Shown here: piece after piece, positions 1 to 64,000 of the stretch
Numbering within the stretch: position 1 is the stretch's first letter
Layout of the letters: every line of letters begins with the position of its first letter
The notes under the pieces: generated by a model
Databases searched by the model: none
What the model saw: the letters and a program-made list of their open reading frames with translations, nothing else
What the model was told of the DNA's origin: nothing
NCBI GenBank assembly: GCA_905182175.1
Contig: CAJJAT010000014.1
Location: 186,001-250,000, forward strand
DNA: 64,000 bases
Source: Flavobacteriales bacterium UBA1494
GTDB lineage: Bacteria > Bacteroidota > Bacteroidia > Flavobacteriales_E > Vicingaceae
Direction of reading: 5' to 3'
Program-made: the position numbers and the translations under genes

Positions 1-765
1 TTTATTGCTGGAATTACAGGGTTTGCTGCCTTAGGAGAAAGCCCTTCTTTCGAAAAAGTTACAACCGCCCCTTGGCTTGTTAATAGTTTAATTTTGGGTG
101 TTGTCTTTATTTTACTTTTCAACATCATGGCAGTTACGGCGCAAAAGCTAGGAGCTTCCGTTGCCTCCATTGCGAATAAAATGGCACTAATTATTCCGGT
201 AGTTTTTGCCGTATTTTATTACAACGATGCAGTAAATAGCGCAAAAATAGTGGGCGTGCTCTTAGCGTTAGTTGGAGTTTATTTATCTACTCATAAAGAA
301 AAAGTCAATGGTAAGAAATTTGATAAACGACTTCTGGCTATTCCCCTCGTCCTCTTTTTAGGCTCGGGTTTTATCGATACTTTTTTAAAGTACAATCAAG
401 AAGTTTACCTAAATGCTAGCATGTTCGATGCAAAGCTTTTCCCGGCTATGACATTTCTCACCGCCTTTATTATTGGAATTGTTGGTATGGCCTTAGATAA
501 ATCTAAAAGAGACTTTAGCAGAAATACACTAATTGGCGGTGTAATTCTGGGAGTTATCAATTACGGATCTATCTTTTTTTTAATTCAGATTTTCAACCAA
601 ACAGATTTAGAAAGCTCCGTTGTTTTTCCAATTAACAATATGGGTGTAGTGTTAACTACTGCAGCTGCTTCATTGATTCTTTTTAAAGAACAATTTTCGT
701 TCAAAAACAAATTGGGAATACTGGTTTCCATTGCGGCCTTGTTACTCATCATCTTTTCTGCATGA
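1..765 (+). CDS. EamA/DMT-family membrane transporter, 5'-truncated by the window
   Basis: The frame is open from base 1, so the gene starts outside the window; 254 C-terminal residues are visible. They form about eight hydrophobic helices joined by short polar loops (for example KEKVNGKKFDKR and DKSKRDF), the drug/metabolite transporter layout of ten helices. The segment ANKMALIIPVVFAVFYY resembles the end of an EamA repeat. It sits in the inner membrane; the substrate cannot be read from sequence. The stop overlaps the start of the next gene (ATGA), so the two are probably co-transcribed. An internal TTG at 94 is not a convincing start because homologous-looking sequence continues upstream of it. 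Confidence 0.75.
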   Translation, partial: FIAGITGFAALGESPSFEKVTTAPWLVNSLILGVVFILLFNIMAVTAQKLGASVASIANKMALIIPVVFAVFYYNDAVNSAKIVGVLLALVGVYLSTHKEKVNGKKFDKRLLAIPLVLFLGSGFIDTFLKYNQEVYLNASMFDAKLFPAMTFLTAFIIGIVGMALDKSKRDFSRNTLIGGVILGVINYGSIFFLIQIFNQTDLESSVVFPINNMGVVLTTAAASLILFKEQFSFKNKLGILVSIAALLLIIFSA

Positions 766-1346
766 GTGCCTTCAGAACTATAAGAAAGGTTTCGACCTCC
801 TTCTTCAAAGAAAAAGGAAGTAAGTTTTATGGTTATGCTTTCCCCATTCAATCGAAAGAGGATGTAAAAGGCTGTTTAGAAAAAATAAAAACAGAACACC
901 CAAAGGCTAGGCACATATGCTCTGCGTTTTTATTAGGAGTTGGCGATGATGAATATTACATTGCAAATGATGACGGAGAACCGGCCAATTCTGCAGGGCC
1001 CCCTATTTTAGGCCAAATTAGATCTGTCGGCATTACAAATACTTACATAGCTATTGTCCGGTATTTTGGGGGAACAAAATTAGGCGTTGGTGGATTGATA
1101 CAAGCGTATAAACTTGGAGCTTCATTGGCGCTTGAAGCAAATCAAATAATTGAGGTAGAGCCACAAGCTAACCTAAGTTTTAAAATTAGTTTCGAGTTAA
1201 TGGGAATTATACTACCCATCATTGATAAAAACAATTTGAAAGCAAAAATCGAAAATTTAAGCGATGGAGTTCAAATAAATTTACAGACAGATAAAAAAGA
1301 CGAGTCTAGAGTTAAAGGAATGTTTGAGCGGTGGGTAGAATTTTAA
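762..1346 (+). CDS. YigZ/IMPACT family protein
   Basis: A 194-residue protein with the UPF0029 (Impact N-terminal) signature: the NDDGEPANSAGPPIL stretch, followed by VRYFGGTKLGVGGLIQAY. The C-terminal part matches the small ferredoxin-like domain usual in YigZ. In eukaryotes IMPACT modulates the GCN2 translation stress pathway; the bacterial role is poorly defined and nucleic-acid binding has been suggested. The start overlaps the stop of the preceding transporter gene. Family assignment is firm, function is not. Confidence 0.85.
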   Translation: MSAFRTIRKVSTSFFKEKGSKFYGYAFPIQSKEDVKGCLEKIKTEHPKARHICSAFLLGVGDDEYYIANDDGEPANSAGPPILGQIRSVGITNTYIAIVRYFGGTKLGVGGLIQAYKLGASLALEANQIIEVEPQANLSFKISFELMGIILPIIDKNNLKAKIENLSDGVQINLQTDKKDESRVKGMFERWVEF

Positions 1347-1360
1347 ATTAATACTAAAGA

Positions 1361-2800
1361 CTAACTTCCCTTTAGCACCTTCACGACATCACTTTTCTTC
1401 ACCAAACCTAAAATCAAAGCCAATGCTCCAAATAAAGTAGCAATCGCTACAGCATGAATTCGAAAATCTGAAAAGTACGATACAGAATAAATTGACAAGC
1501 CACCTCCTACTCCAATCAAAATAAACTGCTTCAGTACAAACGGGAATTCATACTTCATTTTGAATACACTTTTTGTGATGATAATTTGAGCAAAAATTAC
1601 AAAAAACTGGGTAATTAAGGTTGCTACCGCCGCTCCCCATGCACCGTAAATTGGAATCATAACCCAATTGGAAACGAAGTTTAAAACGAGACCTATTAGC
1701 GAGATAGCATTTAGATGCTTTAAACTGCCATTTGCGGTTAATAATGTACCATAGACATAAGTTAACGAAATGGCTATAAACGAAAGCATTAAAACTGAGA
1801 AAATCTCAGCTGACTCAATTATGTTTGCAACGTACAAAAGATCCATAATCTCTTGTGGATAGAGCACAGAAACCAATGCCACGGCGACCGCAGGAATAAA
1901 AATAAGATTGAAGGAGGTTTGAACCAACTTTGCAACTGATTCTTTATTTTTTAACATTCTAGAAAATATAGGCAACAACAACCCTGCGAATAAATAACCG
2001 AACATGTTAAAGCCCTCCATTAGTCTGTATGCTTGATAATAAATCCCGGCCTGCACCCTCCCGTCAGGCAGAAGTCGTTCAACCATAACCGTATCCAATC
2101 TATAATAAAAAGACATTAATAACACCAACAATGCAAAAGGCAGACTTTGCTTCAAAATAATTCTGAAAAGAACTAAATCGATTTTCATTGTGTAAAACTC
2201 AGCCTTTAAGTAAACCAAAATAAAAGCTACTGTCCCAGTTATGAAATAGGCCCAAAATTGAGCGTAAACAAACCATTCTATCTCAAATTTTCCTTCGAAG
2301 TATCCACTCCACAGCAATATACTGCACAGGCCAATCATCATTACTCGATCCATAATGGAAAGGATTCCTTCTGTTTTAAAAAGATGAAGACCTGAGATAT
2401 TGGAACGTAAATACAAAATCATTGAAGCCATTATTTGATTGACTCCCAAAACAAAGAGCAACCAAAAGGCACGACCTTCATATCCAAAAACAAATCCGAA
2501 CAACAAAGTTGTTGCAAGGTAAAGAACACCAAGAATTAGCTTTACGTTGAAAATGCCTGAAAAATAACGCCTTAACATGTGTGCATGTTGGGCAATGTTG
2601 CGATTATTGTAGTTAGTTATTCCAAAATCTAAAATAATGTTTAAGAGTATCGCAAAAGAGAAAAGTGGTGCATATAGGCCATATTCTTCGGCTCCTACTC
2701 TGTTTTGCACGGCTACATCTATTCCTAAAATCCAAAATGGCTTTACCAAAAGATTTAGAAAGAGAATGAATATAAGGTTATTAATAAATTTTCGTTGCAT
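1361..2800 (-). CDS. Wzx-type polysaccharide flippase / oligosaccharide transporter
   Basis: About 479 residues, almost entirely hydrophobic, with 12-14 predicted helices; this matches the MOP/polysaccharide biosynthesis superfamily that flips lipid-linked sugars across the inner membrane. Visible features include the N-terminal helix followed by GAEEYGLYAPLFSFAIL and a later RLDTVMVERLLP loop, both typical of PST-family flippases. An in-frame ATG lies nine codons upstream, but the start at 2800 (MQRKFINN) fits better because a TAnTTTG-like box lies just above it. It is divergent from a methyltransferase and glycosyltransferase, which suggests a small surface-glycan locus. The glycan is unknown. 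Confidence 0.8.
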   Translation of the reverse strand: MQRKFINNLIFILFLNLLVKPFWILGIDVAVQNRVGAEEYGLYAPLFSFAILLNIILDFGITNYNNRNIAQHAHMLRRYFSGIFNVKLILGVLYLATTLLFGFVFGYEGRAFWLLFVLGVNQIMASMILYLRSNISGLHLFKTEGILSIMDRVMMIGLCSILLWSGYFEGKFEIEWFVYAQFWAYFITGTVAFILVYLKAEFYTMKIDLVLFRIILKQSLPFALLVLLMSFYYRLDTVMVERLLPDGRVQAGIYYQAYRLMEGFNMFGYLFAGLLLPIFSRMLKNKESVAKLVQTSFNLIFIPAVAVALVSVLYPQEIMDLLYVANIIESAEIFSVLMLSFIAISLTYVYGTLLTANGSLKHLNAISLIGLVLNFVSNWVMIPIYGAWGAAVATLITQFFVIFAQIIITKSVFKMKYEFPFVLKQFILIGVGGGLSIYSVSYFSDFRIHAVAIATLFGALALILGLVKKSDVVKVLKGS

Positions 2801-2866
2801 GCAAGCTCCAAATAGTATCGGAAACAAAGTAAAGCAATCCAGTTAGATAGAATCAAACTAGGAACG

Positions 2867-2874
2867 TATATTTG
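2867..2874 (+). promoter_or_regulatory. Bacteroidota -7 box (TATATTTG)
   Basis: An exact TAnnTTTG match 18 bases before the ATG of the methyltransferase gene. This is the established -7 consensus for the housekeeping sigma factor in Bacteroidota. No clear -33 TTG is visible at the usual distance. Confidence 0.5.
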
Positions 2875-2892
2875 TGACCCTTATTTTGAAGT

Positions 2893-3711
2893 ATGAAAAT
2901 GACGGTTGAGCAGTTTTTTGAACTTTTTATTGAAGAGTTAAGAGACAACCAAGACTTACAGTATTATTACAAGTATCTTGAGAATCCAAAGAAATTTGAA
3001 TTCAGGAAGGCATACTTCTGCCAGCGATTACAATACATCGCAGATAACATTACGGATCCAAATTTAAAGATTTGGGACTGTGGATGCGGATTTGGAACAA
3101 CCGCCCTGTTTTTATCTATCAATGGGATAGCTTCTCATGGCACTACCTTAGAGCACTACATAAAACAAATTCCGGGAAGGTTAGAGTACTGGAAACAGTT
3201 TGGCGATGTGAGCAAATTCACGTACTCTTATGAGAATATTTTTGATCATACGTTTGACGCAAACACCTATGACTTAATAATAATACAAGACACGCTGCAT
3301 CACCTAGAGCCTTTGGACGAGGCGTTACGAATTTTGCATCATGTGTTAAGTTTAAAAGGTCGCTTATTAATTATAGAGGAGAACGGTAATAACGTGATTC
3401 AGAACTTAAAGCTTTACAAGCAAAGAGGCAATAAAAAGATCATTACAATATACGATGAAAGCTTGAAAAAAGATATTCTTTTAGGGAATGAGAACATTCG
3501 AAGTTTAGCTACGTGGCAAACTGCATTTCAAAAAGAGGGCTTTACTATTGAGAAAAATACTGTTGAGTATATTCGATATTATTTACCCTTTGCGTTTCCT
3601 AATAATAAGGCTAAGGATAAAGTAGGAAAAGAGCAGAAAATATGGCGGAAGAGTAATTTCTTAAAAGAGTATTTCTTCTTTGGCATTAACTACATGGTGG
3701 AAAAAGCATAA
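2893..3711 (+). CDS. Class I SAM-dependent methyltransferase
   Basis: A 272-residue soluble protein. The SAM-binding glycine loop is WDCGCGFGT (residues 61-69) and the post-motif region is QDTLHHLEP (132-140), followed by a GRLLIIEENG strand-turn, all typical of Methyltransf_11/25 enzymes. The substrate is not readable. It stands nine bases before a GT4 glycosyltransferase and divergent from a flippase, so a sugar or lipid-carrier intermediate of a surface glycan is one possibility. A TAnnTTTG box precedes it. Confidence 0.75.
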   Translation: MKMTVEQFFELFIEELRDNQDLQYYYKYLENPKKFEFRKAYFCQRLQYIADNITDPNLKIWDCGCGFGTTALFLSINGIASHGTTLEHYIKQIPGRLEYWKQFGDVSKFTYSYENIFDHTFDANTYDLIIIQDTLHHLEPLDEALRILHHVLSLKGRLLIIEENGNNVIQNLKLYKQRGNKKIITIYDESLKKDILLGNENIRSLATWQTAFQKEGFTIEKNTVEYIRYYLPFAFPNNKAKDKVGKEQKIWRKSNFLKEYFFFGINYMVEKA

Positions 3712-3720
3712 TTTCATTGC

Positions 3721-4851
3721 ATGAGAATTGCTGTTAACACCAGATTATTGGTTCCTGAAAAAATGGACGGCATAGCAAGGTTCTCATTTGAGACATTGCA
3801 AATCATTACAAAAGAGCACCCTGAAGTTCAATTCACTTTTATATTTGATAGAAAAGTAGATCCATCTACTTTCAATTTTCCCAAAAATGTCACTTTCGTT
3901 TCAATTTCTCCACCAGCTAGGCATCCTGTCTTGTGGTATATTTGGTTCGAAATCAGCTTAAAAAAGTACATCAATAACGATAATTTTGATCTATTCCTTT
4001 CCCCCGAAGGTTGGGTACCACCAAAACTAAACTGCAAAAGCTTGGCCGTTATTCACGATCTAAATTTTGAGCACAATCCTGAGAATATTATTTGGGGTCA
4101 CCGAAAGTACTTGTTGCACTTTTTCCCAAAGTTTGCAAAACGCGCAACAAGAATAGCTACGGTTTCAGAATACTCTAAAAATGATATAGTAAAAACATAC
4201 AACATTCCAGCAAGCAGGATAGACGTTGTTTACAATGGAGCAAATGAGATTTTCAAACCTGCTTCAGTTGCAGAGATCACAGATTTTAAAAGAAAAAAAA
4301 CCTCTAACTCTAACTTTTTTATATTCATTGGAACTATTCACCCGAGAAAGAATTTGGAACATTTACTTTTAGCCTTTGACACTTTTAAAAAGCGAAGCAC
4401 AACGGGCGTTAAACTTTTAATCGTTGGTAACAAAAAATGGTGGCCAAGTGAATTAGAGAGAACGTATCAATCTTTGCAATTTAAAGGAGAAGTGGTGTTT
4501 ATGGGAAGGCTTGCAGACCAAGAGCTGTCTATAGCGTTATCGGGTGCGTTGGCTTTAACCTACCTACCCTATTTCGAAGGCTTCGGGATTCCAATCTTAG
4601 AAGCGTTTCAATCAGAAACAGCGGTAATAACTTCAAATGTAACCTCAATGCCTGAAGTGGCTGCTGACGCAGCCATTCTCTGTGACCCTAGAAGTGTAAT
4701 AGATATTGCGGGAGCAATGCAGTTCATTGAAAAAAATGCCACAAAAAGAGACGACCTAATTGAAAAAGGAAAACTAAGACAGCAATCTTTTTCTTGGCAA
4801 AAAAGTGCTGACTTGTTGTGGAATAGTATACAAAAAACAATGGCAAATTGA
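3721..4851 (+). CDS. GT4-family glycosyltransferase
   Basis: A 376-residue GT-B fold retaining glycosyltransferase. The N-terminal half carries the DGIARFSFE acceptor-side motif; the C-terminal half begins FIGTIHPRKNLEHLL (about 202-216) and contains the E-x7-E nucleotide-sugar motif EGFGIPILE (286-294), followed by SMPEVAADAAILCDP. It probably adds a sugar (mannose-like by family) to a glycan at the cytoplasmic face of the membrane. It lies between the methyltransferase and rnhB; its stop overlaps the TTG start of rnhB. Confidence 0.85.
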   Translation: MRIAVNTRLLVPEKMDGIARFSFETLQIITKEHPEVQFTFIFDRKVDPSTFNFPKNVTFVSISPPARHPVLWYIWFEISLKKYINNDNFDLFLSPEGWVPPKLNCKSLAVIHDLNFEHNPENIIWGHRKYLLHFFPKFAKRATRIATVSEYSKNDIVKTYNIPASRIDVVYNGANEIFKPASVAEITDFKRKKTSNSNFFIFIGTIHPRKNLEHLLLAFDTFKKRSTTGVKLLIVGNKKWWPSELERTYQSLQFKGEVVFMGRLADQELSIALSGALALTYLPYFEGFGIPILEAFQSETAVITSNVTSMPEVAADAAILCDPRSVIDIAGAMQFIEKNATKRDDLIEKGKLRQQSFSWQKSADLLWNSIQKTMAN

Positions 4852-5441
4852 GTCTGAAAAATTTTTATACCAAAGGTTTAATTGAAGTTGGTTGTGACGA
4901 GGCAGGCAGAGGCTGCTATGCAGGACCTGTATATGCAGGAGCGGTAATTCTGAATCCTAAAAAAAGAAATGCATTATTAAACGATTCTAAAAAAGTAAAT
5001 AAAAAAACAAGAGATGAACTAAGAATTTGGATTGAAAAAAATGCTTTGGCTTGGGCTGTGGGAACTGTTTCAGCGAAAGAGATTGATGAAATCAACATTT
5101 TAAATGCCTCTTTTTTGGCGATGCACAGAGCTATAGACCAATTAGATATAGAATTTAACCATTTATTAATAGATGGAAATCGATTTAATACCTATCCTCT
5201 TAAACCACATACTTGCATAATTAAGGGCGATGAGAAATTTAAAAACATAGCCGCAGCATCAATTTTAGCGAAAACCCACCGAGACGAATACATGCAGACC
5301 ATTGCTCAAAAATATCCAAAATATGATTGGCAAAACAATCAAGGATACGGCACTTTAAAACACCGTAACGCCTTAAAAGAAATTGGAATTTGTGAACATC
5401 ACCGTAAGAGTTATGACCTATTTTCTGAAAAGAAAAAATGA
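4848..5441 (+). CDS. rnhB: Ribonuclease HII
   Basis: A 197-residue enzyme that cuts the RNA strand of RNA-DNA hybrids and removes misincorporated ribonucleotides. The catalytic acids are visible: D17 and E18 in CDEAGRG, D109 in LIDGN and D128 in KGDEKFKNIAAASILAKTHRD. The length is normal for the family. The start is TTG, overlapping the preceding stop as TTGA; no ATG lies before the catalytic DEAGRG motif, so TTG is required. Confidence 0.93.
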   Translation: MSLKNFYTKGLIEVGCDEAGRGCYAGPVYAGAVILNPKKRNALLNDSKKVNKKTRDELRIWIEKNALAWAVGTVSAKEIDEINILNASFLAMHRAIDQLDIEFNHLLIDGNRFNTYPLKPHTCIIKGDEKFKNIAAASILAKTHRDEYMQTIAQKYPKYDWQNNQGYGTLKHRNALKEIGICEHHRKSYDLFSEKKK

Positions 5442-5532
5442 ATTTAATAAACTGAAAATAACAATTCAGAATTCAGACTGTTTATTTTTTGTTAAAATGC
5501 TACTTTTACCCCTCAATCAATAAAATCTATAG

Positions 5533-7242
5533 ATGAAAAGTCTTCTTAAAAAGGTTATATTTTTTCTTGCTATATCTTTCAGCCTATATGCTTGCACCGA
5601 AGATTATTTTGAGTTTGATAAATTAAATGCCGGTGATTGGAATCCAAGCTTGGCGATTCCTTTAATGAGCTCGAATTTAAGTTTAGCGGACATTGTAATA
5701 AAAAAGGACACCAATGGAGATGTTTTCACTACTGCTAGCGGTGGATTAGAAATTGTTTACAGAAGTTCTGTTCTTTCTTCAGACACATCAACAGTTATTA
5801 ATATTCCGACAGAAAATTTTGCGGATACATTCACAGTTTCTCAAGCTACCAACGGTCTTTTAGATTCTATGCCTCCCGGACCTCCATTTAACAACGGTCA
5901 GCGTATAGATTTCAATGCTTCAACGCAGAGAGAAATAGTTGACAACAGTAGGTTTGGAGTCGTAGTAGACAGCATGACTTTAAAAACTGGAAAACTAGCT
6001 TTCAAAATCGAAAACTCCTTTCCGTACGAATTAACAATTACAGCAAAATTTAGAACATTTACCGACTCCTTAGGAGACACTCTTGTTTTAAACTATATAG
6101 TACCTGCAGCAAATCCTAACATCCAATCTGATTCACAGGAAGTAGACTTGAAAGGGTACCAAGTAAATCTTTCGGAAGATCAAGATGGAAATCCTGCTGA
6201 CAATGTATTTCCTATTGATCTTCAGTATTCTATTCAACTCGAAAGTGGAATATCAAGTAATAAAGATGATAAATTAACAATGACAGGCTCAATCACCAAT
6301 ATTGACTTTAAAGAATTTTATGGCTCATTAGGAAGTACTCCACTGGCATTGGAAAGTGACAGCATCGCGATTGACTTTTTTAAGAATTTTCAAGAGTTTG
6401 CTGAAGAAGATTTTTTTATTTCCAATCCAACATTAAGCCTCACAGCGAAAAACAGTTTTTCTTGCCCTATGAACTTCGAATTTACGAAGTTAAATGCCGT
6501 AAATCCAAAGCGAAGCCCTAGTGTAATTGGTTTTGATATTCCTACAGGCCTACAACCACTTCAAATAAATTATCCTGAAAAATACGGGATTGATACAACC
6601 TTTCGCGAGCTAAATAACAGAAATAGTAATCTCGACATCATTTTATCACATCTTACAAAGTCCATTGCCTTTGATTCAAAAGCTTTATTTAATCCGAACG
6701 GTGAGCCACTACGAAACGGACAACGAAGGAATTTTATCACCGACACTAGTGATTTAGGTCTTGATCTTGAATTTCGAATTCCGTTTGAAGGCAGAGCCTT
6801 TGGATTTTTTATTGAAGATACCATTAATATTTCACTGGAGCAAATTAGCGATTTAACAGACGGCACGCTGAGAATCTATGCTGAAAATGGTTTCCCAATG
6901 GATGTAGATTTACAACTTACTTTTTTGGATAGTAACAATACCGATCTTGGAAAATTAATTTTGCCGAGTAACCCCATTTATTCCGATGGCTATGGCATGA
7001 TTTTACCTTCCGCCCCAACCAAATTAGTGAATGGAGGTTTAGAGGCAGATGGATTTAGTACAAACATAACGGATACTAAAATTAATCAAGAGCGGTTGAA
7101 AAGAATTTCTAGAACTGCAAAGGTGGCACTTTCTGCCAAACTTTCTACAGAAGGAGCAAACACAGGAACCAATGTTATTTTCAATTCTGATAATCGCCTT
7201 AAGATTATAATTTCGTTAAACTCAATCCTTAGCTTCAATTAA
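5533..7242 (+). CDS. Large lipoprotein of unknown function, paired with a DUF5723-type gene
   Basis: 569 residues with a lipoprotein signal peptide: lysine-rich start, hydrophobic core and cysteine at residue 21 (SLYACTEDY). The mature part is beta-rich and polar with no recognised catalytic motif. The acidic residues just after the cysteine (TEDYFEFD) may favour surface export, by analogy with the Bacteroidota lipoprotein export signal; this is inference. It is 11 bases upstream of the DUF5723-type gene, so the two probably act together in the outer envelope. Downstream of rnhB by 91 bases, with a near-consensus box TACTTTTA in the gap. Confidence 0.7.
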   Translation: MKSLLKKVIFFLAISFSLYACTEDYFEFDKLNAGDWNPSLAIPLMSSNLSLADIVIKKDTNGDVFTTASGGLEIVYRSSVLSSDTSTVINIPTENFADTFTVSQATNGLLDSMPPGPPFNNGQRIDFNASTQREIVDNSRFGVVVDSMTLKTGKLAFKIENSFPYELTITAKFRTFTDSLGDTLVLNYIVPAANPNIQSDSQEVDLKGYQVNLSEDQDGNPADNVFPIDLQYSIQLESGISSNKDDKLTMTGSITNIDFKEFYGSLGSTPLALESDSIAIDFFKNFQEFAEEDFFISNPTLSLTAKNSFSCPMNFEFTKLNAVNPKRSPSVIGFDIPTGLQPLQINYPEKYGIDTTFRELNNRNSNLDIILSHLTKSIAFDSKALFNPNGEPLRNGQRRNFITDTSDLGLDLEFRIPFEGRAFGFFIEDTINISLEQISDLTDGTLRIYAENGFPMDVDLQLTFLDSNNTDLGKLILPSNPIYSDGYGMILPSAPTKLVNGGLEADGFSTNITDTKINQERLKRISRTAKVALSAKLSTEGANTGTNVIFNSDNRLKIIISLNSILSFN

Positions 7243-7253
7243 AAGACAGAGTC

Positions 7254-8984
7254 ATGAAAAATTATCTAGTTACACTTAGTCTTTGTATTCTATTTTCTAT
7301 TGCCAGCAAGGCGCAACAAGATTTGACATTATTCAATTTTAACGACATTCCACAATCTTCCTACTCAAACCCTGCCAATCAATTTAATGGAAAATTCTTT
7401 ATCGGGCTTCCTGTTTTGTCTTCTTCCTATTACAGCTTAAGTAATAGTGGTTTCAAATATTCAGATTTCATCAAAAAAGATGGAGACTCTTTACGATTAG
7501 ATTTTAATTCAATGATATCTGGTCTTGAAGAAGAAAATTTTATGTCATTTAATACAAAAATTGACCTGATTTCATTTGGATTTAAAGTTGGAAAAAAAAC
7601 CCAAATCATGTTCAATGTAACTGAAAATATAAATTTTAGATTTAATTACACTAAAGATTTAGTGACCTTCATTCATAAAGGAAACTTAGCTTTTGACGAT
7701 AATACTGCTGACTTTACTGGAACAGCTTTTTCAGCAAATTATTACAGGGAGTATGGGGTAAGCTTAGCACACCAGTTTAGTGATAAATTAAGATTGGGTG
7801 CTCGTTTAAAATACCTTTATGGACTTGCCAACTTAGATACAAAGAGATCGGATCTTAAATTGACTACAGATACTAATACTTATGCATTAACTGCAACTTC
7901 AGACATCCTAATCAACACCTCCGGCAATACTGATTTTCTCAGCTCATCGAACCTAACAGGCGAGGACGGGTTTCTTTTTGGTACAGGCAACAGAGGATTT
8001 GGAGTTGATTTAGGTATAAACTATGAGCTTAATGGGAAGCTGAGCTTTAACGCAAGTGTATTGGATTTAGGTTTCATTAATTGGAATGCAAACACAACAA
8101 ACTATAATATAGATAAAGGTCGATCTTATTTCGACGGAATTGAAATTGATGCCTTTTCTCCTCAGGACGATACGACAGGCACTTCTTCATATGATCGACT
8201 TGTGGATTCATTAGAAGTAGCTTTTAACGTGCAGGAAACCAATAAAAGTTACACCAACCCTCTGGTGGGTAGAATTTATATGGGTGCCAATTATAAATTT
8301 AACGAGAAACTTGTGTTTGGCGGTTTGATACAAAGTGAATTTTATAAAAGAAACATTAAACCGTCATTAACATTAAGCACAAATTACAAGGTCTCAAAAT
8401 GGATTGGTGTAGCAGCTTCTTACAGCATGATTAATCGATCTTTTAACAACCTTGGAATTGGCATTAACATAAATCCAGGGCCTGTTCAAATTTATATCGT
8501 AAGCGATAATATTCTTAGTGGATTTAGACCTCAACATGCGATACATACTCAGGTTCGGGCAGGAGTTAACTTCATATTTGGCAGTGATAAAATGAACGAA
8601 ATCAACACTTCATATGATGAAATAACGAATGTAAAAAGGGAGAAAAGATCAAGAAGAAATGCTGAAGAGGATGAAGCGCAACCTTCGACTCAAGTTACAC
8701 TTCTTGTTCCAGAAGTTCCACAATCAGATACTATTGCATCTCCTAATCCAACGGAAAAAGTGAATCGCATTATTGAAAACACAACGGATGCTGTGAAACA
8801 AAAGGTCGAAATTCCAAAATCAGGAGAAAGAAAAACGATTATTGAAGCAGTACAGGAGAATCAAGAAAAAATAAAAGCAAAAGCAGATTCAGCTGCTAAT
8901 TTTGGCAAGCCAATGATTCACCCTGTGGCACCTGAAACGAATCAAGATTCTTCTGCAAAAGAAGTAAAGTCAGAAGCGAAATAA
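7254..8984 (+). CDS. DUF5723-type outer-membrane beta-barrel protein
   Basis: 576 residues. A signal peptide ends at SKAQQ, then a beta-rich region begins with the FNDIPQSSYSNPA motif seen in DUF5723/PorV-like barrels; about 430 residues of alternating strands end at GVNFIFGSDKMNE. The last 140 residues are different: charged, low-complexity, rich in K, E, P, S and T, and probably disordered in the periplasm. The stop is followed by a decayed duplicate of this tail (separate entry). It is preceded closely by a lipoprotein gene. Function unknown. Confidence 0.75.
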   Translation: MKNYLVTLSLCILFSIASKAQQDLTLFNFNDIPQSSYSNPANQFNGKFFIGLPVLSSSYYSLSNSGFKYSDFIKKDGDSLRLDFNSMISGLEEENFMSFNTKIDLISFGFKVGKKTQIMFNVTENINFRFNYTKDLVTFIHKGNLAFDDNTADFTGTAFSANYYREYGVSLAHQFSDKLRLGARLKYLYGLANLDTKRSDLKLTTDTNTYALTATSDILINTSGNTDFLSSSNLTGEDGFLFGTGNRGFGVDLGINYELNGKLSFNASVLDLGFINWNANTTNYNIDKGRSYFDGIEIDAFSPQDDTTGTSSYDRLVDSLEVAFNVQETNKSYTNPLVGRIYMGANYKFNEKLVFGGLIQSEFYKRNIKPSLTLSTNYKVSKWIGVAASYSMINRSFNNLGIGININPGPVQIYIVSDNILSGFRPQHAIHTQVRAGVNFIFGSDKMNEINTSYDEITNVKREKRSRRNAEEDEAQPSTQVTLLVPEVPQSDTIASPNPTEKVNRIIENTTDAVKQKVEIPKSGERKTIIEAVQENQEKIKAKADSAANFGKPMIHPVAPETNQDSSAKEVKSEAK

Positions 8985-9392
8985 TTTAAGAAAAAAGCGA
9001 GGAACATGAGGATGAGGCAATAAAAACTGCAAATACGACGTCAAATGGCATTATTGAAAACACAACGGACCCTGTAAAACAAAAAGTCGAAACGCCAAAA
9101 GCAGGGAAAGGAGGAACAAATATTAAAGCTATAGGTGAAGCAAGAAAAAATGAAAGAGAGAGTAGATTCAACTGCTAATGCAGATAAGGCAAGAATTCAG
9201 AAAGTTGCTCCAAATTCTAAAACAGATTCTAGTTTGAAATGGGTAGAAAAGGGCTTGGGTAAAAAACAACTTAGCCCTGCAGCTGAGGCGCTGAGAAAAG
9301 AAGTGAATGAATCTATCGAAAATACGAAAGCAGCAGAAAAAATGAAAGCCGATACTATTCCAGAGCCTGTTCAATCTCCATCAAAAGAATAG
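8985..9392 (+). pseudogene. Frameshifted duplicate of the preceding gene's C-terminal tail
   Basis: The sequence repeats the end of the preceding gene in broken frames. Bases 9041-9093 encode IIENTTDPVKQKVETPK in one frame, matching IIENTTDAVKQKVEIPK upstream; after a frame change near the A-run at 9144-9150 the sequence continues as VDSTANADKARIQKVAP, matching ADSAANFGKPMIHPVAP. An 85-residue frame beginning at 9135 covers the second half and could in principle be translated, but it lacks its own signal or domain. Either a tail duplication has decayed, or two A-run indels split one longer gene (7254-9392). Confidence 0.65.
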
Positions 9393-9426
9393 CCGAACAA
9401 ATAACTTAAGAATTTAGCACAATTTT

Positions 9427-9453
9427 AAAAAAACATGCTAATGCCTGTTTTTT
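9427..9453 (+). terminator. Weak terminator-like hairpin
   Basis: Complementary A-rich and T-rich arms (AAAAAACA / TGTTTTTT) separated by about ten bases, followed by more T. GC content in the stem is low, so it is only a plausible stop for the upstream transcript; it sits 11 bases before the next ATG. Confidence 0.3.
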
Positions 9454-9463
9454 ATTTTTTAAC

Positions 9464-10135
9464 ATGAGAAAAAAAGAAATTATTTATTGTATTCCTGGCT
9501 TAGGCCTAGATTACCGCCTATTTGGAAAATTATCTATTGAAGGAGTTGAGCTCAAATTCTTAGACTATACAGAGCCTCTTAAAAACGAAAACATTACTTC
9601 TTACGCGAAACGACTCGCCGAAGAAATTATGGATGAAGAATTCTCACTGCTTGGAATGAGCTTAGGAGGAATGCTTGCAATTGAAATTGCAGAAACCAGA
9701 AAGGTTAACCGGTTATTTTTGATTTCAACTGTAAAAAACAAATCAGAAATACCCCCGTTTTTTAAATACATAGACAAGTTACCTACCTCCAACAAAACCG
9801 CATCAAAATTAGCAATTGACGCAACCGTTGCCTTCAAACCGTATTACGACAAATCTGACGATGCAGGAAACAAACTGTTTGATGCGATGATTCATTCAGC
9901 AAGTACAGCATTGCTAGCGTGGGGGGTTAGGGAGATAGCAAATTGGAATTTCGAAAAGCAGCCTAATTGTTCTTTCTACCATTTACATGGGACTGCTGAC
10001 ATGATTTTTCCCGTAAAAAATATAGATCAAGCTGAAACAGTGAAAGGAGCTACTCATTACATGGTGTATAATGATGCTGTAGAGGTTTCTAAACGAATAG
10101 GAGCGAGAATAAAACTCCTCGCCCCTAGTATTTAA
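9464..10135 (+). CDS. Alpha/beta hydrolase
   Basis: A 223-residue single-domain hydrolase. The nucleophile elbow is GMSLGG with Ser66; the acid is likely in HGTADMIFP and the histidine in ATHYMV near the C-terminus. The oxyanion region near the start is CIPGLGLDYRLF. The substrate is unknown; the small size suggests an ester or thioester of a small molecule. Cytoplasmic, no signal peptide. Confidence 0.8.
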   Translation: MRKKEIIYCIPGLGLDYRLFGKLSIEGVELKFLDYTEPLKNENITSYAKRLAEEIMDEEFSLLGMSLGGMLAIEIAETRKVNRLFLISTVKNKSEIPPFFKYIDKLPTSNKTASKLAIDATVAFKPYYDKSDDAGNKLFDAMIHSASTALLAWGVREIANWNFEKQPNCSFYHLHGTADMIFPVKNIDQAETVKGATHYMVYNDAVEVSKRIGARIKLLAPSI

Positions 10136-10151
10136 CAGTGTACTTTATTGA

Positions 10152-10661
10152 CTATCCAATTGCCTCCACTGCCGCTTTTGCGGCATCATAATTTGGCTCA
10201 TGAGTAATGTCATCTACTTCTTCTTTGTATGTAATGTTGTTGTCTTTATCTAGCACCAATACCACTCGTGCAAACAACCCTTTTAATGGTCCTGTAGTCA
10301 TTTCTACATTGTACTGGCTTGCGAAGTCATTGTATCTAAAGTCTGATGCATTTACGATAGCTTCTAACCCTTCAGAAGAACAGAAACCTTTCATAGCAAA
10401 AGGCAAATCTTTCGAAATTATTAACCCTACTGTATCACCTCTCTCTGACAGTTGTTTGTTAAAAGCCTTCGCTTCCATTTGACAAATCCCCGTACCTAAG
10501 CTCGGCACTACAATTAACACCTTTTTCTTCCCTTCAAAATCAGCTAAAGAACCTTCGCTCAAATCATCTTTTACAAAAGTAAAGTCTGCTGCTTTTTCTC
10601 CTACATTAGGAATTACTCCACTAATTTCAATTGGGTCTCCCTTAAATTTTATGTTGCTCAT
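10152..10661 (-). CDS. tpx: Thiol peroxidase (Tpx, atypical 2-Cys peroxiredoxin)
   Basis: 169 residues. The peroxidatic Cys60 is in VPSLGTGICQ and the resolving Cys94 in KGFCSSEG, the same spacing as the well-studied enterobacterial Tpx. The ending DITHEPNYDAAKAAV is also family-typical. It reduces hydrogen peroxide and alkyl hydroperoxides with thioredoxin. One oddity: the usual Asp of PS[LI]DT is Gly here. Monocistronic, convergent with the hydrolase at 9464. Confidence 0.93.
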   Translation of the reverse strand: MSNIKFKGDPIEISGVIPNVGEKAADFTFVKDDLSEGSLADFEGKKKVLIVVPSLGTGICQMEAKAFNKQLSERGDTVGLIISKDLPFAMKGFCSSEGLEAIVNASDFRYNDFASQYNVEMTTGPLKGLFARVVLVLDKDNNITYKEEVDDITHEPNYDAAKAAVEAIG

Positions 10662-10791
10662 CGTTTTAATTGTTTGTTTATACTAGCAAAACAGTCCTGC
10701 TGTTCACAAAATAAAGTTACTACATCTAAAGTTAAACAGCTGACAATTCTCAGCAACATTTTAGAACTAACTTAGCACCAAAACCAACTAA

Positions 10792-12003
10792 ATGAAACCT
10801 CACGCATTCAGCTTTACCAATAAAAATGGTTACAAATTAAGCGCACAAATTGAATTTCCCGTAGATCAAAAACCTTTGGCTTTTGCCATTTTTGCACATT
10901 GCTTTACTTGCTCTAAAAACTTATTGGCCATAAAACACATCAGTAGAGGTTTAACATCGAAAGGCATAGCTGTTTTATTATTTGATTTTACAGGTTTGGG
11001 GTCAAGCGAAGGAGACTTTGAAAGTACCACCTTCACTTCTAATATTCACGACATTTTTGCCGCTTCAACTTTCTTAAGTGAAAACTATGAAGCGCCTAAA
11101 ATAATTATTGGGCACTCTCTCGGCGGAGCTGCTGCACTATTTGCCGGTGCACAGTTAGATTGCATTGAAGCTGTAGTAACCATTGGCGCACCATTTGACC
11201 CTTACCATGTGACCAAATTATTGGCTGAAAAAGTAGACGAAATTCAGGAAAAAGGAAAAGCCACAGTAAACATTGGTGGCAGACCCTTTACGATAGCCAA
11301 AGGATTTATTGATGATTTAAAAAATCACGAACCAGTTGAAGTTGCGAAGAAACTTCGAAAGGCATTGCTGATTTTACATTCTCCCCAAGACACGATTGTT
11401 GGCATTGAAAATGCTGCTAAAATGTATGCCGCAGCAATTCACCCCAAAAGCTTTATTTCTTTGGACGGTGCAGATCATTTATTGAGTAAGAGAGCAGATT
11501 CTATTTACGCAGGCAATATGATTGCCGCTTGGGTAGAAAAATACTTAAACCCCGACAATAAAAAAGTCCCTTTAAAAAGTAAGAGCCAAGTAGTTTCAAA
11601 AACGGAACAATGCAGCTTTACGACTGAAATGAAAGCAGGCAACCACCACTTTTTAGTAGACGAACCAGAAGGAGTTGGTGGCGCAGATTTAGGCCCATCG
11701 CCTTATGAATTAGTTAGTTCTGGATTAGCAGCATGCACATCTATGACTTTACACATGTACGCAGCCAGAAAAAAATGGGATTTACAAGAGGTCGTTGTGC
11801 ATGTTGACCACAACAAGGATTATGCTGAAGATTGCGCTGAATGTGAAAAGTCAAGTTCCAAGATTGATCATTTCAGCAGAAAGATCGAACTATCAGGAGA
11901 CTTGGATGATACGCAACGGCAAAAATTACTTGAAATAGCGGACAAATGTCCGGTGCACAAAACGTTGCATTCGGATATCAAAGTAATCACAGAATTAATT
12001 TAA
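10792..12003 (+). CDS. Fused alpha/beta hydrolase - OsmC peroxidase
   Basis: 403 residues in two domains. Residues 1 to about 255 are an alpha/beta hydrolase with elbow GHSLGG (Ser109), acid in SPQDTIVG and histidine in DGADHLLS. From about 275 on is an OsmC/Ohr domain with its two redox cysteines in LAACTSMTLHMYA and DKCPVHKTL. OsmC proteins reduce organic hydroperoxides. The fusion recurs in bacteria; a plausible logic is hydrolysis of oxidised acyl esters and reduction of the released peroxide, but this is inference. A tpx gene lies divergently next to it, consistent with oxidant defence. Confidence 0.9.
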   Translation: MKPHAFSFTNKNGYKLSAQIEFPVDQKPLAFAIFAHCFTCSKNLLAIKHISRGLTSKGIAVLLFDFTGLGSSEGDFESTTFTSNIHDIFAASTFLSENYEAPKIIIGHSLGGAAALFAGAQLDCIEAVVTIGAPFDPYHVTKLLAEKVDEIQEKGKATVNIGGRPFTIAKGFIDDLKNHEPVEVAKKLRKALLILHSPQDTIVGIENAAKMYAAAIHPKSFISLDGADHLLSKRADSIYAGNMIAAWVEKYLNPDNKKVPLKSKSQVVSKTEQCSFTTEMKAGNHHFLVDEPEGVGGADLGPSPYELVSSGLAACTSMTLHMYAARKKWDLQEVVVHVDHNKDYAEDCAECEKSSSKIDHFSRKIELSGDLDDTQRQKLLEIADKCPVHKTLHSDIKVITELI

Positions 12004-12069
12004 CCGCAACTCATTGTTCATTTCTGCTTAACGTGTCGTTAATTTTTGCAACGGTAATTTGCAGATTAA

Positions 12070-13830
12070 ATGAAAGATGAACTAATTAGCACAACTTCTT
12101 TTGCAAAAGCTACGCACTTAGAGCGTTTCAAATTGGGCGCTGACTTATTACTTAGTATTTCAAAAATTAAAGAGGTCAATGAACTCTATAAAAATGCTTC
12201 AAAACATAAAGAGGCCTTTATCGCGTCTATTTTTGAGCAACTCTCCATTTCAATAGATTTTGAAGAAAAGGAACTTAAAAGAATTCCAAAAAGCGGCCCA
12301 TTTATAACAATTTCAAATCATCCCTTTGGTGCGTTAGATGGATTAGTGCTCATCTTTTTACTGACCAAGATTCGCAGCGATTTCAAAGTTATAGCCAACT
12401 TTTTATTGCAACAGATTAAACCCATAGAAGATTATTTTATCCCTGTCAACCCTTTTGAAAGCGACAAGATAATCTATTCCAGTATCAGCGGCACAAGAAC
12501 ATCTCTAAAATGGTTACAAGATGGACATGGTTTAGGTATTTTTCCCGCAGGAGAAGTGTCATCATTCCAGAAATCAGACTTTAAAATAACTGACAAAGAG
12601 TGGAGCCATTCAATTTTAAAATTGATTCACAAAGCTAAAGTTCCCATTATCCCTATTTATTTTAAAGGCAATAACAGCTTAACCTTCCATCTTCTTGGAG
12701 TCATTCATCCCTCTTTCAGAACCATTGCCTTACCTTCAGAATTGGTAAAGAAAAAAGATTCTCGTATCAAGGTTAGAATAGGAAATGTTGTGACAAATGA
12801 TGATTTGATAGGTTGGAAAAATGCTAAAGAGTTTGGTAGATTTCTGCGAGCCAAAACTTATTCTCTCGACTCTAAAATTGAAAGTCTTTCTTACTTCCGC
12901 CAAATAACTCCAGCAAAAAAACCTGCTACAATTGCCCCTCCAGACTCATTAGCTTTGGTGATTAAAGAAATTAGCAAAATTGAAAATTATAAGATTCACG
13001 CTCAAGGCGATTTTAATTTGTATTTAGCTCCTGCTAAAGAAATTCCTACCATACTGAAGGAAATTGGACGTTTAAGAGAAATTACATTCAGAGAGGTTGG
13101 AGAAGGAACTAACAAGCCAACAGATTTAGATGAATTTGATTTATACTATCATCATTTATTTTTGTGGGACAAACCCAACTTAAAAATTGTTGGGGCTTAT
13201 CGTTTAGGACTAGGGCAAGAAGTTTACAATGCTTTTGGAAAAAACGGTTTTTACTTAAGTAGTTTATTTAAGTTCAACAAAGCCTTCCATCCAATTTTAC
13301 AACAATCTATAGAAATGGGACGATCTTTTGTTGTAAAAGAATACCAACAAAAAAGGTTACCCCTTTTTTTACTTTGGCAAGGAATTATCAATTTCATTTT
13401 AGAGCATGAAAATTACCATTACCTCGTTGGTCCAGTAAGTATTAGCAATAATTATTCTAAATTATCTAAGAAATTAATAGTGGCATTCATTCGAAAGTAC
13501 TATTTCGATACTTCGCTTGCAGGTTTGATTAAGCCAAAAAAACCATTCAAAATGAAATTTAAAAATTTTGATAGCGAACCCTTACTAAAAAGTGTAGGAG
13601 ATGATTTAAAAAAATTCGACAAAACCATTGCCGATATCGAACCAACTCATGCGCCAGTTCCTGTTTTAATTAAAAAATACTTGAAACAAAATGCAAAAAT
13701 TATTGGCTTCAATTTAGACCCTAAATTCAACAACTGCATAGACGGTTTTATGATTTTAGATATTGCCAAACTTCCAAAAGACTCAATTGCCCTCTACAAG
13801 AAGGAACTCATTCAAAAAACTGATCATTAA
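12070..13830 (+). CDS. Bifunctional PlsC-type / GNAT-type acyltransferase (OlsF-like, aminolipid synthesis)
   Basis: 586 residues in two halves. The N-terminal half is an acyltransferase of the PlsC/lysophospholipid type: NHPFGALDG (His84) and FPAGEVSS match its acyl-transfer and glycerol-binding motifs. The C-terminal half (about 290-586) is a GNAT-like N-acyltransferase of the OlsB/hemolysin kind, with LREITFREVGEGTNKPTDLDEFDLYYHH and GAYRLG. Proteins with this order (OlsF) make ornithine lipids in one polypeptide in Serratia and Flavobacterium; related enzymes make glycine lipids in Bacteroides. The amino acid used here cannot be read. Its 3' end overlaps the convergent helicase gene by 23 bases. 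Confidence 0.8.
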   Translation: MKDELISTTSFAKATHLERFKLGADLLLSISKIKEVNELYKNASKHKEAFIASIFEQLSISIDFEEKELKRIPKSGPFITISNHPFGALDGLVLIFLLTKIRSDFKVIANFLLQQIKPIEDYFIPVNPFESDKIIYSSISGTRTSLKWLQDGHGLGIFPAGEVSSFQKSDFKITDKEWSHSILKLIHKAKVPIIPIYFKGNNSLTFHLLGVIHPSFRTIALPSELVKKKDSRIKVRIGNVVTNDDLIGWKNAKEFGRFLRAKTYSLDSKIESLSYFRQITPAKKPATIAPPDSLALVIKEISKIENYKIHAQGDFNLYLAPAKEIPTILKEIGRLREITFREVGEGTNKPTDLDEFDLYYHHLFLWDKPNLKIVGAYRLGLGQEVYNAFGKNGFYLSSLFKFNKAFHPILQQSIEMGRSFVVKEYQQKRLPLFLLWQGIINFILEHENYHYLVGPVSISNNYSKLSKKLIVAFIRKYYFDTSLAGLIKPKKPFKMKFKNFDSEPLLKSVGDDLKKFDKTIADIEPTHAPVPVLIKKYLKQNAKIIGFNLDPKFNNCIDGFMILDIAKLPKDSIALYKKELIQKTDH

Positions 13831-15205
13831 AATTTACTAAATACAGCCGTTCTGTAGCTCTGGTAACAGCAGTGTACAACCATCTAGCATACTCTGTATT
13901 TAACATTTCCTCTGTTAAGTAACCTTGGTCTACAAATACAGCTTTCCACTGTCCACCTTGTGACTTGTGACACGTTACTGCATACCCAAACTTAACCTGC
14001 AAGGCATTAAAGTAAGGGTTCTTTTTAAGCAGCTCCATTTTTATGCGTTTGTTCGCCACTTCAGCGTAATCCTCCATAACCGTTTCAAAAAATCGTTGAC
14101 TATCTTCTTTGGTTAAGGAAGGAGCCTCAGAATGAATTGAATCTAAAAGAAGCTTAACGTCAATAGATTGAAGTTGCGGATAGTCAATCAACCGCACCGT
14201 TGCATTTAAAAACCGAAAGCCATACATCTCTTCAATGTTCCCCATGCCCATAATTTCGGCTACATCACCATTGGCAATAAAACTCACTGGCGATTTTTCA
14301 TCCAACCAATAATAGTTGTTTTTTACCACCATTAAATAATCGCCAGTAGCAATTTCATCATCCAAATCTTTTATCCGGACTCGAATTTGTTGATTAAATA
14401 TATTGGCTCTTTTATTCGACCTTGTAATTACGATGGTATCATCTGCTCCATATTTGGAGAAACAAGTATGCAGTTCGTCCTCCAACTCCAACCCATCAAT
14501 TCGTTTTATATCGTCAAATCGATCTAATTCAAATTTAATTATTGGCTTTTCCTCTAGTGTCTGATTTCGTATCAACGTTGCATTGTGCAAAATACCAGAC
14601 TCCGAAGCTTGTCGCATCACTTGCGAAAGCTCAACGCCTTTTAATTTCAAATAATAGTTTGCCATTAAATACTTAGGGTCTAATGCAGGGCTCAACAATT
14701 TTCCTACAGGTGGCAATTGTGCGATGTCTCCTATAAAAACCAAGCGACAATTTTTCCCGCCATATACGTATTCAATTAAATCATCCAACAAACTTTGCTC
14801 AGACGCTCCACCGTCAGAAATCATTGAAGCTTCATCAATAATAAAAACAGTATTGGTGTGCAGGTTTGCGCCTAACTTAAAATGCGTTTGTCCATCTTTC
14901 CCTCGTTCACTTTGGTATATTTTTTTATGAATTGTAAAGGCCGGTTTCTTAGAAAAATTGGAAAGCACCTTTGCTGCCCTTCCGGTTGGCGCCAATAAAA
15001 CAGATTTTAACTGAAAGCTAGGAAACGTTTTAATCATGGCAGCAATAGCAGTTGTTTTTCCTGTTCCTGCATACCCTCGAATAATAAAACCTGCTCGTTC
15101 TGCGTTTTGAAACAAAAAACGTTCCATTCGCTCTACCAAATCAACCTGATCTGTGGTTGGCGCACCAGGTAAAAAACTATAAAACTTCTGTTGAAAAGCA
15201 CTCAT
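13808..15205 (-). CDS. RecD-like superfamily 1 DNA helicase / AAA ATPase
   Basis: 465 residues with SF1B helicase motifs in order: Walker A GYAGTGKTT (44-52), motif Ia APTGRAAKVL, Walker B VFIIDEASMI, motif III GDIAQLPPVG, then VTCHKSQGGQWKAVFVD and YTAVTRA near the C-terminus. It resembles the RecD/exonuclease V alpha subunit core or Pif1/Dda-like helicases without the RecBCD partners; no recB or recC is nearby. Probably acts in DNA repair. Convergent with, and overlapping, the acyltransferase gene. Confidence 0.85.
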   Translation of the reverse strand: MSAFQQKFYSFLPGAPTTDQVDLVERMERFLFQNAERAGFIIRGYAGTGKTTAIAAMIKTFPSFQLKSVLLAPTGRAAKVLSNFSKKPAFTIHKKIYQSERGKDGQTHFKLGANLHTNTVFIIDEASMISDGGASEQSLLDDLIEYVYGGKNCRLVFIGDIAQLPPVGKLLSPALDPKYLMANYYLKLKGVELSQVMRQASESGILHNATLIRNQTLEEKPIIKFELDRFDDIKRIDGLELEDELHTCFSKYGADDTIVITRSNKRANIFNQQIRVRIKDLDDEIATGDYLMVVKNNYYWLDEKSPVSFIANGDVAEIMGMGNIEEMYGFRFLNATVRLIDYPQLQSIDVKLLLDSIHSEAPSLTKEDSQRFFETVMEDYAEVANKRIKMELLKKNPYFNALQVKFGYAVTCHKSQGGQWKAVFVDQGYLTEEMLNTEYARWLYTAVTRATERLYLVNFNDQFFE

Positions 15206-15283
15206 GAATGACCATTTAACTAGACTTGTAAATTTAACCTTATCGTGCCAGATAAAGACCTAACAATGAAATCAAAAAAATGG

Positions 15284-15291
15284 TAGATTTG
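15284..15291 (+). promoter_or_regulatory. Bacteroidota -7 box (TAGATTTG)
   Basis: Exact TAnnTTTG match. Its last base begins a GTG in frame with the downstream gene, so the GTG belongs to the promoter rather than being the start; this supports the ATG at 15321. Confidence 0.5.
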
Positions 15292-15320
15292 TGAGCATAG
15301 AACTTATAAATTTAGGATTA

Positions 15321-15899
15321 ATGAAAATCGGTATCCAAGCAGCCTTATTCGCAATAGCAATTGTAATAGCATACTTCATTTACGACGGTGTAAACACTAA
15401 AATTGAGTTCAGAGATCTGGCACAACAGCGGAAAGAAGTAGTGCAAGAAAGATTATTGAACATTACAATTGCCGAGAAGCAATTTAAACAAGAGAAAGGC
15501 AGATATGCTGCAAATTTTCCTGAGTTAATCAACTTTGTTCAGAATGACTCTTTAACCTTTGTGAAGGCAATTGGAAACGTTCCGGATTCATTAACTGAAG
15601 TGGAAGCGGTTGAACAAGGCATTGTTATTAGAGATACGTCTTTAGTTCCTGCATCTAGTATATTTCCTGCAAACTTTAATGCAGACTCAATGAAATACGT
15701 TCCATTTAGTGATGGCGATGAATTTAGAATGCAGGCGGGCGTAATTGAAAAAAACAAAGTAAATGTTAATGTTTTTGAAGTTTCAACGACACTTGAAAAA
15801 GTTTTTACAGGCTTAGAAACGATGAACGAGAACATTAAATTGACTGACGAAATCAAAGTAGGTTCAATGAGCGAACCAATTACAACAGGGAACTGGTAA
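15321..15899 (+). CDS. Membrane-anchored protein of unknown function
   Basis: 192 residues from the ATG chosen because a -7 box overlaps the longer GTG frame at 15291. One N-terminal membrane helix (IQAALFAIAIVIAYFIYDGV) is followed by a soluble domain. The segment AEKQFKQEKGRYAANFPELINFV recalls the helix-plus-loop of pseudopilin-like proteins, but there is no prepilin peptidase site. It heads the gene row with DUF3822, rsmD and coaD (gap of 6 bases), so it is probably co-transcribed. Function unknown. Confidence 0.7.
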   Translation: MKIGIQAALFAIAIVIAYFIYDGVNTKIEFRDLAQQRKEVVQERLLNITIAEKQFKQEKGRYAANFPELINFVQNDSLTFVKAIGNVPDSLTEVEAVEQGIVIRDTSLVPASSIFPANFNADSMKYVPFSDGDEFRMQAGVIEKNKVNVNVFEVSTTLEKVFTGLETMNENIKLTDEIKVGSMSEPITTGNW

Positions 15900-15905
15900 C
15901 TGAGC

Positions 15906-16763
15906 ATGGCGCTTACACCCATTCCACAGCTTCGATGTTTTGACGAACGCTACGCAGGAAAAACAAGTCAGTTAAAGCATTTTTTAATGCTCACAAAGCT
16001 TGGGATAACGTCAAGTTTTTTTGACTCCCAAACAAAAACCTATGTTTCTTTTGAGCAATTCAGCTTTAACAAAGCGGAAGACTGGGTGAATGCATTGCGT
16101 AACCTTGAAAAAATACTGCCTTCAAAAGAGTATCAAGAAAACAGCGGAATGCAAGTGGGCATTTCAAACCAACTGTATACTTTAGTGCCGCAGGCATTGT
16201 TTGATGAAAATGAGTTGGAAACCTATTTGAGTTTTAACCACCCAATAGAAGATTCAAGTCAATTCAAATTTCATTTTACCAAGTTAGAAAGTGTTGAGGC
16301 AGTTGCTGTTTTTGCAATTCCAAGAAGCATGGAGTTTATGCTAAAAGCTAAACTTCCACCATACCAACTCATTCATTTTTCTTCGCCAATTATAGAATCG
16401 ATAGGCACTCAGAAGATGAAGCAAAACGAATTATTGATTCACATTCAAGCCGATCAATTTGAAATTGTACACGCCCCAAACGGAAAATTAAAATTCTTCA
16501 ATAGCTTTCAATATCAAAGCAAGGAAGATTTTATTTACTACCTCCTTTACGTTATGGAGCAATTAAAATTAGAGCAAGAGACTACAAAGTTAATTTTGGT
16601 AGGAGAGATTGAAAAAGACTCTGCTATTTATAAATTATTGTACACCTACATAAATGAAGTTGCCTTCGGACAAAAAGCAAGTAACGTAGAATTTTCTGCT
16701 GTTTTAGGCAAACTCAACAGCCACTCTCATTTCAGTTTATTTAATCAACACTTGTGCGGATAG
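15906..16763 (+). CDS. DUF3822 family protein
   Basis: 285 residues, no signal peptide, matching the DUF3822 family found next to rsmD and coaD across Bacteroidota. The mix of strands and helices and motifs such as NELLIHIQADQFEIV suggest an ASKHA (actin/hexokinase-like) fold, which is inference. It overlaps the GTG start of rsmD by 10 bases, indicating translational coupling. No function is known. Confidence 0.75.
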   Translation: MALTPIPQLRCFDERYAGKTSQLKHFLMLTKLGITSSFFDSQTKTYVSFEQFSFNKAEDWVNALRNLEKILPSKEYQENSGMQVGISNQLYTLVPQALFDENELETYLSFNHPIEDSSQFKFHFTKLESVEAVAVFAIPRSMEFMLKAKLPPYQLIHFSSPIIESIGTQKMKQNELLIHIQADQFEIVHAPNGKLKFFNSFQYQSKEDFIYYLLYVMEQLKLEQETTKLILVGEIEKDSAIYKLLYTYINEVAFGQKASNVEFSAVLGKLNSHSHFSLFNQHLCG

Positions 16764-17290
16764 TTAGCGGAACACATAAAGGACGAAGATTTACACCCCC
16801 TAAAGGCTTACCAGTAAGGCCAACTACTGATTTTGCCAAGGAAGGGTTATTTAACATGTTGCGCAATAGAATAGATGTTGAGGAGACAAAAGTTCTAGAC
16901 CTGTGCGCAGGCACTGGCAACATGACTTTTGAATTTGCTTCTCGCGGGGCCGCTTCGGTTTTAGCTGTTGATCAACATGTAGGTTGCATAAAGTTTATTA
17001 AAAAGGCTTCAACCGAATTAAAATTAGAAAACATAATCGCGCTTAAAGCTGATATTTTCAAATTTATTGGAAAACTAAGCCAGACCTACGACATAATTTT
17101 TGCTGACCCTCCTTATGGGTTAGAGGAAACGAACAACTTACCGACTACTATTTTTGAAAAAGAGTTGTTGGCAAAAGATGGATTGCTTGTTGTAGAGCAT
17201 GGCAGAGATACCTCATTTGAAAAACATCCAAATTTCATTTCTACTAGAGCTTTTGGAAATGTTAACTTTACTTTCTTCGAAGAAAGCTAA
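16754..17290 (+). CDS. rsmD: 16S rRNA (guanine-N2)-methyltransferase RsmD
   Basis: 178 residues. It starts MRIVSGTHKGRRF as RsmD proteins do, from a GTG that overlaps the upstream gene. The SAM loop is DLCAGTGNMTFEFASRGA and the catalytic motif is ADPPYG, which marks N2-guanine methyltransferases. It methylates G966 of 16S rRNA during small-subunit assembly. coaD follows after four bases, a very common pairing. Confidence 0.93.
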   Translation: MRIVSGTHKGRRFTPPKGLPVRPTTDFAKEGLFNMLRNRIDVEETKVLDLCAGTGNMTFEFASRGAASVLAVDQHVGCIKFIKKASTELKLENIIALKADIFKFIGKLSQTYDIIFADPPYGLEETNNLPTTIFEKELLAKDGLLVVEHGRDTSFEKHPNFISTRAFGNVNFTFFEES

Positions 17291-17294
17291 ACAC

Positions 17295-17753
17295 ATGAAA
17301 AAAATAGCCATATTCCCTGGTTCCTTTGACCCAATTACGTTAGGTCACACTTCTATTATTAAAAGAGCAGTTCCATTGTTCGACAAAATTATTGTTGCCA
17401 TTGGAACCAATTCCTCTAAGCAATACCTGTTCGATTTACAACAGCGTAAAAAATGGATTGAACAATGCTTTGCACGTGAGCCAAAAGTTGCGGTAGATAT
17501 TTATCAAGGTCTCACAGTAGATTATTGCGAAAAAGTTGAGGCAAAATACATTCTAAGGGGACTTCGAAATCAATTGGATTATGAATACGAGCATACCATT
17601 GCGCAAATGAATCGGAAGTTAAACGATGAAATTGAAACAATTTTTATGTTCACTGAATTAGAATACGCCACAATAAATTCCACTACCATACGTGATATCA
17701 TTCGCCACAAGGGCGATGCGAATCAATTTTTACCAAAAGAAATAACTATTTAA
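17295..17753 (+). CDS. coaD: Phosphopantetheine adenylyltransferase (coenzyme A synthesis)
   Basis: 152 residues from the ATG of MKKIAIFPGSFDP; a longer in-frame opening from 17199 lies inside rsmD and is not a real start. The nucleotidyltransferase motifs are GSFDPITLGH and the later INSTTIRDII. It transfers AMP from ATP to 4'-phosphopantetheine, the penultimate step to CoA. Length is normal. Confidence 0.95.
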   Translation: MKKIAIFPGSFDPITLGHTSIIKRAVPLFDKIIVAIGTNSSKQYLFDLQQRKKWIEQCFAREPKVAVDIYQGLTVDYCEKVEAKYILRGLRNQLDYEYEHTIAQMNRKLNDEIETIFMFTELEYATINSTTIRDIIRHKGDANQFLPKEITI

Positions 17754-17757
17754 ATTT

Positions 17758-19128
17758 ATGACTCGAATTTTTTTACCCCTTGTACTTTCCATATTCTTTA
17801 GCCTACATTTAATTGCTGACGAAACGGTTGTACAAGGAAAAATAAAAGGGTTTGATTCGAAAACCATTAAAGTCGGAATTTACAAAGATTACATTACAAA
17901 CGAGAAAGAATGGTTGACTGAGGCAGTTATTCAAAACGGCAGTTTTAAATTGACTTTTGAGCTAGCTGCAATTGAACAAATTATCTTAAAAATCGAAGAC
18001 AAAGAAACCAGCCTTTTTGCTGAAGTCGGAAAAGTATACAACCTAGGATTAAGCTTTGATGAAGAAGCCAACAGAGGTCAAGCGTTTAATAAGTTCTTAA
18101 ACCTCAGCTTCACCTTTCCAAAAACGAGTGAACTGAATCAACAAATTAAAAGTTTTAACAGTGCATACCAAGATTTTTTTGCGGCAAACTATGCAAAAAT
18201 GATGTACAAAGGTGCCACCAAAGAAACTCAAGAATTTATTGCCGTTTGGTCTGAAAAAAAGGAAAGCTCAACCAGCAAGTTTCTTAAAAATTACATAAAA
18301 TATACTCTTAGTAACCTCGAAGACATTCGGGGTGGAAATAATGTAACACTCGAAAATACTTTTGTAAAAGGTCAACCAATCTTTTATCACCATAAAGAAT
18401 ACATGAATTTCTTCACTCAATTTTATCAGGAAGATTTTGATCAATTAACGCTAAAAAAGGAGAGTAAAAAAATGCGTCAGGCGCTCATGTTTGATGAATC
18501 TTTAGAACAATCCTTAGAAGAGTTGTCTATTTTGAAGGGCTTTGAGAGTGCAGAGTTAACAGAGCTATACTTACTTTATGGATTATTTGAAGTGTATCAC
18601 AAAAAAGTAATTAATCAAGAAAGTAGTAAAAAAATATTAACTCAAATTACCGAGAGAGGGCAGTCGAAAGAAAACAAACAAATTGCTGCAACTATTTTAA
18701 CCGTATTTGAACAGCATGGAAAGTCCATGTTTGCAGCAGACTTTACCTTGTTAGACTCAAAGGGAGAGAAACATTCTTTAAAAGATTATAGAGGTAAATT
18801 AGTCTACCTCAGCTTTTGGTCTAATACTTCTATTCCTAGTTTACGAGAACTAAGGGTTATGGAAAAACTGCACAAAGACTACGGAAAGAAAGTGCATTTT
18901 GTAAGCATTAACTTAGACGATGACAAAAGTATTAACCAATCTATCGTGAGCGAAAACGGGTACACTTGGGATTTTCTTCACTTCGGTGGAGATTATGAAC
19001 TGAGAGAGACCTACAGAGTAACAACAGTACCTTCCTATTTTTTAATTAACGAACAAGGTGGAATTACTAAAGCCTTTGCGGAAGGACCAATTGAGATGGA
19101 ACGAACTTTCTTCAATACTCTGAAATAA
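17758..19128 (+). CDS. TlpA-like thioredoxin-fold protein lacking the CXXC motif
   Basis: 456 residues with an N-terminal signal sequence (FLPLVLSIFFSLHLIA), a long middle domain with a DUF4369-like beta-rich start, and a C-terminal thioredoxin/AhpC-TSA fold from about residue 325 (FAADFTLLDSKGEKHSL). At the active site the usual W-C-x-x-C is WSNTSIPS, so both cysteines are gone; the cis-proline region TTVPSYFLI is kept. The protein is therefore probably not redox-active and may be a binding or structural periplasmic protein. It follows coaD by 4 bases. Confidence 0.75.
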   Translation: MTRIFLPLVLSIFFSLHLIADETVVQGKIKGFDSKTIKVGIYKDYITNEKEWLTEAVIQNGSFKLTFELAAIEQIILKIEDKETSLFAEVGKVYNLGLSFDEEANRGQAFNKFLNLSFTFPKTSELNQQIKSFNSAYQDFFAANYAKMMYKGATKETQEFIAVWSEKKESSTSKFLKNYIKYTLSNLEDIRGGNNVTLENTFVKGQPIFYHHKEYMNFFTQFYQEDFDQLTLKKESKKMRQALMFDESLEQSLEELSILKGFESAELTELYLLYGLFEVYHKKVINQESSKKILTQITERGQSKENKQIAATILTVFEQHGKSMFAADFTLLDSKGEKHSLKDYRGKLVYLSFWSNTSIPSLRELRVMEKLHKDYGKKVHFVSINLDDDKSINQSIVSENGYTWDFLHFGGDYELRETYRVTTVPSYFLINEQGGITKAFAEGPIEMERTFFNTLK

Positions 19129-19271
19129 CTTCATTATTTCGACATAAGGTAAAGAGAAAGGGCTGAATTTGCCAATTCATTTTTCGATATTATTACCTAA
19201 GGGCCAATATATTAAGGTTTATTTAAAAGAGGTTAACGGTTTGCTATACCAAAGTCAACCCACTCACTCTC

Positions 19272-19670
19272 TCAATAAACGTACTTCTCAAAATACAGCT
19301 TAGCAGAGTCTCCTTGTAGTACTAACTTTTTAGAATTAACAAGCAGTATTTCAAAAGACGTGCTATCTGCTGTAGACAAAACAAGCTCGCCCTCTTCTAC
19401 ACAATACGTGCCATTTTCTGTTCCTTCAAATGTTTTTTGAAAATTACCTTTTGAACTAAAAATGATTCCCAATCGCCTGTTCTCCTCAAAAAAACGAGAA
19501 GTATCCACTTCATAATGGAAACTTTCATGTTCAAGAAATTTCATGGTTGCTCCCCAATTGCCATGCAAGCGCTCAAAGAGTTCTTCATCTGAGAATTGCT
19601 TTTTGCACGAAACCAAAGCAATTGTGCAAACCACAACCGTTATTACCAAATATTTAAATCGATTAAACAA
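19272..19670 (-). CDS. Small lipoprotein, lipocalin-like size, function unknown
   Basis: 132 residues with a lipoprotein signal: basic start, hydrophobic stretch [13 protein letters not shown] and cysteine at 22 (ALVSCKKQF). The rest has the strand pattern and the WGATMKF.../[14 protein letters not shown] turns seen in lipocalin-like DUF proteins of Bacteroidota; this match is weak. It overlaps the tyrS end by 8 bases and is probably transcribed with it. Confidence 0.6.
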
Positions 19671-20940
19671 CGCTGATCAAGTAATAATTTTTCTTCCCTT
19701 TTTGCAACAGAATGTATTTTTCTAATATCAAATCCTTAGAAGAAACAACTTTTTCTAGGTTCACTTTTTCCTTGTTTACACTCACTCCATTGTTCTGAAT
19801 CATTCTTCGTGCCTCACCATTTGAGCTAAACGCTTTTGCTGAAGTGACAGTAAAGTCTATAATTCCTTGTCCTTCTTCCAAAACAGCTTTTGAAATTTCA
19901 GCTTGTGGAACCCCTTCAAAAACACTCAATAAATCTCTTTCTGAAAGACCTTTCAAACTTTCTGCAGTAGAGCTCCCAAATAAAATGTTTGACGCTGCAA
20001 TGGCATTATCCAATTCCTCCTGAGAATGAACTCGAACGGTAATATCTTCCGCCAATGCTTTTTGTAGCACTCTCAAATGCGGTGTTTCACCATGATGCTT
20101 CTCTAATTCTAAAATCTCTTCTTGAGACATTAACGTAAAAATTCGAATGTATTTCCCGGCATCCTCGTCTGATGTGTTCAACCAAAACTGGTAAAACTTG
20201 TAAGGCGATGTTTTCTCAGCATCTAACCAAACGTTTCCTCCTTCTGACTTACCAAACTTACTTCCGTCAGCTTTGGTAATTAACGGACAAGTCAACGCAA
20301 ATGCTTCGCTGTCAGATTTTCTTCGAATAAACTCTGTTCCCGTAACAATATTTCCCCATTGATCAGAACCACCCATCTGCAGTTTGCAATTCTTATTCTG
20401 GTTCAACCAAAAGAAATCATAACCTTGAATTAGCTGGTAAGAGAATTCTGTAAAAGAAATTCCTGTTTCCAGTCGTTTCTTCACCGAGTCTTTCGCCATC
20501 ATGTAATTCACAGTAATGTGTTTACCTGCATCGCGTAAAAAATCTAAAAATGAGAATTCTTTAAACCAATCGTAGTTGTTTACAAGCTCAGCTGCATTTT
20601 CAGCATCAGAATCAAAATCTAGAAATTTTGCCAATTGTTTTTTCTGGCACTCTAAATTGTGATTCAATAACTCTTCTGATAAAAACTTCCGTTCTTCTGA
20701 TTTTCCCGAAGGATCTCCAACCATTCCTGTTGCACCACCCACCAAAGCGATAGGCTTGTGCCCTGCATTTTGAAAATGTGTCAACAACATAATTGGAACT
20801 AAATTACCAATGTGCAAGGAGTCTGCTGTTGGGTCAAAGCCCACGTAGCCTGAGGTCATTTCCTTATTTAACTGCTCTTGTGTATTGGGTGTGATGTTGT
20901 GAATCATTCCACGCCATTGTAATTCTGCTACAAAATCCAT
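19663..20940 (-). CDS. tyrS: Tyrosyl-tRNA synthetase
   Basis: 425 residues from ATG at 20940 ([12 protein letters not shown]). An in-frame TTG at 20958 is rejected because it lies inside a -7 promoter box. Class I motifs: HIGN at 43-46 and KFGKS in place of KMSKS; the C-terminus is an S4 RNA-binding domain ([13 protein letters not shown]). It charges tRNA-Tyr. Sequence and length are typical of the bacterial TyrS clade. Confidence 0.95.
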
Positions 20941-20955
20941 TCTCAAAAATTTCGG

Positions 20956-20963
20956 CAAAGGTA
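20956..20963 (-). promoter_or_regulatory. -7 box for tyrS (TACCTTTG)
   Basis: Exact TAnnTTTG on the minus strand 15 bases upstream of the tyrS ATG. It includes the TTG that would otherwise extend the gene by six codons. Confidence 0.5.
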
Positions 20964-21756
20964 AGTAAATGGAAGGTGTGGAATTCTTAAATGTGTAATG
21001 AAGAATGCTTGACCCGCAAAGTGAAACAGCCTAAACACCACTAAACGAAAAACACTTTGCATTCGTCACTGCGACCAATGAAGCAATCTGGTTTTAAGAA
21101 TCAACCTAGTAGATTTCTAAACTACCAACAGCATCAACCTGCAAGGTTTCAAGTTGAGTATAAAAAAACTAGGAAGAATATTACGATGGAAGTAGACTAT
21201 TTCGTCTACACTTCAATACACTCCTTCATTCTTTCGGGGCACTCAATAAATAGTGTACAATTAGTAAATGTGGAATAAAGAATCATACTCACAAAACAAA
21301 AGGTAGCATCAGCCCAGTAGATTTATAATCCAGTAAAGACATCGTCCTAAGAGGATTATAGCAGATAGAGGGCCCTTAAATTAATGTGTCAAATACAATA
21401 TTAATCTGAAATAAATACCGGCTTTGTCTACACTTCGATACTCCCCGTCATTCTTCCGGTGCACTCAGTGTGACTAAAAGTGATGTCATAAAAACACTTT
21501 ACAATACTGAGCTCTGATCGCGATTGGAGTCGAGGTAGACAAATAGTATCGAGAAATCATTTTGTCATACTGAGCGATAGTCGAAGTGGACAAAATTGTA
21601 TCCCCATATTTGTTTGTCAGGCTGAGTGATTTTTCGAGGAACGAAGAAAAATTGTTTGTAAGGCTGCGTAATTTTTAGAGGAACGAAGAAAAATTGTATC
21701 GAAGCCCACAAACAATCCTAAACTTTTAGGGTCTACTTTAGCAACAAAGAATTTGC
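20964..21756. other. Repeat-rich intergenic region without a supported gene
   Basis: About 790 bases with no convincing coding frame; a 73-codon frame at 21057 runs through repeats and has no recognisable start context. It contains several degenerate copies of short dispersed elements: a TCTACACTTC-x-ATAC...CATTCTT unit near 21210 and 21426, CGTCACTGCGACCAATGAAGC-like sequence near 21064, and GTCATACTGAGCGATAGTCGAAG-like sequence near 21568 (opposite orientation). These look like the short intergenic repeats common in Bacteroidota genomes. Confidence 0.55.
21610..21693 (+). repeat. Two tandem copies of a 42-base unit
   Basis: Copies at 21610-21651 and 21652-21693, each starting TTGTTTGT and ending GAGGAACGAAGAAAAA. 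They differ at only a few bases (for example GTCAGGCTGAGTGA versus GTAAGGCTGCGTAA), so the duplication is fairly recent. Confidence 0.75.
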
Positions 21757-22755
21757 ATGATATTAGTAACCGGCGGAACAGGTTTAGTAGGTAGTCATTT
21801 ATTGCATTTGTTATTGAAAAATGGCGAGAAAATGAAGGCTACGTATCGTTCAAAAGAAAGCTTAAAAAAAGCCGAAAAAATATTCGCAAGTTACGGTGCC
21901 TCCAAACTTTTGAATCAAATACAGTGGGTACAGGCAGATGTTACCGACTACTTTAGTTTACAAGATATTTTTGAAGACGTAACTCATGTTTATCATTGTG
22001 CTGCTGTTGTTTCCTTCGACAGAAGAAAAGCAGACAGCATGTATGAAGTAAATGTAGAGGGAACTAAAAACATGGTAAACCTCAGCTTAATCAATGGAGT
22101 TCAAAAGTTTTGCCACGTTAGCTCGGTGGCTAGTTTAGGAAAATATGCCGATGACCGCTGCACCGACGAAGAAGCCATTTGGGCGCACAGCGACGAAACC
22201 TCTTACTATTCCATTACCAAATACTATGCTGAAAACGAAATTTGGCGAGCGGCAGAAGAAGGTTTAAAAACTGTAATCGTGAACCCGGCAACCATCATCG
22301 GCTTTGGAGATTGGGAAGAAAGCAGCACCGCTATTATAAAAAAAATATATGACGGTTTAAATTTTTACACTGCCGGCAGTAATGCCTTTATTGGAGTAAC
22401 CGATGTAGTAAAAGCCATGCATAAATTAATGAACTCTACTATTTATGACCAACGTTATATTTTAGTTGCTGACAACTGGAGTTTCCAAAAACTGTTTACA
22501 CACATCGCAAAAGGGTTAGGTAAAAACCCACCACAGAAAGCAGCACCGCGTTGGCTGGCAAACAGTTTGCGAAGAATAGACGAAATACGCTATTTTTTAT
22601 TGGGCAGCAAAACCGTTCTAACCAAACAAAGTGTTGATACGGCTTATAAGAAAAAGTGCTTTTCAGCAGAAAAAATCAAAAAGGAGTTGAGCTTTGAATT
22701 TGAGCCAATGGAGAAAGTAATTAAGAAAGTCACGGCTGAGTTCGTTTCAATCTAA
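21757..22755 (+). CDS. NAD(P)-dependent epimerase/dehydratase (extended SDR)
   Basis: 332 residues. The Rossmann motif TGGTGLVGSH is at 5-14 and the catalytic Tyr151-x3-Lys155 is in YYSITKYYAE, with VNPATIIG after it. The overall pattern is that of dihydroflavonol-4-reductase/3-beta-HSD-like extended SDRs, common in Bacteroidota with unknown substrates. It is flanked by repeats on both sides; a TACTTTAG box lies about 17 bases before the ATG. Confidence 0.85.
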   Translation: MILVTGGTGLVGSHLLHLLLKNGEKMKATYRSKESLKKAEKIFASYGASKLLNQIQWVQADVTDYFSLQDIFEDVTHVYHCAAVVSFDRRKADSMYEVNVEGTKNMVNLSLINGVQKFCHVSSVASLGKYADDRCTDEEAIWAHSDETSYYSITKYYAENEIWRAAEEGLKTVIVNPATIIGFGDWEESSTAIIKKIYDGLNFYTAGSNAFIGVTDVVKAMHKLMNSTIYDQRYILVADNWSFQKLFTHIAKGLGKNPPQKAAPRWLANSLRRIDEIRYFLLGSKTVLTKQSVDTAYKKKCFSAEKIKKELSFEFEPMEKVIKKVTAEFVSI

Positions 22756-22832
22756 TCGTTATTGCAATGAAATGAAGCAATCTAGTTATTGAAAATAAGG
22801 TTGCCACAGTCGAGGCTCCTTCGCAATAACGA
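22756..22832. repeat. Palindromic REP/MITE-like element
   Basis: Begins directly after the stop of the SDR gene. Outer arms TCGTTATTGC (22756-22765) and GCAATAACGA (22823-22832) are perfect inverted copies; inner GAAGCAATC and GGTTGCC arms pair imperfectly. A further partial copy, CGTCATTGCGAAGGAAGCG, follows at about 22841. The pattern matches the CATTGCGA...GAAGCAATC family of intergenic repeats. Confidence 0.65.
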
Positions 22833-22869
22833 TTTTATTCGTCATTGCGAAGGAAGCGAAACGAACGGT

Positions 22870-23625
22870 TCACTCCTTCACAATCTTCTTCGTGAGTATT
22901 TCTCCATTTTCCATTATCAGTTTAAGAAAGTATATTCCAGAATCAAAATTAGTAATGTCAATTTCTGTAACACTTCGACAGTCGCTCAGCATAACATAAT
23001 TTTGAAGTATTCTATCTTTTAAATCATACACCTAGGCTAACTCTATTTCTGCTTCACTGTCAATTATAACAATACCATTCGAAGGATTGGAATAAACTTT
23101 CAAGTTGTTTTCATTCGACTCCGTATAAGATGACAAAGTAATATCATTATCAAAGTGATACACTCTTGTTGTTCTCGATTTCTTTCTTTCCAATTGATTT
23201 TAAGGATAATTATTTTCGCATTCTTGATATCCGAAATATAAGATACTCCGAGCTAAGGCAGCAGCCCTACTATCTACTGCATCAACGATACTTCGCAGTG
23301 CTGTTAACTCACTTTCGTTTAATTACATGTATTATTTATTGGTAGCAGCTAACTTTTGTCTGAATAACAAACAATCTTTCTATTGTGCTCTAATCGTTGA
23401 CTTTCATTCAACTCATCGTTTGCTTCAATGTTTGCAATCCAAGTATTTGCTTTTGCAAAATTTTTCCGGTTAATACCAATTTCTACCATTTGATATTTGC
23501 TGCTTAAATTTTTCTTGCTCATAATCATACATTCAACACTATCCGTTTGATCTAAAGTATCTTCTGCATAAAAGTATACAAAATGCCTTTTGACAAGAAT
23601 TTTTCGATTTCAAAACATGAAATCT
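22870..23625 (-). pseudogene. Decayed T9SS-sorted surface protein (C-terminal part)
   Basis: Read on the minus strand, 22870-23160 encodes a type A sorting domain: NNLKVYSNPSNGIVIIDS, then a TAG at about 23034, then VYDLKDRILQNY, ITNFDSGIYFLKL and the end GEILTKKIVKE. Upstream the same frame gives VDSRAAALARSILYFGYQEC with stops at about 23200 and 23325; a frame change near 23360 then gives FAKANTWIANIEANDELNE back to about 23600. Multiple stops and a frameshift show a dead gene. The 5' part is missing or unrecognisable; cargo function unknown. Confidence 0.75.
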
Positions 23626-23746
23626 TTTTTACTAGAGAGTATTTAGAGAGTTTTGGAACACTGGTAGCCAATGCAGTTCAAGAAACCGCGTTTCGAATAA
23701 GAATTTTCGAAACTATGTTTAATTGGTAAATACTGAGTCGAAAGTA

Positions 23747-23771
23747 AAAAAACGATTTTGAGTCGTTTTTT
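23747..23771. terminator. Hairpin, terminator-like
   Basis: Near-palindrome AAAAAACGA / TCGTTTTTT with a 7-base loop ending in a T-run. It lies between the pseudogene and the GH3-type gene, with no intact gene directly upstream. The remaining sequence to 24001 shows no feature I can support. Confidence 0.4.
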
Positions 23772-24001
23772 CAACTAAATTTTTTAAAATACAAGTTAGC
23801 ATGTATTTAAAATCAATTGTTTTAAATAAGATCAATAACCCAATAAGGCTTTGGACTTTAATTAATGGGATATTCACTTAAATGTGACAAGTTTTGTGCG
23901 CGTTTTTAGAAAAAATGATGCACTTAAATAGTTTTGATATTCTTTACCAAGTAACTCCTTTTTTTAAACACGACTTTAATTTGTTATTGCAAATACTATC
24001 A

Positions 24002-25489
24002 CTATACTAACTCCTCAATTATCTTCCGATCATTCGCCAAGCGAGGTAATTTATTCTGTCCTCCTAACTTCCCTTTCGATTTCATGTAATTCTGAAAACC
24101 ATCTTTAGCAATGGGCTTAATTTTTAAGGCTTGTAACATTTTACCTTCCAATAAATCTTTGTAATAAGAATTCAATTCTGCCATTTTGGTGTTGAGTATA
24201 GTAGAGAAATCTTTAATGTCCGTGCCTTGCTCCTTAAATTCAATGGCCCATTCGTGGTAAGGTAATTCTCCGTTTAAGGCTTCAATTTGTGGCGCCAAAT
24301 GAAATTCCACTACTTCAATTCCTGTTTTTTCTGAAGTAAAAGCAATGGCATTTTCTACTTCTTCAGCTATTACGTGCTCTCCAAAAGCTGATGTAAAGTG
24401 CTTTATTCTTCCTGTAACAACAATTCGGTACGGAGATAATGACACAAATCGGACAGTATCGCCAATGTTGTACCCCCAAAGGCCTGCATTTGTATTTAGA
24501 ATGAGAACATAATTTTGATCTAGTTTTACGCCGCTCAAGCTCACTCTCGTCGGATTTTCCGAACCAAATTCTTCCGTAGTAATGAATTCATAAAAAATAC
24601 CGGAGTCAAGTAACAACAGCATTCCTTCTTCTATCTGAGAATCTTGGTAGGCAATAAAACCCTCTGAAGCCGGATACAATTCGATAGAGTCAATTCGTTT
24701 GCCAATCAAATTTTCCATGGTGTGCCGATATGGTTCGTAATTCACGCCTCCATATATGAACAAGGAAAAATCAGGGAAAATCTCTTGAATACTTTTCTTG
24801 CCTGATTTTTCAAGCAGCTTCTCAAAATACATTTGCACCCACGGTGGAATTCCACTGATGAGGCTCATTTTTTCTGGAAGTGTTTCTTCGCAAACTGCAT
24901 CTACTTTAGTTTCCCAATCATCAATAGTATTGGTTGCTAACGATGGCAAACGGTTACGCTGCAAGTAGCCAGGAACGTGGTGTGCCACAATCCCCGATAA
25001 TCTCCCAATCGGAATGGGTCCGCTTGTATCCAACTCTGGGCTGCCTTGTAAAAAAATCATTTTATCGTTTACAAAGTCAGCGTTGCCTGTTTCATCAATA
25101 TAATGCAGAATGGCATCTCTTGCTGCTTGTATATGGTAAGGTATCGACTCTTTGGTAATCGGAATGTACTTCGCCCCTGAGGTTGTTCCAGAAGTTTTAC
25201 TCAAGTAAATTGGCTTGCCTGGCCACAAAACATCGGCCTCCCCTTTCTTTACTCGATCAGCATATTGTATTAATCCCTCATAATCGCTAACAGCAACGGC
25301 TTTTTTAAAGTCTTCGTAATTGTGAATATTTTCAAAACCATGGTCTTTTCCAAAAGCTGTATTTCGAGCAGCGGCTATCAAGGATAGAAACACTTTCTGC
25401 TGGGTCTCGAATGGATTTTCTGACCATTTTTTTACTTTCTTAACCGCCATTTTTGCAAATGGCTTACTCAAACTTGCTTTTAAGCCCAT
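24002..25489 (-). CDS. GH3 auxin-responsive promoter family protein (acyl-adenylate amidosynthetase-like)
   Basis: 495 residues with the GH3 nucleotide-binding signature SKTSGTTSGAKYIPI near residue 100, then IYGGVNYEPYR, ELYPASEGFIA and the GRIKHFTSAFGEHV hinge region. Plant GH3 enzymes adenylate plant-hormone acids and join them to amino acids; bacterial members are widespread in Bacteroidota with unknown substrates. It follows the M23 peptidase by two bases and is probably transcribed with it. Confidence 0.88.
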   Translation of the reverse strand: MGLKASLSKPFAKMAVKKVKKWSENPFETQQKVFLSLIAAARNTAFGKDHGFENIHNYEDFKKAVAVSDYEGLIQYADRVKKGEADVLWPGKPIYLSKTSGTTSGAKYIPITKESIPYHIQAARDAILHYIDETGNADFVNDKMIFLQGSPELDTSGPIPIGRLSGIVAHHVPGYLQRNRLPSLATNTIDDWETKVDAVCEETLPEKMSLISGIPPWVQMYFEKLLEKSGKKSIQEIFPDFSLFIYGGVNYEPYRHTMENLIGKRIDSIELYPASEGFIAYQDSQIEEGMLLLLDSGIFYEFITTEEFGSENPTRVSLSGVKLDQNYVLILNTNAGLWGYNIGDTVRFVSLSPYRIVVTGRIKHFTSAFGEHVIAEEVENAIAFTSEKTGIEVVEFHLAPQIEALNGELPYHEWAIEFKEQGTDIKDFSTILNTKMAELNSYYKDLLEGKMLQALKIKPIAKDGFQNYMKSKGKLGGQNKLPRLANDRKIIEELV

Positions 25490-25491
25490 GT

Positions 25492-26352
25492 TTAGAAATT
25501 TACAAACTCTTTTGGATTTAAAGCCTTACCCTCTTTCCACAATTCAAAATGCAAGTGAGGTCCGGAAGTAAGTTCACCAGAGTTTCCAATAATAGCAATC
25601 GCTTCACCAGCTTTTACCTCATCTCCTACTTTTTTCAGTAAAACTGAGTTGTGTTTATAATTGGAAATAATATTATTACCATGCTGTATTTGAATAACAT
25701 AACCCGTCTCCACCGTCCATTCTGCAAATACAACCGTGCCATCTAAAGTAGCTTTTATAGCCTCGTCTTTCGGCGCCACTACATCAATTCCGTAATGCTC
25801 ATTACCTGGATCAAACTCATTGGTAATGGTTCCTTTTAGCGGCGAGAAAAAATAGATTTGTTTAGTGACATTTTCCTGATCATCTGACAATGAATAAGAA
25901 TCCTCTCGCTCTACATATTCGCGAAGCATAGAGTCCTCTCTTGATTTTAACTTGGGGTTTTCAGGAATCTCCATGTCATTTTCAATGTTGTAAATTGAAT
26001 CTTTCGACAGTGGCAATTCCCCTTTAAATACTCCTTGAATGTTTCTAAGGTAGGCTGAGTTTTGCTGCAATTCTTTCTCCAATGAATCTGCTCGAAAAAC
26101 CGTTGAGGTTAAATCTTCTCGCAAACTTACATCAGTGTATCCGGGAATAGACTCGCGTAATGGCGTATAAATGATAACTACAGATACGAATAGTATAAGC
26201 AACACCACAAAACTTAATAAAAGTGTCAACAAATTAAGGGGTGACAGACGATATGAGAAGCGTTCTTCAAAACTCGCATCATTCAAAATAACAAGCCGGT
26301 ACTTGTTTTTCAACTTCTTAATAATACGCTTCTTTTTGTTTTCTTCTTCCAT
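25492..26352 (-). CDS. Membrane-anchored M23 metallopeptidase
   Basis: 286 residues from the ATG of MEEENKKKR; an upstream in-frame ATG at 26412 is less likely. A basic cytoplasmic segment is followed by one membrane helix (LLTLLLSFVVLLILFVSVVIIY), a periplasmic helical stretch, and a C-terminal M23/LytM domain. Zinc ligands are present: HYGID (HxxxD) and GPHLHFELW (HxH), so it is probably an active peptidoglycan endopeptidase. It sits divergently from sprE. Confidence 0.9.
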   Translation of the reverse strand: MEEENKKKRIIKKLKNKYRLVILNDASFEERFSYRLSPLNLLTLLLSFVVLLILFVSVVIIYTPLRESIPGYTDVSLREDLTSTVFRADSLEKELQQNSAYLRNIQGVFKGELPLSKDSIYNIENDMEIPENPKLKSREDSMLREYVEREDSYSLSDDQENVTKQIYFFSPLKGTITNEFDPGNEHYGIDVVAPKDEAIKATLDGTVVFAEWTVETGYVIQIQHGNNIISNYKHNSVLLKKVGDEVKAGEAIAIIGNSGELTSGPHLHFELWKEGKALNPKEFVNF

Positions 26353-26501
26353 GGTTTTCTTAGCAGATTCAAATATCCGAATATTTATAGGAGCCCAAGG
26401 CAAGCGAATCACTTTTCATGATACTTTAACTAATTTTGTGGGCCTAATTTCTGCATACTATTTTGTAGTTTTCTAAGTTAACTGAAAAAGAATTCAATCG
26501 T

Positions 26502-29105
26502 TTGAACAGGTTTATTTTCCGTCTATTTCTAGTATTGGCAGTTTTGCTAAGCTCTTGCTCTACTGACAAGAACAGGGCGGTGAACCGCGGATTTCACAAC
26601 ATGACCTCGCGCTTCAATGGCTATTTTAATGCAAATGAAATTATAAAAATGCAAGAAACCACTCTCGAAGAGGGTTTCAAAGACGATTACTCCCAACTTC
26701 TTCCCCTGTTCATTTATCCCGACGAAGAAAAGTCGCAAACGATGTATAGCGAAATGGATAAAGTTATTGAAAAATGCTCAGAAGTAATTGAGCGTCATTC
26801 GATTTACGAAAGAAGACAAGAATATGTTAAATGGATTGACGACAGTTATTTTTTAATTGGGAAAGCTAGATTATACAAACAGGAGTTTGGACTAGCTGAG
26901 CAGACATTTCTTTATGTGTACCAAGGCTACAAAAAAGACCCTGCACGTTACAGAGGTTTAAACTGGCTGGTTAAAACATTTATTGAAACCGAGCAATGGG
27001 ATAGAGCCGAAGAGTTTCTAGACTTAGCAGAAGATAACATTAGAAAATATCCGGAGGAATATATAGGACACTATCATGCTATTTTAGCCGACTTTCATTT
27101 AAAGAGAGATCAAGATTACGACAAGGCTATTGAGAGTTTGGAGCAAGCAGTTATTCTGACGAAAGAAAAAGATAATAAAAGACGGTATTCTTATGTTCTA
27201 GCTCAATTGTATCAAAAAAAGAAAAACTTTTTATTGGCAACAGAGACCTACGCGAAAGTATTGAAGTTGAATCCGAATTATATCATGCGTTTTAATGCAA
27301 GAATTAGCAGAGCAATTGCCTTTGATGTAAATGGCAGCGACAGCAGAGCAATTAAGAAAGAGCTCAACAAAATGCTCAAGGACATTAAAAATGAAGAATT
27401 CAAGGATCAAATTTATTTTGCTTTAGCTGAGCTCGCTCTAAAGGAAGACAATGAACCTTTAGCGGTTGAGTTTCTCCAAAAGTCAGTTAACAGCAGCGTT
27501 TCTAACGACAAGCAGAAAGCCCTTTCTTATTTAAGACTGGCTAATTTATATTTCGAAAGACCAGATTATATTGCTGCTCAAGAACGCTATGATAGTACGC
27601 TGCAGTTCTTACCGGAAGATCATCCCGATTACTATCCTACAGAAGATAAAAACAACAACCTACAGGACTTAGTTAGAAACCTAAAAATAATTAAGTTACA
27701 AGACAGCTTATTAATCCTTTCTAATTTAAGCTCTGGAGATAGAGAAAAAAAGGTAAAAGAAATCATTGAAGGTCTCAAAGCCGAAGATGAAAGAAAGAAA
27801 CAAGCAGAGCTTAACAAGTTAGCGGCTGCCCAAAACCAAACAAATCCGGGTTTAATTAATGTAGCTGGAGGCAACAGAAAAGGGAAGTGGTATTTCTACA
27901 ACCCAACAACAATGGGGCTTGGAATTAATGATTTTAAGTCTACATGGGGAGACATTCCATTAGCTGACAACTGGCGCAGGGGCAACAAAAATGCTTCCTC
28001 AATTACTGAAAAATTAGACCCTGAAGAAACACAACTAGCAAAACAAGACTCAATGAAGTCAGCTGACCTATACAATCCCAACGTTTACCTGATGGCAATT
28101 CCAAAAGATTACCAAGAACAACTGAATGCTCACGGCAAAGTAACAGAAGCCCTTTTTAATGTTGGAACAATTTTCAAAGAAAGCTTTAAAAATTACGTTT
28201 ACGCAATTAATTCATTTGAGAGAATTACTGAGCAATATGATACGTCGCGGTATAATTTGCCAGCACATTACCAATTATACCGTATTTACAAAATCACTGA
28301 ATTTGATGAAAAAGCAGACATAGAGAAAGAATGGGTATTGGACAAGCACCCCTTTAGTGAATATGCCTATTTGATTAAAAACCCCAATTACAGCCAAGAA
28401 TCGAAAGCAACCAAAGAAAAAGTGGAAGCATTTTATGTTTCTACCTACAAGCTATACAAATACGGTTTGTATTCTGATGTTATTAATAGTTGTGAAAAGG
28501 CGGATGGATCCTTTGACCCGAATCACTTAAAAGCTAAGTTTGATTTATTAAAAACCCAATCTATTGGGAAATCTAAATCCAAAATAGAATTTAAGATGGC
28601 TCTAGAAAAGTTAATAAAAGACCACCCAAGTACTCCGGAACAGAAAAGAGCCCAAGAAATACTAACCTTCTTGAATCAGCAAGTTGCAGGAAAAGGAGTA
28701 CCTGCTGCAGGGCAGACCAAAGTCAGCAAAAAAACGAATTATAGGCACGACCCTAAGGAGCAGCACATGATGATTGTTTCAGCCAAGCAAAACAAAACCT
28801 CAGGCTTTAATTCCTTAAAAAATAAACTTTCAGACTTTAACAGAAACTCATTTAGAGAAATTAGACTTTCCGTGACGCAATCTGCTTTAGGTGACAAAGA
28901 CATGTTTTTAGTTCGTGGCTTCAAAAACGAATCGGAAGCGGACAGATATTACCGAGCCATCAAAAATGATGCTTCAGTAAAAATTGCTGTTTCCCAGACT
29001 AAAAGCAATCAATACATTATATCTAACAGTAACTTCAGATTGCTATTCAAGAGCAAAGATGAGGAAGAATACATCAAGTTTTTCAAATCTGATTACAATC
29101 AATAA
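26502..29105 (+). CDS. sprE: T9SS-associated TPR lipoprotein SprE/PorW
   Basis: 867 residues. A lipoprotein signal ends at LLSSC (Cys19), followed by an N-terminal NRGFHNMTSRFNGYFNA region, TPR repeats through about residue 400, then KGKWYFYNPTTMGLG...WGDIPLADNWRR, a block characteristic of SprE/PorW. The C-terminus (about 790-867) looks SPOR-like. SprE/PorW links the T9SS trans-envelope machine and is needed for secretion and gliding in Flavobacterium. The start is TTG; no ATG exists between the upstream in-frame TAG and the signal peptide. Confidence 0.85.
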   Translation: MNRFIFRLFLVLAVLLSSCSTDKNRAVNRGFHNMTSRFNGYFNANEIIKMQETTLEEGFKDDYSQLLPLFIYPDEEKSQTMYSEMDKVIEKCSEVIERHSIYERRQEYVKWIDDSYFLIGKARLYKQEFGLAEQTFLYVYQGYKKDPARYRGLNWLVKTFIETEQWDRAEEFLDLAEDNIRKYPEEYIGHYHAILADFHLKRDQDYDKAIESLEQAVILTKEKDNKRRYSYVLAQLYQKKKNFLLATETYAKVLKLNPNYIMRFNARISRAIAFDVNGSDSRAIKKELNKMLKDIKNEEFKDQIYFALAELALKEDNEPLAVEFLQKSVNSSVSNDKQKALSYLRLANLYFERPDYIAAQERYDSTLQFLPEDHPDYYPTEDKNNNLQDLVRNLKIIKLQDSLLILSNLSSGDREKKVKEIIEGLKAEDERKKQAELNKLAAAQNQTNPGLINVAGGNRKGKWYFYNPTTMGLGINDFKSTWGDIPLADNWRRGNKNASSITEKLDPEETQLAKQDSMKSADLYNPNVYLMAIPKDYQEQLNAHGKVTEALFNVGTIFKESFKNYVYAINSFERITEQYDTSRYNLPAHYQLYRIYKITEFDEKADIEKEWVLDKHPFSEYAYLIKNPNYSQESKATKEKVEAFYVSTYKLYKYGLYSDVINSCEKADGSFDPNHLKAKFDLLKTQSIGKSKSKIEFKMALEKLIKDHPSTPEQKRAQEILTFLNQQVAGKGVPAAGQTKVSKKTNYRHDPKEQHMMIVSAKQNKTSGFNSLKNKLSDFNRNSFREIRLSVTQSALGDKDMFLVRGFKNESEADRYYRAIKNDASVKIAVSQTKSNQYIISNSNFRLLFKSKDEEEYIKFFKSDYNQ

Positions 29106-29136
29106 AAGACTAAGACAGTACTTTTTAATTTTATAT

Positions 29137-29144
29137 TACTTTTG
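29137..29144 (+). promoter_or_regulatory. -7 box (TACTTTTG) before bactofilin
   Basis: Exact TAnnTTTG match. Its TTG is in frame with the bactofilin gene and can be mistaken for a start codon. Transcription would begin near 29150, leaving a very short leader for the ATG at 29175. Confidence 0.5.
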
Positions 29145-29174
29145 TACCTTATGTTTAAGCGAAAATCATCTACC

Positions 29175-29570
29175 ATGGCAAGAAATAACGAAATAGATTC
29201 TTCTGCAATTAACCACATAAGACTTGGCACAGAAATTACTGGCGACATCAATTGCAAAGAAGGTATTCGTATTGACGGAAAGTTAGTTGGTAATTTAAAA
29301 TGTGCGGGAAAAATAGTTGTTGGGGAAAGTGGTTTAATTGAAGGAACTATTGAATGCGCAAATGCAATTATTGAAGGGGATATTAAGGGCTCGACCATTG
29401 TTAATGAATTGCTCACCTTGAAAGCAACTTCTAACTTAGTTGGAGACATTACTACTAACAAATTACAAATTGAACCCGGTGCAAACTTCTCAGGAAGTTG
29501 TAAAATGGGCGCTGTGATTAAAGGTTTAGAAAATGGCAGCAGGAAAAACTCCAAGGAAAAAACGGCCTAA
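29175..29570 (+). CDS. Bactofilin (polymer-forming cytoskeletal protein)
   Basis: 131 residues from ATG 29175 (MARNNEID); an ATG at 29151 is possible but would be nearly leaderless. The core is the bactofilin beta-helix: LGTEITGDINCKEGIRIDGKLVGNL, then IEGTIECANAIIEGDIKG and LVGDITTNKLQIEPGANFSG. Bactofilins assemble nucleotide-free filaments at the membrane and organise cell-wall enzymes. The 3' end overlaps atpZ by 38 bases, joining it to the ATP synthase genes. Confidence 0.9.
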   Translation: MARNNEIDSSAINHIRLGTEITGDINCKEGIRIDGKLVGNLKCAGKIVVGESGLIEGTIECANAIIEGDIKGSTIVNELLTLKATSNLVGDITTNKLQIEPGANFSGSCKMGAVIKGLENGSRKNSKEKTA

Positions 29571-29775
29571 ATTCATTTCCTTAACAGGAATTGCTATGCA
29601 GATGGGAGCTACCATCTATTGCTTTTCTTTTGGAGGAAAATATCTCGACTTAAATTACAACCCGAGCGGACGAGCATGGACGATTGCACTAACACTTACG
29701 GGCGTGGTTTTTGCTTTATACAACCTTTTACGCCAAGTTAATAGAATCAACGATGCTGAAGACCGCCCTAAATAG
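29533..29775 (+). CDS. AtpZ/AtpI-type ATP synthase accessory protein
   Basis: 80 residues with two membrane helices (ISLTGIAMQMGATIYCFSFG and WTIALTLTGVVFALYNLL) around a short loop containing GKYLDLNY, the AtpZ/AtpI pattern. Such proteins help Mg2+ handling or c-ring assembly for F-type ATP synthase. It overlaps genes on both sides. The position upstream of atpB supports the assignment. Confidence 0.8.
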   Translation: MAAGKTPRKKRPKFISLTGIAMQMGATIYCFSFGGKYLDLNYNPSGRAWTIALTLTGVVFALYNLLRQVNRINDAEDRPK

Positions 29776-30148
29776 CACCTTTTCTTTTTCTTGGAAACTA
29801 CTTTTATTTCTTCTTATTGTATTAACTACTCACCTGAGCGTTAATTCCTATTTATCAATTGATTCAAGTGCACACCTCCTGCCATTATCCTACGTTCTTA
29901 ACTATCTATTGGTTCTTGTTAGCTACTTTATGATCCTTCTCGCTAAAGCAAAAGGAAGCCACAGTTTAGGCTACCTATTTTTAGCTGGTTTCTTTTTAAA
30001 AATAGCGGTTTTTATGATTTTTTTCAACCCAATTTACAAAGCTGATGATCAAATTATACCTCAAGAGTTTTTTGCGTTTTTTGTTTCTTATGTATTTTGC
30101 TTGGCCTTTGAAACTAAAATAATTGTTAAAATACTGAATCAAGACTAA
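29753..30148 (+). CDS. Small membrane protein of the ATP synthase locus (DUF6168-like)
   Basis: 131 residues with four hydrophobic helices (for example LLFLLIVLTTHLSV and LLVLVSYFMILLAKA). The ATG at 29753 is taken because the longer frame from 29711 lies inside atpZ. It overlaps atpZ by 23 bases and precedes atpB. Proteins like this between atpZ and atpB in Flavobacteria are annotated DUF6168; it may play the AtpI part. I recognise it mostly by position. Confidence 0.65.
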   Translation: MLKTALNSTFSFSWKLLLFLLIVLTTHLSVNSYLSIDSSAHLLPLSYVLNYLLVLVSYFMILLAKAKGSHSLGYLFLAGFFLKIAVFMIFFNPIYKADDQIIPQEFFAFFVSYVFCLAFETKIIVKILNQD

Positions 30149-30213
30149 TTAAAACATCCTATTTTTTTCAAATTATATTCAGCAAATGCTTTTTTCAGGT
30201 TAATAAATTTCGT

Positions 30214-30221
30214 TACGTTTG
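30214..30221 (+). promoter_or_regulatory. -7 box (TACGTTTG) before atpB
   Basis: Exact TAnnTTTG match, 35 bases before atpB, in the only sizeable gap (107 bases) of the row. It implies a separate promoter for atpBEFHAG. Confidence 0.5.
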
Positions 30222-30255
30222 CGGCAAATTTTACAAGCCTATTTGAAGCTCGGAT

Positions 30256-31323
30256 ATGATGGGAAAAAAAATACTTACTCTCTTACTTTTAGCGCTACTT
30301 TTTAGCCCTTTTACAACCTTTGCAAGCGAAACTGTAACAGAACAGACTGCAACAGATGAAGCTAGCGTTAAGGCTGGCATCAAGAAATACATCGCACATC
30401 ACTTAGAAGATTCTTATGATTTTTCTATTTGGCACGCAATGGGACTAGAGTTCCCTCTTCCAATAATTCTTATTGATGAAGGCATGCATGTATTTTCTTC
30501 AGCCAAATTTCACCACGGAGAAACGGTGGCTGAGTCCGAAGGTAAATTTTACAAAATATACCATGCTAAAATTTACAGAACGGATACAGAAGGGACCATT
30601 ACAATAGATCCTGAAACCAATCATCCGGAGCAGATTAAACCTTGGGATTTTTCTATCACTAAAAACGTTGTATCTATCTTCCTTTTCGGATTGTTGATTT
30701 TTGTGTTATTTACTAATGTGGCTCGCTCTTATGGGGACACCCAAATTCCTAACAAACTGGGAAGATTTTTAGAGCCGTTGGTAATATTTGTCAGAGACGA
30801 CATTGCCATTCCTAACATTGGCGAAAAGAATTATAGACGATACATGGGATATATATTAACTGTGTTCTTCTTTATTTGGTTTATTAACCTTGCAGGTTTA
30901 ACTCCTTTGGGGATTAATGTTACAGGTAACATTGCTGTAACCTTCGCTTTAGCACTAATTACATTTTTGATCACACAATTTACGGCAAAGAAATCTTATT
31001 GGATGCACATTTTTTGGAACCCCAGTGTTCCTTTATTTATGAGACTTCCTTTAGCTGCAATTGAGTTGTTGGGTGTGTTTATAAAGCCTTTCTCTTTAAT
31101 GATTCGTTTGTACGCAAACATGACGGCAGGTCACGTTGTTATTATGAGTCTAATCGGTCTGTTGTATATCTTTAACAACTGGTTTGCTAGGGGAGCATTT
31201 TTAGGATTAACATTATTTTTGTCAATCATAGAACTTTTGGTTGCGTTCTTACAAGCATATATATTTGCTATGCTGACTGCCTTATACTTTGGTGCAGCGG
31301 TAGAAGAAAGCGATCATCATTAA
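30256..31323 (+). CDS. atpB: ATP synthase F0 subunit a
   Basis: 355 residues. A signal-like N-terminus (FSPFTTFAS) and a long extension of about 130 residues precede the five-helix core, as is usual in Bacteroidota. The essential arginine is in MIRLYANMTAGHVV, and the final helix carries FLQAYIFAMLTALYF. It forms the proton half-channels beside the c-ring. Start ATG at 30256; a second ATG follows immediately. Confidence 0.95.
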   Translation: MMGKKILTLLLLALLFSPFTTFASETVTEQTATDEASVKAGIKKYIAHHLEDSYDFSIWHAMGLEFPLPIILIDEGMHVFSSAKFHHGETVAESEGKFYKIYHAKIYRTDTEGTITIDPETNHPEQIKPWDFSITKNVVSIFLFGLLIFVLFTNVARSYGDTQIPNKLGRFLEPLVIFVRDDIAIPNIGEKNYRRYMGYILTVFFFIWFINLAGLTPLGINVTGNIAVTFALALITFLITQFTAKKSYWMHIFWNPSVPLFMRLPLAAIELLGVFIKPFSLMIRLYANMTAGHVVIMSLIGLLYIFNNWFARGAFLGLTLFLSIIELLVAFLQAYIFAMLTALYFGAAVEESDHH

Positions 31324-31352
31324 TTTGTATTTTTTAATTTAAACTATATATT

Positions 31353-31544
31353 ATGGAAATTCCAGGAATCGTAGGAGCAGGTTTAATTGTAATTGGTGTC
31401 GGAATGGGCATTGGTAGAATTGGTGGATCTGCAATGGAAGGTATCGCAAGACAACCTGAAGCTGCAAACAAAATTCAAACGGCAATGATTATTGCTGCTG
31501 CACTTATTGAAGGTATTGGTTTCGCTGCATTATTTGCATCTTAA
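31353..31544 (+). CDS. atpE: ATP synthase F0 subunit c
   Basis: 63 residues, a two-helix hairpin with the cytoplasmic loop ARQPEA and the proton-carrying glutamate in ALIEGIGFAALF. The residue after the Glu is Gly rather than Ser, and no Gln stands at the sodium-ligand position in helix 1, which points to proton rather than sodium coupling. A strong hairpin follows the stop. Confidence 0.95.
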   Translation: MEIPGIVGAGLIVIGVGMGIGRIGGSAMEGIARQPEAANKIQTAMIIAAALIEGIGFAALFAS

Positions 31545-31564
31545 TCTAAATCCTAAAAAGAATT

Positions 31565-31599
31565 AAAATAGTCTGCAACGGTTGGTTGCAGACTATTTT
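31565..31599 (+). promoter_or_regulatory. Perfect 15-bp hairpin between atpE and atpF
   Basis: Arms AAAATAGTCTGCAAC (31565-31579) and GTTGCAGACTATTTT (31585-31599) are exact inverse complements with a 5-base loop. The 3' arm ends in TTTT but the following sequence is A-rich, so it is a partial terminator or an mRNA-stabilising stem. Position suggests a role in giving extra subunit c. Confidence 0.7.
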
Positions 31600-31617
31600 A
31601 AAATTAAAAGATAAAAG

Positions 31618-32118
31618 ATGGATAAATTATTAGATCAGTTTTCAGTTGGCCTTTTCTTTTGGCAAATAATTTTATTTTTAGCGTTATTATTCTTGTTAAG
31701 AAAATACGCTTGGAAACCAATTTTAACGTCTGTGATCAACAGAGAAGAGTCAATTAAAGAAGGTTTAGAGTCTGCTGAGCTTGCAAAAAAGCAAATGCGA
31801 CAGTTAAAAGAAGACAACAAATCGCTATTGGCAGAAGCTAGAATGGAAAGAGATCTTATTGTTAAAGAAGCTAGAGAGGCGAAAGACAATATGATTTCTG
31901 AAGCGAAAGATAAAGCAAAAGAGGAAGGTGCTAAGATGATTGAAGCTGCAAAGTCTGCGATACAGGCAGAAAGGAATGCTGCTGTAAATCAATTAAAGAG
32001 CCAAGTAGCTGAATTATCTATTCAAATTGCAGAAAAGATAATTAAGAGCGAAATTTCTTCAAATGCAAGGCAGCAAGAAATAATTTCTGCAGCGATGCAA
32101 AATGCTAAATTGAATTAG
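31618..32118 (+). CDS. atpF: ATP synthase F0 subunit b
   Basis: 166 residues: one N-terminal membrane helix (GLFFWQIILFLALLFLL) with the WKPIL exit motif, then a long charged helix rich in K, E and A that forms the peripheral stalk dimer. Length is normal. It lies 18 bases after the hairpin and 4 bases before atpH. Confidence 0.95.
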   Translation: MDKLLDQFSVGLFFWQIILFLALLFLLRKYAWKPILTSVINREESIKEGLESAELAKKQMRQLKEDNKSLLAEARMERDLIVKEAREAKDNMISEAKDKAKEEGAKMIEAAKSAIQAERNAAVNQLKSQVAELSIQIAEKIIKSEISSNARQQEIISAAMQNAKLN

Positions 32119-32122
32119 GAAC

Positions 32123-32665
32123 ATGAAAGGAGTTAGAGCAGCAATAAGATACGCGAAAGCACTACAACAATTATCCCAAGAGAAAAATATTTTGGAAGTA
32201 ATTGTTGTTGACGTAAAGTTGATTCATAACACCATTATAGAAAATAAGGATTTAGCAATGATGCTTAAAAGTCCGCTTGTTAAAGCAGACAAAAAGGGCA
32301 ATGTGCTAATATCAATTTTCGATAAGAAAATAAATGAGCTGACAGTAAAATTTATTCAACTTGTGGTTTCTCATAAAAGAGAAAATATTTTGTTGGCAAT
32401 TTGCGAACAGTTTATTGGCATTTACAATGAAATTAAAAACATTGCACGTGTAACAGTTACCACACCAAATGCATTAACAGATGCGTTAAGATCAGAATTG
32501 TTAGCTAAAATAAAAACCGAATATTCACTTTCTGCTGTTGAATTAGTAGAAAAGGTGGATGCTTCATTGATTGGCGGGTTAGTTTTACGAATTGGCGACA
32601 AGCAATTGGATGCTAGTATTCGAAGGCAATTAAATGACATTAAACAAGAACTAGTACAAGTATAA
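32123..32665 (+). CDS. atpH: ATP synthase F1 subunit delta
   Basis: 180 residues with the OSCP/delta layout: N-terminal [13 protein letters not shown] and C-terminal [27 protein letters not shown]. It joins the peripheral stalk to the top of the F1 head. Located between atpF and atpA. Confidence 0.95.
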
Positions 32666-32678
32666 AAATCAGATAAAA

Positions 32679-34259
32679 ATGGCTGAAGTAAATCCGGCAG
32701 AAGTTTCTGCAATTCTTAGAGATCAATTAGCAGGTATAACAACCGAAGCAGACCTAGAAGAAGTAGGTACTGTCCTTTTCGTAGGGGATGGTATTGCAAG
32801 AATCTATGGAATGTCACAGGTTCAATCAGGAGAATTGATTGAATTTGATGGTGGACTTATGGGTATCGTTCTAAACTTAGAAGAAGATAACGTAGGTGCT
32901 GTATTGTTAGGATCTTCTAACAAAGTAAGAGAAGGCGATACTGTTAAAAGAACAGGAAGAATTGCATCTGTAAACGTTGGTGAAGGCATGTTAGGAAGAG
33001 TAGTTGATACTCTTGGAACTCCTATTGACGGAAAAGGACCAATTCAAGGTGAAACATTTGAAATGCCTATTGAAAGAAAGGCCCCTGGAGTGATTTACCG
33101 TCAGCCAGTAAACGAACCACTTCAAACAGGGATTAAGTCAATTGACTCAATGATTCCTGTAGGCAGAGGACAAAGAGAGCTAATTATTGGTGATAGACAA
33201 ACAGGGAAAACTACTGTTGCAATTGATACGATTATCAATCAAAAAGAATTTCACGATAGAGGCGAGACTGTCTATTGCGTTTATGTTGCAATCGGTCAAA
33301 AAGGATCTACCGTTGCAGGTATTGTTAAAACTTTAGAAGATGCAGGCGCTATGGCGTACACTACTATTGTTGCTGCTCCTGCTTCTGATCCAGCTCCAAT
33401 GCAGTTTTATGCTCCATTTACAGGCGTAGCAATTGCTGAATATTTTAGAGACACAGGAAGACCTGCATTAATTGTATTTGATGATTTATCGAAGCAGGCA
33501 GTCGCCTACCGTGAGGTATCTCTACTTTTGAGACGTCCTCCAGGTCGTGAAGCATACCCTGGTGATGTATTTTACCTTCACTCAAGATTGCTAGAGAGAT
33601 CAGCAAAAATTATCAACGATGATACTATTGCTTCCCAAATGAACGATTTACCTCCATCATTGGTCGGTAAGGTAAAAGGTGGCGGTTCGATTACTGCACT
33701 TCCAATTATTGAAACACAAGCAGGTGACGTTTCTGCATACATTCCTACCAACGTAATTTCGATTACTGATGGACAGATTTTCTTAGAGTCTAACTTATTC
33801 CTTTCAGGTGTAAGACCTGCAATTAACGTAGGTATCTCAGTATCTAGAGTTGGTGGAGCTGCTCAAATTAAATCAATGAAGAAGGTAGCGGGAACATTGA
33901 AGCTAGACCAAGCGCAGTACCGTGAACTGGAGGCTTTCTCTAAGTTTGGATCTGATTTGGATGCAGCTACAAAATCTGTATTGGATAAAGGAGCTAGAAA
34001 CGTTGAGATTCTAAAACAAGCTCAAAATGCTCCAATGTCTGTCGAAAACCAGGTTGCTATTATCCACTTAGGTGTAAAAGGACTATTGAGAAGTATTCCT
34101 GTAAAGCAAGTTAGAAAGTTTGAGGTAGAGTATTTAGAATATTTGAATGCGAAGCACAGAGACACTTTAGACTCTTTGAAGAAAGGAAAATATACAGATG
34201 CTGAAACTTCAATTTTAGAAAAAGTAGCTGCAGATTTGAGTGTAAACTATACTGCATAA
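32679..34259 (+). CDS. atpA: ATP synthase F1 subunit alpha
   Basis: 526 residues. The Walker A loop is [11 protein letters not shown], with later [13 protein letters not shown] and the arginine finger region [10 protein letters not shown]. It is the non-catalytic nucleotide-binding subunit that alternates with beta; the beta gene (atpD) is not in this window. Typical length. Confidence 0.97.
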
Positions 34260-34285
34260 TCACCAGCTAAAAATTAGCTAACAAG

Positions 34286-35167
34286 ATGGCAAATTTAAAA
34301 GAAATACGAAATAGGATTACTTCGGTATCGTCAACAAGGCAGATTACTTCAGCCATGAAGATGGTTTCTGCTGCCAAATTAAGAAGAGCTCAGGATGCGA
34401 TTACGCAAATGAGACCTTATGCCAATAAGTTGAAAGAGTTATTGGGAAATTTGAGCGACGGAACCAACGATGGCGACGGAAGTATTTACGAAGAGCAAAG
34501 AGAAGTAAAAAGGGTTTTATTAATCCCAATTACTTCCAACAGAGGTCTCGCAGGTGCATTTAATGCAAATATCATTAAACAAACCAGTAAAATTATCAAT
34601 GAAAAATATGCTGATAAAGATGTTACTGTATTAGCCATTGGTAAAAAGGCAGATGATTTTTTCAAAAAAACCGAGTACAATATTAAAGGTACAACTCTTC
34701 CAGGAAAATTAGATACAATCTTCGATGACCTAAACTTTAAGAGAGTTTCCAAAGTAGCAGGTAAAATTATGCGTGCCTTTGAATTCAAGCAATTTGATGA
34801 AGTCGTCATCATTTACAATGAATTTGTAAATGCTGCTGTTCAGAATGTAAATGTTGAACAAATGATGCCTATCGTATCAAATAACGTTGAAGAGTCTAGT
34901 GTTGCTTCCGATTACATTTATGAGCCATCAAAAGAATTTATTGTTGAGGAATTAATTCCGAAATCAATTAAACTACAACTATTTAAAGCCTTATTAGATT
35001 CTCATGCTTCAGAGCATGGAGCTAGAATGACAGCAATGCATAAGGCAACTGATAACGCTTCTGAAATGATTAATGACCTAAAATTGGTTTACAACAAAGC
35101 AAGGCAAGCATCCATTACTAATGAAATTTTAGAAATTGTTGGAGGTGCTGAAGCACTGAATAACTAG
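34286..35167 (+). CDS. atpG: ATP synthase F1 subunit gamma
   Basis: 293 residues with the conserved N-terminus IRNRITSVSSTRQITSAMKMVSAAKLRRAQ and C-terminus ASEMINDLKLVYNKARQASITNEILEIVGGAEAL, which form the rotor coiled coil. It ends the operon; a clear terminator follows, and atpD/atpC do not. Confidence 0.97.
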   Translation: MANLKEIRNRITSVSSTRQITSAMKMVSAAKLRRAQDAITQMRPYANKLKELLGNLSDGTNDGDGSIYEEQREVKRVLLIPITSNRGLAGAFNANIIKQTSKIINEKYADKDVTVLAIGKKADDFFKKTEYNIKGTTLPGKLDTIFDDLNFKRVSKVAGKIMRAFEFKQFDEVVIIYNEFVNAAVQNVNVEQMMPIVSNNVEESSVASDYIYEPSKEFIVEELIPKSIKLQLFKALLDSHASEHGARMTAMHKATDNASEMINDLKLVYNKARQASITNEILEIVGGAEALNN

Positions 35168-35186
35168 AATATAAAATCTATTGTTT

Positions 35187-35222
35187 AAAAGCCCGAAACG
35201 AGAAATCGTATCGGGCTTTTTT
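35187..35222 (+). terminator. Rho-independent terminator of the atp operon
   Basis: Stem AAAAGCCCGAxACGA / TCGTxTCGGGCTTTTTT with a short GAAA-type loop and T-run, starting 20 bases after atpG. Confidence 0.85.
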
Positions 35223-35292
35223 GTTGGCAACAATGTAAGATTATGACATTGTAAAGAAGTATGATTACCTTTCGTTTTTGAAAATCATACAC

Positions 35293-38200
35293 ATGAAAAG
35301 AATTTACTTCCTTATCGCCTTTAGTTTGTCACTATTCACATCAGAGGTTACAGCTCAAAGTATTGGCGATACGATTGTTGTGCCTGTGCTAGACTATTTA
35401 AATCCTTCGAGAAGTGTTGTTGCGAACTTCCCTACCAATCCAAGCCTTTCTTACGAAAAAGTTATTATGCGCTACGCTATGCGCTGTAAAGATGGCCTAA
35501 TATCAACTTCAGGACAACGAAACCTTGGATGTGGAGAATGGGATTACTCGTGTAATACCTATTTAACTGATTCTACAAATGCCGATTCTAGCTCCGCTAC
35601 TATTGCAAAATATCGCATTTTTCCCGATACTAATTCGGGTGGCATTTATAGCACCGCTCCAACATGGAGGGGTAATCCAATCATCCAAAGTAACGTTACA
35701 CTTAACTCTATTGTTAACGAAGACACAGCTAAAATTGGTTCCGGAAACACGATTGACTCCTTAGTCTTCAACATTATGGCGAATGGTGGAAAAAATTACA
35801 TTCTACTAACAAGCAGCGAACTACTTAGTGCAGGACTAGTTGCAGGAAATGTTGACGCTCTCAGCTTTAATAATCTGGGAAGCAACTCCAATTTGTCACT
35901 GTTTAAAGTAAAAATAAAGCATACAGTACTTACTGATTTAGCTATTCCAGATAGCGCAAATTTTAGAAGCCTACAAGAAGTTTATTTTCATAACATCAAT
36001 GTTGTTAATGGAGACAATCGAATTCAATTTAACTCCCCTTTCAACTGGAACGGCAGCTCTAATATATTAATAGAGATAACCTACAAACCTGGGTTTGGAG
36101 CGCTAGATTTACAGCTTGAATCCTCAGCAACTAATCAATCAGAGCACATAAAAACATCAAATGACTACGCTTTAGACTTAGCTCCAAGCAATTATGTTTC
36201 AGCTAATTCTTATTTAGGTATTTCCGGTGCCAACTCAAGAACTGTTGAGGCTTGGATAAAAACGGGAGTAGCAGGTAACGATATTGTTAGTTGGGGTAGG
36301 AATGCGAGAGGCGAAAAATTCACTTTCAGACTTGACGGCTCAGGTCAATTAAGAGTTGAAATAAATGGAGGTTCAATAGCAGGAACAACGGTGCTGAATG
36401 ACAACGAATGGCATCATGTTGCTGTTACCTTTAGCGGAGCAACCATGTACAATTTTAAATTTTATGTTGATGGTGTAAGAGACTTTCCAACAGCTGTTAC
36501 TAATGTTCTGGTAAATACCGGCCAATCATTGCCTGTTCAAATCTCGAAAGGATTTCATAACAGATATTGGAATGGACAAGTCGATAATGTAAGGATTTGG
36601 TCTACTGCACTGCCCGATTCTGCAATTGCTCAATGGCAATATAAGACGGTCTCAGCTTCACACCCTAACTTTAGTTCATTAGAATTAGAGTACAACGTAG
36701 ATTCTAAAAACACTTCAATTTCTGATAATAGTTCTAATAATAGAAATGCTACTTATTTCTCTCAAAACACGTTCTGGTCCTTTGTAGGAGAATCTCATTT
36801 CAAAGAATTTACTGCTTCAACAAACAAGCCGAATGTTAGCCTCTATCAAGGAAATTATAATTTAACGATTAATAATGACACAATTATAGACACTACTTTT
36901 TACAGCCCTTTTATTGTAGAGGAAAACACTATTTACCCAAGACCAGGTACCGTTTTTTCCGATAGTATTGGAGTTACAACTACTCAGTATTGGCCTCAAG
37001 ATAATGTACTCTATGATTTGAATGGAACTGCGGTTACATCTACCCCCTCCTCTACCACCACGGTAATAACTAAATCAAATTTACCCTATATCAGAAGGAG
37101 TGCTTCTAAAATTGAAATCATGTCATTTGTAACACCTTACGGTATTAATCTTGATTTAGGAATAGATGGGAAGGCATGGTATTTTGATGTCACTGATTTT
37201 CTTCCTGTTTTAAATGGACTGCGAAAAATTTCTTTAGAAAGAGGTGGACAGAATCAAGAGGATATGGACATCCAGTTTTACTTCATAGTTGGAACTCCAC
37301 CGAGAGATGTAAAACAATTAACTCAAATTTGGCCAGTAACAAGCACTGCTTACGCTTCAATTTTAAACGATGCCTTCTTTGCCCCAACTACGATCCAGTT
37401 AGATACTTCTGCAAGGCAATTCAAAGTTAGGTCAGTAGTTACCGGACACGGTCAACAAGGAGAATTTATTCCGAGAAATCATTACATTAACATTAATGGA
37501 GGACCGATTAACTTTAATCGAAATGTTTGGTCTGAATGTGCTGAAAATCCTGTTTTCCCGCAAGGAGGAACTTGGATTTATGACAGAGCTGGATGGTGTC
37601 CTGGTGCTCCTTCAGATATAGCGGAATACGACATTACTAGTTTAATAGGAACCTCAGATACGGTTCAAATCGACTATGGCGTATCTGCGGCTTCGGGAGA
37701 CTCAAGGTACATTGTAAATAACCAGCTGGTTTCTTACGGTGCGCCTAATTTCAACCTTGACGCTAGAATTACAGAAGTCATTAGCCCTACAAATCACATT
37801 CAATTTGGCAAAGGAAATCCTGTTTGTAATGGTTCTGAAATCGAGATTCAAAACTCAGGAGCAACAACCATTACCTCTATGCAAATAGAATACTGGATTA
37901 ACGCAGGAACAAGGTCAACTTTTACTTGGACTGGGAACTTAACTTTTTTACAAAATACTATTATTTCGCTTCCAACATTGTCAACCTTTTGGACTTCACT
38001 TGCCAACGGTAACAATAGCTTTTCAGCAAGTATTACTTCCGTTAACGGCGTAAGTGACCAATACGTGCACAATGATGAAATTTCTAGACCATTTAATGCG
38101 ACAGAAGTTATGCCTTCTAGTTTCATACTCGAACTGAGAACCAATGCTGCAGGATTTCAAAATAGTTATAATGTTAGTGATGAAAACGGCGCAGTTCTCT

Positions 38201-38700
38201 TGCAACGATCAGGACTCTCCAACAATACAACTTACAGAGATACATTTAACCTTACTATGGGTTGCTATTCTATTAATGTTTTTGATACCAATGACGACGG
38301 AATGTCTTTTTTTGCGAATAACAGTGGCAATGGTTCAATTCGAATTAAAAATTTAGGAGGTTCTACCACAAAGATATTTGAACCAGACTTTGGCGATGGA
38401 TTTAAGTACAGCTTTTCTGTTCCAACGGTGGTAGGAATTAATGAAATTGATTTAAGCGAAAGTATTTCGGTATACCCAAATCCAGCAACTTCAGTAATTA
38501 CCTTAGAAACAACCGGCCTCATTCAAAGCAATTGGGACATCTTTGACGGAATAGGAAGAAAAGTTACTTCAGGAACTACGCCGAATGATCACCATGCAAA
38601 AGATCAAATCAACGTAGAAAATTACTCCGCTGGAATCTATTACCTGCACCTCTTTAATGGAGGTAAGACGATGGTTAAGAAATTTATGATTAACCGGTAA
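35293..38700 (+). CDS. T9SS-exported protein with LamG and PNGase F-like domains
   Basis: About 1135 residues from the ATG of MKRIYFLIAF; the TTG at 35278 is not needed. Order: signal peptide (ends TAQ), an N-terminal domain with CGEWDYSCNTY, a LamG/concanavalin-like domain at about 290-450 (TVEAWIKTG...WHHVAVTFSG...GQVDNVRIWS), a PNGase F C-terminal-like domain at about 690-840 (GHGQQGEF...WSECAENPVFPQGGTWIYDRAGWCPG), a CUB-like stretch, and a type A sorting domain (SVYPNPATS...KKFMINR). It is probably a cell-surface protein acting on or binding glycans; de-N-glycosylation is inference and catalytic residues were not verified. Confidence 0.8.
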   Translation: MKRIYFLIAFSLSLFTSEVTAQSIGDTIVVPVLDYLNPSRSVVANFPTNPSLSYEKVIMRYAMRCKDGLISTSGQRNLGCGEWDYSCNTYLTDSTNADSSSATIAKYRIFPDTNSGGIYSTAPTWRGNPIIQSNVTLNSIVNEDTAKIGSGNTIDSLVFNIMANGGKNYILLTSSELLSAGLVAGNVDALSFNNLGSNSNLSLFKVKIKHTVLTDLAIPDSANFRSLQEVYFHNINVVNGDNRIQFNSPFNWNGSSNILIEITYKPGFGALDLQLESSATNQSEHIKTSNDYALDLAPSNYVSANSYLGISGANSRTVEAWIKTGVAGNDIVSWGRNARGEKFTFRLDGSGQLRVEINGGSIAGTTVLNDNEWHHVAVTFSGATMYNFKFYVDGVRDFPTAVTNVLVNTGQSLPVQISKGFHNRYWNGQVDNVRIWSTALPDSAIAQWQYKTVSASHPNFSSLELEYNVDSKNTSISDNSSNNRNATYFSQNTFWSFVGESHFKEFTASTNKPNVSLYQGNYNLTINNDTIIDTTFYSPFIVEENTIYPRPGTVFSDSIGVTTTQYWPQDNVLYDLNGTAVTSTPSSTTTVITKSNLPYIRRSASKIEIMSFVTPYGINLDLGIDGKAWYFDVTDFLPVLNGLRKISLERGGQNQEDMDIQFYFIVGTPPRDVKQLTQIWPVTSTAYASILNDAFFAPTTIQLDTSARQFKVRSVVTGHGQQGEFIPRNHYININGGPINFNRNVWSECAENPVFPQGGTWIYDRAGWCPGAPSDIAEYDITSLIGTSDTVQIDYGVSAASGDSRYIVNNQLVSYGAPNFNLDARITEVISPTNHIQFGKGNPVCNGSEIEIQNSGATTITSMQIEYWINAGTRSTFTWTGNLTFLQNTIISLPTLSTFWTSLANGNNSFSASITSVNGVSDQYVHNDEISRPFNATEVMPSSFILELRTNAAGFQNSYNVSDENGAVLLQRSGLSNNTTYRDTFNLTMGCYSINVFDTNDDGMSFFANNSGNGSIRIKNLGGSTTKIFEPDFGDGFKYSFSVPTVVGINEIDLSESISVYPNPATSVITLETTGLIQSNWDIFDGIGRKVTSGTTPNDHHAKDQINVENYSAGIYYLHLFNGGKTMVKKFMINR

Positions 38701-39249
38701 TAATGATCTAATCAACATTACTTTCCTACTGCCAAACAAGTAACTATTCTTTGCAGCTTTTTTTATTTTTTCCCAGCGAAGTTAGTTTCTAAAACACCAA
38801 GTTCACTGATTTTTAAATGAAATAACCCATTTGCTGAAGGATAAGAGCCTTGTTTGTTTTTACCAGAAAACTGACTGAAGCACCAAAGGCCATTGGATCT
38901 TTTCACAAGTAGCATTTTCTATTGTAACCTACTTGCCGGTTAGCAGAAAAAATTCAAATGTTCTCTTTGATTTCAAAACACTATCTGATAACCTGTATTT
39001 AAATGCTGCATTTAAGAAGAAAATATAATGTGACGAATCGTTGGTATTCTCCTTAGTTCGATTACTAATTCTTTTTCTAACAAGTAAACTAATAAAGTCT
39101 CTGGAGATTACCACATTTTCGGCTGTTTCTAGCCCAGTATGGTTATTAACGGAACTAGTTGCACCTCTGAAAGCTTGGTAAACGACGGGGTATTTAGTCT
39201 AAATAACAACACTAAAATAATACTAAAACCTTATTCTATAAAATCCACC
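38701..39249. other. Intergenic region, no supported gene
   Basis: About 550 bases. On the minus strand 38763-38915 could encode 50 residues (SNGLWCFSQFSGKNKQG...GLFHLKIS) and 38929-39114 another short frame; neither has a recognised domain or start signal. They may be leftovers of an older gene. Confidence 0.35.
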
Positions 39250-40179
39250 TTACCTCAACTCATAGCTAACAGCCGCCATTTCGTAGTCTTCTGCATAAAT
39301 AAACAACTGATACGTTCCTGGTAATACCATAAAATCTTCAGAAGGTTTTACCCAATCCAAACACAATTCTTGCTCTGCTAGGTTGTATTGAACCTCTTTT
39401 TTCCCTGAATAATACCCTTTTCCTCCGTTAAATTCGAACCGACTCTCTTCCACATTTTCGGCTGATAGGATAGTTCCATCCGGGGAAATAATTCTCAGAT
39501 ACAACGGCTTTTTGCCTGCTTTAGCTACTTTGTTTTCATTTAGTTTAAAGCATACTCGAATCTTGTCCGTTCGTCTAGCTCTGTCAGTTTCTTTACCGGT
39601 TAAATCTCGTTTTACTGTAACACCAAACACCCTCATTTCAGAAACGTCCAATCTACTTGCTAACTCTACTTTACTGGATAAGTTTTCATTTGTTTTTGCA
39701 AGTGCCTTTACCCTACTTCGCTCTTGGCTCAAGTCTGTACGTACTTCAGCATTCTCTTGCCGTAAACCAACATTTAAAGTATTTATAGAATCAATTACAA
39801 CAACGTACCCTCTCATAATAGTTCGGAGTGTTGTTGTTTCTTTTTTCAGTTTATAGATTGCAAAATCCTTGTCTTTTACTTTCGCCAACAAACCTTCAAT
39901 CTCATCCTTTCGATTGGAAAGTTCGACCTTCATGGAATCGTTTGTTGTTTCCATGGTATCTAGTTCATTCAGCATCTGCTCAAGCTCATTTTGAAGCTCA
40001 CCTCTTTCGCCCGCCATAATTTCAATCTCCGATCCCTTTTGGGCAGCTGTTTTACGCAAATCGAAAAATTGCCAAAGCGTAATGCCAAGTGCTAGCGACA
40101 ACAAAATAACTAATGCAATTAATATTTTATTGACTCTCTCGGCTGAAGAAACTGTTTGGTCGGGTGTTGTATCTGTCAT
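39250..40179 (-). CDS. Membrane-anchored coiled-coil protein, unknown function
   Basis: 309 residues from ATG 40179 (MTDTTPDQ); a -7 box lies just upstream, excluding the longer frame from 40290. One membrane helix (ILIALVILLSLALGITLWQFF) is followed by a long heptad-rich coiled coil (about 45-170, for example ELQNELEQMLNELD) and a C-terminal beta domain with RVCFKLNENKVAKAGKKPLYLRI. The layout suits an envelope organiser; related proteins are annotated hypothetical in Bacteroidota. Divergent from comF. Confidence 0.7.
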   Translation of the reverse strand: MTDTTPDQTVSSAERVNKILIALVILLSLALGITLWQFFDLRKTAAQKGSEIEIMAGERGELQNELEQMLNELDTMETTNDSMKVELSNRKDEIEGLLAKVKDKDFAIYKLKKETTTLRTIMRGYVVVIDSINTLNVGLRQENAEVRTDLSQERSRVKALAKTNENLSSKVELASRLDVSEMRVFGVTVKRDLTGKETDRARRTDKIRVCFKLNENKVAKAGKKPLYLRIISPDGTILSAENVEESRFEFNGGKGYYSGKKEVQYNLAEQELCLDWVKPSEDFMVLPGTYQLFIYAEDYEMAAVSYELR

Positions 40180-40185
40180 ATGATG

Positions 40186-40193
40186 CAAATATA
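40186..40193 (-). promoter_or_regulatory. -7 box (TATATTTG) for the coiled-coil gene
   Basis: Exact TAnnTTTG on the minus strand, 7-14 bases above the ATG at 40179, in the 30-base gap shared with comF. The leader would be very short or absent. Confidence 0.45.
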
Positions 40194-40209
40194 ATGGTAA
40201 TTTTAGACG

Positions 40210-40890
40210 ATGCTCAAGCCTTTGTTTAATCTTATTTACCCTAAAATCTGCTACGCTTGCGGCGATGCTATTCAAGGAAAAAGGGAACATATTTGTATTT
40301 CATGCGTAGCAAACTTAAGCTTCTTAAAAATGCAAGATTTTAAAAACAACCCAATTCAACAATTATTTTTGGGGAGAGTACATTTTGAAAAAGCGACAGC
40401 TTTCGCCAAGTTCGAGAATAACGGTAGGCTACAAAACCTATTGCACGCCCTAAAATATAAGGGAGTTAAAGAAGTTGGAACAACACTGGGCGAACTAGCG
40501 GCATTGGACATCGGAACAACACGTTTTTTCGATGATATTGACATACTGTTACCAGTACCCATTCACGACAAGAAGAGGAAAAAGAGAGGGTACAACCAAA
40601 GTCAATACATTGCAGAAGGAATACGCAACATTACAGAGTTGCCAATTGACAGCACCTCCATTCGCAAAGAGGTTCACACAAAAAGCCAAACGAGAAAGCA
40701 ACGGTACGAACGTTTTGAAAATGCGACGAAAACTTTTACACTACTCGACAAGGACAAATTAAGAGATCACCACATACTGCTAATCGACGATGTGATAACT
40801 ACCGGATCTACCTTAGAAGCATGTGCAAGCGCCCTTCTAAAAATTAGAAATGTGAGGTTGAGTTTACTAACCATAGCCGCAACTTATTAG
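40210..40890 (+). CDS. comF: ComF family phosphoribosyltransferase-like protein
   Basis: 226 residues. An N-terminal zinc ribbon has Cys14, 17, 29 and 32 (CYACGD and CISC); the C-terminal PRTase domain has the PRPP loop LLIDDVITTGST and the upstream VPIHDKKRKKRGYNQSQYIAEGI. ComF takes part in DNA uptake for natural transformation in several bacteria. No other competence gene is nearby. Confidence 0.9.
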   Translation: MLKPLFNLIYPKICYACGDAIQGKREHICISCVANLSFLKMQDFKNNPIQQLFLGRVHFEKATAFAKFENNGRLQNLLHALKYKGVKEVGTTLGELAALDIGTTRFFDDIDILLPVPIHDKKRKKRGYNQSQYIAEGIRNITELPIDSTSIRKEVHTKSQTRKQRYERFENATKTFTLLDKDKLRDHHILLIDDVITTGSTLEACASALLKIRNVRLSLLTIAATY

Positions 40891-40891
40891 G

Positions 40892-40899
40892 TATTTTTG
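40892..40899 (+). promoter_or_regulatory. -7 box (TATTTTTG)
   Basis: Exact TAnnTTTG straddling the end of comF. It contains the in-frame TTG at 40897, so the msrC start is the ATG at 40906. Confidence 0.45.
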
Positions 40900-40905
40900 T
40901 ATTCT

Positions 40906-41388
40906 ATGGCAGAAAATATTTTAATCGACAATCGCTTAACAAAAGAGGAACAATACAAACAAATTCTTCCGCAAATCAAAGCGCTAATAGAGTTTGAGAG
41001 TGATAGAGTTGCCAATTTGGCAAATATCGCTGCTGTTTTAAAAGAAGCTTTCAAATATCCATGGGTCGGGTTTTATATTTTAAAAGGAGATGAATTAGTT
41101 TTGGGACCTTTTCAAGGCCAAGCGGCATGTACTCGATTAACTCCTGGAAAAGGAGTATGCGGAACTAGCTTCTCAACTGCTGCTACTGTTATTGTGCCAG
41201 ATGTTGACCAATTTCCTGGTCATATTGCCTGTAGTAGCGCTTCAAGATCAGAAATCGTTGTCCCAATTATTAAGGAAGGCAAAGTAGTTGCTGTAATAGA
41301 TTTAGACAGTAATCACTTGAATGATTTTAGTACAGTAGACCAAGAATTCTTAGAACAACTTTCAATTTTAATTTCAGCTAGGTGGTAA
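40906..41388 (+). CDS. msrC: Free methionine-(R)-sulfoxide reductase (GAF-domain fRMsr)
   Basis: 160 residues, one GAF domain. The three redox cysteines are at 75 (AACTRL), 85 (KGVCGTSF) and 109 (HIACSSASRSE), with the spacing known for fRMsr. It reduces free methionine-R-sulfoxide. The 3' end overlaps the next gene by 7 bases. Confidence 0.93.
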   Translation: MAENILIDNRLTKEEQYKQILPQIKALIEFESDRVANLANIAAVLKEAFKYPWVGFYILKGDELVLGPFQGQAACTRLTPGKGVCGTSFSTAATVIVPDVDQFPGHIACSSASRSEIVVPIIKEGKVVAVIDLDSNHLNDFSTVDQEFLEQLSILISARW

Positions 41389-42968
41389 GAACGTTAAAAA
41401 TTATAAGCTTGTTAATTGGCACGCTTAGCCTTTCTTCTTGTGCCCAAGTGGTGGCTCCAACAGGTGGAGAAAGAGATACTACAGCCCCTGAAGTTTTAGA
41501 GATAAATCCAAGGAACGAAACGTTAAACTTTAATTCCAAAGAAATTGAAATTGAATTCGACGAATATGTGGTACTGAAAGATTTGAAAACCCAACTTCTT
41601 GTCTCACCACCTTTAAAGTACTCACTCCAAGGTAGGACAAAGGGAAAGAAGCTGATCTTCGAAATAAAAGATACCTTAAAAGCAAACACCACTTATGTTC
41701 TAAACTTTGGGAATGCCATTGTTGATTTAAATGAAGGAAATCCTATTCCAAATTTCCAGTATGTATTCTCAACCGGTTCTATTATTGATTCACTAACACT
41801 ATCCGGAACCGTTGCAGATGCCTTTGACCTGAAGTTAGAAGAAGGTGCCCTACTGTTGCTATACCCATCAAATAGTGAAGACTCAGCCGTTTCAAAACAG
41901 TTACCAACCTATGTAAGTCGTACCGATGAAGGTGGAAAGTTTGAATTCACCAATTTGCACAAGGGGACATACAAACTGTTTGCATTAATAGATAAAAATG
42001 ATAATTATAAGTATGATCGGCCAGATGAAAAAATTGCGTTTTTAAATAGCCCCATTACTTTAGGAAGCATAAAATCAAACCCAAAACTATATACTTTTAG
42101 TATTCCGGAAACCAACCAATTTATAGAAAAGGAAGAGGTTTCAGGAGGAAAATTAATGGTAACATTCAAATTGCCCGTTAAAAAACTAACTGCAACGTTA
42201 ATTGATACTAGCATTAAGGAATTTTTCAAATTTATTGATTACACCAGTGAAAAAACAGTTTTACTTTGGCATCAAAACATCGCTGAAACTAGATTATCCG
42301 TCGCCATACAGCATGGAAATTTTTTAGATACAATTAAATTTAAAAGTAAGGAGCTTACCGATGAAAGTGATTTTAAGCTCGGAAAAGAGCTAAGTGGCAC
42401 CCAGAATTACTTTGAACCGATTAGTTTATTGTTCAACCACCCAATAAGGTCAATTGACAAAGATTTAATTTCAATTATCGATGTAAATGCCCAAAAAATA
42501 AATTTCTCACTTACAATAGACCAAAATGTTTTAACTAAGGCAACTTTGACTTTACCCAAGAAGCCTGAAGGAGAGCTCGCTATTCAGTTTTTACTAGGCT
42601 CATTCAAAGATATTTATGGAATTTCAACCGACAGCATAAACACCGTCATTAAGTTCAATACTTCTGAAGATTTTGGAAATTTATTTGTGAAGACAAAGGG
42701 CAAGATTGGAGCAAACACGATTTTGCAATTAACCAACGCCAAGGGGGAAGTTGAGCGAGAATATTTTGGAAACGACAGTATTGCTATTTTTAAAAACTTA
42801 AGCGCTGCTAGTTATGGCCTAAAATTAATACAGGACAATAACAAAAATAAAAAATGGGATACAGGAGATTACTATAAAAAGAGACAACCTGAGAAGATAA
42901 TTGTCTACAATGAAGGAATTGCGATTCGTCAAAATTGGGACAAAGAAATCATTTGGGTAATAGAATGA
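41382..42968 (+). CDS. Ig-like domain lipoprotein
   Basis: 528 residues with a lipoprotein signal (Cys20, LSLSSCAQVVAPTGG). An SbsA/Big_5 Ig-like domain follows (DTTAPEVLEINPRNETLNF...KANTTYVLNFGNAIVDLNEGN), a pattern common in Bacteroidota outer-envelope lipoproteins; the C-terminal half is beta-rich and includes a CarboxypepD_reg-like block (GGKFEFTNLHKGTYKLFALID). The start is GTG overlapping msrC. Function unknown. Confidence 0.75.
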   Translation: MVRTLKIISLLIGTLSLSSCAQVVAPTGGERDTTAPEVLEINPRNETLNFNSKEIEIEFDEYVVLKDLKTQLLVSPPLKYSLQGRTKGKKLIFEIKDTLKANTTYVLNFGNAIVDLNEGNPIPNFQYVFSTGSIIDSLTLSGTVADAFDLKLEEGALLLLYPSNSEDSAVSKQLPTYVSRTDEGGKFEFTNLHKGTYKLFALIDKNDNYKYDRPDEKIAFLNSPITLGSIKSNPKLYTFSIPETNQFIEKEEVSGGKLMVTFKLPVKKLTATLIDTSIKEFFKFIDYTSEKTVLLWHQNIAETRLSVAIQHGNFLDTIKFKSKELTDESDFKLGKELSGTQNYFEPISLLFNHPIRSIDKDLISIIDVNAQKINFSLTIDQNVLTKATLTLPKKPEGELAIQFLLGSFKDIYGISTDSINTVIKFNTSEDFGNLFVKTKGKIGANTILQLTNAKGEVEREYFGNDSIAIFKNLSAASYGLKLIQDNNKNKKWDTGDYYKKRQPEKIIVYNEGIAIRQNWDKEIIWVIE

Positions 42969-43797
42969 AGTTAATGTTTCTCAAATAACATCCTTAGGTG
43001 GTTTGTAACATAAGAGTAACTTCCTACCACCAAAATCTACACTATCTATAGTTGTACTCTTAGTTTTTAAGCAATTCAACAACTGCTCAAAATTTCACAA
43101 ATAAGAGTTCAAAAGCTTACTACGCACTTTCAGATGGTGTAAGCCACAATTATAGAGGCTACTCCTTATACAGATATAATCATCTAATGTCGCACACTTC
43201 GTTCCTTGTTTGCTAGTTATTTTATTATTAAGAATTTACCAATTCTACGTTTTCAAATAATTGATTTTGGAATAGTATGCAGCAATAAAAACTTAATTGG
43301 TATAACTCCAAAATGTCAATACTCAAAAGATGAAGTAAGGAAATTTTATGATTATTGGAGTGAAACCTATTTCCTCTTTAGCAATATGGAATACCTGAAT
43401 AGCTAATACTGCACTCAAGCAATCAAAGACAGATTGCTATTAAGGCGTAAATAAATCCTTTTTTAAAAGTAAAGTTCACAATTACATGTTAAACACAGGG
43501 GGTACATTTATATAAAATGCATTACTGTTATTTCATTTGTATTGATTCTAGAAGTAATGAATTGATAAAAGGAGTCAGCAACTTAGTTCAAGACACTTCT
43601 CAAAAAAATAGGTGTTTTGTTGAAAGAAAGTCTATTAAAGGAGTTGGCAATCCATCTTGTTTTTTTCTTGGAAGTGAACTCTCAACTAGTATTAACGTAT
43701 GCTGCTACGAATATGCAACGACCGAACTAATTAACTTCTCAAATGCAGACGATTGCGCTGTCCTCATTACTTCTCTCAATCGTATTTACTAGACCTT
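42969..43797. other. Intergenic region with only weak short frames
   Basis: Frames of 66 codons at 43206 and 91 codons at 43517 exist, but show no domain, ribosome site or promoter; the second runs up to the T9SS remnant and may be part of the same decayed gene in another frame. I cannot support a gene here. Confidence 0.4.
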
Positions 43798-44031
43798 TTT
43801 CAAATTCTATTTAATCCAAATCCCGCAAGGAATAGTCTGTTTTAGCAGTCCGACTCTGAGTAAACTTTCACTTTAACGAAACAAGACATGACAGGCAACG
43901 TTATTTTAGAGAGTGGTACGTTAAAAACCAACACCATGATGATTGTTTCATTCTTAAGCAGCGGTATTTACTTTGTTATCCTTGGAAATAGTAATGATCC
44001 TTTCACTAAAAAAATCATTTTAATTGATTAG
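43798..44031 (+). pseudogene. Remnant of a T9SS type A sorting domain
   Basis: One frame reads FNPNPARNSLF, stop (TAG about 43843), SDSE, stop (TAA 43861), then DMTGNVILESG, SFLSSGIYFVILG and the ending TKKIILID with a TAG at 44029. This is the full pattern of a C-terminal sorting domain broken by two stops. The body of the cargo gene upstream is not recognisable. Confidence 0.7.
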
Positions 44032-44168
44032 CCGGTTCTCTAATATTATAAAGAGGAGATAAAGTAAAACAAAGTAGGCTTTGGGATACCCACTGATGGA
44101 ATAGACCAAAAAGTATTTTTACCTTTACGCCTTAATTATTTTGTCACCTTTTTATCCTCTACAACCAA

Positions 44169-46067
44169 ATGAGCGATCAAATAAAACATGAATGCGGTAT
44201 CGCATTAATTCGCTTAAAGAAACCATTAGAATACTACATAGAAAAATACGGCACAGCAGCTTACGGGCTTAACATGCTTTATTTATTGATGGAAAAGCAA
44301 CACAACAGAGGGCAAGATGGTGCCGGTGTTGCAAACATAAAACTCGACATGGAACCCGGTGATCGGTACATTAGTAGAGTACGTTCAAATAGTAATCAGC
44401 CCATTAAAGAGATTTTTGAAAAAATCAACGGTCGCTTAGCAGAAGTGCAGGAAGAAAACCCTGAACTACTCAAAGATGTTAACTACTTGAAAAAGAATGT
44501 TGGCTTTACAGGAGAAGTTCTTCTAGGTCATCTTCGATACGGAACCTTTGGAAGAAACAGCATAGAAAGCTGTCACCCGTTTTTGCGCCAAAACAACTGG
44601 ATGACCAGAAACTTGGTGGTTGCGGGGAACTTTAACCTCACTAACGTTGATGAGTTATTTGACTTGTTAGTTGATTTGGGACAACACCCAAAAGAACAAT
44701 CAGACACCGTAACAGTCTTAGAAAAAATTGGCCATTTCCTAGACATGGAAAACCAGAAACTGTACAAGAAATACAAGCAACTAGGATATGCGAAGAAAGA
44801 AATTTCTGGCCTTATTGCAAAGAATATAAAAGTCCACAAGATCTTAAAAAGTGCTTCTACTGATTGGGATGGTGGATATACCATGGCAGGCATGATTGGC
44901 CATGGCGACGCTTTTGTTTTGAGAGACCCCTCCGGAATTAGACCAGCATTTTACTTCGAAAACGATGAAGTTGTCGTTGTAACCTCGGAACGTCCTGCCA
45001 TTCAAACAGCATTTAATGTTTCTGCAGAAGAGGTGCATGAATTAGAACCCGGGCAGGCAATTATTATAAAGAAAAACGGAGAAGTAAAATTCAAGCAAAT
45101 TAAAGAGCCTTTAGAGAAAAAGGCATGCTCTTTTGAGCGTATTTATTTCTCTAGAGGAAGTGACCAAGACATTTACGAGGAACGAAAAGAGTTGGGTCGT
45201 TCTATTGTTCCTGCAATATTAAAAGGAATCGACAACGACGTAAAGAATTCAGTTTTTTCTTTCATTCCGAATACTGCGGAAACATCTTACTACGGCATGG
45301 TGCACGGTATTGAAAGCTATTTGAATGTTGTTAAAAAGAAGAAAATTTTAGAGTTAACCGAAATGACTCCTGAAAAGCTCGACGAAATTTTAGACATTCG
45401 ACCGAGAGTGGAAAAAATTGCGATTAAAGATGCTAAACTGAGAACCTTTATTACCCAAGACGAAGCCAGAGACGATTTGGTTACGCACATTTACGACATC
45501 ACTTATGGAACGGTAAACAGAGGCGTTGACAATTTAGTAGTAATTGACGATTCCATTGTTAGAGGGACAACTTTAAAACAAAGTATTTTTCGGATTTTAG
45601 ATCGATTAGGGCCTAAGAAAATAATTATTGCATCCTCTGCACCACAAATTCGTTACCCGGATTGCTACGGAATTGATATGGCAAAGTTGGGTGACTTTAT
45701 TGCTTTTTCTGCGACTATTGAATTGTTGAAGGATACAGGCCAAGAAAAGATAATTAAAGAAGTGTATAAGAAATGTAAGGCTCAAGAGGACTTGCCAAAA
45801 ACTCAAATTCGCAATTACGTGAAGGAAATTTATGCTCCCTTTACTGCAGAAGAAATTTCAACTAAAATTTCTGAAATGCTAAAACCAAAGGGTATTAAAG
45901 CTGAAGTGCAAATTATTTACCAAACAATTGAAGGTTTGCACAAAGCGATACCCAACCATAAAGGAGACTGGTATTTTACAGGCGACTACCCTACCCCAGG
46001 CGGTATGAAAGTGGTCAACAAAAGTTTTATTTATTACTTTGAAGGAAGAAACGAGAGAGCGTATTAA
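44169..46067 (+). CDS. PurF-like amidophosphoribosyltransferase, enlarged paralogue
   Basis: 632 residues. The N-terminal Ntn glutaminase starts at Cys9 (HECGIALIRL), implying removal of an eight-residue leader; LRYGTFGR and SCHPFLR follow. The C-terminal PRTase domain has the PRPP motif VVIDDSIVRGTT. It is longer than ordinary PurF (about 470-510) through extra segments around residues 75-110 and 195-225 and at the C-terminus. PurF makes phosphoribosylamine from PRPP and glutamine; whether this form does so is uncertain. A separate canonical purF would be expected elsewhere. Confidence 0.85.
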   Translation: MSDQIKHECGIALIRLKKPLEYYIEKYGTAAYGLNMLYLLMEKQHNRGQDGAGVANIKLDMEPGDRYISRVRSNSNQPIKEIFEKINGRLAEVQEENPELLKDVNYLKKNVGFTGEVLLGHLRYGTFGRNSIESCHPFLRQNNWMTRNLVVAGNFNLTNVDELFDLLVDLGQHPKEQSDTVTVLEKIGHFLDMENQKLYKKYKQLGYAKKEISGLIAKNIKVHKILKSASTDWDGGYTMAGMIGHGDAFVLRDPSGIRPAFYFENDEVVVVTSERPAIQTAFNVSAEEVHELEPGQAIIIKKNGEVKFKQIKEPLEKKACSFERIYFSRGSDQDIYEERKELGRSIVPAILKGIDNDVKNSVFSFIPNTAETSYYGMVHGIESYLNVVKKKKILELTEMTPEKLDEILDIRPRVEKIAIKDAKLRTFITQDEARDDLVTHIYDITYGTVNRGVDNLVVIDDSIVRGTTLKQSIFRILDRLGPKKIIIASSAPQIRYPDCYGIDMAKLGDFIAFSATIELLKDTGQEKIIKEVYKKCKAQEDLPKTQIRNYVKEIYAPFTAEEISTKISEMLKPKGIKAEVQIIYQTIEGLHKAIPNHKGDWYFTGDYPTPGGMKVVNKSFIYYFEGRNERAY

Positions 46068-46091
46068 GATCCAAACCATCTAATTTTATTG

Positions 46092-46125
46092 AAAAGGCTG
46101 CAAGATTAATTCTTGGGCCTTTTTT
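46092..46125 (+). terminator. Rho-independent terminator after the PurF-like gene
   Basis: AAAAGGCxxCAAGA / TCTTGxGCCTTTTTT stem with a 5-base loop and T-run, 25 bases after the stop. Confidence 0.75.
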
Positions 46126-46140
46126 ATTAAACAAGCATAT

Positions 46141-46160
46141 TAATCGTAATATTGCAATGA
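46141..46160 (+). promoter_or_regulatory. Putative ArsR operator overlapping a -7 box
   Basis: An imperfect 20-base inverted repeat TAATCGTAAT-ATTGCAATGA (7 of 10 pairs) covers the -7-like sequence TAATATTG, 16 bases before the arsR start. The placement fits repression by ArsR; the operator sequence itself is inferred. Confidence 0.45.
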
Positions 46161-46175
46161 ACAAATAAATAAGAA

Positions 46176-46508
46176 GTGGGCTTAACCAAATCAGAAATAT
46201 TTACAGTCCAGCAAAATAAAATCTCTCTTTTAGCAAAGGCATTTGCACATCCCGCTAGAGTTGCAATTTTACAACACCTATTCAACATTGACACTTGTGT
46301 TTGTGGAGACTTGGTCAATGAAATAGGACTTGCACAACCGACCATTTCCCAACACCTAAAAGAATTAAAGCAACTAGGCTTAATACAAGGAAATATTGAA
46401 GGAACAAGCGTTTGCTATTGCATTAACAAAGAAAATTGGACCAACATGAAAGAAACACTTTCCCCATTTCTCAATCAAGATCTTTCCAAAAAAGTAACCT
46501 GCTGCTAA
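46176..46508 (+). CDS. arsR: ArsR-family arsenic-responsive repressor
   Basis: 110 residues, winged helix-turn-helix. The metal-binding cysteines of the classical ArsR site are at 41 and 43 (DTCVCGDL), in the helix before the recognition region LAQPTISQHLKELKQLGLI; an extra Cys-Cys ends the protein (VTCC) and may add to arsenite binding. The start is GTG (MGLTKSEIF). It precedes arsM by 37 bases. Confidence 0.88.
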   Translation: MGLTKSEIFTVQQNKISLLAKAFAHPARVAILQHLFNIDTCVCGDLVNEIGLAQPTISQHLKELKQLGLIQGNIEGTSVCYCINKENWTNMKETLSPFLNQDLSKKVTCC

Positions 46509-46545
46509 TTCAAAAAGCCAGTTAAACACAAAAAAACAAAATACT

Positions 46546-47427
46546 ATGAATACGGAACAGGAACTAAAAGATATTGTAAAAGAACGCTACGCAAAAATAG
46601 CTGACCAAGACAAAGCTAACAACGCTTCCTCTTGCTGCGGGGCAACTGCAACCTCCAACAAGGTATACAACATTATGATGGATGACTATTCTGACACAGA
46701 GGGCTACGCTGCGGATGCAGACTTAGGCTTAGGTTGCGGATTACCGACTCAATTCGCAAGAATAAAAGAAAAAGATACAGTAATTGATTTGGGTTCTGGA
46801 GCAGGAAATGACTGTTTTGTTGCACGACATGAAACTGGCCCCGAAGGAAAGGTAATTGGAATTGACTTTACACCTATCATGATTCAAAAAGCACAAACCA
46901 ATGCAGAAAAACTAGGTTTTAACAATGTTGAGTTCAGAGAAGGGGACATAGATGCTATGCCCGTAAATGACAATACCGCCAACGTAGTAGTTAGCAATTG
47001 CGTATTAAACCTTGTTCCCAACAAACAAAAAGTAATTGCTGAAATAGTTAGGGTATTAAAACCAGGTGGACACTTCAGTATTTCAGACATTGTATTGGTC
47101 GGGGATCTTCCTATTGCTTTAAAAAACGACGCAGAAATGTATGCAGGTTGTGTTGCAGGTGCTATTCAAAAAGCAGAATACTTGAAATTAATCGCAGACC
47201 AAGGTTTCCAAAACATTCAAATTCAAAAGGAAAAGCCGATCACTATTCCCGATGATATTTTAAGCAAATATCTTTCTGAAGAAGAAGTAAAAGCCTTCAA
47301 TAAAAAAGCAACAGGAATATTTAGCATTACTGTTTACGCAGAAAAGCAAGGAACAACACCAGAAAAGCCCAACATAAATCTTTCCGAAATTTCTAGTTCA
47401 TGCGAACCTTCAAGCGGTTGTTGCTAA
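46546..47427 (+). CDS. arsM: Arsenite S-adenosylmethionine methyltransferase
   Basis: 293 residues. The SAM loop is DLGSGAGNDC. The cysteines needed for arsenite methylation are present: Cys30/31 (SSCCGA), Cys64 (GLGCGLPT), Cys152 (SNCVLNL) and Cys202 (YAGCVAG), the last two 50 residues apart as in known ArsM. A C-terminal tail SSCEPSSGCC adds three more cysteines. It converts As(III) to methylated species, and is presumably controlled by the upstream ArsR. No arsB, arsC or acr3 is adjacent. Confidence 0.92.
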   Translation: MNTEQELKDIVKERYAKIADQDKANNASSCCGATATSNKVYNIMMDDYSDTEGYAADADLGLGCGLPTQFARIKEKDTVIDLGSGAGNDCFVARHETGPEGKVIGIDFTPIMIQKAQTNAEKLGFNNVEFREGDIDAMPVNDNTANVVVSNCVLNLVPNKQKVIAEIVRVLKPGGHFSISDIVLVGDLPIALKNDAEMYAGCVAGAIQKAEYLKLIADQGFQNIQIQKEKPITIPDDILSKYLSEEEVKAFNKKATGIFSITVYAEKQGTTPEKPNINLSEISSSCEPSSGCC

Positions 47428-47471
47428 AAGTAATTGGTTTGTAGAAAAATTAACTTCTTTAATAATTCATA

Positions 47472-47508
47472 AAAAAGCAGCCCAAAATATACTTTTCGGG
47501 CTGCTTTT
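47472..47508 (+). terminator. Rho-independent terminator after arsM
   Basis: AAAAGCAGCCC / GGGCTGCTTTT arms with an AT-rich loop, directly downstream of arsM and 40 bases before the dxs promoter. Confidence 0.85.
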
Positions 47509-47546
47509 CGTTTGAGAAAAATTGTTTGCAAAAAACTTATTTAACC

Positions 47547-47554
47547 TACCTTTG
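47547..47554 (+). promoter_or_regulatory. -7 box (TACCTTTG) for dxs
   Basis: Exact TAnnTTTG; it lies inside the longer frame opening at 47522 and so supports the start at 47579. Confidence 0.5.
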
Positions 47555-47578
47555 TTTAACTCTCAAATTACCGCTCTT

Positions 47579-49519
47579 ATGGATTTTAAAGCTGGAAAAC
47601 TACTCTCCCAAATTGAGTTCCCCCAAGATTTACGAGACAAACTCGAAACTGCAGACTTACCTCAGCTCTCAAAAGAACTTAGAGATTACATTGTTGATGT
47701 TGTCTCCGTTAAAGGAGGACATTTTGGATCAAGCCTAGGGGTTGTAGAATTGACTGTAGCATTGCATTATGCTTTTAACACCCCTGATGACCAAATAGTT
47801 TGGGACGTAGGACACCAAGCATACGGCCATAAAATCTTAACTGGCAGAAGACAAAATTTTCATACCAACAGGATATATAAAGGCCTAAGTGGATTCCCTA
47901 AGAGAAGCGAAAGCGAATACGATACATTCGGCGTTGGTCACAGTTCAACTTCTATTTCTGGAGCATTGGGAATGTCTGTTGGTTCAAGATTACAAGGAAA
48001 ACTGGAGAGACAGCACATAGCCGTAATTGGTGATGGAGCAATGACAGCTGGTTTGGCATTTGAAGGCCTAAACCACGGTGGAGTGGAAGATTCAAATATG
48101 ATTGTTGTGCTCAATGACAATTGTATGTCAATTGACCCAAATGTTGGCGCTTTAAAAGAATATTTAACTGACATTACCACCTCCCCAACCTACAACAAGG
48201 TGAAAGACGAAGTATGGAGTTTATTGGGAAAGGTTTCTAAATTCGGTCCTAATGCTCAAGCTATCGTACAAAAAATAGAAAGTGGAATAAAGGCTGCAAT
48301 GTTAAAGCAGAGTAATTTATTTGAATCTTTAAATTTTAGATATTTTGGTCCAATCGATGGTCACGATGTAACGCACATGGTGGAAGTATTTAATGATTTA
48401 AAGAAAATACCTGGTCCAAAAATACTACACATACTCACCACCAAAGGCAAAGGGTATGAATTGGCAGAAAAAGACCAAACTAAATGGCATGCACCGGGTA
48501 TCTTTAACAAAAAGACAGGAGAGATTATTAAAGTAACTCCTAAAAGCCCACAACCTCCTAAATACCAAGATGTATTTGGGCACACCATTGTTGAGTTAGC
48601 TGAAAGAAACGAAAAGATTGTTGGAATTACTCCAGCAATGCCATCAGGAAGTTCACTGAATATAATGATGAAAGCGATGCCAGACAGAGCTTTTGACGTA
48701 GGAATTGCAGAACAACATGCAGTAACTTTTGCAGCAGGATTGGCTACAACAGGTATTATTCCTTTTTGCAATATTTACAGCACATTCATGCAAAGAGCTT
48801 ACGACCAAGTTATTCATGATGTAGCAATACAGAAATTACCTGTTATTTTTTGTTTAGACCGAGCTGGTTTTGCCGGTGCAGATGGTCCAACACATCATGG
48901 GGCTTACGATATCGCTTACATGCGTTGTATCCCGAACTTAATTGTTTCGGCACCAATGAACGAGGAGGAATTAAGAAATTTAATGTATACTTCGCAAGCA
49001 GAAAACAACGGTGCTTTTGTAATACGATACCCAAGAGGACAAGGTGTTATGCCAGTTTGGAAAACACCATTCAAAAAAATTAAAATTGGAACCGGACGAA
49101 AAGTTGTTTCCGGTTCAGATGTAGCCATATTAAGCATTGGCCACATTGGAAATTATGCTGTTGAAGCCTCAAATAAATTAGAATCAGAACATAAAGTAAG
49201 TGCGGCAGTTTACGACATGCGTTTTGCAAAACCAATAGATGAAATACTTTTACACGAAGTATTTAGCAAATTTGACAAGGTAATTACAGTCGAAGACGGT
49301 TGTATTATGGGTGGAATGGGAAGTGCTGTCTTAGAATTCATGGCAGACCACGGTTACTCTGCCAAGGTTACTCGTTTGGGTATTCCTGATAGTATTGTGG
49401 AACATGGCTCGCAAGATCAATTGTATGCTGAGTGTGGATTTGATGTTGAAGGGATTATGAAGACCGCTTGTAAAATGGTTATACAAACCGAAGGTGCTAA
49501 TAATAAGGCTTTCGCGTAA
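47579..49519 (+). CDS. dxs: 1-Deoxy-D-xylulose-5-phosphate synthase
   Basis: 646 residues from ATG 47579 (MDFKAGKLLSQI). Thiamine-diphosphate motif IGDGAMTAGLAFEGLNHGG...NDN, transketolase-type pyrimidine domain with GIAEQHAVTFAAGLA, and DRAGFAGADGPTHHG. It condenses pyruvate and glyceraldehyde 3-phosphate, the first step of the methylerythritol phosphate isoprenoid pathway. Monocistronic, with its own promoter box. Confidence 0.96.
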   Translation: MDFKAGKLLSQIEFPQDLRDKLETADLPQLSKELRDYIVDVVSVKGGHFGSSLGVVELTVALHYAFNTPDDQIVWDVGHQAYGHKILTGRRQNFHTNRIYKGLSGFPKRSESEYDTFGVGHSSTSISGALGMSVGSRLQGKLERQHIAVIGDGAMTAGLAFEGLNHGGVEDSNMIVVLNDNCMSIDPNVGALKEYLTDITTSPTYNKVKDEVWSLLGKVSKFGPNAQAIVQKIESGIKAAMLKQSNLFESLNFRYFGPIDGHDVTHMVEVFNDLKKIPGPKILHILTTKGKGYELAEKDQTKWHAPGIFNKKTGEIIKVTPKSPQPPKYQDVFGHTIVELAERNEKIVGITPAMPSGSSLNIMMKAMPDRAFDVGIAEQHAVTFAAGLATTGIIPFCNIYSTFMQRAYDQVIHDVAIQKLPVIFCLDRAGFAGADGPTHHGAYDIAYMRCIPNLIVSAPMNEEELRNLMYTSQAENNGAFVIRYPRGQGVMPVWKTPFKKIKIGTGRKVVSGSDVAILSIGHIGNYAVEASNKLESEHKVSAAVYDMRFAKPIDEILLHEVFSKFDKVITVEDGCIMGGMGSAVLEFMADHGYSAKVTRLGIPDSIVEHGSQDQLYAECGFDVEGIMKTACKMVIQTEGANNKAFA

Positions 49520-49546
49520 AGTTTTTTTATACTCACCCAACTATCT

Positions 49547-49554
49547 TATTTTTG
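49547..49554 (+). promoter_or_regulatory. -7 box (TATTTTTG)
   Basis: Exact TAnnTTTG 38 bases before the ATG of the first PKD protein. Confidence 0.5.
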
Positions 49555-49592
49555 TAGGCGTATTATAGCCAAACAAACTTAAAATAGTTGTT

Positions 49593-50972
49593 ATGAAAAA
49601 AATCTACTTATTATTAGTCACCGTTTTCTTTATTGGTGCAACTCAGGTAAACGCTCAATGCAGTGCCGACTTTCAGTATTTTACATCAGGGCTGACGGTT
49701 CAATTTCAAGATTCATCCTTTTACTCAACGAACACATTTTTTACGCAAGACTGGAGTTTCGGTGATGGGAATATCGGTAATGGAACAGCTCCTACGCACA
49801 TATACGCTGCGGCAGGAACATATACAATCACCTTAACCATTTCAGACAGTCTGTTTACATGCCTTGACTCTATTAGCAAAGTAGTTATCGTTACAACAGC
49901 CGCTCCGACAGCTTGTAACACAAGCTTTACATACAGTGTAAATCCAAATAATACAGCAAGCTTTATTAGTTCTGTCACAGGTGGAACAGCTCCATTTTCA
50001 TATGCTTGGGATTTTGGCGATGGTAACACCAACACAGCAGGATTTCAAAATCCAAACCATACGTATACAAACACAGGCACTTACGTTGCTACCTTAACTG
50101 TTACAGGTGCTAACGGCGGAACTTGTTTTTACTCAGATACAATTACTGTAAATACGTGTACTGCAAACTTTAGCTATCAAGTAGGAAGTAACGGTACAGT
50201 CTCATTTACCAACTTGTCTAGCGTCATTCAAGGAGTAAGCTTCTCTTGGAATTTTGGTGACAACAGCCCAACTAATTTTATGGCCAGCCCAACGCATACC
50301 TATACTGTTGCTAACTCATACATTGCTACCTTAACTATGTCTGATTCATTGAACAATTGTTCAGCAACATTTTCTGACACAGTAGTGGTAACAATCGGTT
50401 CCCCAAACCAATGTAATGCTGCTTTTACAAAAGCAAAAGATTCTACTGTTGCTTACGGTGTTATACTGTATAATAGTTCTAGCAACTTCGGGTCTCATTT
50501 TTATACTTGGGATTTTGGTGACGGAATTACAGGTTCAGGAAGAACCCCAATTCATACTTACCAAAGATTTGGTTCTTATGCAGTTTGTTTAACGATTACT
50601 GATTCAATCTTAAACTGCACTTCTACTTTCTGCGATACTGTTGGAATGGATTCTTTAGGTAACCTAAAAACTGGATTCGGAATTCGAGTTCAAAATTTAA
50701 TTGCAGTTGGAATAGATGAAACAAACGATTTAAACGCGATTGTATTATACCCTAACCCTGCAAATAATCAAATTTCATTGGACTTAAGTTCTGTTGAAAA
50801 CAACATTAGTATTAGAATAATGGATGTTTCCGGTAGAGTTGTAATGGATCAATTAAATCAAAACCCTGGAAGTGTACAAAACTTTGAGATCACTTCATTC
50901 AAAAGTGGATTGTACTTCATGGTGTTAGACAACGGAAATACGCAAGAAATTAAGAAGTTTATTAAACGATAA
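49593..50972 (+). CDS. T9SS-exported protein with four PKD repeats
   Basis: 459 residues. Signal peptide ending VNAQ, then four PKD domains each with a W-x-FGDG...P-H-x-Y-x-x-x-G-x-Y core and starting C-x-A-x-F (about 22, 108, 190 and 273), then a spacer with FCDTVGMDSLGN and a type A sorting domain (ALVLYPNP-like AIVLYPNPANN...IKKFIKR). It is probably secreted and anchored on the cell surface; PKD repeats usually serve in adhesion or as spacers. Paralogous to the next gene. A terminator follows. Confidence 0.88.
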   Translation: MKKIYLLLVTVFFIGATQVNAQCSADFQYFTSGLTVQFQDSSFYSTNTFFTQDWSFGDGNIGNGTAPTHIYAAAGTYTITLTISDSLFTCLDSISKVVIVTTAAPTACNTSFTYSVNPNNTASFISSVTGGTAPFSYAWDFGDGNTNTAGFQNPNHTYTNTGTYVATLTVTGANGGTCFYSDTITVNTCTANFSYQVGSNGTVSFTNLSSVIQGVSFSWNFGDNSPTNFMASPTHTYTVANSYIATLTMSDSLNNCSATFSDTVVVTIGSPNQCNAAFTKAKDSTVAYGVILYNSSSNFGSHFYTWDFGDGITGSGRTPIHTYQRFGSYAVCLTITDSILNCTSTFCDTVGMDSLGNLKTGFGIRVQNLIAVGIDETNDLNAIVLYPNPANNQISLDLSSVENNISIRIMDVSGRVVMDQLNQNPGSVQNFEITSFKSGLYFMVLDNGNTQEIKKFIKR

Positions 50973-51001
50973 GAGAGTGGCAAGTTTAATAAAGTAGTTA
51001 A

Positions 51002-51036
51002 AAAAAGGCAGTGTCTAATTAGATACTGCCTTTTTA
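51002..51036 (+). terminator. Rho-independent terminator
   Basis: AAAAAGGCAGTxTCT / AGAxACTGCCTTTTT stem with a short AATT loop, between the two PKD-protein genes; the second therefore needs its own promoter. Confidence 0.85.
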
Positions 51037-51079
51037 CATTTATACCCAACTTTAGTATTAAAAATATCGTCTATAAATC

Positions 51080-52897
51080 ATGAAGAAATTATTAATCTTC
51101 CTTTGCTTTAGTCTATTTTTTGCAACTGCAATCAATGCGCAAAACTGCCAAGCAGGATTTAACTATTTCACCAATGGGTTAACAGCAACTTTCACCGACT
51201 CATCCTATAGCAATATTACAGGTGGTTTTCAATCATCTTGGAATTTTGGGGATGGAACCGTCTCTAATTCTATGAATCCTTCGCATGGTTACTCTCAATC
51301 TGGTGCATACTCAGTTTGTCTAACTATTTCAGACTCCCTTTGCAGTAATTCCAGTTGCTCCACAATAGTAATCCAATCACATCCAACTACTTGCCAAGCA
51401 GATTTCTATTTTATCCCCACTGGATTAAATGTTCAATTTCACGATACTTCAGTAACTGGAGTTTATTCGCGTTACAATTGGAATTTTGACGACGGCACAG
51501 GTAGTTCAATAAAAAACCCCGATAACAATTACAGCCAATCCGGTTCTTATGTTGTGCACTTGTCTATTTACGATTCTATTTCAAACTGCTCAAGTCTAAC
51601 ATCCGACACTGTTACTGTAACGAAACCAATAAACTGTGTAGCATATTTCACCTACAACTTAAGTGGAACAACTGTAGACTTTACAGATAGAGCAAGCAAC
51701 TACAATTCTATACAGTACAACTTAGGAGATGGAACAATCGCGTACGTGCCGAATCCAACACACCAATATACCGGACCGGGAAGCTACATTGTTTCTCAGA
51801 CAGTTGCAACGTTAACAGGCTGTTCCAACACTTTTACAGATACAATCGTCATACTCCCGCCTTGTCAAGCCAGATTTACTTACATCACTAACAACTTTCA
51901 AGTAAACTTTGTGAGTCAAGCAACAAACAATACTAGTGTCATTTATGATTTTGGAGACGGCAATACAAATTCAATGGCCAATCCTACCTACACTTATACT
52001 GATACAGGGAAATACCTCGTTTGCCAAACTGTAACCAATCAAAACAATTGTATTTCTACCTTTTGTGATACTGTACAGATAAAGTTACCGATTCTATGCG
52101 TTGCTAATTTTTCTTTCACTTCACCAAACGATACGACACAGTTCACCAACTTATCTGAACACTTTACCAGAGTAAATTACAACTTTGGCGACGGCAACTT
52201 TTCTAACAGCAACAATCCAATACACGACTATGCTGCAAGTGGGACATACCACGTAGTTCTTACCATTTACAACGATAGTACAAGCTGCACAGACTCTATT
52301 ATAAAACCTGTAACTGTTACCATTTCCAAGTCTTGTGTTGCACGTTTTGAATTAGCTATTGACACGAATCAACGGGATATTCTATTTTTAGTAAATTCTT
52401 CATCTTCCGACAATACACACAGTTACTTTTGGGATTTTGGAGATGGAAATACAGCGAAGACAAGACTTCCAGTTCATCGCTATAGTCTTAACCAAGCATA
52501 TACTATTTGTTTAACTGTTTCTGACAGCGTTCAAAACTGTACTTCCAATTATTGCGATTCGGTTGGTTTAGATTCGAATGGAAATATTATAAAATCTGCA
52601 GGATTTAAGCTTAGAGTTTTAGATGGAACATTCATCAGAATTGAAAAGAACAACTCCTTAGAAAATTCAATTTCAGTTTACCCTAATCCATTCACAAATC
52701 AGATAACGGTAGAGGTAGATTCTGAAGGAAACCCAGTTAATTATCTAGTTGTAACTCTTCAAGGCACTGTAGTACTGCAGAGCTCATTTAATGGCAAACA
52801 CAACATTATCAGTATGGACAATTTTCCACCCGGAATTTACTTTATTAAACTATTCCAATCCGGAAAAACAGCGGTGAAAAGAATAGTGAAAATTTAA
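51080..52897 (+). CDS. T9SS-exported protein with six PKD repeats
   Basis: 605 residues. Signal peptide ending INAQ; six PKD-like domains, each opening with C-x-A-x-F and carrying a FGDG-type turn (the second has FDDG, the third LGDG); spacer YCDSVGLDSNGN nearly identical to that of the upstream paralogue; type A sorting domain (SVYPNPFTN...GIYFIKLF...KRIVKI). Probably an adhesin-like surface protein. It ends 14 bases before the ECF sigma reading frame, suggesting co-transcription with the sigma/anti-sigma pair. Confidence 0.88.
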   Translation: MKKLLIFLCFSLFFATAINAQNCQAGFNYFTNGLTATFTDSSYSNITGGFQSSWNFGDGTVSNSMNPSHGYSQSGAYSVCLTISDSLCSNSSCSTIVIQSHPTTCQADFYFIPTGLNVQFHDTSVTGVYSRYNWNFDDGTGSSIKNPDNNYSQSGSYVVHLSIYDSISNCSSLTSDTVTVTKPINCVAYFTYNLSGTTVDFTDRASNYNSIQYNLGDGTIAYVPNPTHQYTGPGSYIVSQTVATLTGCSNTFTDTIVILPPCQARFTYITNNFQVNFVSQATNNTSVIYDFGDGNTNSMANPTYTYTDTGKYLVCQTVTNQNNCISTFCDTVQIKLPILCVANFSFTSPNDTTQFTNLSEHFTRVNYNFGDGNFSNSNNPIHDYAASGTYHVVLTIYNDSTSCTDSIIKPVTVTISKSCVARFELAIDTNQRDILFLVNSSSSDNTHSYFWDFGDGNTAKTRLPVHRYSLNQAYTICLTVSDSVQNCTSNYCDSVGLDSNGNIIKSAGFKLRVLDGTFIRIEKNNSLENSISVYPNPFTNQITVEVDSEGNPVNYLVVTLQGTVVLQSSFNGKHNIISMDNFPPGIYFIKLFQSGKTAVKRIVKI

Positions 52898-52911
52898 GCT
52901 CAAAGCTTAAC

Positions 52912-53460
52912 ATGAATATTGATAAATCACTCATAAAAAGCTGCTTAAACAAGGAAAGAGCCGGTCAAAACCGGATGTATAAAGAACTCTTTTCTTACTT
53001 AATGAATATTCGCATGCGTTATAAAAATGATTATAACACAGCAGGTGCTAGCTTGAATGCGATTTATTTAAAGATATTAGAGAACTTACACTAGTTTAGA
53101 AAACAAGACTCTTTTATTGCTTGGATAAAACGAATTGCAGTGAACCACTTAATAGATGAGTACAGAAAGGACAAGAGGATAAAAAAGCATACAACTTATC
53201 TTGAAGATAATAGAGTCCTAGAGTCAAAGTCGTTTCACAGCAAAGAAGCCGAAATGGAATCTGAGTATTTGTTAGAGATGATACGAGAATTACCTCCGAC
53301 AACTCAAAAAGTATTTAACCTTTACTCAATAGATGGTTATAAGCATAAAGAAATAGGAGAGTTACTTGAGATGAGTGAAAACACTTCCAAGTGGCATTTA
53401 CGCGACGCAAGAATAAAACTACAGGCCAAAGTATTGGTTTTTAATGAAAAAGAATCATGA
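52912..53460 (+). pseudogene. ECF sigma-70 factor interrupted by one in-frame TAG
   Basis: A single frame of 182 codons reads as a complete ECF sigma factor except for TAG at 53092-53094. Before it: region 2 beginning (NRMYKELFSYLMNIRMRYKND...YLKILENLH); after it: FRKQDSFIAWIKRIAVNHLIDEYRK (region 2.4) and sigma region 4 (LPPTTQKVFNLYSIDGYKHKEIGELLEMSENTSKWHLRDARIKLQ). Nothing else is damaged and the end overlaps the next start (ATGA). An internal GTG/ATG after the stop could give only a truncated region-4 protein. Either recent inactivation, readthrough, or a sequencing error. Confidence 0.8.
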
Positions 53461-54857
53461 GTGATCTGAATAACATAGACGAACTCTTCCGCAACGGAAT
53501 TGAACGTGAATACCCCGTAGACGACGGATTATGGTCTGCTGTTGAAGCTCAGCTACCTTATACTTCAGCACCAAAACCATGGTACTTCAACCTAAACTCT
53601 ATTGTTTTAGGAGTAGTATTGATCACCTGTTCGTTTATCCAAAAAGACAACACTAGAGCAAGTCAAACTAATATCAACCCTGAAATAATCAAGAATGCCT
53701 CAACAGCTATTCTAACCTCAAAGTCAGATCAATTAACTGAAATAACCAGGACTTCCGCTAAAGAGCTATTACTTCGAACAACACCTTATAAGACTAATCA
53801 GCCAAATCAAAGTGAAAAACCCAAAAGCCCAACTACAAAAACTAAAATAACCACCCCACCGGGTCAAACAACAAATGCATCAGCAACTAAAGTCAATTAT
53901 GATTCAACACCTCGAATTAAAGATGCACTAAGAACACTAAAGAAACAGTCTGAAAAGATTCATACGAAAGAGAATCTTGCTGCATTTACTTCACAACCAA
54001 TTTCCCTGTACAAACCCGAGGAGTTTCCTCTTCTATCAACCATTCCTATTGTAGGCTCCTTCATCACTTTCGACCAGAAAGCTATGCGCTATCCGATGTT
54101 AGTAGATTGCTTGAAATACAATCTAAAACCGTCTTCTTATCACTCTTTTGAAGTTGAGTCGTTCTACTCCATTTCAATTCACAAATCTCTTAATAATGGA
54201 GATAATAGTCTCTTAAATAACAAAAAACGTGGGGAAAAAGCAATCGACTTTAAAAGCACAGGTCTGAACTATGTTAAACAAAAAAAATTCCTTGTTTATG
54301 GCTTGGGTATTCAACAGTCTACCTATACCGAAAGGTACAGTTACTCTGTTAACTTGGAGAAAACTAGAATTAATTTAACATATGACACCACTTATCAACT
54401 TGTGTCGGGAAATTTTAATAGTAATGGCACACCAGTTTTTTTAATTCAACAAGAGGTAACGGAAAACGTAAATGAAGAAACATACTCAGATAAAGTAGAA
54501 GTTATTGGTAGAAATACGATAAAAAGAGTTGGAGTCCCACTATTTATAGGTGCCCATAAAAGCTACCAAAATTGGATGATGCAAGTAAGGTTTTCTGTTA
54601 TTCCTCAATTCATTTACAACTTATCAGGCAACTATTTAGCGAATGATTTAAACAATTTGACTGAACTTAGCGAAACAGAGATTAAGACATGGAGTTTAGG
54701 CAACAGAAATGATTTGAGCCTAGGTTATACCGTTAACGAGAAATTCGTGGTAGGAGCAAAATACAGTGTCTTAAATGATCTAAATTCATTCACCAAAACG
54801 TACGATAGTAAGCTAAGCGGTCAGCTTATTGGCGTCTGGATTTTATGGAAACTCTAG
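53457..54857 (+). CDS. Putative dual-membrane-spanning anti-sigma factor with C-terminal outer-membrane barrel
   Basis: 466 residues. The cytoplasmic N-terminus (DELFRNGIEREYPVDDGLWSAVEAQL) has the look of Bacteroidota anti-sigma N-termini; one membrane helix lies at about 46-61 (NSIVLGVVLITCSFI). Residues about 65-170 are a Thr/Asn/Lys/Pro-rich disordered linker, and about 270-466 form alternating strands ending WILWKL, an outer-membrane barrel pattern. This order matches the Dma-type anti-sigma factors described in Bacteroides. Its start overlaps the sigma gene end, so they are translationally coupled. Assignment is by layout and position. Confidence 0.6.
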   Translation: MSDLNNIDELFRNGIEREYPVDDGLWSAVEAQLPYTSAPKPWYFNLNSIVLGVVLITCSFIQKDNTRASQTNINPEIIKNASTAILTSKSDQLTEITRTSAKELLLRTTPYKTNQPNQSEKPKSPTTKTKITTPPGQTTNASATKVNYDSTPRIKDALRTLKKQSEKIHTKENLAAFTSQPISLYKPEEFPLLSTIPIVGSFITFDQKAMRYPMLVDCLKYNLKPSSYHSFEVESFYSISIHKSLNNGDNSLLNNKKRGEKAIDFKSTGLNYVKQKKFLVYGLGIQQSTYTERYSYSVNLEKTRINLTYDTTYQLVSGNFNSNGTPVFLIQQEVTENVNEETYSDKVEVIGRNTIKRVGVPLFIGAHKSYQNWMMQVRFSVIPQFIYNLSGNYLANDLNNLTELSETEIKTWSLGNRNDLSLGYTVNEKFVVGAKYSVLNDLNSFTKTYDSKLSGQLIGVWILWKL

Positions 54858-55262
54858 CTTCACCAACGAATAGCGAATAATGCACTACCCCGAATCTGGG
54901 TCTTGGAATACCACATTGAGTTTGCTGAGCCAATGCATCACTTACATACCTAACAAGTCGGAGATTCAAGCGAACAAAAATGACTTCTTATTCCTCATTA
55001 TAAATCAATTAGCTTCAACTAGAACATAAGCAGGAATTGACAAATTACTTTTTGCCATTCTAAGACATCAAAATAAAATTTAGAAATATCGTCTCCTGAA
55101 ACAGATTACCTGTAAGACGAAGGTTTATGTTTTTTATTGAAAAGATTAGAGTTCTTTTTTATGTTTACTCCAAACTGCTAGCAAAAGTAGATTTACGGAG
55201 ACTAACATAACAGAAATACAAATACAAGACCTTGACCACCAATTTAAGACAAACGGATACAA
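54858..55262. other. Intergenic region, no feature supported
   Basis: About 400 AT-rich bases with stops in all frames; no RNA gene or repeat was recognised. Confidence 0.5.
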
Positions 55263-55263
55263 C

Positions 55264-55298
55264 AAAAAAGGAAAAGCTAGTAGCTTCTCCCTTTTTTT
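55264..55298. terminator. Bidirectional terminator-like hairpin
   Basis: AAAAAAGG...AAGC / GCTT...CCCTTTTTTT arms around a TAGTA loop. It can serve the minus-strand tonB gene ending at 55320 and the plus-strand gene ending at 54857. Confidence 0.6.
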
Positions 55299-55319
55299 AT
55301 TACATTGATTTAATGAAAT

Positions 55320-56039
55320 TTAACTAGAAAGCTTAAAGTTTACAGGAACCGTGTACTGGATTCGAACAGGCTTTCCTCTTTGTTTTCCAGGTTTCATTTT
55401 TGGTAACGCTTTAATAACTCTGACCGCTTCTTTCTCGAGAGATTTCCCTCCCGGCACACCTCGAACTACTTTAACTTCATTTACTTCACCCTTAGTGTCA
55501 ACTAAAAACTGCACATATACTCTACCTGAGGTTCCTGCATCTCTTGCCATTGCAGGGTACGAGGTATTCTTCCCAATGAACTTTCTCATTTCATTTCCAG
55601 TACATGCATCAATCTCAGCTTTTGATCCCGCACCTTCACATCCAGGAAAAATCGGCATGTCCTCAACGACAGTAAAAATTTGAGCTTCTTCAAACACCTC
55701 TTCGGGCTGCTCGAAAATCTCTGTTTCCATGTCAGCTTCAGAATCTTGAATCTCCACCTCATCCTCAATAACCTTGTCATCCTCAACAATTTCCAAAATT
55801 TCTTGTGGCGGTGGTGGTGGTGGTGGTGGTGGTGGTGGTGGCTGATTTTGCTGTGTAATGGGTATTATTTCCTCTTCAATATCATCCATTTGCAACTGTC
55901 CTAGAGAACTAGCGGCCTCCTCATATGTCTTCCATTCGAAAGCAATAAGTACAAAAGACAATGCAAGCACTAAACCAATCGCAAACAAAATACCTTTTTT
56001 GTCTTCTAAATCAGCTTTAGGATTCTTTTTTAATTCCAT
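55320..56039 (-). CDS. tonB: Energy transducer TonB
   Basis: 239 residues: cytoplasmic start, one membrane helix (GILFAIGLVLALSFVLIAF), a proline/acidic periplasmic linker containing 12 consecutive prolines, and a C-terminal TonB domain (YPAMARDAGTSGRVYVQFLVDTKGEVNEVKVVRG...VPVNF). It passes proton-motive energy to outer-membrane receptors. The domain contains FPGCEG...IDACTGNEMRKFI, a cysteine-bearing segment common in Bacteroidota TonB paralogues. No exbB or exbD is adjacent. Confidence 0.92.
   Translation of the reverse strand: MELKKNPKADLEDKKGILFAIGLVLALSFVLIAFEWKTYEEAASSLGQLQMDDIEEEIIPITQQNQPPPPPPPPPPPPQEILEIVEDDKVIEDEVEIQDSEADMETEIFEQPEEVFEEAQIFTVVEDMPIFPGCEGAGSKAEIDACTGNEMRKFIGKNTSYPAMARDAGTSGRVYVQFLVDTKGEVNEVKVVRGVPGGKSLEKEAVRVIKALPKMKPGKQRGKPVRIQYTVPVNFKLSS
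55806..55841 (-). repeat. Trinucleotide microsatellite encoding 12 prolines
   Basis: On the plus strand TGG CGG followed by ten TGG units; on the coding strand CCA/CCG proline codons in tonB. Nearly pure, so length can vary by slippage without breaking the frame. Confidence 0.85.
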
Positions 56040-56110
56040 AATATTCCTTTTTCAATTAGCTAAGGTAAGAAATTTTAGAAATCCTATCTTAATTTAATGT
56101 GCAGCGTGGG

Positions 56111-56452
56111 TTAACTTTTTCTAAACCGTTTCGACAATAAAAATACAACAATTAATCCAAAACAATTCGCAATAAAATCAAGCCAGTCTCCTGTTCTATT
56201 TGGGACCAAATAATGCTGTATTAGTTCAGTCGCTGATGCTAGAGCAAACGCAAATATGATCAGTATCGTATGCATATTACCTTTTAATTGCGCCACAAAC
56301 AAAAACCACATTAAAAGACCATACATAGCAACATGAGCAATCTTATCTACACCTACTACAGGCTTTATTTTAAATTCTTGTAAAGGAGCAAAACTTAACC
56401 AACAAATCGCTAGTACCCAAAAAAATAACGGTACAAAGCGTAACTTCTTCAT
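56111..56452 (-). CDS. VanZ-like family membrane protein
   Basis: 113 residues with four helices and the VanZ-like motif DKIAHVAMYGLLMWFLF, then ATELIQHYLVPNRTGDWLDFIANCFG. The family includes VanZ of glycopeptide resistance, but most members are of unknown role. It starts directly at the end of gcvH (no gap). Confidence 0.85.
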   Translation of the reverse strand: MKKLRFVPLFFWVLAICWLSFAPLQEFKIKPVVGVDKIAHVAMYGLLMWFLFVAQLKGNMHTILIIFAFALASATELIQHYLVPNRTGDWLDFIANCFGLIVVFLLSKRFRKS

Positions 56453-56830
56453 TTATGCAACCTCCGCTTCATAAGCTTCAGCAGATAATAAATCGTCTAG
56501 CTGCGACATATCTGCCAATTTCACTTTGATCATCCAACCATCTTCATAAGGATTATCATTTACTGACTCCGGACTTGCCTCAATCTTATCATTTACTTCA
56601 ATTACCTCACCTTTAACAGGCATAAACAAATCAGAAACGGTCTTTACCGCTTCAACCGTTCCAAAAACTTCTCCTTTTTCTAGGTTGTCTCCTTCTGTTT
56701 CAATTTCAACGTAAACAATGTCACCCAATTCACTTTGAGCAAAATCAGTAATCCCGATGGTAGCTATATCGCCGTCGATCTTTATCCATTCGTGATCTGA
56801 TGTATATTTTAAATCTGCTGGAATATTCAT
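56453..56830 (-). CDS. gcvH: Glycine cleavage system H protein
   Basis: 125 residues. The lipoyl-carrying Lys63 is in FGTVEAVKTVSDLFMPV, with the N-terminal TSDHEWIKI and the C-terminal NPYEDGWMIKVKL. It shuttles the methylamine group between P and T proteins of glycine cleavage. The other gcv genes are not here; linkage to sprA and vanZ is common in Flavobacteriia. Confidence 0.95.
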   Translation of the reverse strand: MNIPADLKYTSDHEWIKIDGDIATIGITDFAQSELGDIVYVEIETEGDNLEKGEVFGTVEAVKTVSDLFMPVKGEVIEVNDKIEASPESVNDNPYEDGWMIKVKLADMSQLDDLLSAEAYEAEVA

Positions 56831-56851
56831 GTCTTTTTATTTTATTTAATA

Positions 56852-56859
56852 CAAATTTA
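56852..56859 (-). promoter_or_regulatory. -7 box (TAAATTTG) for gcvH
   Basis: Exact TAnnTTTG on the minus strand, 22-29 bases above the gcvH ATG, in the 40-base gap to sprA; gcvH-vanZ can be transcribed apart from sprA. Confidence 0.45.
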
Positions 56860-56870
56860 TCGAAAGATAA

Positions 56871-59800
56871 TTATTGCGAGAGCGTAAATCGTAAACTAAT
56901 TCCAGCATTTGTATTTGCTGTTGGAAAACTAGAGGAAATTAACGGTGTATTTGCCACTCTATCGTAGAAGAATCTCAGGTTCAACTTGCTACTAAATCTA
57001 TAATCAGCAGTAAATTTAATAGAAAAAATTCGTTGACCAGAAGTTAATTCATTTCTATTTTCCACTATCCTCCTTATTACCGTCTGGTTATCTCTGATAG
57101 AAACATCTGCTCTTAAATCAAGGTCGCTGGCCTTCTCTACCTTTCCTACTTTAAATGGCAACTTTACGTTGGTTAGTCGGTAGCCCAAGCCAATAATATA
57201 TTCTTTACCGACAATTTCAGTTATTTGGTTGTTGGCAAAGCTAAGCGATACATTTCTGTCTCTTCTCATTTCCAACCTAGTTAGTAGACTATTATTCCAA
57301 GTCATATCTACATTAATTAATGGACTAAACTGTTCGCTAATACTCGCCACACTTAGCTGCTTGTCAGTTATAAAGTTACCATTAACATCTTTTTGTGTTG
57401 GTGCGCCATTTACGTCTTCTTTATAAAGTTGGTTTCTTGTAAAGCTCCCAACACTAAAATTAGATCTGTAAGCATGATTCAATGTTACTGTTTTAAACAG
57501 CTTTTTTAAAGCAGGAATTTTAGATAAACCGTCATATGTAATGTTCCAATTGGGCATTGGCAACATTTTTGTAAAGTCTCTAATTACCGTGCTACTGGCA
57601 CTTTTTCCTGCATAAGCTGACAGGAATGAGTGCAATAGCACATCCTGAGAGGTAGCTCCATATCCCTGTCCGTAAAGTTCGCCATCACCCAATGTGTCTC
57701 TAAACAACTCCTGCATGTTCAGCTTTTGTGAAATTACTGCCCTATTTTCTCTTAACGCAGTGAACGTTTCATTGCTAAAATTATCTTCATCATTTTGGAC
57801 AAAGGCGGTTCTAAAACTTAAAAAAGATTGACTGTAATTGCCATTTACAACAACAGGAGCATCAAAATTATATAAAGCAGAATCCGGATCGTAAAAGAAA
57901 TTTCGCGTAGTATTTTCTGATTGTCTTTTGTTTGCTTCTAATTGAATTCTAAGCCCTTTTATCGGCTGTAACGTAGCTCTAATACTAAATTGGCTGCTAA
58001 ATGTTTTGGAAAAATCTCCACTAACAAAAACTCCGTCAACCAACCAATCTGCTCTTCCATCTCCGTCCGAATCATTCCTAGCCCTTTCTAAAAATGATTC
58101 TCCAGGTCCTTGAATACCCGCAATAAAATCTAAGCCCGGAGCCGTCCAAGAAGGTCCTAAACCAAGGACACTCATACTCTGATTGTAATTTGGCAAAATA
58201 GTTCCTTCCGTTTCGCTATACGTTACATTAACATTCTTCAAACTCATTAGCGTCCAAAGTGTGTTATCAAATAGGTATCGTTTCAGAAAGAATTTTTTCT
58301 TTCGTAGGGTATCGGGCTCCTCCTCTTCCTCAATGGCAGTCTTCTTGTTAGAAAATTTATTAGCAGCCTTTTCCTCATCTGCTTCTATCTTTTCAACTAA
58401 TTCTATTTCCTCTCTCTTATTTTTCTTTTTCTCCTTTTTGTCAGCGTCATCTTCCAAATCCTCTGGGTCTAAAATAACATACTTGTTGTCTATCTTGGGG
58501 TCTTTCAAATCTTTCACATACTGAAACTTATCTAACAAGGCTTGAAAATTAACAGTTGCATTGATTCGTTTGGTATTTGAGTTTTGAATGGTTGCTCCCA
58601 AGCTTGGTGTTGTGTCTAGTGGATTTCCTACTAAATCCCAAGAATAAGTTGCACCGTACCTAGCCGAAGAGGTTATAAAATCTAAACCAGGCAATTTGTT
58701 AATTGGGATATTATAATTAATATCAAAATTGTGATTGTAATTCGTATTGTCTCCAAATCCTTTTATGTTATTCCACACCTCCCGTTTATAGGCATCGTAT
58801 GTTTCTTCGTCATCTCTATTCACAGCACCATCAGGCTCCCCAATTAATGCTTGTGCTGCTGCTGAGAAATTAAACGTTAAAGACTTCGTTAACTTATGAC
58901 GCAACGTATAATTCCGTTGCCAGTTAAATGCTTTTTGGTAAAACACCTCTGATGGGAAATCTAATACCCCCGGCGCAGCTACTGTAATAGTTCTAGCTTG
59001 TCGTTCTTGATAGTTTCTGTCAAATGAATTTTGAATGCTTATTTGACTCGGAACAAGGTTTATGTTAATGTCCTTTATTATCCTGAATGCCTTCTTCTCT
59101 AAAAATTTAACCTTTTTAAAGGGTTCTATGCTTTTCGCCTTACCTGAAAAGGTATAATTTATCTGACCACGATAAGTTTGTTGGTTGTTTTTAGCCGTGT
59201 TTATATCGCTTCGAATGATTTCAGAATAGGCGTAAGTAAAAGAGAAATTTTCTATATCATAAAAATTTGATTTCTTTTTATTCGGCCCAGGCATCTTACG
59301 GACATTGGTAAAGTTTAAACTCCTCCTCGTTGTCTTGTCGTCTGTTATATTACGAATAGAATCTTTAAAGTTCTGATCTAACTCTGGAGATCGATAGAAG
59401 TCCTTCAACTTAACATCCGGGTCTAATGGATTAAATTCAGGTCGTATGATGCTTTCTGAAATAGAATAATACATGGGAATACTAACATTCGCCTGTTTTG
59501 GCAAGAACTTAGCCAATTCAACACTGGCCGATAAATCATATTGTTGCTTCGTTTCTCGCTGCCTTTCGTTTAGTTTTTGCTCCAAACTACCCCACCCAGG
59601 TGTGCTGTAACTTCCAGATAAATTCACCGAACCCAAATCCGCAATCTGTGCGGTAGCTCTAGCTGTTGCTGCCCACCCTCCGTCGTTATTAAAGTCAGAC
59701 AATCGCAACTCATTTACCCATATTTCAGCGCATTTTGACAATCCATCATCTATAAACTGAATTGGCCCTCCCTTTCTATTTCGAACACCAATCATAATTA

Positions 59801-62800
59801 CTCTCACTTCCGCAAGGTTTGGATTTCCCTTTACTCGAATAATATTTTTCCCATCAACGGCTTCATATGCATTTCCAAGAAGAACAGTACTCCCTGGGCC
59901 ATTCGACAGTCGATTTCTAGCCTGTTTTGCATTAATTAACTTATCGAATTGAAGATCGATATCGTTGTTGTCAGGCCAAACTTCTTCGGGTTGATTTCGT
60001 CCAGGCTGTGTAACATCCAGTGGGACTTCATATTCGTAATAGTTGTTTGCAAAATCAGTTCCTAACCTTAATACAACAGAGACATCTCCATTATTTAAGA
60101 ATTCATCTTCACTTCCAGCCTCAGCATGTGAGAACATTTTCAACCTTTTATACTGTCGAATATCTAAATCCAAATACCTAAAAGCAAATTTCGAATATCC
60201 ATCTTGTAAATCACACACATCTAAAACTAGAGACTGCTCGTTCAATTGACGTTGATTTGTTGTTCCAAAATCAATTTCTCGGTCAATATCCGGTGGTATT
60301 GTATAGTTAATTGGAACTCTATTTGAATTTTCCTCTACATTTACAGCCCCTATGTTAAAGGTTGTTGCACCAGGCTCCGCGCTGTGTGTATCCCCAGGAG
60401 GCAAATCTGTTCCTTGGTAACTTCTCCACTCTCCTCGCACTAGTCCTAGTCTTGCAAAACGAACTACTACTTCCTCATCAAACCCCCTTAAGAACATCCT
60501 CATAAATCGAATAGACTTAAAATCTCTTATCTCACCAATTACTTTCTCCGGCTGACGAATGGGAATTTTGAATTGATACCAGTTGACGGTTTTCGTTTCA
60601 CCGTTTACATTTTTTGTTGCCCTTACTACATCAGTAATAAAATTATCTCCAACGTTATTTGGACTAAGCAAATCAGGAGTAAGTTGAACCTTATATTGAA
60701 AATAACTTTCTGTCCTGTCCAAGTTAAAGTTTCTGTTTACATCCTCAACATCTGGTAAGGTTGTTGCAGCGGTTGGATAACTTTCAGGAGATTGATCTCC
60801 CGTAGGTGAGTTCCCTTGGTGACCGTTAAACTTCTTGTATCTGTCCAAAATAGAAAGCTCATTGCCGTCGTAATCACTCCCTCTATAATAATGGTAATTA
60901 TCATTTGAAGGATCATTGGTGAATGAACCTAAAATAGTTGGATTCGTTACAATATTTGCTAGAGAATCTAAATAATCTCCAAATTCTATTCGCTCATCAA
61001 TATCGTTAAGCCCATCTAAACCAATATCCTGAAACCTTCTAGCATTGGGATTATTATCAAATGCATTCACTACTGATTGAATGGTAGGAATTCTTCCCCA
61101 AACAGTAGAAGTGGTGTTTTCAGCACTCCCTGTATTTGAGAATCCGTTTTCAAAACTTTTTCTAGAATCTTGCAAAACATCTTCTGAAACAGACCCAATG
61201 TTGAAATACAATTGCCCCCCGTTATGGTTTAAGTTTCCATCTTGTTCATTAAAAGGATCCATGATCCAAAATTGAATGAACTCAACATTTGAAGCCTCAA
61301 AATCACTTGAGGTAATTTCTCGCATAATTCCTCCCCATCTTGTCTCGGGAGAGTTTAAAAGTCCTTGGTTATTAATCCCATCTGAAAATGCACCTCCGCC
61401 TAAGTCGTAATTATAAGGCCCTCTTTCTGTCGGATAAAAAGCCAAATCTAAAGTTGGCAAGTTATTAATCAACCCTGGCTCCGGATCTTTATTTGGGAAC
61501 ACCTCCGTTTCTAATATTTCTCTTGAAAGATTGTTAGACTGGCTTTCAGAATTTTGTATGTGTCCCGGTGTCCTAGAATCGTTCCTAAAAAACAATGGAT
61601 CAATTGTATACCAAGCTAATTTAGCACGGTTATAACCGTAAGCGGTATTGTTAATTAAATTTCCTTCTTTAAATAAATCTTCTTGTCCTTGAGGAGTACT
61701 GGCTAAAGACCATGCGTTAGCAGCTCTGACATCTAAAACAGTTTGACTTCCCTCAAAATCGTCGATATAAGCAATACCGTCTTTGGTTATCGCTTTCGAG
61801 TTCCCTGGAAATAAACGTGCAACTTCTCCTGCAATTGTAAAAGTTGATTTTTCTTTTGTGCTGAAGAAAGGCAACATGTCTGCCAGTTTAGTGAGGATAG
61901 GTGCTTCTGATGTATACGCACCGTCTAGCCCAACTATCGTATTCGAAATAGGCTCATCTCCAATATTAATTTTCCTTGTTAAAGGCCTCTCTGTTAAGTT
62001 TAATATTGTTCCTCCAATGTTAATGTCTTCAGAAATTCTATAATCAAATCGAGAACCAATTAGCGTCTTTGTTTGCACATTAAACAAAGAGTTACTACCC
62101 AATGAAACTTTAATCGGTTGCCCAGAAGCAAGAATTCCTTCATTCAAAATTCTCACTCTACCTAGATTATAGTCAACCGTATAGTCAACATTTTCTGTTA
62201 ACTGAGCGCCTCCAGCTGTAACAGTAACTGAACCTTGCGGAATATTAAATGAGTTCAATGAGATTTCTGAGCCCGAACTTGACTGATACCTTCCCCTAAA
62301 CGTATATCGATTGTTATCTACGTCTTGTTGTGCAAGAATTTTAGTGGTGGTATACAAAGAATCGTACGCAAACTTATTACCAAGATTGGGGTCGTCAAAC
62401 TGGGCCCTTAAATAATCACCAAATGGCTCCAAAACAGGGAAGTAAACTTTACCGCTTTGAGGGTTTATAGTCACATTTGGAACAAAATCAAACAGGCCAT
62501 CTGACTGAGCTTGATTCGTTATTGTCATTCTATCCAACCCTAGAGTATTGATAAGTGGCTTTCCAGTAGGCTTACCTTCAGGGAAGTAAGGTATCTCGAC
62601 TCCAGTTTCCTCGTTTAAATACCAAATTTCAAATGTAAAGTTCTCAGGACTTACGTTAAATGCATCTAGAGAATAAACGTTTTTCATCATTAAATCCCAA
62701 GAGGGTAAGCTTGGATTTATAATTGTTCCTTTTAACAGCTTTAAATACAAAGCGTCTTGTCCATCAATCCCGTCAGTACTTAAATCCCCTACCTGATATA

Positions 62801-64000
62801 CTTTCCCATTGTAAGTATAACGATACGAAACTGCTAATACATCTTGCGGATTTAGAGTTCTGTTTAATGAAATATATCCTAGCTCAGGATTCAACGTGTA
62901 TTCGTTTGCCGAAAGTAGAACTGCATTTTCCAAGCGTTCATAATCCTCTCCACTTCTTAACTGCTCTCCTTGCAATACCTCATCTGCTTCATTAAAGCCT
63001 CGAATTCTAGAAGCACCAGAATAATCAGTTGCAAGATTAGCATACAAATTATTAGCTTCATTCGCAGCTCTTCCAACAATAGGAGTTGTCAGTTGAACTC
63101 GTTGCGGATTACTAATTCTTCTATCGTTAGCTAAATCAGTAAATGCTAAAATATTTCTGGTATTTTGAAATGACCCTTGCGTATTGGTAATATATACCTC
63201 AACAGCAGTAATGTTAATTCTAGAAGTAATTCGGGGTGGGGACGAGAGATTTTTTTCATAGTCCTCTCTAAACAGATGGGATAAAAAATAATGTCGATTG
63301 TCTTCATATTCTGAGGCTGATTTCTCAAATTCTTGAACTTGAGCACCTCCAGAGATGTTAATCTCTTTTTTTTCTCCTTTTTCTTGAGAAAATAAAGTAG
63401 TAACTCTTAACCTGCCGAATTGCAATTCAGTTTTTAATCCAAATAACGTTTGACTTCCTGTTATCAGCGAGCTTTGCAACGGCAAGGAGACATTTCCTGC
63501 TTCAATTTTCTTAATAATTTCATCTTCATATCCAGTATAATCTAGCTTCGTCTGGTTCTCAAAATCGAAGGTAGCTTCAGTGTTGTAGCTTGTCTGTATT
63601 TTAAGCTTTTCCCCAATATTTCCAATTACATTTAATTGAATTTTTTGCTGAAAATCAAATGTACTGGTTCTTCTTTGTCGCTCAGGTAAAATAGGATTTT
63701 CTCGTCTGGATACGTTAATTCCAAAAGACAATTCAGCGGAACCTTGGGGTCGAATATCAATTACGTTGCCACCGAATATTCGATCGAATAACTCCCCTTT
63801 TATATTAATTTGAGGGCGAAACCCTTCTGTTTCGTTCAAACTCTGAGCATCTTGTTTTTGCCTCCAAAAATCTTTTTGACTCTCAGCCATATCGTATTTC
63901 AGATATTCCTCCAAACTCATCGTATTTGGATTCCTATAATCTCGATCTCCTATTTTCTGGTAATATTTGTATTCGCCTGTTTCCGGATCGTACTGAAACT
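56871..64000 (-). CDS. sprA: T9SS translocon protein SprA (Sov homologue), 5' end outside the window
   Basis: About 2375 residues visible; the frame continues through the window edge (YDPETGEYKYYQKIGDRD before SLEEYLKYD), so the ATG at 63920 is internal. SprA/Sov is the giant (about 2400 residues) outer-membrane barrel through which T9SS cargo leaves the cell. Recognisable blocks include FRPQINIKGELFDRIFGGNVIDIRPQGSAELSFG near the start, the GSRFDYRISEDINIGGTILNLTERP segment, and a strand ending FTLSQ at the C-terminus. A charged K/E-rich insert lies near 58280-58480. Proline- and aromatic-rich strands run throughout. gcvH follows. Confidence 0.93.
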   Translation of the reverse strand, partial: FQYDPETGEYKYYQKIGDRDYRNPNTMSLEEYLKYDMAESQKDFWRQKQDAQSLNETEGFRPQINIKGELFDRIFGGNVIDIRPQGSAELSFGINVSRRENPILPERQRRTSTFDFQQKIQLNVIGNIGEKLKIQTSYNTEATFDFENQTKLDYTGYEDEIIKKIEAGNVSLPLQSSLITGSQTLFGLKTELQFGRLRVTTLFSQEKGEKKEINISGGAQVQEFEKSASEYEDNRHYFLSHLFREDYEKNLSSPPRITSRINITAVEVYITNTQGSFQNTRNILAFTDLANDRRISNPQRVQLTTPIVGRAANEANNLYANLATDYSGASRIRGFNEADEVLQGEQLRSGEDYERLENAVLLSANEYTLNPELGYISLNRTLNPQDVLAVSYRYTYNGKVYQVGDLSTDGIDGQDALYLKLLKGTIINPSLPSWDLMMKNVYSLDAFNVSPENFTFEIWYLNEETGVEIPYFPEGKPTGKPLINTLGLDRMTITNQAQSDGLFDFVPNVTINPQSGKVYFPVLEPFGDYLRAQFDDPNLGNKFAYDSLYTTTKILAQQDVDNNRYTFRGRYQSSSGSEISLNSFNIPQGSVTVTAGGAQLTENVDYTVDYNLGRVRILNEGILASGQPIKVSLGSNSLFNVQTKTLIGSRFDYRISEDINIGGTILNLTERPLTRKINIGDEPISNTIVGLDGAYTSEAPILTKLADMLPFFSTKEKSTFTIAGEVARLFPGNSKAITKDGIAYIDDFEGSQTVLDVRAANAWSLASTPQGQEDLFKEGNLINNTAYGYNRAKLAWYTIDPLFFRNDSRTPGHIQNSESQSNNLSREILETEVFPNKDPEPGLINNLPTLDLAFYPTERGPYNYDLGGGAFSDGINNQGLLNSPETRWGGIMREITSSDFEASNVEFIQFWIMDPFNEQDGNLNHNGGQLYFNIGSVSEDVLQDSRKSFENGFSNTGSAENTTSTVWGRIPTIQSVVNAFDNNPNARRFQDIGLDGLNDIDERIEFGDYLDSLANIVTNPTILGSFTNDPSNDNYHYYRGSDYDGNELSILDRYKKFNGHQGNSPTGDQSPESYPTAATTLPDVEDVNRNFNLDRTESYFQYKVQLTPDLLSPNNVGDNFITDVVRATKNVNGETKTVNWYQFKIPIRQPEKVIGEIRDFKSIRFMRMFLRGFDEEVVVRFARLGLVRGEWRSYQGTDLPPGDTHSAEPGATTFNIGAVNVEENSNRVPINYTIPPDIDREIDFGTTNQRQLNEQSLVLDVCDLQDGYSKFAFRYLDLDIRQYKRLKMFSHAEAGSEDEFLNNGDVSVVLRLGTDFANNYYEYEVPLDVTQPGRNQPEEVWPDNNDIDLQFDKLINAKQARNRLSNGPGSTVLLGNAYEAVDGKNIIRVKGNPNLAEVRVIMIGVRNRKGGPIQFIDDGLSKCAEIWVNELRLSDFNNDGGWAATARATAQIADLGSVNLSGSYSTPGWGSLEQKLNERQRETKQQYDLSASVELAKFLPKQANVSIPMYYSISESIIRPEFNPLDPDVKLKDFYRSPELDQNFKDSIRNITDDKTTRRSLNFTNVRKMPGPNKKKSNFYDIENFSFTYAYSEIIRSDINTAKNNQQTYRGQINYTFSGKAKSIEPFKKVKFLEKKAFRIIKDININLVPSQISIQNSFDRNYQERQARTITVAAPGVLDFPSEVFYQKAFNWQRNYTLRHKLTKSLTFNFSAAAQALIGEPDGAVNRDDEETYDAYKREVWNNIKGFGDNTNYNHNFDINYNIPINKLPGLDFITSSARYGATYSWDLVGNPLDTTPSLGATIQNSNTKRINATVNFQALLDKFQYVKDLKDPKIDNKYVILDPEDLEDDADKKEKKKNKREEIELVEKIEADEEKAANKFSNKKTAIEEEEEPDTLRKKKFFLKRYLFDNTLWTLMSLKNVNVTYSETEGTILPNYNQSMSVLGLGPSWTAPGLDFIAGIQGPGESFLERARNDSDGDGRADWLVDGVFVSGDFSKTFSSQFSIRATLQPIKGLRIQLEANKRQSENTTRNFFYDPDSALYNFDAPVVVNGNYSQSFLSFRTAFVQNDEDNFSNETFTALRENRAVISQKLNMQELFRDTLGDGELYGQGYGATSQDVLLHSFLSAYAGKSASSTVIRDFTKMLPMPNWNITYDGLSKIPALKKLFKTVTLNHAYRSNFSVGSFTRNQLYKEDVNGAPTQKDVNGNFITDKQLSVASISEQFSPLINVDMTWNNSLLTRLEMRRDRNVSLSFANNQITEIVGKEYIIGLGYRLTNVKLPFKVGKVEKASDLDLRADVSIRDNQTVIRRIVENRNELTSGQRIFSIKFTADYRFSSKLNLRFFYDRVANTPLISSSFPTANTNAGISLRFTLSQ

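Follow-up and report, generated by a model that had tools for sequence, protein, structure and literature searches.

A recurrent T9SS cargo-sigma-barrel gene module of Bacteroidota with a predicted Dma-like regulator and an interrupted ECF sigma frame

A T9SS cargo gene, an ECF sigma frame and a gene for a protein with a predicted outer-membrane barrel follow each other on one strand of the window (the whole stretch of 64,000 nt that was analysed), and this cargo-sigma-barrel module recurs across the class, beyond the locus studied here. The locus is probably a copy of a recurrent Bacteroidota module, namely an autoregulated, Dma/Das-like surface-protein switch that is wired to T9SS cargo. This reading is built on the gene order, the predicted protein architecture, a promoter with fixed spacing, the recurrence of the module and the clustering on the sigma tree, all of which were computed here.

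The source genome (G000) is a draft of 3.3 Mb in 45 contigs with 96% completeness. In the window, dxs lies upstream of two T9SS cargo genes, which like the rest of the module are on the plus strand. The first one (49593-50972) encodes a protein of 459 aa with four PKD stretches and a sorting tail, and the second one (51080-52897) a protein of 605 aa with six PKD stretches and a sorting tail at residues 533-603. The six-PKD gene is separated by 14 bases from the ATG of the ECF sigma frame at 52912 (182 codons, interrupted; 52912-53460), the stop of which overlaps as ATGA (53457-53460) with the start of the gene for a Dma-like protein of 466 aa (53457-54857). Both distances were already given in the first-pass annotation and proved correct when the coordinates were re-read, while the four-PKD gene, the hairpin and the shared ECF-type promoters described below were absent from it. 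Between the two cargo genes there is a terminator-like hairpin followed by a T run (51002-51036, plus strand; -20.9 kcal/mol, z -7.4). Therefore, the four-PKD gene is probably a separate transcription unit, and the six-PKD gene forms an operon with the sigma and the barrel genes. A scan of the region for sigma-70 promoters and terminators did no better than chance, and this strong hairpin escaped its terminator rule. On the 3’ side of the module, a TonB-like gene, a VanZ-like gene, gcvH and sprA (encoding a T9SS component) are located on the minus strand (55320-63920), a neighbourhood which is retained within the genus.

That the gene at 51080-52897 encodes a T9SS cargo with six PKD stretches, as had been read from the letters alone, was borne out by matches to Pfam PKD_4 (E=4e-65) and by its sorting tail, which scored 39.2 bits with PF18962 (cut-off 27) and 43 bits with TIGR04183 (cut-off 23). 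The T9SS type A C-terminal sorting domain is above the curated cut-off in both cargo proteins. By eye their N-termini resemble signal peptides, and export by the T9SS is predicted. Next to the sorting tail of the six-PKD protein there is a PKD variant, in which a DSxGN motif is followed by GFxLxV (52370-52678, plus strand). This domain is common to most cargo proteins of the module, irrespective of the part that precedes it; in a minority of them its place at the sorting tail is taken by a carboxypeptidase-regulatory-like or an SdrD_B-like domain. In this genome, the whole PKD-variant segment is matched only by the two promoter-bearing cargo genes. In a genome of the same genus (G005; L313, 1-2720), the four-PKD cargo gene is present as a tandem duplicate, each copy having its own ACCAAC-N17-CGT promoter.

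For the 466-residue protein, searches of Pfam and NCBIfam revealed no convincing family, and no relevant match was obtained when the barrel alignment was searched against the sequences of solved structures. Its AlphaFold2 model, built on 12 sequences, shows two helices at residues 3-18 and 23-31 within a putative sigma-binding part (residues 1-31; 53457-53549, plus strand), a hydrophobic helix at residues 41-59 that is predicted to span the inner membrane (53577-53633, plus strand), a linker of about 165 residues with pLDDT below 50 (residues 61-224; 53637-54128, plus strand), and strands from residue 228 to 465, mostly of high confidence, in a predicted outer-membrane beta-barrel (residues 225-466; 54129-54854, plus strand). 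The homologues have a single hydrophobic stretch at the position of the membrane helix, and the N-terminal motif IDELFRxG...YPxDExLW is conserved among them, while the linker is not. In the comparison with solved structures by Foldseek, OmpW, NspA and OmpA barrels were found with a target-normalised TM score of about 0.6, and for three of the 12 aligned homologues there is a match to a family of outer-membrane barrels. The architecture proposed in the first-pass annotation, with an N-terminal part, one membrane helix, a linker of about 100-200 residues and a barrel, thus agrees with the AlphaFold2 and Foldseek results. In the locus L059 (5742-5954), a fragment resembling the last barrel strands is located 3’ of an intact gene and looks like the remnant of a duplication.

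In the gut species Bacteroides thetaiotaomicron, Dma consists of an N-terminal sigma-binding part, one membrane helix, a long disordered tether and a C-terminal beta-barrel (PMC13088901). All four parts are predicted in the same order for the 466-residue protein, and it is adjoined by an ECF sigma gene as well, the frame of which carries a stop here. At the level of predicted architecture, the protein can therefore be called Dma-like. By analogy to Dma it may bind and inhibit the sigma factor. When the read-through sigma was folded together with the N-terminus (in-frame read-through homologue L063, N-terminus without alignment rows), the pLDDT of the N-terminal part was below 50. The known partners of Dma proteins are sigma factors of the ECF21 group.

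The gene order is not peculiar to this genome. A T9SS cargo gene, the sigma gene and the barrel gene were found in this order in all seven other genomes of the family with a complete locus, among them Acidiluteibacter ferrifornacis (Flavobacteriales) with an intact module, and also in four named MAGs that are more distant; the conservation check suggested in the first-pass annotation thus came out positive wherever a relative has a complete locus, and the order recurs across the class. About 400 genomes of the class, named contigs and the control loci yielded 71 sigma/barrel pairs for which the upstream gene could be read. A T9SS cargo gene is located directly upstream on the same strand in 35 of these 71 pairs and in none of the 30 other ECF sigma genes (Fisher p=1.5e-7), where it should be considered that the pairs were collected by similarity to this family, so that the counts describe a clade and not independent trials. 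Independently, a Pfam scan of 42 same-strand upstream ORFs detected the sorting tail in 35 of them and PKD in 29. On the sigma tree, 33 cargo-linked sigma factors belong to one branch of 43 rows (SH-aLRT 99), which comprises 40 labelled rows (33 with and seven without cargo) and three further rows that were unread. Cargo linkage changes eight times on this tree versus 29 times when shuffled.

In the window itself, the sigma regions are present at 52912-53460, as had been annotated, but the frame is not open, because an in-frame TAG at codon 61, inside region 2 (53092-53094, plus strand), had been overlooked. When the TAG is read as a residue, both region 2 (PF04542, 28.1 bits) and region 4 (PF08281, 50.6 bits) are recognized. 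Among the NCBIfam models listed, the cut-off is exceeded only for the superfamily model TIGR02937 (69 bits, cut-off 42.9), while the sigma factor scores too low for each narrower one. Eleven sigma orthologues are intact and open throughout. Since the frame is otherwise conserved, the change is probably recent. Either the sigma gene of this genome is broken by a recent nonsense mutation, or it was mis-sequenced; in the former case, the switch is probably inactive in this organism. Another ECF sigma gene of the same genome (L156; G000:C3, about 132300) is a heavily broken remnant.

It is rather likely that the sigma gene is truly broken and that we see the first decay step of a module that is being lost in the genus, a reading that does not conflict with the main explanation as regards the relatives. 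TAG is an ordinary stop in the window, where it ends seven of 36 long ORFs including that of the 466-residue protein, and a search of the genome for tRNA genes gave 30, none of which reads TAG as a suppressor would, in a list that lacks Ile and Asp and is thus incomplete. Further, two residues that are invariant in the other sigma factors are altered here (L22M and C34R). Finally, the module is eroded in related genomes. In G002 (L312, 2169-2472), a genome of the same genus, dxs directly adjoins the TonB gene, and nothing of the cargo-sigma-barrel module lies between them. As the module is located 3’ of dxs in genomes across the family, this empty site is explained more simply by a loss in G002. 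In G003 (L285, 1-1240), of the same genus too, several stops interrupt the four-PKD cargo gene, the promoter of which is intact. However, the window shows no damage to the Dma-like gene or to the two cargo genes, both promoters are full matches, and the sigma gene of G005, which belongs to the same genus, is intact. Thus, one genus offers a natural loss series with an intact module, a stop in the sigma gene, a broken cargo gene and an empty site.

Alternatively, the TAG could be an error of sequencing or assembly, in which case the sigma gene would be intact and the locus a working copy of the module. This is possible, if not the expected outcome, for a draft genome in 45 contigs. In its favour, the frame is open and conserved on both sides of the TAG, which differs by a single base from the AAG codon of the nearest relative. 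In comparison to this relative, dN amounts to 0.15 in the part before the stop and to 0.20 in the part after it, with saturated dS, and the sigma gene does not show a significant excess of change (8 vs 4, p=0.39). However, the long neighbouring genes purF, dxs and sprA (2349 codons) are all open, and the same module is eroded in the related genomes mentioned above.

The usual marks of ECF promoters are AAC at -35 and CGT at -10. Before both cargo genes of the window we found the sequence ACCCAAC-N17-CGT, at 49535-49561 for the four-PKD gene and at 51044-51070 for the six-PKD gene and the operon (both plus strand), and we consider these to be putative ECF-type promoters. Upstream of 17 of 18 cargo genes from the family and its near relatives, CCAAC and CGT are exactly 17 bases apart. 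In the wider set, AAC-N17-CGT is present in 23 of 34 cargo-linked loci, compared to 1.5 expected and a maximum of five in 200 dinucleotide shuffles, while spacings of 15, 16, 18 and 19 between AAC and CGT occur in zero to two of the 34 loci; the other 11 loci are without AAC-N17-CGT in the region searched. Genome-wide, the bare pattern is at background, with 73 matches versus 99 for the reversed pattern, and the additional matches, when read in context, are mostly located within or before unrelated genes. Therefore a larger regulon cannot be claimed, and the pattern marks these loci only. The CGT box ends nine bases upstream of the six-PKD start codon (51068-51080), so that the transcript would be almost leaderless, and the situation is similar in several relatives. 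Two related loci without an upstream cargo gene (L300 (G049) 5314; G048:C7:7323) have the same promoter pattern just before the sigma gene.

These data also bear on the proposal that the genes are adjacent without regulatory relation, i.e. that the sigma factor acts on a different regulon, with the cargo and barrel genes as passengers. Co-location by itself is indeed no proof of control, and the promoter consensus is, as stated, at background level in the genome. However, ECF-type promoters with fixed spacing precede the cargo genes of species that share 60-75% sigma identity, and also those of more remote species, loci with two cargo genes have two such promoters, and in G002 the module is missing as a whole unit, all of which makes this proposal unlikely. 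Least credible of all is the idea that a shortened product with nothing but region 4 works as an inhibitor or maintains translational coupling to the barrel gene: the longest ORF in the sigma frame, 106 aa from the GTG at 53140, does match sigma region 4, but the split form is found in no relative, and ECF sigma factors require region 2 for the -10 box.

Returning to the autoregulated switch, it can be compared to several known systems. In Dma1/Das1 and Dma2/Das2, as here, the sigma factor and its regulator are adjacent in one operon, and the regulator has the layout that is predicted here, a likeness by architecture. Dma2 mainly regulates its own operon; the published work deals with vesiculation and glycan loci, does not mention the T9SS and does not name the Dma signal (PMC13088901). 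In contrast, the operon described here starts with a T9SS cargo gene, usually one with PKD, and a second cargo gene has the same promoter. In Porphyromonas gingivalis, the sorting-tail protein PorA affects signalling by SigP and was proposed to relay a surface signal (PMC7712824). Like here, an ECF sigma factor is linked to the T9SS and to a sorting-tail protein, but SigP is controlled by the two-component system PorXY and targets the T9SS machinery, whereas our locus has a predicted Dma-like regulator in the same operon and predicted cargo targets. In Flavobacterium psychrophilum, a CGT -10 box was taken as the ECF mark of the SM6 promoters, which precede genes for T9SS components and one ECF/anti-sigma pair; the responsible sigma factor was not identified in that work (PMC9723704). 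The CGT box is shared with our promoters, while the SM6 targets are T9SS machinery rather than cargo. More generally, co-transcription of a sigma factor with its membrane regulator is typical for ECF/anti-sigma pairs; what differs here is that the regulator reaches a predicted outer-membrane barrel and that the operon opens with an exported surface protein. A literature search for T9SS, ECF sigma and PKD together yielded an incidental match only.

Based on these likenesses, we suggest that the Dma-like protein would hold the sigma factor at the inner membrane by its short N-terminal helices, while its barrel would reside in the outer membrane. A change in the state of the outer membrane or the surface would release the sigma factor, and transcription by it would then start at both copies of the CCAAC-N17-CGT promoter, one serving its own operon and the other the four-PKD cargo gene; the output of the switch would be T9SS surface protein. 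Presumably it is this sigma factor that uses the CCAAC-N17-CGT promoters, and the signal may be the outer-membrane state or the cargo itself. That the unit adjusts a surface protein was already proposed in the first-pass annotation, and the presumed control of surface protein is strengthened by the promoters before both T9SS cargo genes; the sensing part of that proposal stays conjectural. Tentatively, the cargo could be input as well as output, if its exported domain next to the sorting tail, a candidate contact site, met the barrel and the signal passed via the tether to the sigma factor. PorA provides a precedent, by analogy, for a cargo protein feeding back on a sigma factor.

If such feedback exists, the cell would tune the production of its surface protein to the amount successfully displayed, and the cargo-linked ECF clade would constitute a thermostat for surface display that is general in Bacteroidota and self-contained. 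Further, a Dma-like layout that is linked to an exported surface protein both by operon and by promoter provides a concrete signal candidate together with a small regulon, and the CCAAC-N17-CGT promoter may be used as a handle for finding such circuits.
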